Assembly (NCBI GenBank): GCA_036365515.1
Contig: CM070874.1
Span: 47,119,083 to 47,183,082 of the forward strand
DNA: 64,000 nucleotides
Reading direction: 5' to 3'
From: Torymus aiolomorphi
Taxonomy: Eukaryota; Arthropoda; Insecta; Hymenoptera; Torymidae
A program made the translations under genes and the position numbers. The notes beneath the pieces were generated by a model, which was not told where the DNA came from, ran no database searches, and saw only the letters and a list, made by a program, of their open reading frames with translations. This document shows positions 1 to 64,000 of this stretch, piece after piece. Position 1 is the stretch's first letter, and each line of letters opens with the position of its first letter.

Positions 1-1460
1 ATAAAGAATGTTTATGAACGTTACGCAGCGTTTAATAATTTTTAGTTAAGACAAATAATGGGAAATACGACGCGAGGTGAGGATGTCGTTCCACACAGAA
101 AATTGTAAGATGACCGTCACTTTTACGTAATTACACGTGTCAATTTTAAGAATATTGCATTATATAAATTATTGAACATTTTGATTGTTGAAAATGCTGT
201 GATCCCGCATTCTTTACACGATAACAAATCGTTAGCAACTTAATTTTCAATATCACGAAGTAAATTTCGCGTAAACAATGGGAAATACGACTCGAGGTGG
301 GGGTCACCATCGGTAAAGTTCGCTCCTACATTAAATTCCTTTTAGAGGTAGATTTTTTATAGTTCTCGGTCGAGTTCTTTCGGCAAAATGATTGGTCCAT
401 AAATTTCAGAGATATTTGAGGTTAAAAATTTTTTGACATTTTTTTAAAATCGTAATTTCTCGAGAACGACTTTATGTATCTGAATGGGGTGGGTGGCGTT
501 CGAAAGAGAATTAAAATACCTATATTTTCTAAAAAAAATTAATTTTCTATCTATCACGGTTCTTTAGTTATCATCAAAAACAAAAACGTGTTTTTTTTTA
601 AAAACTCATAACTCCATTTTATGCGTTTTTGAACCTAAAAAGCAAGGCTAAATTCATTTTCGGGATTTTACATAATTTTAGAGCAGAGGGAGAGAATGAA
701 TTTCTTTACACGATAGGTAAAAAAAGTCACTTTTTAGAACATATTTTTATGTAGGAAAACGCAGAAAATCATTCATGTGTTACAAAAAATAATTTAATCT
801 CTAAATTAAAAAAGATTTATATTTTATTTTAAAAAAACGCGCAGTGATATCTACCGCTAGGTGGTGTGGAATGAGGAAACGTCATTGAGTAGGCATTCGA
901 TGATTTTTTTTAATTTTTAAAAACCAACCAACAAAATGAATTAAAATGTTTAAAAATTATATCTATTATAATCTGTTATAATTATGAATTATGCATTATG
1001 AATGCATTATATTCTGCATTATTATAATTTATTTGTGAGTTATGAAATTTAAAAAAAAAAACACGTTTTTGTCAATAACAAAAGAACAATGATAGCTATA
1101 AATTTTTTTTTTTCTTAAAAAATATGAATTATGAAATATAAAAAAAACACGTTTTTGTTAATAACAAAACAACCGTGATAGCTATTTGTTTTATTATAAA
1201 ATATAGATATTTTACTTCTATTTCAAATGATAACTTTATTTATCAGCTCAAAATTTATATAAATTTGATATAAATAAATAATAAATAAATAAATTTAAAA
1301 ATGAACAATTTTTAATATTCATAAATGAATTTAATTATAATTATGCAATAAATTTTTTTAAAAATTATAAATTTTGTTATAAAAATTAATTAAAGGAATC
1401 AACAAATTACGGTTGAGGAAGCTACGTGCCAATGAATCGGCAGCGGTTTTTTACATTAAT
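1..1460. repeat. Degraded foldback-family copy in an Abl intron
   Basis: AT-rich intronic DNA upstream of the first visible Abl exon. Phrases such as a CGTAATTTCTCGAGAACG stretch, 'attaaaatacctatattttct' and the poly-A-flanked 'cacgtttttgtt' recur here and in both arms of the 3-kb foldback at 15,889-18,905. The phrase AGCTACGTGC near 1420 also recurs near 17,350. This is therefore a diverged relative of that family. Its left end lies outside the window and no coding capacity is visible. Confidence 0.6.
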
Positions 1461-2354
1461 AGTACATTACGATACTAGTGGCATAGGTTGCACTTTACGG
1501 CACGGCGTGTATAAGCGCCCGAGCGTGGCGAGTTGCACGGTATGCCATAAAGAACGACTTATGACACGTGTATCGTAGATTATTATTTATAGCACTGACT
1601 GCATAAATCCGCCATGTCGCCTATTCGTGCCATTAGCAGTTCATTTTTGCACCGTGCAGTATCGCCCGAGCGATAGCGAAGGTGATAAGCACGGTGCAAT
1701 AATGGACTATTTATGTCACGGATAGACGTGACATAAATGCAGATTTATGCCACGCAGTGCTATAAAAATAGTATATTACGCACCTAGGGAGGAAAAAACG
1801 TGGACAGTCCACAGCTGGTCTAAATTGTCAAACACGAGATGTGAGCTGGTCAATTTTACTCCCGTGGTGCTATACTATTTTTCACCATACCCGGGCCGAA
1901 AATACCACATTCGCGTTTTTGAGCGGGGTGCGAAAGTAGTACTTTCGGCCAGGGTATGGTGAAAATGAAATTAACGGATTTTGATTTTGCAACATGAAAA
2001 TCTTATAGAACATATTATTGGTATCGTTCGAAAAAAATTCTGAGTATAGTTTTTATGTAAACAGACATCCTGAAGACCCATGTTTTTTTAAATATATGTT
2101 TAGACATACAAAATTTTCTTAAACTTTCTGCATCATTGAAGAAATTACAACTAAGCAATTAATTAACACTGATTTTGCAATGCACAGAATTTTTTTTTTT
2201 TTTTTTTTACTAAACTTGAAGAAGTGATAATGGATAGCAATAAGAATCTCTTTAGATTCTTTAATATTAGAATATTAGTACAATATAAGATTATTCTTTA
2301 AGTAGCTTCAATAAAATTATAACTCTTATGAAACAATAATATGACTTTTTATAG
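1461..2354. other. Rest of Abl intron with small palindromes
   Basis: Non-coding DNA up to the splice acceptor at 2353-2354. It contains short inverted repeats: GCACCGTGC near 1650 with GCACGGTGC near 1690, and CACCATACCC near 1881 with GGGTATGGTG near 1953. It also holds a T tract near 2190. I see no exon here, although a small one without obvious conservation could be missed. Confidence 0.5.
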
Positions 2355-2610
2355 TCCGATGTTTGGGCATTTGGTATCCTTCTATGGGAAATTGCAACTT
2401 ATGGTATGTCACCATATCCAGGAGTTGATTTGACAGATGTGTATCACATGTTAGAAAAAGGTTATCGAATGGAATGTCCTCCTGGTTGTCCACCTAAAGT
2501 CTATGAACTTATGAGACAGTGTTGGCAATGGTCTGCTGCAGATAGACCTACATTTAAAGAAATTCACCATTCTTTAGAAAATATGTTTCAAGAGTCAAGC
2601 ATCACAGAAG
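2355..2610 (+). CDS. Abl: Abl exon: end of the kinase domain
   Basis: The acceptor 'ttttatag' ends at 2354 and the exon opens with [17 protein letters not shown], the DVW motif of kinase subdomain IX. It continues through MSPYPGVDL to [12 protein letters not shown], the conserved arginine region of subdomain XI. The donor is AAG|GTAAAG at 2611. The exon is 256 nt and ends in phase 1. Confidence 0.95.
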
Positions 2611-5600
2611 GTAAAGTAAAAAAAAAGTTTTAAAAGTGAATACAAAATTTTAACAATGTAAGTTCGAATTTATTTAGTAATTACATGCTTCCAACATTTT
2701 AGAGGTAGAAAAACAATTGCAAGGTAGCAGTGGTCAAGTTCAACTTTTATCTTGCAACAAATCACAGACTGGTAGTTCAGGAAATATCCATGGACTTGTA
2801 CTTGCTGCTGAGCAACATACTTCTACTGGCACTCAAGGTAATAAAATATATCATTGAAATTATATACAATATTTTTAATATAAATATATTTTAGAATCTA
2901 CAAGTTCAGTTACCAAATTAAGTACATTTATGGGAGGTCTTTCAAATAAAGGAAATAGCAGTATGGTACAAATGAGACGTTCAACAAATAAAAAGGGCAA
3001 ACAAGCACCTGCTCCTCCAAAGCGTACAAGGTAGATAGTAGTTTTCATTATCTGTGTTGCATTGAAGTATTTCGTAATTTTCAATGGCTAATAGATCTTT
3101 CCTCTATTTTTTTATTTTTGTAAATTATAACGCTTAATGTTTATGAAATTCATACCTTTGTCTTTTTAATTTGCAGCCTTCTATCGTCATGTAGTTCTTT
3201 TCGAGATTCTGCCTACCAAGATCAGGATCATCAAAATGCGGATATGTCTAATGTTGCATTGCACGATGGCACTGATCTAAATGGTATTGACAAGATTTTT
3301 CAAGGTATTTCGTCACACGAATTAATTATACCTAACGGTATTTTTTGCACGTTTTATTTTGAGTCTTTTTGACCCCCTTGAGTCAATTCATGTTTTGGGC
3401 TCGTAATTTTTGTATTTTGCATCATAATACTCGTGTGACATCCATGCTACCATTGTCTGTGGGTCATTCTCCCCCCTCTAACAAGGAGACTGCATAACCT
3501 TTGGGAAGCGGATCTTTGACTGGGCTTTAAGATTTAATTTCTTGAAATATAGGCTACCTAAACTTAAATGTACGTTATTTTGTTGAAGAATGATGTCTAT
3601 TTGTTGACTGTAACTGCAAATGTTAATGTTACGAATGCGATCCAAACAAAATTATTAATTTACGCAGAACCTGTTTTTTTTTTTTTAACGTTTTTAGGAT
3701 GATAATTTAAACGGTTCTCTTACGCTGTCTTAGATTGCTGAAATAATTAATATTTTTTAACGAAACCAAACTTGAAGTTTTTCCTGCGTACTTTTATACA
3801 TTTTTTAGCTTGTATTTGTAATTAATATTTGGAGAGTTACAGTCAATAGACATCAGTTTTCAACAAAATAAGATTAGATAGCCCATATTTCGAGAAAAAG
3901 AGCCTATGAGAACTAATTGCCGGTACTGAGGTTCCTGGGATTCATTTTGGAGCACTAGAAATCAACTCTTAAAGTCCAGTTGAGATCCATTTCTCAAAGA
4001 CTCTACATCTCCCTGATAGTAACAAATATTTTTTTTGTCAAGCCGTATGCTGAACTACTGCATGTACGAGTCGTGGCTACGCAAATTAATCTTTATTTCG
4101 TGCATCTATATACTTTTAACCTATAGCATACACTCTCTATGTCGTACTTTTTTCTTCTGCAAACTTGATCCAGACATTTGCAATAGACCATTCTGGACAG
4201 ATTGATACGTGGTAAATGTAAATTTATTTTATTATACTTCTGCATGATACATATCCAAAACTAAATATTTATTTAAATTGAAAAATTTTGCAACTTAAAA
4301 ATTTAAATTGAATTAAAATACAATTAAAATTAAAATTTTTAGTAAACCTAGCATATGCTTGTACTAAATAGAATTTAAACTTAAGGTAGATATTATGTTT
4401 TTAACATTATTTTTTATTTAATTGTTTTTTTTTCTCACAATGAAGTTTTTCAAATATAATAATATGTCTGGATCGTTTACAGTTTCAAGATCGTAATTAT
4501 TTTTACGCTTTGATCCTTGCTCTCATAATATTCAAGCAGTGTTACATGATTTTATTAACAAAATTGAACGCATCATCATGTTTTATCTAATGCTCCAGTG
4601 TATTTCGAGGCTCTGCTTTCATGCTTTTAGGGTGTTTATGACACAAAACATCATCTATCACAAAACATTATTCTCGTCACGACTCGCGCTCCGAGAATGA
4701 CCCATTTTAAACACGAGTATTCGATGGTAATCAACATAATATTAACAGGACTGGGGCATTATGCACTTAAAATTAAAATATTTATTGTTAAAACTATTTA
4801 TTGAGGAAATTTCTTTTTTTAACATTATATAAGATGCATTACTAACTCAGTCCTGTAAATAAAGTAGAATGTAAGAGACACACATAATTTATTAGACATT
4901 TATGTCTTTTTTTAATCAATAGAATTAATTTTTCAAACGATCACTACCGTTTTTAACAATGCTTATTAATAAAAAAAAAGCTAAAATAATTAGCAGTATA
5001 TGTAGCATACAAATACTCATTAGACGTTTAATCACGTATTAAATTAAAATATTCAAAATTTTGCACTTTACCTCAGGCACAGCACAATATAGTTCTAAAA
5101 AAACACACACACACATACACTTATTCTATAACTACTATTTAAATGTAACAGGATAGTTCATTTGCACTTGAAATAAACATATTTCCTCTTTAAAAGGCAA
5201 ATTATACACAATACATTTTTCTCTTGGATTGTAATATTTGTAAAATACTCCAAATTATTAGAACATACATTTTTTAAATTGAATACATCTTTAAAAACAA
5301 AATGGTAATATTTTAGATCATACAATACTGTATCTTACTATAGAAATGCAAATATTTCCAAAATTCTATCAACCTTTAACGCCGAGTTCTATTAAATTTA
5401 CTTTAAACGAAAAATACTGTAAACCATAAACGTGTGTCATTATTCTTAAATTGGCAAAATTAAAAGTGGCCTGTCAATTCTTGATGAAATAAAAAAAAAT
5501 TTAGGAGTGACTCGTGATCTCGTGACAATGGCCACTCAGTCGAGTACTGGGGGAGGTTGGGACATGGAGCACGATGGTGACGGTTCGCAAGGTACAGCAG

Positions 5601-8597
5601 AGCCAAATTTCGTTCCCCAGCCATCGACTTCACCGGAACCGCTATCCAACCATAAACAATTAAAAACACGTACCCACACGTCTAAGGATACGCTGCCACA
5701 GAAGGTATTCTCGTTTAAGAACTACACATAATCAGGTCTACTCCAAAAGAGTTCCAAGAGTCTCTTCTACACACTTTTGCTCGCGCTTTGCTCATATTTT
5801 CTTTTCAAGAGCTATTTTTCTAATGAATATTTATACTTCTATGCCTTTTTGTCAATAGAAAAGCATATAACACTGCTTGGATGCTAGTGTTGTTTAAATA
5901 TTTTCTTTCATAAATAAAAAAACGTCAACTTTAATGTTTGGTTATAAAGTAATAGGTAATATCAGAAAAAAGTTATAATAGTTCTTTTTGAAGCATTATA
6001 ATATGTTTAGTGTGAAAGTATGAACAAATTCAATACTATAATTTTTTAAGGGGTATAAGTAGACTGTTCAGGCATCAGCTATAAAAACTCTGTAAACCGT
6101 GATTTTTACGTATTATTTTTCGAGTGCCAAAGAATTATTTTCATTGCTGAAAAAGAATTATTATATAATAATTTTTTATTAATTAACGGCATTTAATATT
6201 TACTATGACATCTTGATAGAAGAAATCTACAATAAAAAAACTTATTATAAATAGTCTATGTATTTATAACTATGAAGGAAATATGTATTTCACAGCTTTA
6301 TTTACAATTTTAGATATAAAATTTTGTTGCAGCTGGTCCACGTGGGAGCCTTAGAGGTGCAAAATGTTAAAAGAGCCATTCATCGATATGGTACGCTGCC
6401 AAAAAATGCAAGGATAGGCGCTTACCTCGAGTCTCTACGCCAAAGCGGTATGCCATCGAATCAAGACAGCAGCGGGTCACCTGTTTCCCCATCGATGTGC
6501 ACCTCAACTATCGAACAACAACAGCAGCAGTCTGATGGATTGGCAACTTCTGATGCTCAGCAACAGCAACATCAGCATCGTTCGCTTTCACCGCGTCAAA
6601 ACAATTTGCGCAATCAACCGCAAATGACGCGAAGTAACTCTTCGAGTGGGGTTGTTAACACGTATCAGCCACCGAATTCCCCACGCAGTCGTAACACTGT
6701 TGGCGCTTCCCGTAAAAACAATGGCGGTAATGTTGCTGATGGCAACAGCCTGCGAACTTTCCGCGTTCCAGCCAACACTTCGACTTTTAGAACAGGTAGT
6801 CCACCTCGACCCGCTCAACCTAGTCTCGCCGACCTCGAATTTCCTCCACCTCCTTTGGATTTACCACCTCCGCCGACCGAGCTGCTGAACTCGGGCGACC
6901 AGTGCGATTTATTACCACCAATGTCTGTTTCGCCGGGTAGTCAGTCGCGAAACACCACGGGTTCATTGTCGCCAGGTGGACTGCGAAAGGCTTACAAGCC
7001 TGAGCGACGTTCCAGAGAGGAACCGACAACTGATGAGCCAGACGAGCGCAACAACGACCTGAAAACAGCCGAACCCTCGGTAAAGGAAGCTAGTTCGCGA
7101 TTTGGCGTGAACCTCAGAAGGCGAGAGCAACAGCAAAAATCAAATGAACCAAAAGTAGCTGACGCTTGTGGTCAGACATCGCCTCAGGAGGAGCCAACGG
7201 CAGCGACGTTAACAGCACCGCCGCCTCCTCCACCTCCGCCACCCCCTCCCCCAATAGAAGAAAACAAAGAGGCTCAACAGAGCAATAATAGTTGTAACCT
7301 CGGAACCTTTTCGTCAAAACCCGGTATGAAAGAGATGCTTGAGCTCAAACTTATCAACGAGATCAAACAAAGCTGTGAGATGAAGCCCACCGGTACCCTG
7401 AAAAGAACAAACTTCCCGAGTATTAGCGCTCCGCTGGATCCGGCCTCGCAACTACTATCTGAACTGTGTGCAAGCTTCAATGTCGATGCGAATAAGCAAA
7501 ATGAGTACGCCATCGCCAATGTTGCCTCTAATCTTACTTTGGAGTCCAAGGAGCCACAACAACAACCAGCTGCTTCGCCTGTTATGGACCAAGGAGGACT
7601 TGGTTTCAAACTCAAAAAAGTTGAAAGAAGAACGAACCCTCCAGCACCTAAAGAAGATCATTCTGAAGGCCAAATAATTGATTTCAAAGCACGGTTGCGA
7701 AAAGTTGATAACATCATGGAGAAATCGGTAATGTCTATCGAAGACAAAATTGTCAACAGTGGTGTCAAAAAATCAGACGAAGAGAAAGCAAATGCAACGG
7801 ATTCATTGGATTGCCCATCAGATGAACAGTCAGATGATAAGAGGCGAAGTACGGGTAGCATTAGTAGTCTTAAAAAATTGTGGGAGAACAAGGAGGTCAT
7901 CAATACTGGTAGCGACACTACCACTACTCAACTACCTCCAAGTAGCCCAAAACTTGGCGGTGGTAGTCGTGCTACAACTGGAAAGCACGATACCGCCGGA
8001 GACGCGGGTGAGGACTCGCCAGAAGACTTGAGCGCCGCTTCGACGCGGAGCTCGACAACGAATAAGAGCGATGCTCGGGTGCAGTGGCCACCACCACCTG
8101 TCTCAGGACTAGAGATCGAAAAGCCAATTGTGCCAGCTAAACCGACGAAACCTCTCGTTGGGCCAAGTAAGCATTTTGGCACTTCGATCTACGCCACCCC
8201 CAACTGTCACAAAGGCGGCTCTGAAGATGAACAATCGTTGCAAAAACAAAGCCCAGACTCGACCACCAAAGCTAGCAGCAAGCAGAGTATTCTTGAAATT
8301 GCTAATGTTATCGAGAACAGCATTGTTAATCTGAAGGGCAGTCCAAGCATAGTCATGGCCAGTTGGCTTCAGTTGTCCGACAAAGTTGGCTTACTGCATG
8401 GTATGTGCACTAACTACGCTCAAGAGGCGGCGATACCGCCCCACGCCAAGTTCCAATTTCGTGACGTCCTTTCGCGGCTTGAGCTTCAAGCCCGTCAGCT
8501 CAGAGCTGCCGGTACGCGCAACATCAGCGAAAATACGAGGCTGCTGACGGATCTGCAGAATACGATAAAGGACGTGAGCAACATGGTGCAAAGATAA
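2355..8597 (+). CDS. Abl: Tyrosine-protein kinase Abl, C-terminal two thirds (6 exons, 5' end outside window)
   Basis: Non-receptor tyrosine kinase of the Abl family. It phosphorylates cytoskeletal regulators and binds F-actin, and acts in axon guidance, epithelial morphogenesis and cell adhesion (family knowledge). Six exons join in frame: 2355-2610, 2703-2837, 2895-3030, 3177-3304, 5505-5704 and 6333-8597. All visible introns are GT-AG. Together they encode 1,039 residues plus a TAA stop. The first exon carries the end of the kinase C-lobe ([17 protein letters not shown], then [12 protein letters not shown]). The last exon carries a conserved Abl block ([14 protein letters not shown]), a long low-complexity linker and the C-terminal F-actin-binding domain. 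SH3, SH2 and the N-lobe must lie upstream of the window. No frameshift or internal stop was seen, so the gene looks functional. Exon boundaries were called by eye. Confidence 0.95.
2703..2837 (+). CDS. Abl: Abl exon: start of the linker
   Basis: 135 nt, phase 1 at both ends, between an AG acceptor at 2701-2702 and a donor at 2838. The encoded peptide includes [16 protein letters not shown] and is rich in S, Q and G, as expected for the disordered region after the kinase domain. It has no recognisable domain of its own. Confidence 0.85.
2895..3030 (+). CDS. Abl: Abl exon: basic, proline-containing linker
   Basis: 136 nt, entering in phase 1 and leaving in phase 2 (donor GTAGAT at 3031). It encodes [19 protein letters not shown], a basic stretch with a PxPPKR motif. 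That resembles an SH3-binding site or nuclear-localisation-like sequence (inference). Confidence 0.85.
3177..3304 (+). CDS. Abl: Abl exon: linker
   Basis: 128 nt, phase 2 to phase 1. The acceptor 'tttgcag' ends at 3176 and the donor is CAAG|GTATTT. It encodes [17 protein letters not shown] and an Asp/Asn-rich tail. The [13 protein letters not shown] type of motif is typical of Abl-family linkers. The frame joins both neighbours without a shift. Confidence 0.85.
3305..5504 (+). other. Abl: Large Abl intron (2.2 kb)
   Basis: AT-rich sequence without a supported ORF. It contains a short AC run near 5104-5119 and T tracts. It begins with GTATTT and ends with 'aaatttag'. I see no transposon ends or RNA gene in it. 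Confidence 0.7.
5505..5704 (+). CDS. Abl: Abl exon: acidic/polar linker
   Basis: 200 nt from an AG acceptor at 5503-5504 to the donor AAG|GTATTC at 5705. It enters in phase 1 and leaves in phase 0. The encoded peptide runs from [17 protein letters not shown] through a PSTSPEPL segment to [10 protein letters not shown]. The next exon continues in frame with [10 protein letters not shown]. Confidence 0.85.
5705..6332 (+). other. Abl: Abl intron
   Basis: 628-nt AT-rich intron with a GT donor and a 'ttgttgcag' acceptor. No other feature is visible. Confidence 0.7.
6333..8597 (+). CDS. Abl: Abl last exon: linker and C-terminal F-actin-binding domain
   Basis: 2,265 nt, 754 codons plus TAA. The open frame also extends nine bases 5' through the acceptor, but the AG at 6331-6332 and phase agreement place the exon start at 6333. 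It opens with a block strongly conserved in Abl proteins ([28 protein letters not shown]). A disordered linker of about 550 residues follows, with Q-rich runs, proline tracts ([11 protein letters not shown] and a run of 11 prolines near residue 310) and many SP sites. These are candidate SH3, EVH1 and phosphorylation sites by inference. The last roughly 100 residues ([16 protein letters not shown] through [10 protein letters not shown]) form the four-helix F-actin-binding domain. Translation ends in MVQR-stop. Confidence 0.95.
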   Translation: MVHVGALEVQNVKRAIHRYGTLPKNARIGAYLESLRQSGMPSNQDSSGSPVSPSMCTSTIEQQQQQSDGLATSDAQQQQHQHRSLSPRQNNLRNQPQMTRSNSSSGVVNTYQPPNSPRSRNTVGASRKNNGGNVADGNSLRTFRVPANTSTFRTGSPPRPAQPSLADLEFPPPPLDLPPPPTELLNSGDQCDLLPPMSVSPGSQSRNTTGSLSPGGLRKAYKPERRSREEPTTDEPDERNNDLKTAEPSVKEASSRFGVNLRRREQQQKSNEPKVADACGQTSPQEEPTAATLTAPPPPPPPPPPPPIEENKEAQQSNNSCNLGTFSSKPGMKEMLELKLINEIKQSCEMKPTGTLKRTNFPSISAPLDPASQLLSELCASFNVDANKQNEYAIANVASNLTLESKEPQQQPAASPVMDQGGLGFKLKKVERRTNPPAPKEDHSEGQIIDFKARLRKVDNIMEKSVMSIEDKIVNSGVKKSDEEKANATDSLDCPSDEQSDDKRRSTGSISSLKKLWENKEVINTGSDTTTTQLPPSSPKLGGGSRATTGKHDTAGDAGEDSPEDLSAASTRSSTTNKSDARVQWPPPPVSGLEIEKPIVPAKPTKPLVGPSKHFGTSIYATPNCHKGGSEDEQSLQKQSPDSTTKASSKQSILEIANVIENSIVNLKGSPSIVMASWLQLSDKVGLLHGMCTNYAQEAAIPPHAKFQFRDVLSRLELQARQLRAAGTRNISENTRLLTDLQNTIKDVSNMVQR

Positions 8598-10400
8598 AAA
8601 CGCGCTGATGCTCGCGGCTGCCGAGGCATTCATGGAGATATTACTACTGTGGCTCTCGCGCGCTCATCGACGAGAATCAAAAGAAAGAGAACGAGAGGGA
8701 GAGGTACCGAAGAAGCAATTGTTCGGGATTTTTACTTTCTTTTTCATTTCGTCGTAGATTTCTAGCGAGAGAAGGTTGGAACTTATTATTAACTATATCC
8801 CTCGACTCAAAGACGTTATTTTTTAAGTAAGAAAATAAAAAACCATCGATCTAAGTCATTAGTAACGATGTCCGGAGAAAGAGAAGAGAAGAATGATGAA
8901 GAAGCAAAAATGTTTTTTAGCGAGCGACTTCAGACTACGCCGTAGAGACTGCTTCAATGGTATTTTTTAATTAATAAAAAAATAAAAACGAGGCAAAACT
9001 CGGTATATTTGGATATATCATGGAATGAGTATAAGTGTGCCCGAGAAGATATGTGTGAAGAATTTTTTATGAAAAAAAGAAGCTTGCCATTATCCTTGAT
9101 TCCATAGCCTTTTTTCTCCACCTCTAACAACCCCCACCCCCCAACCTCTGTATATCAATGCTCGAGCCTGAAAACGTATAGGGCCTTAACCCACACTCCT
9201 TAATCTTCTTTAAAAAGTAAAAAAAAAAACAAAAAACAAAAAAAAACAAAATTTTAAACTCCAATTTTGTGTATTACGGTAAGCGTGCGATTCTTATTCG
9301 GAATGAGTGTCGAAATACTACGGCGAAGCCGAAAAAAGCTAAAAGAACAAAAATAAACAAGAAATATAAAAACTATTTATTCCCCCAAGTTGCTTAAAGT
9401 ATCGTACGTCGTCTTCATTCTTTCATCGAGTTTTATACATGAAACGTAAATACCGCTTAGTATACTATGCGCCAAGTCTTGGATTTAGATTATAAAGACA
9501 AAGTATGTTTAAGCCATTTTATGTGTACTATGGGACAATATAACGATTTTGTATTTGTATAGACCGAGTCGGGCGACGACTGTACCGCATTGTACGCTTG
9601 CATAAATTATTCTCTTCTTTCTCCCCTGTAAGATCGGTAATATGTAATTACTCTGAGTTTAAGAGAAAGACTAAGAACTAAGGTACGAAAATGCTAAAAA
9701 ATGTATACGCAAATCGCGTAATAGAAGGTAAATGTTCTTCCACAGATTAAACGAATCTTGAATAGAATGCGATGTTTGATGTCTCGCATGCGATTGTTTT
9801 TTACTTGTAATAAAGAAACAGGAACTAGCATGGGAGAGTCAAATATCGTGTTTGAAGCAAGATTCTGCGCTCGATATGCTTGCGGGATCGAATAGAGCCG
9901 GACGAATACTCGCGATCACGAACAAAATATTAAAAGGAAAATTTTACCCTCCTTTGCACTGCCTGTTGTTAAACTAATATACTAGCGCATTTTATGTTGC
10001 GGACCTTGGGTTGCCCGGTTTTATTGTTTTTCTTTAGTATCTGTGATAGAGCGACACCAATCCCATTTCGGCCTCTTCCGCCTTCGAAACATTTATGCTC
10101 GACAGTGAGTGCATTTTATACAGAATGAATCCTGTAGAGAAACAATAATAAATTTTTCATCCTCTTCTTCGATGAGAACGGAATATTGTCGGCGAAGGTG
10201 GAAATGAAATCGACGATTTATGTAATGTGTATTATAGTAATTTTATGAATTATTTATGTCTGTATTTATTTCTTAATTTTTTCAAAGGAAAGTTTCGGCG
10301 CTGATCGATCAACCAACGTACTGACTCGCTAATACAAAATTTTAATATTGCTTTATACATTGATATCAAATTGAAAATAAAAATACTGATCAAATTATGT
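8598..10400 (+). other. Abl: Abl 3' untranslated region
   Basis: About 1.8 kb of non-coding sequence after the stop. Candidate AATAAA signals lie at 10,147-10,152 and 10,376-10,381. The 3' end is inferred from these signals and from the position of the converging Nxt1 gene. There is no ORF of note and no transposon ends. Confidence 0.55.
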
Positions 10401-10409
10401 TAGATCTTA

Positions 10410-10415
10410 TTTATT
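10410..10415 (-). terminator. Nxt1: Candidate poly(A) signal of Nxt1
   Basis: AATAAA on the minus strand about 140 nt downstream of the Nxt1 stop codon. It lies only about 30 nt from a plus-strand AATAAA that could end Abl, so the two convergent transcripts may abut or overlap. Confidence 0.4.
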
Positions 10416-10555
10416 AAATGCCTTTGGAAATATAAAAAAAATTCTATACATTCTTAAAAACAATTCATGAGAAATAAATATTTTCTCATTGAGCTTCGTT
10501 AAAATTGTTGAATTGATTTGTACATTTTTTTTATCATTAGCATGGAGTTAGAGAA

Positions 10556-10725
10556 TCAACTCTCTAAAGCCTCTTGTGTTCTGAAACAGTCACTTACTAT
10601 TTTCCATTTGTCTCCAAGTGCTGTTATTAAAAAGTTTTGGTTGAATGTTTTTGATGCTTTATCTTGATATTTAACTTGTCCACTCACTTTGACTAAGAAG
10701 GTTAATTGACTAGCAACAGCAGGAC
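10556..10725 (-). CDS. Nxt1: Nxt1 exon 4
   Basis: 170 nt from the acceptor 'tttgtag' to a TGA at 10,556-10,558. It encodes GPAVASQLTFLVKV, VKYQDKASKTFNQNFL and WKIVSDCFRTQEALES, the last strands of the NTF2-like fold. Confidence 0.92.
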
Positions 10726-11435
10726 CTACAAAGCAACAAAACAGTAAGTTGAATGTTATTCTGAGTAGAATTTATTCAACATTCTATTTAAAATGCATGC
10801 CTGTTATCGGTTGAGCATCTAATGTAATGACTGAATGATCTGACGATGGCAGTTCAGTCCAAAAATTCTGTATTTGATCTTTTCCTTCTATTCCATTTCC
10901 ATTCCATATTAATATAGCAGTGTCCATATATAATCTTGACATTAACTATAATGATAGAAAAAAAGTGTGTAATGAGAATTGATTTCTCATTAAAAATATT
11001 TAAATATTCTTAATAAGATATTTAAATATAAAAATTTCATTTTAGCATAACTTACATATCTTCGTTTATCTAAACTTTCATAATACAATTTTGTAAACTC
11101 TTCTGCTGTTCGGCATGCTTGGTCGATCTTAGTTCTCAGTTCCTACAAAAGAAAATAAATAGTTTTTTTATTCTCACACCAATATTTTAATTTTAAAGGT
11201 ACCTACGTTATATTTTTTTATTATCGCAATATCTAGACACGAATTTTCTGGCTTTACCATAAAAAAACCATTGAATACATTTTATAACTAACAAATAGCT
11301 CATATTTACTTGTATTCTCACGAGTATACAAAATATTATAGGTTAGATTTATTTCATATTTACGCTACCGTAGCATAAAATTTCAAGTAAATTTATATAC
11401 TAAATATATGTATATAATAACTTTACCTCTTCCAT
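10556..11435 (-). CDS. Nxt1: NTF2-related export protein (p15/Nxt1), complete, 4 exons
   Basis: Small NTF2-fold cofactor that pairs with the large export receptor NXF1/TAP and drives mRNA through nuclear pores (family knowledge). On the minus strand the exons are 11,427-11,435, 11,056-11,142, 10,801-10,945 and 10,556-10,725. The frame joins exactly to give 136 residues ending in TGA. Family landmarks include KIDQACRTAEEF near the N-terminus, DKRR then LMSRLYMDTAILIWNGNG, and the C-terminal strand FNQNFLITAL with WKIVSDCFRTQ. The length matches the usual about 135-140 residues. The first exon contributes only MEE, chosen because this ATG is next to a good GT donor (GAG|GTAAAG). The intron before the last exon has a GC donor. 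Confidence 0.93.
10726..10800 (-). other. Nxt1: Nxt1 intron 3 with non-canonical GC-AG ends
   Basis: 75-nt intron read on the minus strand. The donor side is ACAG|GCATGC and the acceptor is TTTGTAG. No GT within the first bases gives an in-frame alternative, and the GC donor joins the conserved QPIT-GPAV segment without a gap. Confidence 0.7.
10801..10945 (-). CDS. Nxt1: Nxt1 exon 3
   Basis: 145 nt encoding LMSRLYMDTAILIWNGNG, then IEGKDQIQNFWTELPSSDH and VITLDAQPIT. It is the best conserved segment of the protein, containing the WNGN turn and the LPSS motif of NXT proteins. Confidence 0.93.
11056..11142 (-). CDS. Nxt1: Nxt1 exon 2
   Basis: 87 nt, 29 codons, phase 0 at both ends with a GTAAGT donor. 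It encodes ELRTKIDQACRTAEEFTKL and YYESLDKRRY, the N-terminal helices of the NTF2-like fold. Confidence 0.93.
11427..11435 (-). CDS. Nxt1: Nxt1 exon 1 coding part (MEE)
   Basis: Nine coding bases, ATG GAA GAG, followed by GTAAAG. A very short first coding exon is plausible for this family but rests only on the splice site and frame agreement. Confidence 0.7.
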
Positions 11436-11574
11436 TTTTTTCTTCGTAAGTTTATTTTATGATATTTAATGCTTTTAAAGTTTACAAGTTGATAATCTCT
11501 ATAGAGTCAACACGCTATTTACACCACTACAGCCCATAGACTTACGGACTTTCCACATGGGGGCTCCGTGCGCT

Positions 11575-11719
11575 GGGGCCTTTCTACATATGTGTGTTCT
11601 GTGTGTTCTGTGTGTTCCCAACAAAGACAGATAGATCTGTTCCGTTTATGTAAGACAGAGACAGACATAGAGAGAAGTTGTCTAGAACAGACAGAACACA
11701 CATATGTAGAAAGGACCCC
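11575..11719. mobile_element. Small MITE, copy A (CCTTTCTACATATGTG family)
   Basis: About 145 bp with terminal inverted repeats GGGGCCTTTCTACATATGTG and its complement, rich in ACACAGA/TGTGTTC motifs. Two more copies lie at 15,746-15,888 and 18,916-19,064. There is no ORF of substance. Confidence 0.65.
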
Positions 11720-11861
11720 GTGTGCGCCATGTTTCCGCGGCACCGGATCCGTTTCGGAGCATCGTTTCGAAGCGCCGTGATTCCAACGGAAAAGAAGAGG
11801 AGTTCAACTTCTACCTATGTACATAGTTAGAGACGTAAAACTTTTACATTATTAATTCACA

Positions 11862-12279
11862 TTGTGAATAAATAATAATAAATAATTGAATAAATAATTG
11901 AATAAAGAAATAATAATAAATAATAATAATAAATAATTGAATAAATTATAGTGTAAAGAAAAATTTTATAGAAGTTAAATATTTCATACATTGTGTAAAC
12001 CACAAATTCAAAAGATGCAGTAGCTGCAAATGATGTTCTTCATTCATAGTTCATTGAAAAACACAAAATATCATGCACTAAATTATTTTCTTTAATTCTA
12101 TGAGTTTATTCAATAACTCAAGGTTCAATGCTCCGAAAAATGTATGAAATATTTAACTTCTATAAAATTTTTCTTTACATTATAATTTATTCAATTATTT
12201 ATTATTATTATTTATTATTATTTCTTTATTCAATTATTTATTCAATTATTTATTATTATTTATTCACAATGTGAATTAA
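11862..12279. mobile_element. AT-rich palindromic MITE
   Basis: TTCACATTGTGAATAAATAA at the left returns inverted at 12,262-12,276. Arms of about 180 bp made of TAATAAATAATTGAA-type repeats flank a short loop near 12,065. The element sits near the middle of the outermost palindrome. Confidence 0.6.
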
Positions 12280-12819
12280 GAGACTGTTCACATAGTGGGC
12301 ATTGAGCTTTGGGCTTTGGGCAATGTGTAAAAAAATCGTTGTCGGTTATCTTGTAAATTCACAATCCGTGGTCAATTATAAGGTTATGTCAGTATTCAGT
12401 TGTACATGGTATAAGAAAACAAGGTATGTCCATTAGGGACTCGCCACAAATGGACCGTGCCGTACCGTGCCGTCGCCGCCCGAGCCGCCCCGTGCCATAG
12501 CGTGCCGAGCTCTTTTGGAATTGGAGTGCGCCGTCTATCAAGAGTATTGCTTCCGTGGTCTAAGCCCTTTCGGACATATGAGTTTGCCATCTGCAATCTT
12601 TGTTTATGACGAAAAAAATCAAGCATAGCCTGGATTGCTCCGAAATATTCTGCAGGTAAAATCATTGTTAAATCATTGTAAATTTTGCTAATGTCAACAT
12701 TATGTTAGTTTTACGGTGTTATAACACTTTTCTTTTTGTTTAATAGCATGGGATAGCATAGATTAAAATAAAATAGCAACTCTTAACCTACTGTATGTCA
12801 CATGGAACTGTTGTGTCCT

Positions 12820-12970
12820 CGTTTGTAATAAAATAAATAATAATTTAATAAATTAATTATTAATAATTAATAATAATTAATTATTAATAATAATTGATTT
12901 ATTATTAATAATAATTATTATTAATTATTTAATTTAATTTAATAATAATAATAATTTGTAATAAAATATA
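12820..12970. repeat. AT-rich TAATAA simple repeat in palindrome loop
   Basis: Dense TTA/TAA repeats between the two arms of the 12,440-13,430 palindrome. No other content. Confidence 0.7.
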
Positions 12971-13437
12971 TTATTGTTCATGTTTTAGTAGATACACAAA
13001 AACCCAGCATCTCCTGAGTTTTTTTTCTTTTTTTTTTAATATTTTAGCTATTATCAATAACGATACTGCTGTCACATGTAGTTTACAACACGTTAACATT
13101 TTTTCCATTTTACTTTGGTCCATTCTGTAAATTAATTATTAAACAGTATTAAACAAAAAAAAGTGTTATAACACCGTAAAATTAACATAATGTTGACATT
13201 AGCGAAATTTACAATGATTTAACAATGATTTTACCTGCAGAATATTTCGGAGCAATCCAGGCTATGCTTGATTTTTTTCATCATAAACAAAGATTGCAGA
13301 TGGCAAACTCATATGTCCAAAAGGGCTTGGAGCACGGAAGCAATACTCTTGATAGACGGCGCACTCCGATTCGAAAAGCGCTCGGCACGCTATGGCACGG
13401 GGCGGCCCGGGCGGCGACGGCACGGTCCATTTGGCCA

Positions 13438-14456
13438 GGGCCACATAAGCGCGTACGACCGCGTTCGACTGCGTTCGACCGCGTACAACTCTTAGTAATT
13501 TTTGATAGTGCCAACAGTGAAAATGTCACTATAAAATCCCTATCAGAACAGAACAGACTTATATTCTAGGACGAATTCTAGGACTAATAATATATCAGCG
13601 TTTCATATATTAATTCATTTATAGATTATATATTATTGATACTTTTGAGTATTTTAGGCATACATGTATACATAACATACAGTTACAATATACAAATTAT
13701 GCACAAATAAAGAGTTTACATAAATATGCATGATATTACTAAACTCACTTTACTGTTAAACACAGCCGTAACTCTGGTGGCAGGGGAGGCCTTCTACTCC
13801 TTTTCATCAATGCACCTTCAACAAGACTATACAGATATTCAAATGCTTGAACATTTATCCGGGTAAATTGGATGAACTCCTCTTCATCAGTTAATTTAAA
13901 ATATTTAAATACAGATGTAGAGTTGCCATATCCTGTAAGATAATTGTACCTAATCAAAGGTTTGCTCCACCAGCGTCTCACTCTTCTTCTTCTTAAAATT
14001 TCTTGATATTAATATAAGCAAGACCCAGCTCAGCAATATCTATCTCAATTCCACGCTGTTCCATTTTTCACTTACTTGTAAAACCATTAATTAAGCATTA
14101 ATTAATAAGTTAATTAAGCAAAATTATAATAAATTAATTAAGCAGATATTTACATGTTTTGTTTATTTTTAAAGCTGTTAACATCATATCACATGAATTT
14201 AAATGTTTACATACTTTTGTAAATGCTTTGCATGTATGCCTAAAATACTCTAAAGTATCAATAATATATAACCTATAAATGAATTAATGAAACGCTGATT
14301 TATTATTAGTCCTAGAATTAGTCCTAGAATATAAGTCTGTTCTGTTCTGATAGGGATTTTATAGTGACATTTTTCACTGTTGGCACTATCAAAAATTACT
14401 AAGAGTTGTACGCGGTCGAACGCAGTCGAACGCGGTCGTACGCGCTTATGTGGCCC
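13438..14456. mobile_element. PIF/Harbinger element with transposase remnant
   Basis: TIRs start GGGCCACATAAGCGCGTACG and are followed by CGCGTTCGAC repeats. The inverted match continues about 240 bp inward (ACTCTTAGTAATTTTTGATA, then CTAGGACTAATAAT). The centre holds a Harbinger transposase fragment on the minus strand. Short relatives with CACATAACCGCGTACG or CCACATAAGCACGTATGC ends lie at 20,838 and 43,676, so this copy may represent the family's coding lineage. Confidence 0.65.
13745..13981 (-). pseudogene. PIF/Harbinger transposase, N-terminal fragment
   Basis: 78 codons read RRWWSKPLIRYN, then YFKLTDEEEFIQFTRIN, ending PPLPPELRLCLTV. The arrangement RRRR-RRWW-P, an F-x-x-x-R-(I/M) segment and a basic-PLPPELRL-T segment is the start of insect HARBI1-like DDE nucleases. 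The frame extends upstream without a clear ATG (basic run QEILRRRRV). The catalytic DDE half is absent, so this is a fragment and cannot be active. Confidence 0.6.
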
Positions 14457-14709
14457 TAGCCTTTGTGGCGAGTCCCTTAGGCAGACGCATTTTCGTCCGG
14501 TTCGCGCAGGCCTGTGGTGACGTCACAAATATGGCGGAATAAACTATAGTTTTGCATTCTCCCCACAGAAAAACTATAGTAAAGTGTAATACACAAAAAC
14601 AACAATTTTGGAGCAAAGGCATTTTAGGTTGAGTGTATAAGTGTATTAAAAAAAGGCGCAATTAAGTATCATCTATTTCCAAAATTGGCGTATTTGCTTT
14701 TTCGTAAAA

Positions 14710-14826
14710 ATGCCAACTTGTTCCGTAAAGTTTTGCAAAAAAAAAACTACAAAACAAAAAGATGAAAATATAAGATATTTTACTTTTCCATTTATCAAAA
14801 GGTGGACTTATCAAACCATCAGATGA
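14710..14826 (+). pseudogene. THAP-domain N-terminal fragment (38 codons)
   Basis: Starts MPTCSVKFC (the C-x4-C pair of THAP fingers), followed by a basic loop, FTFPF (the conserved F-P of THAP) and KRWTYQTIR before TGA. Full THAP domains are about 90 residues, so the second zinc-ligand pair is missing. THAP domains bind DNA in P-element transposases and in host THAP proteins. The transposon context favours the first. Confidence 0.6.
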
Positions 14827-14832
14827 GTTCAT

Positions 14833-15027
14833 ATCAATAGCAAAAGTATTAGAGGACAGTTAACTCGCATAAAATTAACAAATGGACAGAATGATTTTAT
14901 TAAAGATGATGCATTGTTATGTTTTGTACGGACTAGAACTTATATTCGTCTAAGACTCATAAACAGAAACTCTTTTTTAAATAAATTGAGAACAAAAGAA
15001 AAAAAAATGGCGAAAATATGTAATTAA
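14833..15027 (+). pseudogene. P-type transposase C-terminal remnant
   Basis: A frame ending at TAA 15,025-15,027 reads NGQNDFIKDDALLCFVRTRT, then YIRLRLINRNSFLNKLR. The FVRTRTYIRLRxIN pattern is typical of the C-terminal end of P-element/THAP9-like transposases. There is no start codon of its own. Assignment is by pattern recognition only. Confidence 0.45.
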
Positions 15028-15169
15028 CTATTAAAATATTTTTGTATATGTATCTTTGTTGATAAATATATACATTAAATGTTTTTACATCTATTAGTTT
15101 ACTATTTCATAATTTCATGTGTTATTTCTCTATTTCGTAATAATATGTATTTAAAATACATTTTTTTGA

Positions 15170-15318
15170 CGAGTTCTTGTTTATGCACATACTGATTGTG
15201 CACATATTAATTGTGCACACTTTAACATTGGTATATATCTATATATATATATCTGTACCAATGCTATCTGTGCACGATAAATATGTGCACAATCCTTATG
15301 TGCACAAACAAGAACATG
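15170..15318. repeat. GTGCACA-studded hairpin
   Basis: CTTGTTTATGCACATA at the left and TATGTGCACAAACAAG at the right form arms of about 55 bp around a TATATATC loop. Six GTGCACA-like palindromes lie within the arms. Either a small MITE or part of the THAP element. Confidence 0.55.
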
Positions 15319-15745
15319 CCATTTTTTTTAGTAATTATTTACTTCAAATAATTTTCAATTCAAATTTTTTATTTGAAAAACCCGCCAACATATGACGTAA
15401 TCACGGGCTCGCCTCTGATTGGTTCGCTTGAGTAAATTTGCGCAATGCCATACCTTGTTTTCTTGTACCATGCAGTTGTATAGAAGTTCTGTTCGTCTTC
15501 AACCACGGGTTGTGAATTTACAAGATGACCGACAACGATTTTTGTACACATTGCCCAAAGCCCAAAGATCAAAGCCCAAAACCCACTATGTGGACAGTCT
15601 CTAATAATGTAAAAGTTTTACGTCTCTTAACTATGTACATAGGTAGAAGTCGAACTCCTCTTCTTTTCCGTTGGAACCACGGCGCTTCGAAACGGTGCTC
15701 CGAAACGGATCCGGTGCCGCGGAAACACGGCGTACACGGCGCACA

Positions 15746-15888
15746 GGGCCCTTTCTACATATGTGTGTTCTGTCCGTTCTAGACAACTTCACTCTATGTC
15801 TGTCTCTGTCTTACATAAACGGAACAGATCTATCTGTCTTTGTCGGGAACACACAGAACACACAGAACACACATATGTAGAAAGGCCC
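15746..15888. mobile_element. Small MITE, copy B (CCTTTCTACATATGTG family)
   Basis: 143 bp with TIRs GGGCCCTTTCTACATATGTG and its complement. It is closely similar to copies A and C, in the opposite arm of the outermost palindrome. Confidence 0.65.
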
Positions 15889-18800
15889 CAGTAGGTAGAA
15901 CTGGCAAATTTTGTGTCAAAATCGTAGAACTCCGCGAAAAAAATTTTTAGCGACTTAAAAATTTAGCAACTTACAGATGAGCTTGTGTACAATTGAGGAA
16001 AATTATTAGATACAGAAAAAAAATTGCTGAGATATTTGAATCGAATGTATAGCATTCGAAAGAGCATTAAAATACCTATATTTTCTAAAAAAAAAAAAAA
16101 ATTTCTCTAGCTATCACGGTTCTTTTGTTATTAACAAAAACGTGTTTATTTTTCTTTCTTAAAAAGCTTACAACTCCTAAACTAAACGGTCAATTTTCTT
16201 GAAAAAAATTATGATAATGCAAAATATAAATAGCTATAATCTGTAAAAATTTGAATCCATTTTGTCGACTAGTTTTTGAGAAAAAAATTGAAATGTGAAA
16301 AAAATGAGTTTTGTATGTACAACGATTACGGGAGTAAAATTGACTTAATCGCTTCAAAATTTCTTGTAAACCTAGATTTTGGATAGTTCTCGGTCGAGTT
16401 CGTTGGGCAAATTGATTTGTCCATAAATTTCAGAGATATTTGAGGTTAAAATTTTTTTAACCTTTTTTTCAAATCGTAATTTCTGGAGAACGGCTCTATG
16501 TATCTGAGTCGGATGGGAAGCATTCGAATGAGAATTAAAATACCTATATTATCAAGAAAAATAATTTTTCTAGCTATCACAGTTTTTTTGTTATTAACAA
16601 AAACGTAAACATTGAAAAATGAAAAAAATGAGTTTTGTATGTCCAACGATTACTGGAGTAAAATTGACTTAATTATTTCAAAATTCCTTGTAGAGGTAGA
16701 CTTTGAATAGTTTTCGGCTGAGTTCTTTGAGCAAAATGATTCTTCCATAAATTTCAGAGATATTTGAGGTTAAGATTTTTTAAATTTTTTTTCCAAATCG
16801 TAATTTCTCGAGAACGGCTTGATGAATCAGCTACAGATTTATAGACAATTTTGTGTGTGATATAGATATTATGTATGTGAATTTTTATCAAGATCGTACG
16901 ATTACTTTTTGAGATATTTGATATTCAAAATTTTCGTATTTTACAAAGTTATTTTCGTTGTTACATGATAATTAGAGAAATTATTGTTATAATTTCTTTG
17001 AAATTTGGTGGTGATGTAGAGTATGTATGTTATGTATTATATATGTTCTTAAGGTAAAAAAATTCGTTTATGAATTTCAGAGATATTTGAGATTGAAACT
17101 ATTTTAGCACTCTTTTCAAATCGTATTTTTTCGTGAACAGCTGCTATATATACTAGAAAATGGAAATGACGCGTCAGAGAATATAGAATATATTCTCTGG
17201 ACGCGTGCTCGCGTGCGTGTTGTTTACTTGCTTTTATTTTTTATTAAAGTTAATTTACAGCGCGCTTTTCTCACCATACAAAATAAAGTATTAAATTTTA
17301 AAATTGGAATTAAAAATTAATTAAAGGAATCAGTAAATTAAGTTTGGGGAAGCTACGTGCATGAACTGGCAGCGGTTTTTAAATTATGTGTGAAAAATAA
17401 ATAAAATAATTGATTGTAATATTATCGTCAAAACCTTTTAAAATTCCTAAATAACCTTTACTTCAAATTATATTTTCTTTGTGAAATTTCACACATAGGG
17501 TACGTGTATCTTGTAGTATGCTGTCCGTATTTGTGTGCTCTTTCTGCAATTTCTGATCTAAGAAAAAGGTTCTAACCTTAAAATTAATAAATGGCTATTA
17601 CAAATCAAAAGCAGGTACACAACACGCGTGCATAGCGCATAGAACATGTCATTTCCATTTTCTAGTATACATAAATGCTTTCCCGAATAATTACGATTTT
17701 GAAAGAGGGCTAAAATAGTTTTAACCTCAAATATATCTGAAATTCATAAACGAATTCTTTTACCCTAAGAACTCTTCTAATAAATAATATACAAACTCTA
17801 CATCTCCACTAAATATCAAAGAAATTAAAATAATTTTAATGTAGTTTTATTGTGCGACAACAAAGTCATTTTCAAAAATACTAAAATTTTAAATATCAAA
17901 CATCTCAAAAAATAACCATATAATCTGAATGAAATTTCACACAGGTATTGCCTATATCGCATACAAAATAGTCTATAAATTTCAAGCTGATACATGAAGT
18001 CGTCATTGAGAAATTACGATTTTGAAAAAAACTGTAAAAGAATTTTAACCTTAAATATCTCTAAAAATCATGAGACAATTCTTTTACCTAAAGGACTTAT
18101 ACGATAATATATAGACTCTACATCTCCACAAAATTTCAACAAGATTAAACCAATTTTTGTTTTCTCTAGTTATCATGCGACAAAGAAAATAACTTTGTAA
18201 AATACGAAAATTTTGAAAATCAAATATTTCAAAAAGAAAATTCGCACACATATTGTATATATCACATGCAAAATTGTCTATAAATTTGGAGCTGATACAT
18301 GGAGCCATTCTTGAGAAATTACGATTTGAAAAAAAGGTTAAAAAAATTTTAACCTCAAATATTTCTGAAATTTCTGGACTAATCATTTTGCCCAAAGAAC
18401 TCGACCGAGAACTATCCAAAATCTACCTCTACAAGGAATTTCAAAGCGATTAAGTCAATTTTACTCCCGTAATCGTTGTACATACAAAACTCATTTTTTT
18501 CACATTTCAATTTTTTTCTCAAAAACTAGTCGACAAAATGGATTCAAATTTTTACAGATTATAGCTATTTATATTTTGCATTATCATAATTTTTTTCAAG
18601 AAAATTGACCGTTTAGTTTAGGAGTTGTAAGCTTTTTAAGAAAGAAAAAAAAACACGTTTTTGTTAATAACAAAAGAACCGTGATAGCTAGAGAAATTTT
18701 TTTTTTAGAAAATATAGGTATTTTAATGCTCTTTCGAATGCTATACATTCGATTCAAATATCTCAGCAATTTTTTTTTCTTTATCTAATAATTTTCCTCA

Positions 18801-18905
18801 ATTGTACACAAGCTCATCTGTAAGTTGCTAAATTTTTAAGTCGCTAAAAATTTTTTTCGCGAAGTTCTACGATTTTGACACAAAATTTGCCAGTTCTGCT
18901 TACTG
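15889..18905. mobile_element. 3-kb foldback element with 1.25-kb arms
   Basis: The left arm begins CAGTAGGTAGAACTGGC and the right arm ends with the inverse of CAGTAAGCAGAACTGGC. The arms can be followed inward through ACAAAATTTGCC, AGAGATATTTGAGGTTA and other blocks to about 17,170 and 17,650, around a loop of roughly 480 bp. The arms contain repeated internal blocks (ATAGTTCTCGGTCGAGTTC and 'taatttct' variants occur more than once). No transposase is visible. A diverged relative lies at 1-1460. Confidence 0.75.
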
Positions 18906-18915
18906 TGCGGCGCAC

Positions 18916-19064
18916 GGGAGCCTTTCTACATATGTGTGTTCTGTGTGTTCTGTGTATTCCCGACAGAGATAGATAGATCTGTTCCGCTTATGTAGGACAG
19001 AGACAGACATAGAGAGAAGCAAGTTTTCTAGAACAGATAGAACACACATGTGTAGAAAGGGCCC
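18916..19064. mobile_element. Small MITE, copy C (CCTTTCTACATATGTG family)
   Basis: 149 bp, ends GGGAGCCTTTCTACATATGT and the inverse of GGGCCCTTTCTACACATGTG. It lies between the 3-kb foldback and the right end of the outermost palindrome. Confidence 0.65.
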
Positions 19065-19088
19065 GGAGCCCCCATGTGGAAAGTCCGT

Positions 19089-19333
19089 ATAGAGATAGAC
19101 TGCGCGTCCCGTACTCCCGTGTAAAGCGCGCTGAAGCCGGGACAAGAGAGAGAGGACAATAGCTGTGGCCATGCTCTCTCTTTTTAATGGGCGCTTGGTG
19201 GGGGGAGAAAGTGTTCTCCTCAACGCCCTCTTCTCCACTACCCCCACCACTGTCGGTGTGCGAGAGAGATAGCATGACCACGCGCCGCCATTGTTGACTT
19301 CACGACGCACGTAAGAGCGCGCAATCGCTGTAA
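19089..19333. other. Spacer with short inverted repeat
   Basis: Contains GTGGCCATGCTCTCTC near 19,165 and the inverse GAGAGATAGCATGACCAC near 19,264 flanking a purine-rich loop. Possibly another small MITE. Nothing coding. Confidence 0.4.
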
Positions 19334-19349
19334 GAGCGAGTCCACATAA

Positions 19350-20089
19350 GAGGCACAGGCCTGTGCTTTTGTGCTTTTGTACCAAGCGAAAAAAAATAGT
19401 TGTCCGACATCTAGCATACTCGTTATCCATTGCTGAAGATTAAGGGCCTTTGCACGCTAAAAGCATAACGCAAAGGAATAAGGAATAAGAGGGCATAAGG
19501 TGGACATAATGTACTTATGCTCCGCTTATTCCTCTTATGCCTGTGTTGTGTACGCAACGGATCGTGCATAACCCCTAAATTGCTTGTTTTGGAGTAAGTT
19601 TTTTAATAATAAATTGCAAGTAAACATTTACCTCTTCATCCATTGTTCAAAAATGTCTACACTATAAATTATTATAAAAATAATCACTAAATGATTAAGA
19701 AGAAAACTTTTCTCACTTCTGCACGTTGAAATGATAAAATACAAAAGCCCCTCAAGTTTTATTATTTTGTCAACTTTTTACATTGTAACCAATTAGAGTC
19801 AATTAAAAATTAAAGTAAGATATTTCATTTCGAAAACTTTACTCCAAAAAAATCAAGAGGTTATGCACGTTTCGTTGCGTACACAACACGGGCATAAGAG
19901 GAATAAGCGGAGCATAAGTACCTTATGTCCACCTTATGCCCTCTTATTCCTTATTCCTTCGCTTTATGCTTTTAGCGTGCAAAGGCCCTAACATATTGAA
20001 CTTCTGCCATGGGTCATGAGTATGCTAGATATCGTACAACTAGTTTTTTTCGCTTGGTACAAAAGCACAAAAGCACAGGCCTGCACCTC
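19350..20089. mobile_element. Middle MITE of the nest
   Basis: TIRs begin GAGGCACAGGCCTGTGC/GAGGTGCAGGCCTGTGC. The inverted match continues through TTTTGTACCAAGCGAAAAAA and GCATACTC. It is flanked by TAA on the left and TTA on the right (one substitution within the TWA target). It lies just 16 bp inside the outer element's left end. Confidence 0.7.
19444..19988. mobile_element. Inner MITE of the nest, TAA target duplication
   Basis: 545 bp. TIR GGGCCTTTGCACGCTAAAAG and its complement, extended arms through GAATAAGGAATAAGAGGGCA and GTGTTGTGTACGCAACG. TAA directly flanks both ends (19,441-19,443 and 19,989-19,991). Non-coding. Confidence 0.8.
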
Positions 20090-20191
20090 TTAGGGAGGAA
20101 ATACAATAGGCGCCGTGCTCTGCTCCGTGCCCTGCTCCGTGTTCTGCGCCATCATTCAGCTGATTGGTTGATTCTATTAGGATCATAGAGA

Positions 20192-20258
20192 GTGTGTGTG
20201 TGTGTGTGTGCGTGTGTGTGTGTGTGTGTGTATGTGTGTGTGTGTGTGTGTGTGTATA
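20192..20258. repeat. (GT)n microsatellite
   Basis: About 33 GT units with three interruptions, in the loop of the outer MITE. Simple repeats open spurious Cys-Val frames here. Confidence 0.9.
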
Positions 20259-20380
20259 TGGTCGGGGATGGGTGGAATCAACCAATCAGCTGAATGCTTA
20301 TACCACGGCGCAGATGGCGCAGAGCACGGAGCAGAGCACGGCGCCTATTGTATTTCCTTCCTAATGTGGACTCGCTCTAA

Positions 20381-20606
20381 GGGACTGTCCACATGCGTCT
20401 CATGTGCCTTGTCTCTTATCTCATGTCTCAAGCGCGAAAAAAATCGTTGTCCAAATTCTTATACATTTATAGTTTATGGCAATAGAAAATTATACAGAAA
20501 AAATTACCATAGATTAGAAATTATTAAGATTGCGGACAACGATTTTTTTCGCGGTTAAAACATGAGACAAGAGACAAGGCACATGAGACGCTATGTGGAC
20601 ACTCCC
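20381..20606. mobile_element. 226-bp palindromic MITE, TAA target duplication
   Basis: TIRs GGGACTGTCCACATGCGTCT and the inverse of GGGAGTGTCCACATAGCGTC. TAA lies at 20,378-20,380 and 20,607-20,609. The left TAA is also the right target copy of the preceding MITE, so this element inserted at the scar of the earlier one. Confidence 0.8.
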
Positions 20607-20837
20607 TAAGTCTACTGTAAGGCAGAATCCACACCCTATCCGTACCCCGTATCCGTACCCCTTCGAATTTTCTTGTAGAGTTGGCTATCTCACAAAATCT
20701 ATGGTACTCTCATAGATCCGCTTCTCATTTTCATTAACCATGTCTTCGAGGACCATAGACTTTGTGAGATAGCCAACTCTGCAAGAAAATTCGACGGGGT
20801 ACGGATACGGGGTACGGACCGTACGGATACGGGGTAT

Positions 20838-21200
20838 GCCCTAATCACATAACCGCGTACGATCGCGTACGTCTGCGTACAACCGCGTCCGACGTTAAGG
20901 AAGAATCTAGTGATTTTCGCTGTTGCCAACAGCGGCAATGTCAGTGCAATAACTAGTACTTTCGAGGAACAGACCTACGTATACGAAAGTCGGCTACTAC
21001 ACCAACGACAACAGACATAAACAAGCAAGCGTTACTCCGATCTACTGCACTTCGTGTGAGTAGGTCTGTTCCTCGAAAGTACTAGTTATTGCACTGACAT
21101 TGCCGCTGTTGGCAACAGCGAAAATCACTAAATTCTTCCTTAACGTCGGACGCGGTTGTACGTAGACGTACGCGATGGTACGCGGTTATGTAATTAGGGC
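20838..21200. mobile_element. Harbinger-family MITE (CACATAACCGCGTACG)
   Basis: TIRs GCCCTAATCACATAACCGCG and the inverse of GCCCTAATTACATAACCGCG. Arms of about 125 bp run through CGCGTCCGAC, GGAAGAAT and GCGGCAATGTCAGTGCAATA. The terminal motif matches the transposase-bearing element at 13,438. It forms a near-perfect hairpin around a loop at 20,970-21,055. Confidence 0.7.
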
Positions 21201-21241
21201 AGTACGGATAGGGGGGACGGGTATAGTGTGGATTCTCCCTA

Positions 21242-22733
21242 GTGATGTAAAGAGACCGCGTCATAAATTTTAGGACGGTCCATGGACGGTCACAAGACCA
21301 ACTCCAAATTTTGTGACGCCGTCATACTTTTTAAAATTTGCCGTAATTATTTTTTTTATCAGAAATGTGACGGGGTCACAAGACAAAAAATAAAAAGACC
21401 GTCTTTTTACATCTATATAGATCAAGCGGGCATTATTAAGACGGATTTCTTTTTTACTATTTTATAATACAGCTTTCTAAAAAGATGTGATTCTTATAAT
21501 AATTTCGCACATTAAATGAATTGTACTGCTTACAAGTGTATGTAGATAAAGTGTAACAATTTTTTTTTCATTTGATAGTAAACTTATTAAACGCACTTTT
21601 ATTCGTAAAATTGTAAAAGATTTATGTAAGTAAAAAATATATAAGGCATATTAATTTATCTTTTCATTGTTACATTATTTGTATAAATTTTCAATTTAAT
21701 TTCTATACATTATTTACTATTATATATTTAAGTTTATAACTAACTTTTTATCACAAATGTGATGGGGTCACAAGACCAAAAATAAAAAGACGGTCTTTTT
21801 ACATCTATATAGATGCAGGGGGTGTTATTTAGACCAATTTGTTTGTGACGGGCTTATGACCAAACCTTTTTAAAAAAGACGGTCTTATTACATCAAAAAA
21901 TTTTGAAATCCATTTTGGACGGTCCAAATTGTCACGGGACGGTCCAAAAGACGGTCGCATGACCGGTTGAAAAAAAAACCGTCTTTTTAGGGTGCGATCC
22001 CACACATGCGTTTCGTAAAATTAAACGGAACGACAAAATCGGAGTGAACTTGCAATTCGAATAGTGGCGCGCGGATTTCCGTTACGTTTTTACAAAGCCC
22101 TATTCCCATGAGAGTGAGAAAAAACGCCGGAATGAGGATTGTAGTGCTTCAAGAAATTAAATTGATAATAATTTTAAGGAAACATAATTTTATTTTGTTC
22201 AGTATTTATTAAATTGTTGTTTTTTAATTTATTCTAATGCAATTTTAGCATTATATCAACAAATTTTGATAAGTTTTAACCGAAAGTGAGGTTAGAAAAC
22301 CATTCCGCTAAAAAAAAGTACTCCATGGGACTAGGGTGTTGAAATTTTCGTACGGAATGGGCCCGCTCATTATGAATTATTACCATGTACATACTGTTGA
22401 ACAACATTGTTTATTGTTCATGAACAATGTTTTTAGTAAGAAAAAGAAGATAAATATCAATTAGATTGTGCACAAATGAATATTAAAAAATTATAAATAT
22501 GTAATGTTATTAATTAATTGCGAGTAACTTTTATGGAATTAATTATTTTATTGTTATTAAGACTATTATTGTTTTTATTTATTAATATGATAATATAACT
22601 AATCAGACCCACATTTACTACGTATTATTTAATCATGTAGTTAACACATTTTAAATTTCGCATCACCGCCATTACGATTTTACAATTCCGTAAGTTTTTC
22701 CGTAACGCATGGGAGCGCACCCTTACATCTCTA
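21242..22733. mobile_element. TIR element with a roughly 10-bp target duplication
   Basis: The termini are GTGATGTAAAGAGAC and the inverse of TAGAGATGTAA (interrupted at that point by the MITE 21,990-22,722). The direct repeat ATTCTCCCTA lies outside both ends (21,232-21,241 and 22,734-22,743). Internally, AAAAAGAC(C/G)GTCTTTTTACATCTATA occurs twice (near 21,393 and 21,784). A 9-10 bp duplication is typical of Mutator-like elements, but no transposase is present to confirm this. Confidence 0.55.
21990..22722. mobile_element. 733-bp MITE with TTA target duplication
   Basis: TIRs GGGTGCGATCCCACACATGC and the inverse of GGGTGCGCTCCCATGCGTTA. TTA lies at both sides (21,987-21,989 and 22,723-22,725). 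AT-rich interior with no ORF. Confidence 0.75.
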
Positions 22734-23076
22734 ATTCTCCCTAAGGAACTGGCGTTCCTTAGAGTATGAAACCGACATAGTCCCAAACTTTAAACCCCTT
22801 TTACAATGAGTGCAATCATTTCGAACCCTTTTACACTACGCATTCATACATATTACCGACATGAGATTAAATTCAACCGAATTATTAGAGTAAATAATAA
22901 ATAGGGTAAAATAATAACAATTACTGCGATTATTACAAACAATACTCCCAATTTTATTAAAATCTTGGGTATAATTGGTGTTCTGATAATCATTTAAATA
23001 AACGATGCAACGCTGTCATAATTTCAGGTTAAAGAACATAATAATCAACAATATGACAGCAATTAACAAATCATGA

Positions 23077-23336
23077 GAGTGAATCCACATTATGTGCTAT
23101 GAGCTTCGTGCCATGAGCTTTGTGCCATAACAGAAAGAAAGTGTTGTTCGACATCTATGTAACTGTTATCTATGTTTGACATCTATGGTCTGTTCAATAC
23201 GAGAGTAGGTCCTTCCTCTTTATCCTGTGGTAATAAATATGTAGATGTCGAACAACACTTTCTTTCTGGTATGGCACACAGCTCATGGCACAAAGCTCAT
23301 GGCACAAAGATCATGGCACGTAATGTGGATTCGCTC
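23077..23336. mobile_element. 260-bp MITE, TGA target duplication
   Basis: TIRs GAGTGAATCCACATTATG-like and the inverse of GAGCGAATCCACATTACG, with TGA at 23,074-23,076 and 23,337-23,339. The empty site TGAGCATCACC is present in the 3' LTR near 38,310. Arms carry CATGAGCTTTGTGCCAT repeats and the inverse. Confidence 0.8.
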
Positions 23337-23618
23337 TGAGCATCACGTCGCTGATAACTAATTGTTAAAATATGACGCTTATAATTATTGAAGAAGAATG
23401 GGCGGTATTTTATAGCAAACGTTTCGCGACATATAATCGGAGGATAATAACGTTGTGCAACGTTGTGTAAATAAATAAATATAATAACTAACAATAGTTA
23501 AGGAGTTGATTAGCAACAATCATGATGACCAACTAAAGATATTAATAATATTAATAACAATAATTTATCACTGGGGCTAAAAATAAACAATAGAGCGCAA
23601 TATGCCTTATTATAGATA

Positions 23619-24446
23619 CCCTACTGAAAAAAACCACATGGGATCCCATATAGGATCCCACGTGGAATCCCACACGAGATCCCACGTGTGAATTTGATAT
23701 GGGATCCCATGTGGCATACCACGTTTAAACTCGAAGCATGAATTCCCACATGAGATCTCACAAGAGATCCCACATGGGATCTCATGTGGGATACCATTCG
23801 TTTAACTTGATTACGGGATCTCATGCAGATATGGCGTAAAACTTTGAATCCCCCATTGTGAGTAATGGGGATATCAAAAAACAAGGTAAGCCTTGTAATT
23901 AGGACTCTTCGTAAAGAGTCATTTGAACGGCTGACTTACACGGCTTATATACTCTCGGCCATCCAGTATATCTACAGAAAGCGCTATCGGAGCGCCGCAT
24001 AGCGGTGACAAAGGAGAACTTGTGATGGGTGGCTCTCCATAAGTAATCTGGGGCTATTTATCCGCTATGCGGCGCTTCGGTAGTGCTGTCTGTGGATACG
24101 TTGGATAGCCAAGAGTATAAAGCCGTGTAAGTCAACCGTTCAAATGACTCTTTACGAATCGTCCTAATTATAAGGCTTGCCTTGTTTTTGATAACCCCGT
24201 TACTTACAATGGGGGACTCTAAGTTTTACGCCATATCTGCATGAGATCCCGTACTCACGTTAAACGCATGATATCCCACATGAGATCCCATGTGGGATCT
24301 TTTGTGGGATCTCATGTGGAAATTCATGCTGCGAGTTCAAACGTGGGATGTCACATGGGATCCCATATCAAATTCACACGTGGGATCACGCGTGGGATTC
24401 CACATGGGATCCTATGTGGGATCCCATGTGGTTTTTTTCAGTAGGG
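23619..24446. mobile_element. 828-bp foldback element (CCCTACTGAAAAA), TA target duplication
   Basis: TIRs CCCTACTGAAAAAAACCACA and the inverse, flanked by TA (23,617-23,618 and 24,447-24,448). The empty site in the 3' LTR (near 38,586) has a single TA. The arms hold tandem variants of CATGTGGGATCT and similar GGATCC-like words. The remainder is a hairpin around about 24,030. Confidence 0.8.
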
Positions 24447-24802
24447 TAGTTAACAACAAACTTAAGAATAATCTCGAGATATCCGGATAATTGGCTATTT
24501 TTGGAGGTACTGACGCGTAATAATAACAATTGTTTATAATTAAATAGTTTTCCGGGACAATAGTAACCAAACGTTGCTCAACGTTAATTGAGGGTTAATG
24601 ATATCATGCAACGTTATAAAATTAATGAACTACGACCAATTCGGGGATAATTAATGTCTATTACAATAAATAAATAAAGGCATTGTTTATACAAGTTGTC
24701 AACGACTACCAAGAAAATTAGGAGTTGCGTAATAAAACATAATTGAACGTATAATTAATTAATAACATCGTAACTATTGAAACGTTAATAATAAATGCAT
24801 CA

Positions 24803-25270
24803 CCCACATAGCACGTTACGTTTTTGAAACGTTTCTTTAGGAACCTACAAACGTTTAATAACTGATAATGTAAATTATTTTAATTTCGTTGTAGAAACGT
24901 TTCTCAAACGTTTCGTGCTATGTTTTAGAAATGTTTTAGAAACTTTTTTGAAACGTTTCCAATTAGTTTTGGAAACATTTTTGAGACGAATCTGGAACGT
25001 GAATAATTGTCCAGTAAGTTTTTTTTTCGAATCGATTATGTACGTTTCAGAGACGATTCCAAAACTTTGTACAAACATTTGAGTTCTGTTTCAGAAACGT
25101 TTCTGAGACGATTTAAACACGTTTACGATTTTTATAAATTCTTTTCAAATTTAGGACATTTCTACGTTTCTGAAACATTTCTGTTACGTTTCTATATTTT
25201 TAGGGAAACGTTTGCAGGTTTCTAAAGAAACGTTTCAAAAACGTTTCCAAAACGTAACGTGCTATATGGG
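24803..25270. mobile_element. 468-bp palindromic element with CCC ends and CA target duplication
   Basis: TIRs CCCACATAGCACGTTACG and the inverse of CCCATATAGCACGTTACG. CA lies at 24,801-24,802 and 25,271-25,272, with a single CA in the 3' LTR (GCATCAAGGAT). The interior is built from many variants of GAAACGTTTC and AACGTTT. Confidence 0.75.
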
Positions 25271-25312
25271 CAAGGATGTTTAATAATTGCCATATAAGGA
25301 CACCAAAGATGT

Positions 25313-25771
25313 ATGGTTTATGATCTAATAAATATCTCACCATGTTTCAACTGTGGGAGACTAGGGCATAATGCGAAAAAATGCAAGAATAAACAGATAT
25401 GTGTAAAATGTACAGGTGACCACGAAACAAACAAATTTAATAGCACCAAAATAGAATGCACTAACTGTATCTTTAGTAACAAAACATATAGAACAAACTT
25501 ATATACTAATCATTCTCCATATGACATGAGCAACTGCGAAATACTTAAAAACAAGATAAAAAAATATATAGATGCAACCGATTACCCTATCAAACCTGAT
25601 TTACCGACTTGGAAACCAATAAGGCCGTACCAGCAAAATACACAACAGAGGGCAGATGCAGCTAACACACTCACCAGACCTGCAGTACCGGCAAGGAAAC
25701 CACCAATACCGCTTACGCTAAATCTACGACAGAGGTCATCTTTACAATCTACAGAAAGTATCGCGGGATAG
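25313..25771 (+). pseudogene. LINE ORF1 fragment (zinc-knuckle nucleic-acid-binding protein)
   Basis: Carries the C-terminal part of a gag-like ORF1. It includes a CCHC knuckle CFNCGRLGHNAKKC, then CVKC-H-related cysteine motifs and a proline-rich tail. ORF1 proteins bind the LINE RNA in ribonucleoprotein particles. The upstream part is missing because the LINE is 5'-truncated; the frame is open back to the LINE edge. It ends 41 bp before ORF2. Confidence 0.75.
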
Positions 25772-25812
25772 GAACCAGCCCAAACGCAATTTCAACAACA
25801 CCAATGCAATAA

Positions 25813-28677
25813 ATGGCGCAGAATCATGAAGTATTAGAAGACATACATAAGCAATTATATCAGCAGGAAATCGCATATAATGATTTAAAGTCTTTTAATC
25901 AAGATAGAAAAGCAACAGATAATTTGATTTTATACTTGAATATAAGAGGTTTAAAAACTAATTTTGAGAAATTGCAAATCTTGAATAAAAGGCTTAAAAT
26001 CAAACCTTATGTGATAGTATGTACTGAAACCGGTAATTTAGAACACTATCAATATTATAAATTAAATGGATACAATATTTATTATAACCATAGTCTCATA
26101 AACAAATCAGATGGTGTGGTCGTATATGTAAAAAAAGATGTAACCCAGACAACTAATGTGATAGAACAGGGTAGGCTAAAAATACTAAATACAATTATAA
26201 ACCTTCAAAACAATAGTCATTTGGAAATCTCAGCTATGTACAGATCACATGATCTACATAACACAGAGTTTATTTTAAAGGTAAATCAATATTTGCAACT
26301 TAAGAGAAGAGTTAAAAACCATTTGATAATAGGTGATTTTAATATAAATATAATGTTACAAAACAATATTAGTCAGAATTTTCTATACAATTTTCTTGAA
26401 AATGGCTATTACCCTGGTTTTACTGATACGACTAGACCATATAATGTAACTACTGATAGTGGAACATGCATAGACAATATTTTTATAAAAACTAGCTCAA
26501 TCAATACAAAAACTTTCAAATTAATGACGCTAATTACTGATCACTATCCGCTATTTATAGATATAAAAAAACCTCTAGTGAATACAGAGATGAAAAAAAA
26601 TAAAACTAATTATTCATTAAATTACAAAAAAATAGCTATTATAGCAAGTCAAAAATGTTGGAATGAATACACACAAATCGAGGATCCAAACGAAGCAATA
26701 AACCTTTTTATAGATGGAATAACACAATGTCAAGAAAAATCAAAAAGAAACCCGGCTAAATACAATAATGTACCTAGAAAAGAATGGATTACTATTGCGT
26801 TAATAAAATCCTGTAAAAAAAAGGACAAATTATATAAACAGCTTAAAAAAAATCCAATGAATGAAAGATTACAAAGTGAATACAAAAACTATGTTAAATG
26901 TATAAACAAAGTTATAAAAGATGCCAAAATTAAATACGAGAAGGATCTTATAGAGAAAAACTCAGATAATCCAAGACAACTATGGAAAATTGTAAATTCC
27001 AAACTGGGTAACAAAAATAAAAAAGATAATAATATAAGTGAAATATATGATGAAAACGAGGAGATAGTAAAAATCCCATCCAAAATTGCGAACATCATGA
27101 ATGACTATTACGGCAAAATGGGCAAAGAAATGAGTGACAAAATTACTGCCCCAAGTAACAAATTTATACAACTACCACCAAGTAACTTAAATACAATTTT
27201 CCTACATCCTACAAATGAAATTGAAATTAAAAAAATAATTGAGAATTTGAAAATCAAGAATGGTGGAGTTGACAAAATAAATGCTAAGACACTCAAAACA
27301 ATATCTGATCTTATAGCAGATCCTTTGGCATATATCGTCAATAAATGTATTGAAAAATCAATATGGCCGGATGCGCTAAAAGCAGCTGAAGTGGTACCAA
27401 TTTATAAATCAGGGAAAAAATTACAAGTTAATAACTACAGACCTATATCATTAATATCGAATATAGCAAAAATCTTTGAAAAAGTAATCTATGAAAGAAT
27501 TTTTGATTTTATTAAAAAACATAAAATATTAAGTGAAAAACAGTTTGGCTTTATTAAAAGCAAAGGAACCACAGATGCTCTAAGCTGTATTACAAAGAGG
27601 ATCTATGAGAACTTAGATAAGAGTAAGCCCATTATAGTCGCATTTCTGGATCTAGCAAAAGCCTTTGATACAGTTGATCATAATATACTTTTACATAAGT
27701 TGCAAGCATACGGGATAAAAGGCAATGCTTATAATTTAATGCAAAGCTACTTAACAAATAGAAAGCAGAAAGTAAGAATTGGCCAAAGTGAGAGTGAACC
27801 GATAACAATAACGGTGGGAGTGCCACAAGGAACAATTCTTGAGCCATTACTTTTTATATTATATATAAATGATCTACTTATAACAATGCCAGAAAACTCA
27901 ATTTTATCATATGCTGATGACACAGCAGTTATATCGTCAGGTAAAACCTGGAAAGAAGTTGAAAGTGAAATGAATCTATATCTTGAAAAAGTAGCTATAT
28001 GGCTTGCATTGAATAAACTAACATTAAACATAAGTAAAACTGTGTACATAACTTTCGGAAATTACTGTGACAGTGTACCAAAAAATTTAAATGTATATAT
28101 TAACAAAGAAAAAAATAGAGTTGACTCGTGTAAATATTTAGGAGTAAATTTTGATTATAATCTAAAATGGGATGAACATATTAACTACCTAATCAAAAAA
28201 ACAAGTTACTTAAATTTCATCTTTTACAAAATCAATAAATTTATGCAAACAAGTACATTAAAGGTTATTTACTATGCGTTTTTTCACAGTGTTATTAATT
28301 ATGGGATAATTGCCTGGGGAGGTGTATATAAAAACAATCAACATTTACTTCAAAATATACAAAACAGACTACTTAAACTAGTTTTCAAAAACACGTTTGA
28401 GCAAAATAAACCTATGAATATTAAGCAACTATTCACATGGGACTGCTTAAAATATCATTACAGCGAAATGAAAAATATATTCACAAACTCAAATAGTAAG
28501 ACAAGAAATAAAGCTATATTATTACCAAAAATTGACAAAAGAGTAAGCGAAAAAAACAATTATATAACTGCAATAAAGACTTTTAATATACTACCAAATG
28601 AGCTCAAAACTCTAGATATAGACAAAAGACCTGCGAGGTACAAAATAAAAGAATGGATTGTGAAAAATATTTATTGA
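25813..28677 (+). CDS. LINE ORF2: endonuclease and reverse transcriptase, intact 954 codons
   Basis: Encodes the protein that nicks target DNA and reverse-transcribes the LINE RNA. An APE-type endonuclease occupies about residues 35-250 (LNIRGLKTNFEKLQ, TETGN, GDFNIN near 175, TDHYPLF near 242). Reverse transcriptase follows at about 500-760 (YRPISLISN, LDLAKAFDTVDH near 610, GVPQGTILEPLLF, SYADD near 699). The C-terminus has the KYLGVNFDYNLKW segment common to Jockey/CR1 LINEs. No stop or frameshift was found. One oddity is that the usual G before PLLF is E. The start ATG gives a complete endonuclease domain. Confidence 0.9.
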   Translation: MAQNHEVLEDIHKQLYQQEIAYNDLKSFNQDRKATDNLILYLNIRGLKTNFEKLQILNKRLKIKPYVIVCTETGNLEHYQYYKLNGYNIYYNHSLINKSDGVVVYVKKDVTQTTNVIEQGRLKILNTIINLQNNSHLEISAMYRSHDLHNTEFILKVNQYLQLKRRVKNHLIIGDFNINIMLQNNISQNFLYNFLENGYYPGFTDTTRPYNVTTDSGTCIDNIFIKTSSINTKTFKLMTLITDHYPLFIDIKKPLVNTEMKKNKTNYSLNYKKIAIIASQKCWNEYTQIEDPNEAINLFIDGITQCQEKSKRNPAKYNNVPRKEWITIALIKSCKKKDKLYKQLKKNPMNERLQSEYKNYVKCINKVIKDAKIKYEKDLIEKNSDNPRQLWKIVNSKLGNKNKKDNNISEIYDENEEIVKIPSKIANIMNDYYGKMGKEMSDKITAPSNKFIQLPPSNLNTIFLHPTNEIEIKKIIENLKIKNGGVDKINAKTLKTISDLIADPLAYIVNKCIEKSIWPDALKAAEVVPIYKSGKKLQVNNYRPISLISNIAKIFEKVIYERIFDFIKKHKILSEKQFGFIKSKGTTDALSCITKRIYENLDKSKPIIVAFLDLAKAFDTVDHNILLHKLQAYGIKGNAYNLMQSYLTNRKQKVRIGQSESEPITITVGVPQGTILEPLLFILYINDLLITMPENSILSYADDTAVISSGKTWKEVESEMNLYLEKVAIWLALNKLTLNISKTVYITFGNYCDSVPKNLNVYINKEKNRVDSCKYLGVNFDYNLKWDEHINYLIKKTSYLNFIFYKINKFMQTSTLKVIYYAFFHSVINYGIIAWGGVYKNNQHLLQNIQNRLLKLVFKNTFEQNKPMNIKQLFTWDCLKYHYSEMKNIFTNSNSKTRNKAILLPKIDKRVSEKNNYITAIKTFNILPNELKTLDIDKRPARYKIKEWIVKNIY

Positions 28678-28974
28678 AAACGAGTTGAATATTCCTTGAA
28701 AACGATTTGATACTATAAGTTCGTTATAGTAATTCAAGTCGAAAATTTAGATAATTGCATATCGCATATTTACATATTACTGTTTAGAAAGTCTATTATG
28801 ATGTTAAAAATATTTTATAGTTTTAAGAATTAGTATTAGTTTTAATTTTAAGTATATTATATACTCCAGACATGCAAACAGGAAATTTATTTTTCTCTGC
28901 AGGGTTACAATAATGTAATGTACTTCTATAATGTACTCTGGATAAATAAATAAATAAAAATAAATAAATAAAAA
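28678..28974 (+). other. LINE 3' untranslated region and AAATA tail
   Basis: Non-coding, ending in tandem TAAATAAA-type repeats. The tail replaces a poly(A) tail, as in several LINE clades. Confidence 0.75.
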
Positions 28975-29703
28975 TAAGCAAAGATAAACAATTGTTGAGG
29001 ATCCATGTGATTTGATAACAAATTTAGCAATAAATTCCAGTATATTTTTATAGATAACTATTAGTTTAAGGTATTGATAATTAATATTGAAAATAATTGC
29101 AATTTAATAGGTAATTAAGACAATATGCAACAATGTTGTGCAACGTATAGTTAATAAATAATGATAGCATATAAATCTGACTTAAGAGGTTGATTAAGAT
29201 TAATTAAAACAAATAAACTAAGCCATTAATAAAGTTATTAGCGATAATTTATTAGTTGGTTAATAATTGAGCATTTTAATTAAGCACTTTTCATTAATAA
29301 ATTGAGATCATTTTGATTAATAAAGGAGAGACGGGGTAAATGAATAAAGTAACAACAAATTACTGATACAAGTTGCATAAATTGTTGATTGATATTATGA
29401 TTAACAATACGTCATTAAACGTAATCTAACACACATAATAATCTGTTGCAGAGTATTCTAAAGGATATTTTATTCCTAGAACTCCTAGGTAGTAACAATT
29501 CCACGAAATTACGTAGCAGGTAACCGACCAAAAGAGGGAACCAATGAGAGAAGCAGAATTTCCCACCACAGAAGAAGGGGACAGAGCCTCTTTTCAGATT
29601 TTGAGGGTCCTACAGTCCTTCCACAGGCTATGAATGTATTTCCATTTCTCAACAACAGAGGGAGAGGGATCATCTTTAACGGCTTTCAGGTCCTCGCTCA
29701 CCA

Positions 29704-29710
29704 TATATAA
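29704..29710 (+). promoter_or_regulatory. TATA box in the 5' LTR
   Basis: TATATAAGGGG lies about 500 nt before the LTR end, followed at about 35 nt by a CAGTCTCGCTT initiator-like stretch. The same arrangement is in the 3' LTR at 39,532-39,538. It fits a U3/R boundary. Confidence 0.5.
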
Positions 29711-30210
29711 GGGGACACAGCTCCCCGGCGGGCAGTCTCGCTTAGAGAAAGAATCCAACCTTGGACTTATCAGCACTCACGTATCTTCAAGAATTTACGC
29801 CAGATTTATATAGTTACATCAAGTTTAACGCATTTCAACGAATTATATCAAGTTCAAAGAATTCCATCAAGTTTAACTTTTAACGTATACCAACGAGTAT
29901 TAAGGAGTTTCAACAAGGTTCAATAAGCTTCAACAAGCTTCGACTAGTTTTCAACGAGCTACCATAAATCTGCCACGAGTTGTCAACGAGTTCCGACATA
30001 CAACGAATCAACCACAAACAGATAAGCATCCACACCAATCAGAGCAAGGAGCGTCGTCCTACCCAAGGTTTTTGAGGCTGTGGTTTCCCTTGGGACTACA
30101 AGGTGAATACCAGGATAACGGGTGATTGAAATTGGGTCCACGGCTGTCCATATCGAAGGAATAAGAGCCCCAATCAACACCGAATCCGACGGATAAATCA
30201 GATAACATAT

Positions 30211-30791
<581 letters not shown>

Positions 30792-30851
30792 ATATATATA
30801 TATATCCGAAATCGATGTATTAACACACTATTGTGGACGCCGCAAAAAAAT

Positions 30852-30960
30852 CCTCAAAATGCTAAGCGGGTACCGACGACTTTTGAGGATGCTCCTCAAA
30901 ATGCTAAAAAATCCTCAAAAGTCGGTATTTTTGCCGAATATAATCCTCAAAATGCTGTAG
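30852..30960. repeat. CCTCAAAATGCT tandem motif between two microsatellites
   Basis: At least three TCCTCAAAATGCT copies plus inverse AGCATTTTGAGGA-like and CTTTTGAGGATGCTCC variants. The block lies between an AC repeat on the left and a TG repeat on the right, giving an overall inverted arrangement. Confidence 0.6.
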
Positions 30961-30962
30961 AG

Positions 30963-30971
30963 CTGTGTGTG

Positions 30972-31004
<33 letters not shown>

Positions 31005-31027
31005 CTGTGTGTGTGTGTGTGTGTGTA
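30963..31027. repeat. (TG)n microsatellite
   Basis: About 32 TG units with two interruptions, directly upstream of the gag-coding sequence. It is the inverse of the AC repeat at 30,672. Confidence 0.95.
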
Positions 31028-31037
31028 TTATTATTAG

Positions 31038-31822
31038 TACAAAAACCTACCGAAAAGGTCTCTGAATACGGCTTGCGAGCAACAAAGCTTTTCCAGCAGG
31101 CTGTAGAATGGATAAATGAGGATTTTGAAGCTGACATCATCACAGGAATGACCCAGGGCACCATTGCCACGGCCATTACCAACTTTCAATTAGGCCTACA
31201 AAACGACATCAATCATCGGATGATCGGAACTTTTCCCGCTCCCACAACTCTCGAAGCAGCCATTAGTAGAGCGATAGAACCAGAACTAGAGGTTAACTTG
31301 TGGAGGGTGATACACAAGGAAGAAGGGAACCAGGTGCGATGTCAGACAGTAGACGGAAACTCCAGTGAAGATCAACCACGGAACAAAAGGCAGGCATTGA
31401 ACTGTTATCAATGTGGGGAGCTTGGACATATTGCGCGAGAATGCCAAAAGCGAAGAGAACAAGCGGAAACACGAAATCAACAATGTACCTTTTGTAAGAC
31501 CCCTGGACACACATGGGAGGAGTGTCGTAAAAGGAACAAACAAAATAAACAGTGTACGTTTTGTAACATACCTGGACACACGGTGGAGGAATGCAGGAGA
31601 AGAAAAAATAATCAGATTCAATATTGCAACTTTTGTAAGAGAACCGGGCACACATGGAATAACTGCAGAAATAGACTTAACAACCAACCAGCAAACAACA
31701 ATGAGAACAAACCTCCTCTAAACTTCAACCACGTTCGCCGTATGGACATAACAGCGGACGGTCAGAACAACCAAGTGTCCAAAACAGAATCTTCATCGCC
31801 CTCGGACAGGAAGGAAAATTAA
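31038..31822 (+). pseudogene. Gypsy 1 gag, N-terminally truncated, four zinc knuckles
   Basis: The frame starts inside the protein at VQKPTEKVSEYG and includes a capsid-like helical region (FNxxLGLQNDI type). Four CX2CX4HX4C knuckles follow: CYQCGELGHIAREC, CTFCKTPGHTWEEC, CTFCNIPGHTVEEC and CNFCKRTGHTWNNC. Gag packages the element RNA. Four knuckles is more than the usual one or two. The N-terminus is cut off by the microsatellite block. The frame ends at TAA 31,820-31,822 and overlaps the protease frame, which is in -1. Confidence 0.85.
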
Positions 31823-32409
31823 AATTCCCCAACCGTATCGTATTAATAAAAGAGTATCCTCAATTTTTGGTAGATACAGGATCTGAATTAAATTTAATAA
31901 AGTAAGGACTTTTGAAAAATATAGAGGAAATAAAAACCAATAAACTATATCAATTAACGGGCATCAGCGAGGGAGTGATACATACCTTAGGCAATATTAA
32001 CATAAACTTAAGCGACTTAAATTGTAAAATGGAGATAGTACCTGATGATTTTCCTATAGAGTATGATAGAATTTTGGATTGTGAATTTTTAAGAACTCAA
32101 AATGCTATCTTATCCTTTCCCGATAAACAACTTACCTTGACCCGAGATCCACCGAAAAACATACCATTTATACTTCACGAAACTTACTTTGTACCTGCCA
32201 GGACCAGATTATTGATAAAAGCACGAGTAGAAAACGATAAAAAATCAGGATATGTTCCTAGGATTGAAGCAGAACCAGGACTTTATGCAGGTGGATGTTT
32301 AGTTACCAACCGGAATGGTAGAGCACCTATGTTTATCATAAATACAATTACTGAAGACATAAACATTACTATACCAGCTCTCACGTTGGAGAATTATGAT
32401 CGCACTTAA
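31760..32409 (+). pseudogene. Gypsy 1 protease, broken
   Basis: A retropepsin-like aspartic protease in the -1 frame relative to gag. The catalytic motif FLVDTGSELNLIK (D-T-G at about 31,873-31,881) is followed by an in-frame TAA at 31,903-31,905. After the stop the frame continues as ILDCEFLRTQNAILSF and PFILHETYFVPARTR, the linker toward reverse transcriptase. The stop disables a single polyprotein. Confidence 0.75.
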
Positions 32410-32518
32410 CTCCCGTCCGAACCATACGAGCCAATAGCGAGGAAGAAAGAAAAAGCAAAATAAAAAATAGAATAAACAAAATAACACAATGCTTGGACTT
32501 ATAACTGAATAACTGAAC

Positions 32519-33432
32519 GTGGAAGAAAGAGACAGCGTGATTGATCTTATTGAACAGTTTCCGAACCAATTTCATCTTCCTGGGGATAAATTGAGTAAAA
32601 CCGCAGCCATTACTCATAAAATACCAACAACTGATGAAATCCCAATTAATGTAAAACAATATCGACAATCCCCGAATTTAAGAGAGGAATCACAGAAACA
32701 AGTTCAAGAAATGATAAATAATGATATCATCGAAGAATCCGACTCTCCCTACAATTATCCCGTTTCGATAGTTCCTAAGAAACCGGATTCTCAAGGAAAT
32801 AGGCGATGGCATCTCGTTATAGACTCCCAAGCTTTAAATAAAAAGACGATCGCTTCTGCGTATCCCCTCCCTAATATTACAGACATATTAGAACAATTGG
32901 GAAGCTCAAAATATTTTTCGACCTTAGATCTAGCATCAGGGTTTCATCAGATTCCAATAGATCCTAAAGACGCCCCTGAAACTGCTTTTTCCACAACATA
33001 TGGACATTATGAAGATAAGCGGATGCCTATGGGACTGAAAGGAGCTCCGAGCACCTTTCAGTTCCTAATGAATAAGCTTTTGAGCGGGTTGCAGGGAGTA
33101 GAATTATTTGTATAATTGGATGATATAGTAGTATATACAGCTTCCATAGAAGAGCATACAATGAAGATGAGAAAATTATTTGGTCGATTAAGACTGCAGG
33201 ATTGGCCTTGCAGCCCGAGAAATGTCTTTTTCTAAAAAGGGAGGCTATTTATTTGGGACACATAATTTCGGAAAATGGAGTTAAACCCGACCCTAAGAAA
33301 ACTAAGGCTGTTATGGAATTTCCCCAACCTAAAAACGCAAAAAATATAAAACAATTCTTGGGATTGGTAGGCTATTATAGACGATTTATACCTGATTTTT
33401 CAAGGATTGCTAAACCCTTAACAAATTTATGA
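32519..33432 (+). pseudogene. Gypsy 1 reverse transcriptase, broken in the catalytic motif
   Basis: A Ty3/gypsy RT carrying VSIVPKKPDSQGNRRWHLVID, TLDLASGFHQI (first catalytic Asp) and MPMGLKGAPSTFQ. The active-site box reads V-stop-L-D-D, because the tyrosine position is TAA at 33,113-33,115. A frameshift follows near 33,190, after which LGHIISENGV, FLGLVGYYRRFIPDFS and IAKPL continue. Another stop lies at 33,430. No functional enzyme can be made. Confidence 0.85.
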
Positions 33433-33920
33433 AAAAAGGGAATACCTTTTATTTGAGATAATAGTCAGGAACTAGCTTTCAAAAAATTAAAACAAATTTT
33501 ATGTACTGAGCCTTTGTTGCGATACTCTGATTTCAATGAGCCGTTTATATTAACTACTGATGCCTCAGATTATGTTCTGGGAGCTATTCTTAGCCAGGGA
33601 AAAATAGGAAGAGATCCACCAATTGCCTCTGCTTCATGGACTTTAAGTGATGCGGAAATTAAATATACAACCACTGAAAAAGAATTATTGGCTATTATTA
33701 TATTAAGTATTCGCGACCCAACATTTTCGGCCGTATTTGTTTGGAAGAAAGTTTACTTTAGTAACTGATCATTGCGCGTTAGTTTAGTTTCGCAAATTAA
33801 AAGACCCAATTGCACGAATTGGGCGATGGGAATTCAAATTAAGAGAGTATGATTTTAACGTTGAATATAGACCCGGGAGAATAAACGCAAACGCAGACGC
33901 ACTATCACGAAATCGTGTTT
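33433..33920 (+). pseudogene. Gypsy 1 RNase H, broken
   Basis: RNase H of gypsy type. LLRYSDFNEPFILTTDASDY includes the catalytic DAS, then YTTTEKELLAI provides the glutamate. A frameshift near 33,720 leads to the tail REYDFNVEYRPGRINANADA-LSR in another frame. It lies between RT and the repeat-rich spacer. Confidence 0.8.
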
Positions 33921-34260
33921 CGCCGGCCGCCATACCCCGGGAGTTGTGTTAGAGGTATCTGAAGAGGCGTAGTACTCTTGCCAGCAGAGTTGAGCTCGCG
34001 GGACAGCATTGTGCTTCCCACCGGGGGGTAACCCCGGCAGAGTGAGTGCAAGCAAACAACCTCGTCAATGGTATCAAGAAACCCCGACGAGCGAAACAAA
34101 TAATTCAGTTGTGGGCCAACACCTTGAATGGTATTAAGAAACCCTAACAAATACGCAAAGACGCCTCCAGGGCGTATTAACCGGTCTCACGGGACAGCAT
34201 TGTAGGTAAAACGCCTGTCGGTGGCCAACACCTTGAATGGTATCAAGAAATCCCAGCAGG
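33921..34260 (+). repeat. Repeat-rich insert after RNase H
   Basis: Not clearly coding. CGGGACAGCATTGT occurs twice and CACCTTGAATGGTAT(C/T)AAGAAA occurs two to three times, spaced about 85-110 bp. The sequence is GC-richer than its surroundings. It separates the RNase H end from the Asn/Asp-rich ORF. Confidence 0.55.
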
Positions 34261-34261
34261 A

Positions 34262-34937
34262 GTGAATGCTGGCAAGGGGCCTAACAAACAAATAACAAAA
34301 GCAAAACAAAATAAGAGAAAAGGAATTGACAAAGAGACAAATGAAACGAATGAATCGGAAATCAAGATGATTGAAAATGATTCTAATCATAAAGAAGCAA
34401 ATAACGATTTCATTAACATGACAACCAAAAATGATTCTGATAAAGCCAATAATGATCTAACGAATATGATAATTGATAATGATTCTGATAAAGCCAATAA
34501 TGATTTAACGAATATGATAATTGATAATAAATATTATAAAGCAAGTAACAATTTAACGAACAAAATATTAGATAACGAGTCTGACAATATAAACAATAAT
34601 AATTGATGACGATATAAGTGACGATAGCATTGATTTAACAAACAATAATGATTTCAAAGACGATAAAATTAATCTAGTAAGCAATAAAATTAATAACAAT
34701 AAGGAAATTGATGATGCGTTTGACGAGAGTGACCGAGAACTCGAGGAAATTAAAATAATAAATATACTAATTTGTGATAATAAATCAATAGAGTCAAATT
34801 TAACAATTGAAGAAAGATGTTATTTTTTCACAATAGATTACGTTTTATTTTCGAAAGATCAATTAACTAGGAGAAATGATAATATAGCACATTTTATATC
34901 TAAAGATTGCAAAATTTGTTCAGAAGTATGCCGACAA
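34262..34937 (+). pseudogene. Asn/Asp/Lys-rich coding repeat between RNase H and integrase
   Basis: An open frame (34,262-34,606) rich in N, D, K and E contains a 17-residue unit DSDKANNDLTNMIIDN repeated two to three times, encoded by a 51-bp DNA repeat. A further AT-rich low-complexity stretch with frame breaks leads into integrase. I know no function for this linker. It may be a slippage-expanded tether. Confidence 0.5.
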
Positions 34938-35812
34938 TTGGTGGATGAAGGTTACATAAATTTAGAACTTATAAAAAACGAAAATTTAGAAATAGGATTC
35001 GTTGTACAAACCGGTTTATCTAATGGAAAGTTGATATATTCAATAATAACAAAAGAACGACACGACGAATCATTAAAAATGGAGAATGTAATTAACGGAT
35101 TAGAGTCATTACGAAATAGTATGATAGGAGAAAAAACAAAAACAGTTAGTATAGCTAAAAACGGGGACGGTCTAGAAAATTTATACTGGCTACCTATCGA
35201 ACATAACATACGAGCTCATTGGGATGAGGGAGTACAACAAATTACAATTTTTAACGAAGAAGTCACTGCACCCCCAGATGAAGACCGTTTAAAAATTTTA
35301 TCTGAAGCCCATGATTCTGCTGTAGGAGGATACAAAGGTATCTATAAAACTTATAAACGAATTCGTGATCAATATTTTTGGCCAGGAATGAAAGAAGATA
35401 TTATTAATTATGTAAAAACTTGCGAAAACTGTCAAAGAAAAAGCTAGTAAGGATAAAAACCAGGCAATCTATGAAAATCACGACAACGCCTTCGGAGGCT
35501 TTCGAGATATTAGAAATGGACATTGTAGGTCCTTTGCTGGTAACAAACAATGGCAGTAAATACTTGTTGACTATGCAATGTAACTTAACTAAATACTCAG
35601 ATGCAATTCCTTTATCAGATATAACCTCTGAAACGGTAGCAGTAGCATTCGCGCGTGAATTTATTTGTAGATTCGGTTGCCCGCAAATTATAAAGATGGA
35701 TCAAGGAAGTAATTTTCAAAGTAAATTGTTTAAAAATTTCGTAAGAATTTTCAAAATAAAACAATTCAAATCAACCGCTTTTAGGCCCGAAACCATGGGA
35801 TTATTAGAAACC
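34938..35812 (+). pseudogene. Gypsy 1 integrase, truncated by an insertion
   Basis: Integrase with an HHCC-type N-terminal zinc domain (AHDSAVGGYKGIYKTYKRIR, then YFWPGM and CENCQRK). A stop/frameshift at about 35,445 is followed by the catalytic core: LEMDIVGPL (first Asp), KMDQGSNFQSKLF (second Asp) and MGLLE at the position of the glutamate. The frame is cut at 35,811 by the CCCTACTGAAAAA element, removing the C-terminal domain. Confidence 0.8.
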
Positions 35813-36304
35813 CTACTGAAAAAACTCACGTAAGATCCCAAGTGAGAACTCACATGAGATCTCACGTGAGATCTCAAGCCAAAATCTTATCTGAAATTCT
35901 GGTCTGCGAGCCTCTAAAATCCCTTTAGTAATAAAAAGTCAGTGTCTGGGAATTAGGAGTCGCCTATTAGGTTACGCCACCCCCCAAATAAGTTCAAAAA
36001 TCTATGTTTTGAAACGATTTAGCCATTTTCTACATTTTTAAAAAATTTTACACATGAGATCTCACGTGAAATTTCACGTGAGAAATTTGAAATATGAGAT
36101 TCCACGTGAGATCTCACGTGAGATCTCATGTGTAAAATTTCTAAAAATGTAAAAATGGCTAAACGCTTCAAAACGTAGATTTTTGAACTTATCTGGGGGG
36201 TGGCGTAACCTAATAGGCGACTCCTACTTCCCAGAAACTGATTTTTTATCATTGAAGGAATTTTAGCAGCTTGCGGTCCAGAATTTCAGATGAGATTTTG
36301 GCGT
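35811..36304. mobile_element. Palindromic element (CCCTACTGAAAAA family) in integrase
   Basis: The left end CCCTACTGAAAAAACTCACG matches the element at 23,619. Arms from about 35,880 run to 36,300 and include TAGGAGTCGCCTATTAGG, TTTGAACTTATCTGG-like and CACGTGAGATCTCA words, folding near 36,090. I did not find the matching right terminus, which may lie beyond the next palindrome. Confidence 0.55.
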
Positions 36305-37335
36305 GAGATAACTTTTTATGTTTCAAGTGTTTAAAAAACTTAAAAAATATGATTTTTGACGTAAAATTTTATGTACTTTCAGAATCCGTCCTCAAAATTG
36401 CAATACCGTCAATAAAAAATAAGCCATTTTAGCCAAAAAAACACGGTTTTCTCGAAAAAAATTTCTTTTTGATCGAAATGTTCGTACCGAAACAGAATTG
36501 ATCCGTGAGTCTAACCAGTGAAAGTTGTGGAGTAATTACCTATACTTTGAAGTGGCATAAGTCTGAAATCGAATTTCAACATAGCGGCCACGGGAATGGT
36601 CATTTTTCAGCGAAAATCTCGTAAAATACTTCGCAATTTTTTTCCTTGAAAAGGATCAACTTTGAAAAACAATTTTTATAGATTAAAAAGTATTTAGAAT
36701 TATTCAAAGAACACGTGGAAATTTTTTCAGAATTTTTCGCATAATTTTTGGCATTTTCGGAATTAGCCATTTTTCAAAAATCCAAATATGATCTAAAAAA
36801 ATTCTGAAAAAATTTCCAGGTGTTCTTTGACTAATTTTAAGCACTTTTTGTTGTATAACATTTTTTTTGCAAAGTTAATCCTTTTCGACAAAAGAAATCG
36901 CAAAGTATTTGTAACCAATTTGCTACCATATGGTTTGCTTAACAGCGATTATTAATTTATACATAATCCTTAATCCTTTTCGAGAGAAAAAAATTGTAAA
37001 GTATTTTATGAGATATTCGCTGAAAAATAACCATTCCCGTGGCCGCCATTTTGAAATTCGATTTCAAACCAATGCCATTACAAAGTACAGGTAATTACTG
37101 CACAACTTTCACTGGCAAGACTCATGGATCAATTCTGTTTCGGTACGAAACTTTCGATCAAAAAAAAAAATTTTTTCGAGAAAACCGTGTTTTTTTTGAC
37201 TAAAATGGCTTATAATTTTTTAAATATTGATAGCATTGCAATTTTCAGGATAGATTCTAAAAGAACATAAAATTTTACGTCAGAAATCATATTCTTCAAG
37301 TTTTTTAAACACTTGAAATATAAAAAGTTATCGTA
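36305..37335. mobile_element. 1-kb foldback repeat
   Basis: The two halves are inverted copies. Matching blocks include AGTGTTTAAAAAACTT, AAATTTTATGT, CACGGTTTTCTCG, GTGAAAGTTGT and GGCCACGGGAATGGT. The centre is near 36,790. It has no ORF. It may be the inner part of the element starting at 35,811. Confidence 0.65.
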
Positions 37336-37961
37336 TCGAAAATCAGACGAAAATTTGGGAGTTTCGGGCCGAAACGGGTTAAGTTATTGAATTAATTCAA
37401 AGTTCGTATTAGACAATTTCTTTATAAAATAAATACTGTTTTCAATTATTTTCTAACCTCAAAAATGAGGCAGCATCATGATCTGTTATTTTTAAAGAAA
37501 AATGCAAACATGAAGTGGAAAGTATTTGTTATTGAATATTGCTATGTAAGAAAATTGGGCGCGCGAAGCGCGTATGGATTTTGCTAGTTAATTAAAAAAT
37601 AAATAATTTTTAATCATTTAGAATCCATCAAAGTACATCATTAATAAAATAAATAATTATTAATAATATAATTTCCATAAAAATACACTATTAATTTTTA
37701 ATTAATAACTAGATCAAACGCGCGCTGCGTGCGTGGAGATAAACTGTACTTTACATGCAAATTTCGAAGATAACATTTCTAGTCATATTCAATAATAAAT
37801 GAAAATAAACAAACATTACGTTACCATACATGTAGCTATAGCTGTGGCAGCTATGACAACGCTGCCGATCAATCCAAATATAAAAGGAAGGCGCGGAAAT
37901 TTGAATTCATACAAGTATAGCACGAAAACTAAAACGCGAATCATGGGGTCGCGTTTTTATT
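37336..37961 (+). other. 3' non-coding part of gypsy 1
   Basis: AT-rich DNA between the foldback and the polypurine tract. No ORF with family motifs. Contains CGCGCGAAGCGCG and CGCGCGCTGCGTGCG words near 37,560 and 37,720. Confidence 0.4.
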
Positions 37962-37973
37962 GGGGGGGGGGGG
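37962..37973 (+). promoter_or_regulatory. Polypurine tract
   Basis: A run of 12 G directly before the 3' LTR start (CTGTAAGGAAC). Its place and composition fit the primer site for plus-strand DNA synthesis. Confidence 0.65.
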
Positions 37974-37974
37974 C

Positions 37975-40031
37975 TGTAAGGAACTGGCGTTCCTTGGAGT
38001 ATGAAACCGACATAGACTCAAACTTTAAGCCTCTTTTACAATGAGTGCATTTGATTCGAACCCTTTTACTCTACGCATTCATGCATTTTACCGACATGAG
38101 ATTAAATTCAACCGAATTATTATAGTAAATAATAAATAGGGTAAAATAATAACAATTACTGCGATTATTATAAACAATACTCTCAATTTTATTAAAATCT
38201 TGGGTATAATTGGTGTTCTGATAATCATTTAAATAAACGATGCAATGCTGTCACGATTTCAAGTTAAAGAACATAATAATCAACAATATGACAGCTATTA
38301 ACAAATCATGAGCATCACCGTCGCTGATAACTAATTGTTAAAATATAACGCTTATAATTATTGAAGAATGCGCGGTATTTTATAGCAAACGTTGTGCGGC
38401 GTATAATCGGAGGATAATAACGTTGTGCAACGTTGTGTAAATAAATAAATATAATAACTAAAAATAGTTAAGGAGTTCATTAGCAACAATCATGATGACC
38501 AACTAAATATATTAATAATATTAATAACAATAATTTATCACTGGGGCCAAAAATAAACAATAGAGCGCAACATGCCTTATTATAGATAATTAACAACAAA
38601 TTTAAGAATAATCTCGAGATATCCGGATAATTAATGTCAATTGCAATAAACAAATAAAGGCATTTTTTATACAAGTTGTCAACGACTACCAAGAAAATTA
38701 GGAGTTGTGTAATAAAATATAAGTTAACGTATAATTAATTAATAACATCATAACTATAAAAACGTTAATAATAAATGCATCAAGGATATTTAATAATTAC
38801 CATGTAAGCAAAGATAAACGATTGTTGAGGATCCACGTGATTTGATAACAAATTTAGCAATAAATTCCAGTATATTTTTATAGATAACTATTAGTTTAAG
38901 ATATTGAAAATTAATATTGAAAATAATTGCAATTTAATAGATAATTAAGACAAATGTAACAATATTGTGCAACGTATAGTTAATAAATAATGATAGCATA
39001 TAAAGCTGACTTAAGAGATTGATTAAGATTAATTAAAACAAATAAACTAAGCCATTAATAAAGTTATTAGCTATAATTGACTAGTTAGTTAATAATTGAG
39101 CATTTTAAGCACTTTTCATTAATAAATTGAGATCATTTTGATTAATAAAGGAGAGACCGGCTAAATGAATAAAATAACAACAAATTACTGGTCATACAAG
39201 TTGTATAAATTGTTGATTGATATTATAATTAACAATACGTCATTAAACGTAATCTAACACACATAATTATCTGTTGCAGAGTATTCTAACGGATATTTTA
39301 TTCCTAGAACCCCTAGGTAGTAACAATTCCACGAAATTGCGTAGTAGGTAACCGACCAAAAGAGGGAATCAATGAGAGAAGCAGAATCTCCCACCACTGA
39401 AGAAGGGGGCGGAGCCTCTTTTCAGATTTTGGGGGTCGTACAGCCCTTCCACAGGCAATGGATGTATTTCCAGTTCTTGACACCAGAGGGAGAGGGATCA
39501 TCTTTAACGGCTTTCAGGTCCTCGCTCACTATATATAAGGGGACGCAGCTCCCCGGCGAGCAGTCTCGCTTAGAGAAAGAATCCAACCTTGGACTTATCA
39601 GCACCCGCGTATCTTCAAGAATTTACGCCACATTTATATAGTTACATCAAGTTTAACGCATTTCAACGAATTATATCAACTTCAACGAATTCCATCAACT
39701 TTTAACGTATATCAACGAGTATTAAGGAGTTTTAACGAGGTTCAATAAGCTTCAACAAGCTTCAACTACTTTTCAACGAGCTTCCATTAATCTGCGACGA
39801 GTTTTCAACGAGTTCCGACATACAACGAGTCAACCACAAACAGATAAGCATCCACACCAATCAGAGCAAAGAGCGTCGTCCTACCCAAGGCTTTTGAGGC
39901 TGTGGTTTCCCTTGAGACTACAGGGTGAATACCAGGATAAAGGGTGATTGAAATTGGGTCCACGGCCGTCATATCGAAGGAATAAGAGCCCCAATCAACA
40001 CCGAATCCGATGGATAAATCAGATAACATAT
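37975..40031 (+). repeat. 3' LTR of gypsy element 1
   Basis: About 2.06 kb from TGTAAGGAACTGG to CAGATAACATAT, matching the interrupted 5' LTR throughout. It has a TATA box at 39,532-39,538 and shares the 3' block ending in GATAAATCAGATAACATAT. It contains no internal insertion, so it gives the empty sites for five insertions in the 5' copy. A ribozyme-bearing element has inserted at its end. Confidence 0.8.
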
Positions 40032-40037
40032 ACATAT
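40020..40037. repeat. Left copy of 18-bp direct repeat flanking the ribozyme element
   Basis: CAGATAACATATACATAT, repeated exactly at 40,886-40,903. It is either a long target duplication or an insertion by homologous patching. Confidence 0.7.
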
Positions 40038-40220
40038 GAATTTAGTGAAGCTAATGCCTGTTATAGATCATTTATATGTAAGTAAATGCAGCTAATGTGT
40101 ATTGCAGGCAAAATTTTTCGCAAGTGTCCTTTTTTAGTTAAAGGCCCGAATAAAAAAAATTGTCAAAATATACGAAAAACAATAAATCAATGTCTTATTG
40201 TAGTAAAAAAAATTTATCAA

Positions 40221-40287
40221 AGGTGTTTCGTCCAGGCTACTAGATTGGACTCATCAGTCATGATCTAGTAGCCGTCATCAGACACCT
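40221..40287 (-). ncRNA. Hammerhead ribozyme motif, minus strand
   Basis: Read on the minus strand: stem III AGGTG, cleavage triplet GTC, stem I TGATGA, loop, stem I return with one mismatch (TCATGA), core CTGATGA, stem II GTCC and GGAC, core GAAA, stem III CACCT. All conserved core positions are present. The mismatch lies in the second pair of stem I from the core, so activity may be reduced. Confidence 0.7.
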
Positions 40288-40548
40288 ACCGCAGGATGAT
40301 AGCAGTCACAAGTTTATATAGACATAGCCACCTTTTTTCACAAAAGGACACTTGCGAAAAATTTTGCCTGCAATACACATTAGCTGCATTTACTTACATA
40401 TAAAAGATCTATAACAGGCATTAGTTTCACTAAATTCATACTTGATGCGGTTTTTGTGTGAAAAATACACCGATAGATGGAGCCCCCTTTTCCACTTGGG
40501 AAAAAGGTGGCTGTGTCTATAAACTTGTGACCGCTACCATCCTGCGGT

Positions 40549-40615
40549 AGGTGTCTGATGACGGCTACTAGATCATCACTGATGAGTCCAATCTAGTAGC
40601 CTGGACGAAACACCT
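40549..40615 (+). ncRNA. Hammerhead ribozyme, plus strand, complete core
   Basis: Self-cleaving RNA motif. In order: AGGTG (stem III 5' side, 40,549-40,553), then T and C (predicted cleavage after 40,555). Stem I is TGATGA (40,556-40,561) and TCATCA (40,573-40,578) around an 11-nt loop. Core CTGATGA is at 40,579-40,585. Stem II is GTCC/GGAC (40,586-40,589 and 40,603-40,606). Core GAAA is at 40,607-40,610 and the stem III 3' side is CACCT. Every consensus core residue matches and all stems pair. Stems I and II are closed and stem III is open, which is the type III layout. Confidence 0.8.
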
Positions 40616-40885
40616 TTGATAAATTTCTTTGACTACAATAAGACATTGACTTATTGTTTTTCGTATATTTTGACAATTTTTTTTTATTCGGGCCTTTAAC
40701 TAAAAAAGGACACTTGCGAAAAATTTTGCCTGCAATACACATTAGCTGCATTTACTTACATATAAATGATCTATAACAGGCATTAGCTTCACTAAATTCA
40801 TACTTGATGTGGTGTTTGTGTGAAAAATACACCGATAGATGGAGCCCCCTTTTCCACTTGGGAAAAAGGTGGCTGTGTCTATAAA

Positions 40886-40903
40886 CAGATAACATATACA
40901 TAT
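40886..40903. repeat. Right copy of the 18-bp direct repeat
   Basis: Identical to 40,020-40,037 and directly abutting the right end of the ribozyme element. Confidence 0.7.
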
Positions 40904-41297
40904 TTATATATATTTTCGCAAAGTGTCTCGTCATTAAGTCAATTAAGAGACTCGAATCATGAATGCCAATTTAAAGATAGATAATTTACAAATTAATTAA
41001 CTCTTTACATTTAACTCTATGTTATAAGAATAACTAATTAGATAAGATTTTAAGAACGTAAGATTATTGATTAAGATCATTTAATATGAATTAGACTTTC
41101 TTTTAAATCCAGTTTAAATATTTCAAATCATAATAACTAAATTTAAGGATAAATAATATACAATTTAATGTATAAATCAATTAACTGTTTATATTTAATT
41201 CTATATTTTAATAACATAATAAGGTAGATAAGTCTTTAAGAATTTAAGATATAAGATTAGTAAGATTACTTAATATAGATTCTCTTTACTAATTTCA
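40904..41297. repeat. Diverged AT-rich tandem repeat
   Basis: Blocks containing TTAATTAACTxTTTA, then GATAAG(A/T)xTTTAAGAA, occur near 40,985-41,085 and 41,160-41,265. A third lies beyond the next insertion at 42,340-42,430. Period about 170 bp, strongly diverged. Nothing coding. Confidence 0.5.
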
Positions 41298-41560
41298 CCC
41301 TGCAAGAATATTCAGCGTAAGAAATGGCCGATGGTCATAATTCTGACTAGACAATTAATCATAATTAATACTGGGGAATTCGTCCTAATTATGACCATAA
41401 TTATGGTGAACGAGATGCTGAACGATCGACGAACGTATACAAAGGTCACGTGACCTCCGTCGCGCTCGTCGCTCAGGCTGTTTATACCGAGCGCTTCGGC
41501 AATTCTAACTTTAATTTCGAACCTTCTGGCTGTGTTTTTCTCCCAGTGTTCTCTTACACT

Positions 41561-41790
<230 letters not shown>

Positions 41791-41889
41791 GTCTCCGCTC
41801 TGGTAGTTCGTTATATTACAGCTATTCGTATCACAGTCACAGAGGTATTATAGATAGAGTATAATAAGGGAAGTCAGGCCTCCGGCAGT

Positions 41890-42025
41890 CGCAGAGATAG
41901 AGAGAGAAGATTGCGGGACGTAGCTCTCTCTTATACTTGCGCGTGCGCAGTACGCGCAGAAAGTGAGCGTCAGCTTGCGTGACGAGAGAGATAGCTACGT
42001 CTCGCGATCTTCTCTCTCTTTCTAA
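41890..42025. repeat. Short palindrome with AGAGAGAGAAGAT arms
   Basis: AGAGAGAGAAGATTGCGGGAC at the left pairs with TCTCGCGATCTTCTCTCTCT at the right, around a GC-rich loop with CGCGTGCGCAGTACGCGC. Possible small MITE. Confidence 0.6.
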
Positions 42026-42069
42026 CGTTTGGACATTTTCATTTACGGGCAGCCTTATATCTCCCCTGC

Positions 42070-42200
42070 TCCTTCAGCATAATTATGCCCATAATTATGG
42101 TCATAATTATTTACGATAGTCCCTCTAATCTCGTTATCCCTTCAGCATAATTGTGGTCATAATTATCAGCATAACTATGCTCATAATTGTGTCGCCAGGT
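42070..42200. repeat. CATAATTATG repeat block
   Basis: At least eight variants of CATAATTATGG/CATAATTGTGG/CATAACTATG in about 130 bp. Related words also occur near 41,337-41,405 at the other end of the same element, in keeping with subterminal repeats. Confidence 0.6.
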
Positions 42201-42440
42201 GACAGGATTTATGAGCATAATATGCGGCACAAAATGGTCATCCGTCATAAAATACGGCATATTATGGCTATATTATGCTTAACAGTTCTACCAGGGCAAT
42301 TAAGGATTTTGAATCGCAATATCTAATAACAAATTCAATTCATTCAATTAACTTTTATATTAATTTTCGTATTTTTTATATAGCAACTAGTAAAAGATAA
42401 ATAAGATTTTAAGAAACTCTCAAGTTAATCAGTTAATATT

Positions 42441-42845
42441 TGGTGATCTTATGTGATATCTGTAATCATCCACGAATGTAACATCAATTGTACCTACGAT
42501 TAATTTGTTTATTTACATTTATACTCGTGCATAATACTTTAGCATAGAGCTGTTTCTTTAAATCGAAATTCAAAACTATAAAATAAGCAATATATATGTA
42601 TATATGCAGATCAATTCATAATTCGAAAAAGTGTAATAAATGATTTTCAGTGCTATTTGTACTTTTGTACTTAATTGGACGACGATCCCATTACCTATAT
42701 AAAACCCTAAGGCCATTCTAGAATCTCTTTAGTGAAATATTACATTCGCTTGCCGCTCTATATTGAAGACTTTAGTTTATGGCCACTGGGATCGTAACAC
42801 TACAGCCCTGCAACGGTAGCGTCTCGGTTTGGACGCCGCCGTTGT
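42441..42845. other. Uncharacterised AT-rich stretch with a TATA-like motif
   Basis: No ORF. TATATAAAACCC lies at 42,696-42,707, followed by a GGATCGTAACACTACAG stretch. This might be part of an LTR. There is no second copy in the window to test that. Confidence 0.3.
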
Positions 42846-43060
42846 AAGGTCGTGTCTACACTATGCGAGCTTGCGAGAGGCTTATGCGATCAGTAAATGC
42901 AGCCAAATACAGCTTGACTCGCGCAGAAGCTCCCAGCACATTAGGGAATTTCTGGAGAAAGTACAATAGGTTCCATGCTCTGCTCCGTGCCCTGCTCCGT
43001 GCTCTGCTCCGTGCTCTGCCCCATCTGCGCCGTGGTATCAGCATTCAGGGACTATGTACA
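42846..43060. mobile_element. MITE remnants (CTGCTCCGTGC family)
   Basis: Contains a partial relative of the MITE at 20,093-20,377: GTACAATAGGTTCCATGCTC, three CTGCTCCGTGC repeats, then CATCTGCGCCGTGGTATCA. Another possible end, TAAGGTCGTGTCTACAC, lies at 42,845-42,861. It has no complete TIR pair. Confidence 0.5.
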
Positions 43061-43063
43061 TAA

Positions 43064-43672
43064 GGGACAATGTACACCTATCTTTGAGGGATTCTTGCCG
43101 AACGTGCCTCCTCAGTTTCAAAATCCTGAAATCCCATCGGCCGATTCCAATTGAAGGTTAATGGTTACACTTGAATTGTCCAATGAAATTGCAGGATTTT
43201 GAAACTGAGCAGGCACATTCGAAAAGAAGCCATCAAAGATGGGTGTACATAAGAGCTGTGTCGTGCTGTGTCGTGATGTGCCTTGCCTTGCCCTTGCCGT
43301 GCTGTGCTGTGCTTTGCCGTGCTGTGTGCTGCTACGCGTGAATTATAGAACTAATGTTTCTGATTAGCGAATGTTTAAGTATTGGCCAATCAACGGTGCA
43401 GTTTCATAGGTAATCAGTATTCACTACGGCAAAAGCACAGTCAGTACGGCAACAGCAAGGCACGGCACGGCAAAGCACAAGTCGTGCAACTAGGGAATAT
43501 CTAGTAATTGTCGATGCAGCCAACGTGAAAAATTTAGTGCCTCCAAAAAAGCTGTTCGTTCTCTGCTTTCTTTGGAGGCACTAAATTTTTCTCGTTGGCT
43601 GCATCGACAATTACTAGATATCTTACGCGCGCATACGCGCTTATGTAGCGGGGGCCCTATGTACAATGTCCC
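43064..43672. mobile_element. MITE with TAA target duplication, carrying further insertions
   Basis: Ends GGGACAATGTACA and the inverse of GGGACATTGTACA, flanked by TAA (43,061-43,063 and 43,673-43,675). A hairpin at 43,071-43,250 has arms CCTCAGTTTCAAAATCCTG. Nested palindromes occupy 43,254-43,490 (TGCCGTGCTGTGC repeats and their inverse) and 43,498-43,625. Confidence 0.65.
43498..43625. mobile_element. 128-bp near-perfect hairpin MITE
   Basis: The arms ATATCTAGTAATTGTCGATG and GCCTCCAAA return inverted after a loop of about 15 bp. Followed by ACGCGCGCATACGCGCTTATG, a Harbinger-like terminal motif. Confidence 0.7.
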
Positions 43673-43675
43673 TAA

Positions 43676-43889
43676 GGTCCCTGCCACATAAGCACGTATG
43701 CATCCGTATGCAGGCGTATGCATCCGTACGCACGTGCACACATCTCGTGCGGGCGCGCGTGCTCGCTTCTCTCATTGGTCGTCGAAGGCCTGAGCTCGCT
43801 CCCAACCAATGAGAGAAGCGAGCGCGCGCGCCCGCACGAGATGTATGCACGTGCGTACGGATGCATACGTGCTTATGTGGCAGGGGGCC
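43676..43889. mobile_element. 214-bp Harbinger-type MITE, TAA target duplication
   Basis: Ends GGTCCCTGCCACATAAGCAC and the inverse of GGCCCCCTGCCACATAAGCA. TAA lies at 43,673-43,675 (shared with the preceding MITE) and 43,890-43,892. Hairpin arms with GCATCCGTACGCACGTGC, a CGCGCGCGCCCGCACGAG stretch and AATGAGAGAAGCGAGC. Confidence 0.8.
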
Positions 43890-43939
43890 TAAGATCTCCG
43901 CTACATAAGAGCGTATGCACGTGGGCGCACTAAAAATTA

Positions 43940-45223
43940 CTAAAGCATGTATTTGTGCGAGCAGTTTCCGTCCTATTCTGGACGCACCCTTCGGAACTGT
44001 CTCCACGGAAAACATTTGACACGCATAGGGACGGTGGCTTTGAGTACTCAACAGCATTCGATCTCCAACGGTCATACAGTCAACATCATGTCCAACATCT
44101 CTCTGTTCGTAGGCGTCTCTGGGCGGTTCACGACAGTTAAACCTGGTGTATCCGCCCTGCCTGCAGTTAAAACACGAGCCGCGGGGAGGGTCTCGATCGT
44201 CCAGCGGCACGGGGCGGATGCCCCCGAATAATACCCCCCGGGATGGGCACGCACGCAGGTTCGGGAGTAGATCAGGCGATCCCGCATGACCCCTTGGCGA
44301 CGCTGGTGCACGGTCGAGCCGTTGGAAAACGGAAGGGCCCTCCTCCCTGGGCGCCTTCTTCATCACTTCATCCGTTGCCTCTGGGGTGGACGATCGTCCC
44401 GCCGCTACCCCTGGGGTGGCTCGGGGAGTTGCTCCAATTGGTTCCTCCCGGGCAGGCGGCTGGCCTTCCTGCTCCCTTGGCGGCTGCGGCTCATCACCGG
44501 AGTCCTCTAGCCAACGGGGGTTGAAACGCATGCGGCGTCCTTGTCCACGTGGCCATTGGACTACGTTTTGGAGGACCCGCGGAGAGGAATCGTCCCCATC
44601 CCACTCCCAGCCTTCGGTGGAAAATGGCTCGATAGCTACGAAGGGTAGTAGCGTGAATTTCTCTTCGCCCGCCCGTTGCTCCGCTACATGCCTAGGCACT
44701 CCCTTGGGTAGATCCTCCACCCCCTCGACTCCGTTATCAACCAGAGACGGAGTGGTGGGCTGGGGTTGGCGCTCCTTGTCATATGCCGGAGAGGGGTTGC
44801 AGTTTCGTGACTACCTTGCAGCAGCCACTGGTGCAACTCCTCTACGGCCTGTTGACTATGCGTCTGACCCCATCCCACCCCTTCGTCCCCACCCCCACAT
44901 AGCGCCTCGACTTCCGTGACTTCCTCCAACCATGAGCCTTCCCCACCTTCGCCAGGTCGTTTCATCCCTTGAGCGGGAGAGGGAGGCTGCTGCTCTGCGG
45001 TGGCCTCTGGTGTGGCAAGCTCCGAGGACATAGTGGTCCTTTTGGGGTATCGCGGCGCCTTGGAGGCGGCCACCTTCCACTTGTCCTCGGGCTGCATATC
45101 GGCCAGCAACATCTCCTCCAGCTCCTTAGCGTGACTACCCTGTTCCGGTGGCGAGCGTAGCGGGTACAAACTAAGGCATGGACTGGCAGTGGAGTGGTCA
45201 GGTGAAGCAGATAAGCAATCCAT
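43940..45223 (-). pseudogene. Zinc-knuckle ORF downstream of integrase in gypsy 2 (gag-like, one frameshift)
   Basis: Two overlapping minus-strand frames (45,223-44,684 and 44,720 downward) appear to be one protein of about 430 residues broken by a frameshift near 44,700. Visible parts are an acidic segment (KELEEMLLADMQPEDKW), a proline-rich region, GEEKFTLLPFVAIEPFSTEG, a second P/R-rich region and a knuckle CFNCRQGGYTRFNC. In that knuckle the usual histidine is tyrosine. It starts after the integrase C-terminal ORF (45,323), so it sits 3' of pol. I do not recognise a named family. It could be a relocated gag or a third ORF. Confidence 0.5.
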
Positions 45224-45322
45224 TTCCTAGATAACAAAGAACACACATCAATATGGTGGCTCGAAACAGGGTTAGTAGCACAGACACATAATACTTGCAC
45301 GAACACTTACTGTTGGTACTGG

Positions 45323-45637
45323 TTAGTTTTTACCTCCACCACATTCCCCTCCTTTATTTCCTCGACCCTCCCGGTACTTCTTAAGCTCCGTCACGTGTAC
45401 CTTAGGGTTTTTTCGTTTGTTTCCCATATCCAGGATGTATACGTTAGGGGGTTTGACCTCGATAATGTTATATGGCCCGTCCCAATCAGGTGCTAATTTT
45501 GCGGAGAATTTCTGGGCACTATTTGAGAGCACACGCGTCTTCCGCATGACCCGATCGCCGACTTGAAACCGGACGTCTTGGCGACCTGTATTGTAATATT
45601 GGGCTTGCCTGTTATGTGCCTTCTCTAAGTTACTCAT
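45323..45637 (-). pseudogene. Gypsy 2 integrase C-terminal domain
   Basis: 104 codons with YYNTGRQDVRFQVGDRVMRK, LAPDWDGPYNIIEVKPPNVY and PKVHVTELKKYREG. This is the (F/Y)-G-D-x-V ... W-x-GP(Y/F) ... (V/I)H-V-x-x-LK pattern of Ty3/gypsy integrase C-termini, involved in target binding. It is preceded in the minus direction by a stretch (45,640-45,890) with broken frames that links to the core. Confidence 0.8.
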
Positions 45638-45891
45638 GTCTAAGTCACGTAGAGCATCCAGCCTCCTTACGCGATCGGCCCATACCTCGGTTGAAATCCT
45701 TACCTTTGGACCTTTCTACTTAACTTCCCTTCGTATGCTTCTCACCGGGTTTGGATGCCTACCATAATTTAAGAAGGCTGGAGATACTCTGATGCTGGAC
45801 TGCACAGCCGTATTCATAGCATGGCGTAGTTCATGGAGATGTTGGTTCCAATTCCGATGGTCTGTCTTAACGAACGTCGCTATCATGGTTT

Positions 45892-46756
45892 TTAGGGTAC
45901 GGTTACTTCTTTCGACTGGATTCGCTTGTGGGTGATAAGGAGGGTAGTTACCCTTGTTACGCCGTACACCTTGAGAATCTTCTCCAAGTCCTTATTATCG
46001 AACTCCTTGTCATTATCAGTGAGGAGGTAGTCCGGAGTTCCCCAACGAAACAGCACCAATTCCTCGAAAGCCTTCGCCACATTTTTCCCTGTGACTAACC
46101 TAAGCTGACGTAACTCGACCCACCGTGTGAACAGATCCTGGAACACCACGACGTATTTATACTGTCCCTTACTTTGGAAATTCCATTAGATCCGACGCCA
46201 TAACAGTCCAGGGCCGCTCGATAACTCTGCCACCCATTAACCCTTTCGGTGCGGCTTGATCTGGTTTGTACCTCTGGCAGTCATCACACTCCTGTACGAA
46301 TTTGTACACGTCATGCCATATGTCTGGCCAATAATACTCATGAGCGAGCCTCTCGTAAGTCTTCTCGACCTCCAAATGCCCCGCTGTAACCTCCCGATGC
46401 GCGTCTACGAGAACTCGACTACGGTATTCTGTTGGAACTACCAATTTCCAGGAATCCTCCTCTTCCACTATCGGCCCTAAGATGGGATCTACCCTTCGCT
46501 TATAAATCATCCCATCTTCTATCTTCCACGAACGGTACTTCATCGGGCCTTCCTGGATTTCCTCGATTCGGGTTAAGTACCAGGGGTCCGTTACCTCTTC
46601 GAAAGAAGCTATCTCGACCTCCTCCTGCTCTACTTTATTCAGTCTTGACAGAGCATCCGGAACTCGATGCATCGCGCCCTTCCGGTGTTCGATCCTGACG
46701 TCCCATTGTTGGAGCTCTATTGCCCATCGCGCCAATCGTCCCGATGGTTCTCTCAA
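45892..46756 (-). pseudogene. Gypsy 2 RNase H end and integrase zinc and core domains
   Basis: The minus frame 46,756-46,169 runs from the RNase H tail (ARWAIELQQWDVRIEHRKG, DALSRL) into the integrase HHCC domain (HREVTAGHLEVEKTYERL, YYWPDI, CDDCQRYKP). The frame 46,149-45,892 holds part of the catalytic core (FTRWVELRQL, GTPDYLLTDNDKEF with the second Asp). A break separates the two and the glutamate region is degraded. The element cannot produce integrase. Confidence 0.8.
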
Positions 46757-47393
46757 ATTCTGTAGCTATCGTAAGGCGCTATGGTCTATGATTGCTCGGA
46801 ATCGATACCCCTTTAAGTATGGCCGTAACTGTTTCATGGCGCATACTAGTGCCAACACCCCTTTTCTGTTGTGGAATAATTGCGCTCGGCGCTCGTCAGA
46901 ACTCGATGGATATATATAATGGGGTGTTCGCCATCCTCGAATTCCTGTGTTTCTTCAGCAGCTGAAGCAAAGGCAGCTTAATCTCACTTTCTTGCTCGAT
47001 GAATCTCGAATACCACCCCACCATTCCTAAAAAGCGTCTTAGCTACCTCTTAGTTTTTGGGGGATGGTACTCTAAGATAGGCTCGATTCGTTCTGGATCC
47101 GGTCTTAGGCCCTCCTGATCCAACAGATACCCTAGGTATCTCACCCTCAAGCACCCGAATTCACACTTTTTCCAATTTACTGTTAGCTAGGCGTCTCGAA
47201 TTTTCGTTAACATGACCTCGAGCCATTTTTGGTGTTCCTCTAATGTTTCTGTAGCGATAATAATATCGTCGAGGTAACCAAACACATGTGGTATACGATG
47301 ATTAGAGAGTAATATATGAGACTCGAACCTGAAAAGAAAACTCAACCCACTTTTGTTCCCCCGTTTGCCTACTCCACGCACTTTATCACTCAA
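46757..47393 (-). pseudogene. Gypsy 2 reverse transcriptase, C-terminal half, and RNase H start
   Basis: Minus-strand frames give HVFGYLDDIIIATETLEEHQ with an intact Y-L-D-D at about 47,275. A region with many stops follows, in which fragments of the RT thumb and the RNase H start can be recognised (RVRYLGYLLDQEG-like and SRFIEQES-like segments in different frames). Upstream of YLDD the sequence changes directly to the leader, marking an internal deletion. Confidence 0.6.
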
Positions 47394-47488
47394 CTATCAA
47401 CACAAATTACTACCACCGTACTCCAGACCAAACACAAATTTTCCTCGAACCCTCGAAACACCCTCCTCGTTGTTGCTGTCATTAATGC

Positions 47489-47507
47489 GGCCCCACGTTG
47501 GGCGCCA
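47489..47507 (-). promoter_or_regulatory. Primer-binding site (tRNA-Lys type)
   Basis: On the minus strand TGGCGCCCAACGTGGGGCC lies two bases inside the LTR end. TGGCGCC followed by CAACGTGGGG is complementary to the 3' end of a tRNA-Lys, a primer known from several retroelements. Confidence 0.7.
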
Positions 47508-47509
47508 TT

Positions 47510-49214
47510 TGTAACGTTGTATTTGCTTAGAACCCCTGACAGAGTCTCAATAATTAGCAGTTATAACTCGAGCAAATATTTCGTTACTATTTCCTCCGTT
47601 GTTATACTTACGGAGCCGCGCCACGACTTGCGACTATTGTGTCGATGAGGGAGTAGTCACGAATCAGCAACAACCATCGACGAATTCCAATAGCTCCGAC
47701 TCGAGAACCAACGATGCTCACGAAATGGCGTCACGTCGCTGTTTGAAGTAGTCAGTAGCTGGCTTGCGCAACCTGAAACTCGTGAAATAACGATAGGACA
47801 CGCACACAATATTAACACTCGTAAATGAACAAGACGGGATAAAGGTTAATCAAAACTTTATTCAATGCCGTTGGTGGCAGTCGCTGACTCTCCTATCCAA
47901 GTTCTCCTGGGCGGCACCTGAAATACCGAATTCTCAATCAAACCGGCGCTGATTCCCATTGATCACTTGTCTGGAGGGATCCACCTATTCGCGCCCAGAA
48001 AAGCCGGGTAACTCTACCGCGGCTTCGACTCCAACACAAACCCCTCCACAAAGCCGTCACCCCACGAGTATCATCGACACTTACTTCGAACTCTTCAACT
48101 CGGCGTCGAACCACTGCAGCGAACTATATTTATTCTTACAAGTTACTCATACCGGGTCCAGGATCAGAGAGAGCGACCGCTCGGCTTCCATTCGGCTCAT
48201 CACCTCGGTCGCGTTCCTTTTTTCCCTCGTGTACGTTTCCGATTGGCCCTTTTTCCCCTCTTAGGACCCGTCGCTGGTCTTTTCCATGATGACTCGCATA
48301 TTATTAGAACAGCGATAGGCCCTAAGCGGCGCATGCGTGCCTAATTCCGTGCGCGCGCACCTCGAAACTTCAACCCTCGACCCCCCTCTGTGCGCGTATG
48401 ACTCGATTCATCCGTGAGTTCCCCTCTGTCACGCCCGTTTTGCCCTATCATGTCGCAAGTGCTGTCACTAACACGCGGCGATACGCATAGACCCATACGC
48501 GGGCGCGCTATACGAACTCGCTTGCTTTCCTGGGCTCTCTTTCTTCTATACCGGCTCACGCGGCCCCTACTCTCTCTCTCTTCCATCTCGGTAGTCTGCG
48601 CGAACACGATAGTAGCCGCGCTCTCCTACTCTCGCCGCCTCGCGCTTCCACAATCCACTCCCTCTCCTGCGCGCGCGACGGTGTGCGAGCTCATTTCTCG
48701 CCGGCCGCGCTCGCGTTCGCCTCGCGCTCTTGCATTTCTTGTCCCGCGTCCCCCTCTCCCTGTGGCGCGTGCTCTCGCGGCCATTTCCCGTGTCCGCCTG
48801 TCTTCCGGTGCTCGCGCTCGCTCTCGCTCCCTTCTCTCGCTCTTTCTCTCGACCCGCTCTCGATCCGTGCTCGTGCGCGCTGCCGCAAATGCTTGCCCCG
48901 GGGCGGCAGGTGTGTGTAAGTGTGTGCGTCGGTGCGTGAGTTTCAGTGCTCGACGCGGCGATAGCGCACGCCGCCGGAACGTCGTCTGCTACCCGACTGG
49001 TAGCTCGCGCTCTCGACCCCGCTTGAGGTCTTGCTCGACCTCCTAGTGCGTGCTCCGTCTATTCTCGCGCCTGCTAACCGCTACTTGTGACTCTGTCACA
49101 ATGTATTTTAAACCACGTCGAATAAAAGTGCTGGCAAAATCTTGTTGTTTATGTTCGTGACTTTGCACTACTGTGCGACGACGCGTTGATATTTCAACAT
49201 AGCGCAACGTAACA
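47510..49214 (-). repeat. LTR of gypsy element 2
   Basis: 1,705 bp bounded by TGTAACGTTG and CAACGTAACA, so both ends carry the TG..CA rule with a 10-base near-inverted repeat. It is GC- and CT-rich, unlike its surroundings. Long open frames here (for example 48,414-49,046, plus) are compositional, with Arg/Ser/Leu-rich translations. Confidence 0.7.
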
Positions 49215-49239
49215 ATGGTGGAATATACCAAGCCATCGA
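49215..49239 (+). pseudogene. Possible 5' end of the Copia gag
   Basis: ATGGTGGAATATACCAAGCC would encode MVEYTKPSI, resembling the start of a Copia gag. The Copia coding sequence resumes at 54,986 after the foldback. The idea rests on position and is weakly supported by sequence. Confidence 0.3.
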
Positions 49240-49254
49240 TACCCTCATGATAAA

Positions 49255-49545
49255 TTCCTACAGGAAATCCTGTAGAAAATTGTGCAGAAAATCCTGCAGG
49301 TATCCTGCATGAAATCTTGTAGACAATTCTATAGAAAATTATACAGGAAGTTCTGCATAATATCGTACATGATTTTGCACGATTTCATGCAATAAATCCT
49401 GCAGGAATTCTTGCAGAAAATCCTGCAGAAAATTCTGTACAGATGTTTGAGGAAAATCATGTAAAGATACATGCAGGAAATTCTGCAGGATTTTCTGCAG
49501 AAAATCCTGCCGAAAATCCTTCAGGATATCCTGGTACAAGTATCT
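49255..49545. repeat. Degenerate CCTGCAGGAAAT tandem repeats, left arm
   Basis: Some 20 imperfect copies of an 11-13-bp word (AAATCCTGCAG, often palindromic around CTGCAG). The mirror-image array lies at 54,520-54,975. Confidence 0.75.
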
Positions 49546-49546
49546 G

Positions 49547-49612
49547 CATACACACACACACACACGCACGCACGTACGCACGCACGCACGCACGCATACA
49601 CACACACACGTA
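49547..49612. repeat. ACAC/ACGC microsatellite
   Basis: (AC)n and (ACGC)n tract within the left arm. The right arm lacks a matching tract. Confidence 0.9.
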
Positions 49613-49689
49613 TATATGTCTGAAGATAATTCTGTACAGACCTGCGGACAATCCTCTATACAAAGTTCTGCAGAAAACATCCTGCAAAA

Positions 49690-50451
49690 AACCTGACAAA
49701 ATATATTATATTCGGAGCGAAGGAGCAGGCGCGAAGTAACGCCGGAAGCCCAGTCTTGGTGCGACGCTCGCCAGCGTCTCTCAGCTGGCCCCTAGGAGTT
49801 AGCACGCAAGATGCTCGCCGTAGCAAGACACAACGAGTTAGCCGCTAGTTCCAGAGCAAGAGAGAAGAGTAGAAGAGACCCGGGTGTCGCAGCCAAAGCA
49901 GCCCTCTAGCGCCATCCCCAACAGCCGTTGTAGCCGACAGTTCCGCAGCAGTCCTCGATATCCGCTGGATGACTCGGGGGTCCGGAGAGTGAGAGTGAGA
50001 GAGAGAGGGAGAGGCAGAGTGAGAGACCGGGGGCAGAAGCGGCCATGCATCACCGTAGATGCGAGCAGAGTGACGGCAGATTCGCGGCACCGGCAACCGC
50101 AGCTGGCAGGAGACCAGCCATCAACAGTACCGCTCAGAGACAACAGCGATGACTGGATCGACGAGCGGAACAACAGTGGAGTTCTCGGCATTTCAGAGTT
50201 CAGCAAAATTTCTGCAAAATTTATGTAAAACTTCAGCTAAATAAGAAGGTTGAGTACGCAATTTGGGGAGAGAACGCAGAGCAGCCATCATTCAGGGAGC
50301 GACGAGAATACTCCGTCGGCGGCAGCGGGATGGCAGTCGGCGAGCCTCCAATCGCCTTCACCAAGGACTGAGACGGCAGCGGACTCGTAATTCCCCACCT
50401 CGGAGCAGGGCTGTACAGATCAGGAATACCGTTTATTTCAATATCTGAAAA
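49690..50451. other. Left inner arm of the foldback
   Basis: GC-rich unique-looking DNA that is inverted relative to 53,885-54,480. Short open frames are mirrored in both arms and carry no known motif. Nothing else seen. Confidence 0.6.
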
Positions 50452-50477
50452 AGAAAAATTAAGACACACACACACGC

Positions 50478-52351
50478 ACCAAAGACATTGAAAACAACGT
50501 TCGTATCAATGATATTAAGAATGGAGTTAGAGAAGATCTTATTGACACCTTTAATAAGTTTATTAAAAACAATAATAAGCGTCACATCAGTTTTGAAGAC
50601 AAAACGATTAAATGCAACCTGTTGAAAACAAAACAGTTCTTAAAATCCAATCCCGATATTTTCATCACGAAAGCCGACAAGTAACTGTAGTTTTGAATAA
50701 AACAGAATATGTGGAAGAAGTGGAACTGGCACTCTCTGATAGAAAATATTATGCCACAATTAAAAAATCACCGTTGAATAAATTACAAAAGAATATCAAA
50801 TGTTTGATTGATAATTGGAGGGCGAAAGGTGTTTTCGATACTGATGAAAGTTTTTCCTACGTGTCACGGGCCGAAATAGAGCAGACCAATCTTGCTAGAA
50901 CCTATGCTTTAGTTAAGATACATAAAACTGGTAATCCCATTCGCATCATTGTATCGGCTATCGGCAGTTCTACTTACGCTCTTGATAAAAGCCTATCTCT
51001 ACTTTTCATTAGACACTTTCCCCGTCCCACATCTACCATAAAAAGTAGCCTAGATCTCAAAAAAATTACTGACGACTTAGTTGTTCCAGATGATTTTGAG
51101 CTCTCCTCTTTTGATGTTGTCTCTCTCTTTTCCAATATTCCTTTTGATCTCATCCTCCAAGCTCTCACAGAAAAATGAAAGTTTCTAAAAAACAAAATCA
51201 ACTTATCTAGAGTAGAATTCTTAGATGGGATCAGACTGTTGCTCGATTCGACCTTTTTACAGTTCAACAATAAGTTTTACAAACAAATTATGGGAGCTCC
51301 CATGGGCTTTTGTACTAGCCCATGGTTTGCAGATATCACCCTGGAACTTTTAGAAACTTCCTGTTTAAATAAACATAAAAATGAGATACTCCTTTTTAAA
51401 AGATATGTTGACGATTGTTTTCTCATTACCAACACAAATAAAACAGAGGAAATTCTCACTTCTTTCAGTAGTTATAATAAACATTTACAATTCACCATGG
51501 AACGGGAAAATAACAAAAGCATAAGTTTCTTAGATATTAAACTCATCAAAACAGACAATAATAACATCATAACAAACTGGTACCGAAAGAATACTGCCTC
51601 TGGACGTTATATCAGTTACCTCTCACACCATCCTCAATCACAGAAAATAGCCATCACTTATAATTTAGTTGACAAATCCATTAAACTTTCACACCCACAA
51701 TTTCACCAGAGAAACCTATATACAGTTAAACATTAGCTTCATTGCAATTCCTATCCAGAACACATTATAAATAAATACATCAAGAGAAGACTAAAGGCCA
51801 TTGACAATTACCATCCACCTAGCAACCACACCAACAAACGGTCCATTTTCCTTAAAGATAAAGTAGTACTTCCTTATATTAAACACCTCACTCCAAAAAT
51901 CAATAATATCCTACATAAATATAACATAGTTCCGATAAATAAAACGATTAACAAATTTAACAATATAATAACCTTAGGTAAGGATCGCCTTGGAAAGTCA
52001 GATACTAATGGGATTGTCTACAAAATTGATTGCCAAGATTGTTCTTCTACTTATATCGACATGAGCAAAAGAAAATTAAAAAAGCGGACTTGTGAACACA
52101 TAAGAGCCGTAAAAAATTGCTCTAACAACTCTGCATTAGCCGTACATGTGGAGAAAACTGGACATGCAATCGACTTTAAAAACATCAAAATTTTAGACAA
52201 AGAACCAAATTTTTACAAACGCTCTTTCTCGGAGATGCTAAATATCTACTTCCACAGTAATACTCTCAATCGTATAGAAGACACACAATTCCAAAAAAAC
52301 TCTTACAGAAAAACAATAGACTTAGTAAAAAAGTTTTGGAATTTGTCTTAA
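50478..52351 (+). pseudogene. Penelope-like reverse transcriptase with GIY-YIG endonuclease domain
   Basis: Penelope elements copy their RNA with a telomerase-related RT and cut DNA with a GIY-YIG nuclease (family knowledge). The frame 50,478-50,684 (NPDIFITKADK-stop) is followed after a small deletion by 50,612-52,351. The RT shows LARTYALVKIHKTGNPIR, FELSSFDVVSLFSNIP, KQIMGAPMG and FKRYVDDCFL with an intact YVDD. Further stops are TGA at 51,176 (usual Trp position) and TAG at 51,734. The GIY-YIG part reads GIVYKIDCQDC, then TYIDMSKRKLKKRTCEH; the second motif has Asp where Gly is usual. The element is inactive. Confidence 0.85.
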
Positions 52352-52944
52352 CAAATGTGTATTTGCGTATGTTCGGTTGCACTCCTCCCTCTTGTCCTCA
52401 CACACGGCGTAGATTCGTTCGATTGTATCCGGGGAGCATGCGTTGGTGAAGAGCGTGGAGCGATATCAGTATGTCGCTCCACTCACTTCTTTCAATCGTG
52501 TTCTCCTGATCCACTCTAGCGAGAGCCCTGACCGTGTCTCCCACTTTGTCTCCTTTCCCCTCCCTTTTCCTATCCTTTACAAAATTACTTATATGAATTC
52601 GCTATCTCTCGTTCAGTGTTGCTCCAAGTTCACGTAACCAACGTTCTTGTGGCGGCAATGAAGGTGAGACGAAAGGAAGGAAGTAAGTCTTTTGTAGTTT
52701 TTTATTTATTTTTGAATAGCAATTTTATTTTTGTTATGGCTTAATTGGATGTTTTTCTAAAAATTTCATTCTAGCATTTTGGTCCAACAGATCATATAAA
52801 AATGTTCCTCGTGCGATTAAAATTTCGAGCTTAACGATACCAAACGGTAGAATTTAACTTTATATGGTAACAAAAAAAATTTTTCCTCGAACTAAGTTAA
52901 CATTCTTTTTATTTTTGTTTATATTTTATTATATTAAATAATTG

Positions 52945-52992
52945 ATTGTAGCCCTGAAGAGGAGAGTAACATTCACTCTCGAAACGTCGGCA
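52945..52992 (+). ncRNA. Minimal hammerhead-like motif of the Penelope element
   Basis: GCC-CTGAAGA (core, with A at the variable position 7), a stem GAGAGT/ACTCTC with a 7-nt loop, then GAAAC-GTC and GGC that can pair with the initial GCC. One extra G sits before stem II. Stem III is the self-complementary ACGT, so only a dimeric fold would be active. Hammerhead motifs of this kind are known in Penelope-like elements. Confidence 0.55.
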
Positions 52993-53089
52993 TAAATAAG
53001 TATTTTGCCTAATATTTCGTTCGTTGAGGTCCATTACTTTAACTAATACATTACTACGAACGTCTCTCCAAATTATAGAAAAATTAAGA

Positions 53090-53884
53090 AATCACAAAGT
53101 ATTTGTCCGAAAATCAAATAATTCGAACTATTTCTGAATACGTAGTTTTTGTCATTTAAAAACGATGCAAGTAATAGGTAAAAAAAAATAGAAAGGTTAG
53201 GAGGTTAAGTGTTATGTACGTTATTTTTATGTAAGAAGAAAAACTTATTTGAAACGGATTCCAGCGACTCCGAAAATCAGCAACCTTGGCATTTTCTATG
53301 AAGCCGATTTTCATTAATTCAGTTTGCTCTTTCATATCAATGAACTCCGCTATTATTTAGCGAGAAAATTTTATTGTGGGCTAACATCAAAATTCTATCT
53401 ATAGAAAGACTATCAACCAATAGTCGTTGTTATGGTAACAAACTAGTATTGCTGAGCAGTTTCAAGCGACAGCATAATTTGCTTGACTGAATTTTCGATT
53501 GACTTGTAGTGTTTTATACTATCTACTTCATCATTATAGCAGCCAAAATCAACATCTGGGGTAGTATAACAAAGATTGTAGATTTGCGAAGTCACAGATA
53601 TCCATTTCAGATAAGTTTCCTCTTCTTACTAAAAAGGCGTACACGTAACTTAACCTCCTAACCTTTCTATTTTTTACTTTTTACTTGCACCGTTTTTAAC
53701 CTTTAGGAGACGGGAAAATCTGTGTACAGGTGAAGAACAATGTCAAGTCCATTCGAGGTACCTAACCCGTATACGGGTTTTCCCGTTCTCTAAAGGTTAA
53801 ATGATAAAAACTACGTACTCAGAAATAGTTTAAATTATATGATTTTGGGACAAATACTTTGTGAGATTTTTTAATTTTTCTTTT
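53090..53884. repeat. Palindromic centre of the foldback
   Basis: CACAAAGTATTTGTCC, AGGTTAGGAGGTTAAGT and other blocks return inverted at 53,645-53,880. The loop is about 53,210-53,625. No coding signal. Confidence 0.6.
53695..53802. mobile_element. Small palindromic insertion
   Basis: AACCTTTAGGAGACGGGAAAA at the left and the inverse (TTTTCCCGTTCTCTAAAGGTT) at the right, present in only one of the two foldback arms (the other reads GATGCAAGTAAT...GTCATTTAAAAAC without it). About 105 bp. Confidence 0.55.
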
Positions 53885-54519
53885 TCAGATATTGAAATAA
53901 ACGGTATTCCCGATCTGTGCAGCTATGCTCTGAGGTGGGAAATTACGAGTCCGCTGCCGTGTCGGTTCTTGGTAAAGGTGATTGGAGGCTCGCCGGCTGC
54001 CAGGTTGCGTCGGTCATCCCGCTGTCGCCGAAGGAGTATTCTCGTCATTCCCTGGGTGATGGCTGCTCTGCTCTCTCTCCAAATTGCGGACTCATACTTC
54101 TTATTTAGCTGAACTTTCGCATAAATTTTACAGAAGTTTCGCAGAACTCCGAAATGCCGGGATCTCCGCTGTTGTTCCGCTTGTCAATCCGGTCGTCGCG
54201 GATGTCGAGGACTGCTGCGGAACTGTGGGCTACAACGCCTGTTGGGGATGGCGCTGGAGGGCTGCGTTGGCTGCAACACCCGGCGTCTCTTCTGCTCTTT
54301 CTCTCTTGCTCTGGAACTAGCGGCTACCCGATACTCTGTATCTTAGTATCTCTATGTCTCTGTACCTCTGTCCTTCTCTGTATCTCTATCTCTTTCTGTA
54401 TTTCTGTCTCTCTTCTGATCTTTACCCCTCTCGGTACCTCTGTCTCTCTCCGAATATCTCCGAATATAATATATTTTATCGGGTTTTTTTGTAGGATGTT
54501 TTCTGCAGAATTTCCTGGG

Positions 54520-54975
54520 GGATTGCCCGCAGAACTCTGCATAGAATTATCTGCAGACATATTTATATATCTGCAGATACTTGTACTGGATTACCTATAG
54601 GATTTTCTGCATGAATCTTAACATGATTTTCTTAAAAAATCTGTACATGATTTTCTGCAGGATTTCCTGCATGAATCTTCACACTATTTTCCGCAAACAT
54701 CTGTACAGAATTTCCTGCAGGATTTTCTGCAGGATTTTCTGTAGGATTTTCTGCAGGATTTCCTGCATTTATCTTCACATGATTTTCCTTAAACATCTGT
54801 AAGGATTTCCTGCAGGATTTTCAGCAAGCATTCCTGCAGGAATCGTGCAAAATCATGTATGATATTATGCAGAACTTCCTGTATAATTTTCTATAAGATT
54901 GTCTACAAGATTTCATGCAGGATACCTACAGGATTTCCTTCACAATTTTCTACAGGATTTCCTCTAGGAATTTTT
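54520..54975. repeat. Degenerate CCTGCAGGATTTTCTGCAGG repeats, right arm
   Basis: Mirror image of the left-arm array. Many CTGCAGGATTT(T/C) words with variable spacing. Spurious Cys/Ile/Phe-rich frames result. Confidence 0.75.
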
Positions 54976-54985
54976 CATAAGGGTA

Positions 54986-55620
54986 AGCTCACAGGATCGG
55001 ATAATTACCAGGACTGGGCGATATCGACGCAAGCATATCTTGAAATGGAGGACTTATAGAAAATCATTGATGCACCCACATCCGATGAACTGAACATAAC
55101 ATCCGCAAACAACATTCAAACGCGTTCGCGCATTATAATGACTGTAATTGCTGATGTGCGTAATCATTTTAATATAACGGACACTGCGAAACAAATATGG
55201 GATAAGATTAAGGCCGTTTATAATGACGGAGCTCTCTGCAATATATGCAATAGATGACCGCACTACCGCTGAGGAACAATGCCGTGAAACGTCTCCGCGC
55301 TCATGGCGTAGAAATATCGGATCAACTTGTGGGAATGATACTGCTAATGCCCGATGATTATTACCGCCTCACGCAAATGGCTCTCAGAAACGCAGTTCCC
55401 AAAATAACGACGGAGTTGACAAAGAAAAGCATACTTGAGGAAGCAGCACAACGAGAAACCGCTCAATCACGCGAGGCTCATGGTTTGTATTCCCGAACAC
55501 AAAAAAAAAATTCTTGGCACACAAGCAATAGTTATGCGCGTTCCAAATCTGGTAAAAAAATCAAAATGCCATTTGTGCCATAGACATGGACTACGCAAAG
55601 GACTGTAAAATGAAACACAA
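54986..55620 (+). pseudogene. Copia element gag, broken
   Basis: Reads KLTGSDNYQDWAISTQAYLE, typical of the start of insect Copia gag. It then has a stop (MEDL-stop), DAPTSDELN and HFNITDTAKQIWDKIKAVYN. After a frameshift near 55,240 it continues HGVEISDQLVGMILLMPDDY. The CCHC knuckle (CHLCHRHG...DC) is split by a one-base indel near 55,597. The N-terminus is displaced by the foldback. Confidence 0.8.
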
Positions 55621-56217
55621 GTTCACAAAAGCCGCATGCGCAATGAATGAAGGTGAATCAGACGAAGATGATGACACAGATGATGATAATAACGAGGTAC
55701 AGCCATTTGCAAATTTATGTGTGTTCATCAGCTTTATCGCAACAAATAGGGAGTCTCATAACCTAAAATCATTATATTCGCTCTGGATTATCGACTCAGG
55801 TGCGTCGAGGCATATGTGTGCAGACAAATCTAGATTTATTAACTTTCGTCCAAGCGACATCAAAAATGTCTCCATGGCCAATTCCAATAGGATACTTGTT
55901 ACAGGTGAAGATGATGTCACCGTTAAATGCACAACACCTGATGGATTTTGTGAAGTATTGCTTACTAAAACTTTATGTGTACCAGAGATTGCTTGTAACC
56001 TAGTCTCAATTAGTAATATGACTAAAAATGGTGCACATGTTTCATTTAAAGATAATTATTGTTCAGTAAAAAATTCAAACAAACAACTTGTTATGCCAGC
56101 AGTACAAATAAGTAATGGAATTTATAAAATAAACATATCAGATAATTCTAGTAAAAAGAAGGCATCTTATAATAATCAACCAGCTGCTTTTTATCAGCAA
56201 CCACGAGTACAGCAAAT
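55621..56217 (+). pseudogene. Copia protease region
   Basis: An acidic linker (EGESDEDDDTDDDNN) followed by LYSLWIIDSGASRHM, the D-S-G active site of Copia proteases. Then VTGEDDVTVKCTTPDGF, CVPEIACNLVSISNMT. This part of the frame is intact for about 200 codons. Confidence 0.85.
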
Positions 56218-57017
56218 ATGTTCACCTGGCATCGCCGACTAGCTCATCTAAACTACCAATCACTCTCCCAACTAGTAAATCATGCAGAAGAGATTTATAT
56301 CTCGGACAAGACAAAACAGTTCTGCGAAGCTTGTATTCGTGGCAAACTAATAAAAAGCCCATTTCCACCATCGTATAAACGGGCTAGTGCTATTTTAGAA
56401 CTATTACACACCGATCTGTGCGAGATAAACCCAACATTTGTAGAGGATCATAGATACTTTATGATGGTATATGATGACTATTCTAGAATGATCTTTGCCT
56501 TCCTTCTAAAAAATAGAAATCTGATTTTGCTGAGTCCTTGGAGCAGTTTATCATCTTTGCTCAAAATCAAACTGAAAAAAACGTAAAAGCCATCAGAAGT
56601 GATAATGGCACAGAATATGTCAACATGCGATTTAATAACTTCATAAAGAAATTAGGTATTCAACATCAAACAACTGTCTTAGTCAATTCCCGATCAAATG
56701 TTCGTGCAGAAAGAGCAAATAGAATCTTACAAGAAAAGGCCCGCTGCATGTTAGCTGACTCACATCTCGATAAAAAGTTTTGGTCTGAAGCAATTGCAAC
56801 TGCAGCTTATTTGTCGAATAGATAGCCAAAACTCACACTCAATGATAAGACGTCTTATAAATTATGGTATGATCATAAACCTAATCTTTCCAATTTGAGG
56901 ATCTTTGACTGCAGAGCTTATACTCACGTGCCAATTTAAAGATCGCCAGAAATTCGACAATAAATCAGCAGATTGCGTTTTTGTTGGATATTGTACAGAT
57001 TATAAAACTTATAAGTT
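56218..57017 (+). pseudogene. Copia integrase, broken
   Basis: GAG-pre-integrase/HHCC region (TWHRRLAHLNYQSL, FCEACIRGK) and the core with LELLHTDLCEI (first Asp). After a frameshift near 56,540 it continues RSDNGTEYVN (second Asp), then RAERANRILQEKARCMLADS with the catalytic glutamate. A stop follows at LSNR-stop (56,823-56,825), and the C-terminal part is interrupted by several stops before the frame of 57,018. Confidence 0.85.
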
Positions 57018-58000
57018 ATGGCACTTAAAAAGAGTAAATTTATTCTAAGTAGGGATGTCGTCTTCTACGAAGACTTGAATACTCAAAGTCAGAAGTCAGC
57101 AGTTATGTTACCATTAAGCAACAAACTACCTCATTCTGATGACAGCAATAGCTCTAGTGATAGCAGCGATTTTGAAGATGCAAGCTCAAAAGCCATTGAC
57201 GAGTCTCTTTTATCAAAATCTCTAAATAGGGAAGTGATTGATAAAATTAACTCTAATGAAACCTGCTCTCAAAGAAAAATTCAAGCTACACCAGTAAGAA
57301 GATCAAAAAGGACAAAAAGATCACTCGCAAGACTTTTAGATTATAAATGTGCGATGACAACACAAGAACCAGACTTAACCGAACTCAAAACTTACAAACA
57401 AGCTCTCTCATGTGCAAACGCTGAAGACTGGCAGGATGCCATAGAGTCCGAGTATAACTTAATTCTATCCTATGATACATGGGAACTTGTAGATCGACCC
57501 AATCAAACTACTGTCATTGGCATCAAATGGGTATATAAACTTAAACAAACATCTGATGGCAATATCACATTTAAAGCAAAACTTGTAGCTGAGGGCTTTA
57601 AACAAATTGAAGGTATAGATTATCAGGACATCTTCTCTCCAGTGGTCAGGTATTCTACAATGAGAATGCTCTTCGCATGCGCTGTACAAAATGATCTAAA
57701 AATAAGACATTCAGATGTTGTGACAGCCTTTTTACATAGTAAAATAGACGAAAAGAGGTCTATATAGCACAACCAGTTGGTTTCATCAGTCCTGGAAAAG
57801 AAAACAAAGTATGCAAACTAAAGAAGGCCATCTATGGTCTAAAACAGGCCAGTAGAACCTGGTATACAAAACTTGAATCAATCCTCAAATCTATAGATCT
57901 TATTAAATCTAAAAATGATTCATGCCTGTACAACCTACAAACAAAAGAAGGTCACCGATTAATTCTTATAGTATTTGTGGATAATAACATAATAGCTTTC
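57018..58000 (+). pseudogene. Copia reverse transcriptase, catalytic box altered
   Basis: Ser/Asp-rich linker, then EDWQDAIESEYNLIL, TTVIGIKWVYKLK, GIDYQDIFSPVVRYSTMRML and DVVTAFLHSKID. A frame break is at 57,767, continuing AQPVGFISPGKE, KLKKAIYGLKQASRTWYTK and the active-site box FVDNN, where the second Asp of VDD is Asn. This alone would abolish polymerase activity. Confidence 0.85.
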
Positions 58001-58680
58001 TATAATCAAGAAAGTATCATGACCTGGTTCATTTCTACTCCACAAAAGAAGATTACAATAAAAGACTTAGGTCCAATCAAAAAGGTCCTAGGCATCAACA
58101 TCACAAGAGACGAACAAAATGAAACTATCAAACTACATCAAGAAGACTATATACAAAAAATGTTAAAAGAATCCAATATGGATGACAACACCACCTGTTC
58201 TAAGCCCATTATACCAAGATCAAATCTTCAGCCTGACTTCACACAAAAAACTCCAGAAGAAATACAACACCTCAAGAAAATTCCATATCAAAATGCTGTT
58301 GGTTCACTAATGTATTTGCTGCAAGCCACAAGACGGGATATAGCCTATGCCGTAAGTTTTTTGAGTAGATTCAATACCTCGTACAATCTGCCTCACTGGG
58401 AAGCAGTAAAAAATCTTCTTCGATACATCAAAGGAACATCTCAGTTTAGCCTAACATTCTCCAAAGCCAGCGCCAGTAATGTATTTGGATACTGTGATAC
58501 CAGCTATGCATTAGACACGCCTGACTACAGATCAGTGTCAGGATATGTGTTCTTGATGCAGGGAAGTGTAATAAGCTGGCGATCAAGAAAGCAACCAACT
58601 AGAGCTAAATCGAGTACTGAAGCAGAACTTCAGTCTTTGTCAGATGCACTTCGGCTAAGAAAAATGCGACGGTGTACCTA
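58001..58680 (+). pseudogene. Copia RNase H, truncated
   Basis: Continues from RT through IKDLGPIKKVLGINI, PYQNAVGSLMYLLQATRRDI and AVSFLSRFN to RNase H (VFGYCDTSYALDTPDYRSVS, then QPTRAKSSTEAELQSLSDA with the conserved glutamate). The frame ends at a TAG (58,679-58,681), where sequence similarity to Copia also ends. The last helix and 3' LTR are missing. Confidence 0.85.
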
Positions 58681-58681
58681 G

Positions 58682-58787
58682 GCGATGAACGCTGAGCCCG
58701 AGCACCCGTAAATAAAATAATTATTAACCTCCTCTCTCTTCCTCTCGCTCTCTCTCGACACATTCAACGTCCAAAAGGAGATTCCGC
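58682..58787. other. Short spacer
   Basis: CT-rich sequence between the broken Copia and the next LTR. Nothing recognised. Confidence 0.4.
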
Positions 58788-59049
58788 TGTGACGTCGTAC
58801 ACCTGGGCAAGCTACGATGCTAAAAAGGTTGGGAAGGGTAATTGCGCAAAATAAGTACTCAAACAATAATTCAAACTAATTCTCAGTTTATTCAAGTAAA
58901 ACTCACTCTCACTTTCACTCTCTATTCTCAACGCTAACTCCCTCGTACTCACTCTGTCCACCCGCCGAAAGGCGCCGCCGCAAGCACGCGCATTCGCGCG
59001 ACCGGAATCGTCGCCCCGCTGCTCCGCCGGTTTGTTGTTCTCTATTTGA

Positions 59050-59113
<64 letters not shown>

Positions 59114-59603
59114 CTCTTCTCAATGCCTTCCTCTCGTCCTGCTGCTTGGCACCGCTCTCTCCGCCGTCATCACTCACTTTTCCCTGCTGCTTCGCACCAC
59201 TCTCCTCGTCGTTGTCACTTACTCTCTGCTGCTTTACACCGCTCTTCTCGTCGACGTCCTTCTTTCCCGCACACCAAAATCTCTCTGACAAAAACCGCTC
59301 GCGCGCGTCTCTGCTCTCATGTCTTTCCGTCTCTCTCTCCACTATCGATTCTCCGCGCGTTGGTAACTCGCAACCTTCCCTCGTGGCCGCATCGACGGTT
59401 GCCTGTGAGGGATTTGGACACCCACTTTCTCCTCGTTCCAGGAAAGGAAGGGATAGGAGAGATAAATGAGAATCGGAGAGTAACAGTAACAGAGAGGTTT
59501 TATTTAAGTATTGGAGTATAGGCTGCTTCTCGCCGAGCGCAACATGGCTGCTTCCTCCACTCTTCGGAATTAGAGTGAGAGGGAAGATCGCAGTCCCTAC
59601 ACA
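58788..59603 (-). repeat. 3' LTR of a further retrotransposon (minus strand)
   Basis: Bounded by TGTGACGTCG and CCCTACACA. On the minus strand it starts TGTGTAGGGACTGCG directly after a purine tract CTCGGGGGGAG. It contains a CT/GA microsatellite. The long minus-strand open frame with an (ER)n run across it is compositional. No second copy is in the window, so the LTR call rests on the TG..CA ends and the purine tract. Confidence 0.5.
59047..59111. repeat. (CT)n microsatellite
   Basis: About 32 CT units with one interruption, inside the LTR. Confidence 0.95.
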
Positions 59604-59829
59604 CTCCCCCCGAGTGCCAACGAAGTACATATAAAAATATGAATGTAAATACAAACCAAGAATGTCACTGAAAATCACAGTTGCGTTACGCTTTGATTGC
59701 AGAAGCAAAAGATATTTTCTTTCTTGCATAGGTTTTTAATACTGGTCGATCAACGGTGGTGGGCTGATTGCCGTTTGAATCACCACCGAGAGGTACTTCA
59801 GGAAGATTATCTGAGATCATGTAAGGTAA
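59604..59829 (-). pseudogene. 3' internal end of that retrotransposon
   Basis: A polypurine tract (59,604-59,613 on the minus strand), preceded by a short frame reading EVPLGGDSNGNQPTTVD and RPVLKTYARKKI before a stop. It may be the C-terminal tail of a pol protein. Too short for a firm family call. Confidence 0.35.
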
Positions 59830-60788
59830 AAGACCGTATTATGAATCAATGTCCGTATTTATGAATCACCAAAAAAAACTAAATTTTGGAAATAATTATT
59901 GTTTATGTTATCAAACAAAAATTATGTTCATAAGCATAAGTTCTAAATGCATAAATATATAAATTTCTATGTAATTCCGAAGCGTTTAATATCTAAAAAA
60001 AAATAATAAAGAGTTTGCACATGAAGGTTATGTAGACAACACTGTATATAACATGTTATTTGAAAAGAAGCAGTAAGAGCACTTGACTAGTTAGTTTACA
60101 TATTGTAAGGAAATTAAATCATTTCACAATATGTTATTTAACTTATTTAAAAGCTTATGAGTTGTAGATTATAAATACATAGTAATTTAAGTATTAATTA
60201 TCACAAATTTAATTGAATTCAATAAATTATTGAGCTGATTCATAATACGAACATTTGTTTTCGGCAGTACGTATTTATGGTTCAATGCTTGACGTGATCC
60301 ATCAATTGGGACTACCTTGTCCCGATTTCTGGATCACCCTTTTCGGCATTATTTAATGATAAAAGCTGTTGTATTTTAAACTTTTTACTCTAATAATAAA
60401 GTAATCTTTGTTCCTCAGCTTTATTTCCATTCATGAAACTTAGAAAACGAATATTAATCTAAATTATAAATGATGCGACAGAACCTCAAAAGAATGTCAC
60501 GACTGATTTTGATTCCTCCGCATGAGAGGTTCTAAATTCACTTTCTCCAGTCTTTTGAGATTATGTTTTATGATTTTTAGTAAAGGTTTTAACCAAAGTA
60601 TATTCGTTTTATATCTCTGATTGACTATCGTAATACCGAGGAATAGAGATTGCTCAATTATTAGCATAAAAAGTTTAAAGTAAAAGTTTTATTCAATAAA
60701 TAGTGTATAAAAGAGTGATCCATTAATCGGGACAAATTTTATGGGTCACTGAGACATACCCTTCCACGCTGATCCATAATACGGTCTT
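59830..60788. mobile_element. 960-bp TIR element (AAGACCGTATTATGAATCA)
   Basis: Terminal inverted repeats AAGACCGTATTATGAATCA and the inverse of AAGACCGTATTATGGATCAG. The interior is AT-rich and contains two related blocks, TGATCCATCAATTGGGAC near 60,295 and TGATCCATTAATCGGGAC near 60,717. No ORF. Target duplication not clear. Confidence 0.6.
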
Positions 60789-60911
60789 GAAGATCAGCCT
60801 CTTATTTTGTTTAATTTATTATATTTTTAATATGATTTTGCTTAAACAAAAAGTTTTTTTCACTTCTAACATATAGAAGAACAAAAGGGTGCAATAAAAT
60901 CTGACCCTTAC
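60789..60911. other. AT-rich spacer
   Basis: No feature recognised between the TIR element and the BEL/Pao LTR. Confidence 0.5.
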
Positions 60912-61222
60912 TGTTGGCGATCCAGCGCCTCGACCCGCGAGACGCTGACGTCACCAAGCCTTAAAAGGCAATATACGGTGCGCAGCCAATGAGCGCCCTC
61001 CACGCGGTCCTCTCCCGCCGCCCCTCCATCTAAAAGCACGCCGCCGACTCATCATCAGGCGCCGGCCGGCGACAGTTCACGCGCGACGGCCAGAGAGAAG
61101 AGACAGCAATACCTGTACGCCACGCGGCACTACGGCCATCCAATAAACCATCAATTTCTCCACACGAAAGTCTTTTCATTATTTTGAACCTCCAGTCCAC
61201 GATCCATCCATTCAACACTACA
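60912..61222 (+). repeat. 5' LTR of a BEL/Pao retrotransposon
   Basis: About 311 bp from TGTTGGCGATCCAGCG to TTCAACACTACA, followed within a few bases by TTTGGTCCTTCGAGCCGG, a primer-site-like sequence common after BEL/Pao LTRs. The 3' LTR is beyond the window. Confidence 0.65.
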
Positions 61223-61226
61223 AAAC

Positions 61227-61245
61227 ATTTGGTCCTTCGAGCCGG
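61227..61245 (+). promoter_or_regulatory. Candidate primer-binding site of the BEL/Pao element
   Basis: TTTGGTCCTTCGAGCCGG directly downstream of the LTR. The word TGGTCCTTCGAGCCGG recurs in insect Pao-type elements in this position (recognised from memory, not tested). Confidence 0.5.
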
Positions 61246-61574
61246 ATCGTGAGGAGAACGACATCGACATGGCCACGCCGAAGAAACTTGCTCCTATCTT
61301 CTATCCTCACTCTCGAGTGGTTTAGAGATAGTCATTTTTCTCCCATACAGGTACGCATCAAAAGTGTTCGTGGTCGTGAGTGCCGTAACAGTCGCGTGCT
61401 CTAGCATGCCGACTTCGCGCGTACGTTGCTGTCTCTCTCTCTTTCGTTAATTCGCCGTCGTGTGTACTCGGAAGCCACCTTCTAAGGCTTCCTAGGGGAA
61501 ATAGCACATTCAATTGCTATTTTCCCCATTTCTAAAAACGCCTTGGAGTGCGTCGCTATCGACTCCAAGACGTT

Positions 61575-61711
61575 GCCAAGAGCGTGCGCTGTAAAGCCAG
61601 CTCTAGAGTCACCGCGCTCGTACGGTGACCGGCAGCCATTTTGTCTTGTAGCCAAGAGCGTGCGCTGTAAAGCCAGCTCTCGAGTCACCGCGTTCGTACG
61701 GTGACCGGCAG
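61575..61711. repeat. 76-bp tandem repeat in the BEL/Pao leader
   Basis: Two near-identical units starting GCCAAGAGCGTGCGCTG and ending GTACGGTGACCGGCAG, at 61,575 and 61,651. Confidence 0.85.
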
Positions 61712-61774
61712 ATATCAAGACACGGACAACCAGCGTGCATTGTACACGCACGGGGTCCACAGCATTCAAGGCAC

Positions 61775-61900
61775 GGAGTACCCGCGTGGCGCCTACACGC
61801 TACGGGGCTCACGCCACTCAAGTCAAGGAGTACCCGCGTGGCGCCTACACGCTACGGGGCTCACACCAGTCAAATCACGGATTACCCACGTGGAGCCTGC
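61775..61900. repeat. 52-bp tandem repeat in the BEL/Pao leader
   Basis: Units begin GGAGTACCCGCGTGGCGCC at 61,775 and 61,827 and, diverged, GGATTACCCACGTGGAGCC at 61,879. An open frame across them reflects the repeat, with no conserved domain. Confidence 0.85.
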
Positions 61901-62773
61901 TCGCTGCCACTGCATCAAGCCGCGCGGCGCTCGCCGTGCATTTAGCCAGCTTTCCACGAGGGAAGGAGAGACGTATACAAGAAGACGAAGAACAGGGCGC
62001 GCTACGTCCAGGACATCGAATACGTCTTCACCAAGAGGATTAGGAGGTGGACGAGTCCATCATTCGCCACAGGGGCGCGTTTCAACAGAGCGAAGCGGTG
62101 CTCGGACGAGTCCATCTTATTCGCATCTATCGTCGATCCGATTGCGCTTGGATACTTCGTCCTAACTTGGACACACGTATCGTTCCAATTTGTTTATTTA
62201 AAAATACTTTTCAACTATTGTCTAGTCAAATTAGTGCTTTTTTTCATTTAATGAAAATTTAAATTTAATTTGAGATTAATACAATTTGATTGAGTTTGAG
62301 TTTATTTAAATTTAATTTGTAATATTTAACTAGTCTTGAGGAAATTGAATGCAATTATTTGGCCTAGCAAATACTTATGTTAATTGACCTTGCAGTTTAT
62401 CACTGCCTGCTGATGCATCGTCTCGTCTCCAAATTCGACTGCTGATCTACACCTGGATTCATTTCTGATTCCGTTGCTGACTTCGCTGCATGGTTGCTGA
62501 ATTCAACGTCGGCAGTTCCTTATCTTCAAGCAGTCAACGTTACGGATCATCAGCTGATTCCACGTGGGAAGTTAACACACGCAGTCAACGTTGCGACTTC
62601 AAGCGTATCTACACGTCCACACTAGCATAAGTATCATAACCTAGTTTAAGATTTAGTTGTAGTAACTCTCACTATTCCTTCTCTCACTCTCGAGTGGTTA
62701 AGGATAGTTAACTAATCTTAGTTCACATTGTTAAGTCAAGTTCTGCCGCAAAATCTAATTATTTGATTTCAAA
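61901..62773 (+). other. Untranslated leader of the BEL/Pao element
   Basis: Non-coding up to the gag ATG. The sequence CTCACTCTCGAGTGGTTxAG, then GATAGT, near 61,305 recurs near 62,690. No other structure seen. Confidence 0.5.
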
Positions 62774-64000
62774 ATGGATGACTATCATCTTAAACAGCTG
62801 TCGCTTCAAGCACTAATTACCAAATCTTTTAAAAACTTCAAATCTAAAGGTGAAAATAATATGACTAAAGGTAATACCGAGTCACGTCTTGCCGGACTTG
62901 AGAAAAATTATGATACTTTTCAACAGACTCACGAGAAAATTTTGCGTCTCAAGGATCTTGATATTAAACATGACTATTTTTCATCTAATCTCCGTCATTT
63001 GGTTGAGGATAACTTCTATGATCGCAGAGGAGAATTTCTTGACTTTCTAGATCAACTTAAAGAAAAAGCAGCCTCCGCTCAAGCTGCTAATTCCAATGCT
63101 GCTGCAGTTACTCCAGGGCCCACTCAAACTTCTACCAACTCTTCGTTTTAATCGTTGCCTAAGATAGATTTACCTAAATTTTCAGGTAAATTCTCAGATT
63201 GGGAGAATTTTAGGGACGTCTTTCGGGCTCTTATTCATCGTCGTGAGGACTTGTCGCCTGTAATGAAGTTGCACTATCTTCGCACTCACCTTACGGGTGA
63301 GGCACTGGAGAAAATTAAATCTCTTCCAATTGCTGGTGATAATTATGAACGCTCATGGACAACTCTAACTGAGTATTACGAAAATCAACGTCGTATTGTT
63401 AGTTCTCATATCTCGGAAATCTTCGCAGTCAAATCTATGAAGTCAGATATTTCATCGGAAATCAAACGGATTTATAGGGAAATTTTCAATCCCATCGCTA
63501 GTCTGACCTCTCTAAATAGAGCGGCTTCGTTAGGTAATGATTTAATTGTTCATTTTACGTTGAATCGTCTTGATTTAAATACGCGTAAAGAATGGGAAAG
63601 GCATCTTGGTGATAGTGTTGATCCACCGACTATGGAACAACTTCAAGCCTTTCTTCGAAGTCAAACCCTCACTCTAGAGGCTATCGAAGCAGGTACTAGA
63701 TCGTCTTCTAATACTAACCCCAAAGCTCAAACCTCTAATCTAAAACCTCGCAAATCAGAGCAAGATAATGCTCAGTCGGTTTATTCTCATCAGACTTCAC
63801 CGACGAATCCACCAAAAAAGAAATGTTCGATTTGTAATCAATCACATTTTACAAATCGATGTGAACGATTTATCAATAAAACGGTTCCTGAGCGAAAGGA
63901 ATTGATCAAATCTTCTAATCTTTGTTACAATTGTTTAGGGAAGCACAACGTTAAAAATTGCACTTCCAACTTTCGATGCTTTCTTTGTAAAGCTAAGCAT
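62774..64000 (+). pseudogene. BEL/Pao gag, one in-frame stop, runs off the window
   Basis: Starts MDDYHLKQLSLQALITK. After a coiled-coil-like segment a TAA at 63,149-63,151 interrupts it, and the same frame continues SLPKIDLPKFSGKFSDWENF, FRALIHRREDLSPVMKLHYL and LTGEALEKIKSLPI, the conserved gag core of BEL/Pao elements. Cysteine motifs CSICNQSHFTNRC, CYNCLGKHNVKNC and CFLCKAKH end the visible part. Gag forms the particle that packages the RNA. The stop may be a real decay mutation or may need readthrough; protease and RT lie outside the window. Confidence 0.85.

Follow-up and report, generated by a model that had tools for sequence, protein, structure and literature searches.

The described systems closest to the repeat analysed here are the retrozymes, of which those of animals carry type I and those of plants type III hammerhead ribozymes, according to the available parts of PMC7229834. 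The metazoan non-LTR retrozymes set out there consist of tandem, non-coding, low-GC units of 150-450 nt with one hammerhead per unit, and are accompanied by target duplications of more than 4 bp; their ribozyme is of type I and as a rule free in the predicted circle, and Penelope-like elements were proposed, on circumstantial grounds, as their movers. Plant LTR retrozymes, as described in the available portions of PMC7229834 and PMC7761336, are 600-1000 nt in size and have a type III hammerhead predicted to be blocked in the circle, LTRs, a primer binding site and 4-bp duplications. Penelope-like elements, for their part, encode a reverse transcriptase and a GIY-YIG endonuclease and carry a minimal ribozyme; they show a head-to-head inverted arm, an optional one-end tail of 30-40 bp and two start sites, and insert into AT-rich targets with short duplications (PMC11167929 and PMC3846280, in their available parts). 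In rotifers, the head-to-head layout comes with a 31-bp tail and duplications of 8-10 bp (PMC3846280, available part). For a lizard Penelope-like protein, a preference for AT-rich DNA was reported, with cutting and extension of both strands and with reverse transcription beginning, in vitro, at two adjacent internal RNA sites, the stretch between which is the genomic 'tail' (PMC11167929). Finally, the available part of PMC7936874 describes type III hammerheads with Watson-Crick pairing between loops 1 and 2 in HDV-like RNA and in termite and fly genomes; these have long helices, an internal loop and a 4-nt contact, the termite motifs are isolated, and that architecture was not found in hymenopterans.

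The repeat reported here lies in a stretch of 64,000 nt from Torymus aiolomorphi (the window). It shares with the metazoan non-LTR retrozymes the short, non-coding, low-GC tandem units with one hammerhead each and the duplications longer than 4 bp, but its hammerhead is of type III rather than type I, with a 6-bp stem III, and is masked in the predicted fold. With the plant LTR retrozymes it has in common the type III hammerhead and the predicted blocking of the ribozyme, whereas it differs from them in unit size and duplications, neither a 600-1000-nt unit nor 4-bp duplications being found, and no LTR was seen. Unlike Penelope-like elements, it is non-coding, has neither an encoded reverse transcriptase nor a GIY-YIG endonuclease, and bears a full type III ribozyme, yet most of its sampled insertions display the Penelope-like footprint: two sites about 30-40 nt apart, one per end, an inverted arm and short duplications. 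Compared with the hammerheads of HDV-like RNA, termites and flies, it has short stems, a 10-nt complementarity between the loops and a mobile tandem setting. Type III has already been reported in insects, which the available part of PMC7761336 also names among the holders of such elements, so that its occurrence in an insect is no novelty. The first-pass annotation was right that type III is odd for an animal (PMC7229834, available part), a point qualified by these insect reports (PMC7936874 and PMC7761336, available parts). In the open-licence literature we found no report of a tandem, mobile setting for an insect type III hammerhead, and none of a Penelope-like footprint on a retrozyme; the words inverted, tail and head-to-head do not occur in the available part of PMC7229834, supplements excluded. 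The footprint, the complementarity of the loops, the size of the family and the inverted copy had not been foreseen by the first-pass annotation.

The type III hammerhead motif occupies positions 40549-40615 on the plus strand, with CTGATGA at 40579-40585, GAA at 40607-40609 and C17 at 40555, where the GTC triplet ends. Its three stems are paired (stem I, 40556-40561/40573-40578, 6 bp; stem II, 40586-40589/40603-40606, 4 bp; stem III, 40549-40554/40610-40615, 6 bp), and stem III is open. The initial description of a complete hammerhead in a small repeat element was thus borne out, for the core, the triplet and the stems, by the sequence and by cmscan with RF00008; stems I and II are as had been claimed, while stem III has 6 bp instead of 5. 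RNA of this stretch is predicted to cleave itself after 40555, in agreement with the end of the GTC triplet and with the cut proposed earlier. The covariance-model check that had been suggested gave, in E-value mode, a match to RF00008 (type III) from end to end, over all 54 positions, at 40548-40616 (+), with 38.8 bits and an E-value of 2.2e-6 for 1.8 kb or 7.6e-5 for the whole window. Since 38.8 bits is below the Rfam gathering score of 48.5 for RF00008, the motif is not listed at the default threshold; its long loops, of 11 and 13 nt, probably cost it score. Run on both strands, a descriptor scan matched the window once and none of 300 simulated sequences of 64 kb that reproduced its first-order composition. 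A chance motif was ruled out by these simulations together with the cmscan E-values, and a type I reading was rejected because nothing matched once the descriptor required a closed stem III, in keeping with the type III layout and open stem III that had been put forward. A second copy of the hammerhead, at 40221-40287 on the minus strand, lies in the inverted arm, has one G.G mismatch in stem I and was matched by RF00008 at 40220-40288 with 31.2 bits. Other Rfam matches in the window (microRNA families, SCARNA7 and others) were all under their gathering scores.

Loop 1 (40562-40572, +) has 10 nt complementary to loop 2 (40590-40602, +), and the two could pair into a hairpin that masks the ribozyme or into a pseudoknot. 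The minimum-free-energy fold of the 76-nt stretch is the loop 1-loop 2 hairpin, at -26.1 kcal/mol, which masks the hammerhead, against -13.3 kcal/mol for the hammerhead secondary structure with tertiary contacts left out. The lowest-energy folds predicted for the linear stretch and for the circular consensus units of three subfamilies are likewise without the hammerhead. Pseudoknots between stems I and II have been predicted for about 40% of hammerheads (PMC3088659, available part), and the ribozyme is masked in plant retrozymes and viroids and unmasked in most animal retrozymes (PMC7229834, available part). The pairing may either aid the hammerhead fold or mask it, and the predicted energies favour masking.

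The element in the window is one insertion of about 850 nt, made up of an inverted (head-to-head) partial copy at 40035-40337 (-), followed by 1.5 direct copies of a 362-nt unit at 40342-40885 (+). It is flanked by two identical 18-bp target-site duplications, CAGATAACATATACATAT, at 40020-40037 and 40886-40903. The insertion took place at the end of an LTR-like repeat (39600-40031, +; 93% identity to 29772-30210), which the left duplication overlaps, and the relative near 30.2 kb diverges after CAGATAACATAT; because the right duplication carries the same LTR end, the 18 bp look like a true target-site duplication. The LTR-like copy at 29772-30210 lies upstream of retroelement fragments (30944-35447), and the copy at 39600-40031 looks solo. 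The outer end of the inverted copy falls at site B, one of the two canonical end sites of the family, and that of the direct copies at neither site A nor site B, so that the two-site footprint is present at one end only (B) of the window copy.

We searched an assembly of 1.08 Gb in 21 contigs, on contig C2 of which the window is located, for further copies. A 33-nt piece of the ribozyme was found at 1,272 genomic places with up to 3 mismatches, against 0 for a reversed-pattern control, and the matches listed were exact ones on C1. A similarity search with the element gave at least 116 matches from the best 40 of 692 candidate places. RF00008, searched in the whole genome with 68 of 148,516 candidates scored, gave 2 places at E <=0.001 and none above the cut-off; with so few candidates scored, this is no measure of family size. 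The second of the two matches, at G000:C5:19270099-19270171, reached 39.8 bits. A scan of IMG/VR with one form of the ribozyme gave 0 matches, 0 TTAGG telomere repeats were found, and the bantam microRNA, a marker of arthropods, is present, pointing to a likely arthropod host.

Fifty loci were read (38 via the similarity search, 11 via the 33-nt pattern list, plus the window); they were chosen by similarity or exact ribozyme match and are thus non-random, and the near-copy place C3:122511937 was left out. Several copies (L043; L047/L048; L055/L056) have inverted or shared flanks and were therefore probably duplicated with the surrounding DNA, not inserted independently. The elements consist of unit sequence with gaps of up to 28 nt, except L071 (661 nt) and L077 (124 nt). 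In L071, a single duplication flanks two retrozyme arrays that are separated by 661 nt of sequence other than the unit (positions 3151-3811), and because of this insert its two ends are less certainly the product of one event. The longest stop-free run across the 50 elements is 117 aa, and no coding capacity was detected in the repeat. The 39 full units, 37 of them distinct, fell into three subfamilies of 12, 9 and 18 units, whose consensuses measure 355, 353 and 352 nt. The length of about 364 nt anticipated for a circle is hence too great, with 362 nt for the unit in the window and 352-355 nt in the subfamily consensuses.

The three subfamily consensuses are identical at columns 1-58 after the cleavage site, which is nearly the whole ribozyme, and show 30-85% agreement in the later 20-column bins; with fewer subfamily 2 units, they disagreed at one loop 1 position. 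For 54 tested pairs in eight helices, 97.3% of the cells of the 37 distinct units were paired, compared with 34-57% in slid controls. Two-sided changes amounted to 42 cells, whereas shuffles gave 14.5 and none of 500 was as high; this count is inflated by related rows, each subfamily change being a single event. The changes fall in four pairs only, and 102 of 500 shuffles have at least as many such pairs. In stem III, 9 units carry U-A for C-G, a compensatory change; the loop 1-loop 2 pairing has a two-sided change in 1 unit as aligned, and in 2 others when an inserted triplet is counted; and each of two other hairpins has two-sided changes in 16 units. Pair types were not above the shuffles (498 of 500 reach the count), two-sided pairs number 5 in the +1 slid control, and 15 of the 37 units have lost the last pairing of stem III. 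Overall, the covariation evidence, as it appears from the aligned units, is modest.

Single copies were compared after 18 partial ribozyme matches had been dropped, before the alignment of 68 copies. In 57 copies of subfamily 1, the core was mutated in 16 of 627 cells (2.6%), the stems in 1.5-4.6% and the flanks in 1.8-3.8%; purifying selection on single copies was not seen, the core mutating about as often as elsewhere. Free variation of core residues among related copies, which had been named beforehand as evidence against a ribozyme, is thus what single copies display, but it does not extend to the subfamily consensuses, where 58 positions agree and a stem III pair is compensated. The GTC triplet, the core and stems I and II are intact in 68 of 107 full ribozyme copies, that is, in 24 of 57 copies of subfamily 1 versus 44 of 50 of the other subfamilies, part of which were picked by exact ribozyme match.

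Analysis of the insertion ends revealed two preferred sites. Of 80 outer 3' ends at the 50 loci, 38 are at site A, 32 at site B and 10 elsewhere. A-type ends lie 15-30 nt past the ATTAGC of a first motif (40741-40766, +, in the window), and B-type ends 13-29 nt past that of a second, sequence-related motif (40781-40802, +); the B motif is 36-38 nt downstream of the A motif in the consensuses, and the preferred end sites are about 38 nt apart. Outer 5' ends (n = 20) are scattered, with 1 at A, 2 at B and 17 elsewhere. Among two-ended loci (n = 30), 20 are AB, 1 is AA, 1 is BB and 8 have an unclassified end, so that 10 of the 30 break the AB rule; the permutation p for AB pairing was 0.0002 on the 22 classified loci. 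The two classes were first seen in the initial 39 loci, and in 11 later loci all outer 3' ends (17/17) and all pairs (6/6) fit them, under distance limits set in the same analysis. The arms stand in the order '-' then '+' in 29 of the 50 loci, with a single arm in 20, a mixed order in 1 and solely '+' then '-' in 0. Duplications scoring at least 9 were found at 19 of 20 AB loci, compared with 3.5% of 2,450 cross-locus pairs; outside the AB loci, they occur at 8 of 20 one-ended loci and at 1 of 10 other two-ended loci, namely the window. Their length is 12-14 nt in 22 of 28 cases, and 18 bp in the window; the duplication of L073 is of low complexity. Next to AB loci the AT content is 76%, compared with 67% at greater distance. 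No poly-A or microsatellite tail common to the printed outer ends was apparent by eye.

A candidate kind of helper is present in the window itself, in the form of decayed Penelope-like reverse transcriptase frames with two stops (50612-52351, +). Downstream of these frames, at 52951-52991 (+), is a hammerhead-like sequence, CTGAAGA ... GAAACGTC, without Rfam match, which from its pattern we take to be of the minimal Penelope type. No blastn match was obtained between the unit and the Penelope element of the window, and the tail motif is absent from the rest of the window. When the Penelope-like protein fragment of the window was compared with the genome, at least 150 scored matches were obtained among 12,786 candidates, some of them in long open frames. 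One such element, L080, was read whole and has a 932-aa frame. Taken in pieces, the frame gave Pfam matches to RVT_1 and GIY-YIG, both sub-threshold; taken whole, it matched neither in Pfam, giving only a weak, off-target family, and a search of solved structures gave 0 matches. Residues 330-930 have 237 protein relatives, and among 120 listed, 96 carry RVT_1 and 5 GIY-YIG. Ten of the 13 species-named relatives among those 120 are Hymenoptera, so that the host is perhaps a hymenopteran.

In L080, site B is where the inverted arm stops, and the 3' pseudo-LTR stops some 31-34 nt upstream of it, at site A; the 13-bp duplication AAGAAACCTTTTA was identified by eye. In a second element of this family (L081/L082), the left end is at A and the right end at B, with a 13-bp duplication, AAATATTTAACAT, likewise read by eye, and it is on these two elements, of one family, that the two-end footprint of Penelope is based. 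A third yielded one B end; on the opposite side it continues as a tandem copy beyond the sequence read. A DNA search for the L080 family (40 of 309 candidates scored) gave 41 matches, of which 15 terminate at site B, all inside the same 6 nt, 25 reach the query end and one is an inner-part piece; site A ends are missing there, as shorter matches ending at site A would not enter that list. L080 also has a minimal hammerhead-like sequence without Rfam match. The tail of the unit shows no significant similarity to L080 and the window Penelope element, shuffles being as high in 124, 90 and 21 of 2,000.

Since most sampled insertions of the repeat end like those of Penelope elements in the same genome, it is likely Penelope that copies it to new places. 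On the basis of the motif, the agreement of the consensuses, the unit length, the end sites, the inverted arms, the duplications and the footprint shared with Penelope, all read from the DNA itself, we consider it probable that the family is a type III retrozyme-like repeat with a unit of about 355 nt, copied by Penelope-like machinery into new AT-rich sites. Transcripts of the repeat would cleave themselves to unit length, the unit RNAs would likely be circularised by a host ligase, and the circles would then likely be copied into AT-rich sites by a Penelope-like reverse transcriptase. The two target strands would each serve as primer for cDNA at one or other of the related RNA motifs A and B; the polymerases would travel along the repeat RNA or around it, and their products would come together head to head, giving the inverted arm. 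Loops 1 and 2 would form either a long pseudoknot aiding the hammerhead fold or a masking hairpin guarding the closed circle from being cut again.

A more specific version of this account, which we advance tentatively and to which we give slightly less than an even chance, is that of a type III animal retrozyme in which a Penelope-like enzyme primes both strands of a staggered break at two motif copies on one circular RNA, circles it several times and joins the cDNAs head to head, while a loop 1-loop 2 switch allows cutting during transcription and locks on closure of the circle. If true, this would be the first genomic footprint joining retrozymes to Penelope machinery. The footprint makes the Penelope proposal directly testable in one genome and supplies two defined start sites for an assay; it also places a type III ribozyme, possibly a self-masking one, among repeats that had as a rule carried type I. 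Moreover, the related A and B motifs, each serving as a rule for one insertion end, hint at why the Penelope 'tail' exists.

Other explanations were weighed against copying of a retrozyme-like repeat by Penelope-like machinery. An autonomous Penelope-like family with its own type III ribozyme could have had its pseudo-LTRs amplified into these repeats, which would then be Penelope by descent rather than a separate retrozyme. The footprint is the same, the ribozyme lies upstream of the two start sites in both, and Penelope-like elements are very abundant in this genome, with 150 matches scored among the 12,786 candidates. However, none of the 50 elements has a stop-free run above 117 aa, L080, read whole, carries its minimal hammerhead-like sequence without Rfam match, and its tail match is non-significant, and we regard descent from pseudo-LTRs as unlikely.

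We consider it distinctly improbable that an ordinary LINE mobilises the repeat, the inverted arms being due to twin priming and the end sites to two favoured internal annealing points. Twin priming also yields the order '-' then '+' with target duplications, and the window holds a LINE-like ORF (25813-28674) with reverse transcriptase and with an endonuclease match just short of the threshold. Yet in LINEs twin priming involves scattered internal sites and a minority of insertions, whereas 20 of 30 two-ended loci here have one A and one B end, a rule common to both Penelope elements read, and the outer ends inspected by eye share no poly-A or microsatellite tail.

A satellite that spreads through recombination of DNA, its ribozyme being purposeless for mobility, would account for the tandem arrays, as well as for the alternation of units in L036, which resembles a higher-order satellite repeat; the dispersed short insertions, the target duplications at 19 of 20 AB loci, the preferred end sites and the agreement of the ribozyme across subfamilies make it very improbable. 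Least credible of all is an endogenised viroid-like or satellite RNA agent replicating as RNA, to which the length of 352-362 nt, the type III ribozyme and its masked fold would be suited, as the ribozyme is present within the window in one polarity of the unit only and the many genomic copies bear a retrotransposon footprint.

Returning to the copying of the repeat by Penelope-like machinery, two loci bear on the nature of the template. In L078, nine units of both arms are arranged star-like around one sequence, an identical pair among them having one member in each arm. L036 (C1:175995307-175997952) is a tandem array alternating two unit types, here also termed A and B, with 2-5 differences between A units, 1-5 between B units and 8-15 between A and B. 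Either pattern could have arisen if a single small circle, dimeric in the case of L036, was copied repeatedly; a homogeneous array template or DNA recombination would also do. L036 looks as if it had been copied three times from a dimeric template, or else built by recombination. The inner cDNA ends lie within 5 nt of the cleavage site in 5 of 78 cases, some possibly an artefact of the query start; as the inner ends are not at the cleavage site, the templates were not simply cleaved linear units, a candidate that these positions rule out. Of the 78 inner ends, 22 (e.g. in L034, L047, L071 and L073) cluster between unit positions 207 and 235, close to the AGCT palindrome found at motif B; possible causes are joining by microhomology, a stop of the polymerase or the 5' end of an RNA.
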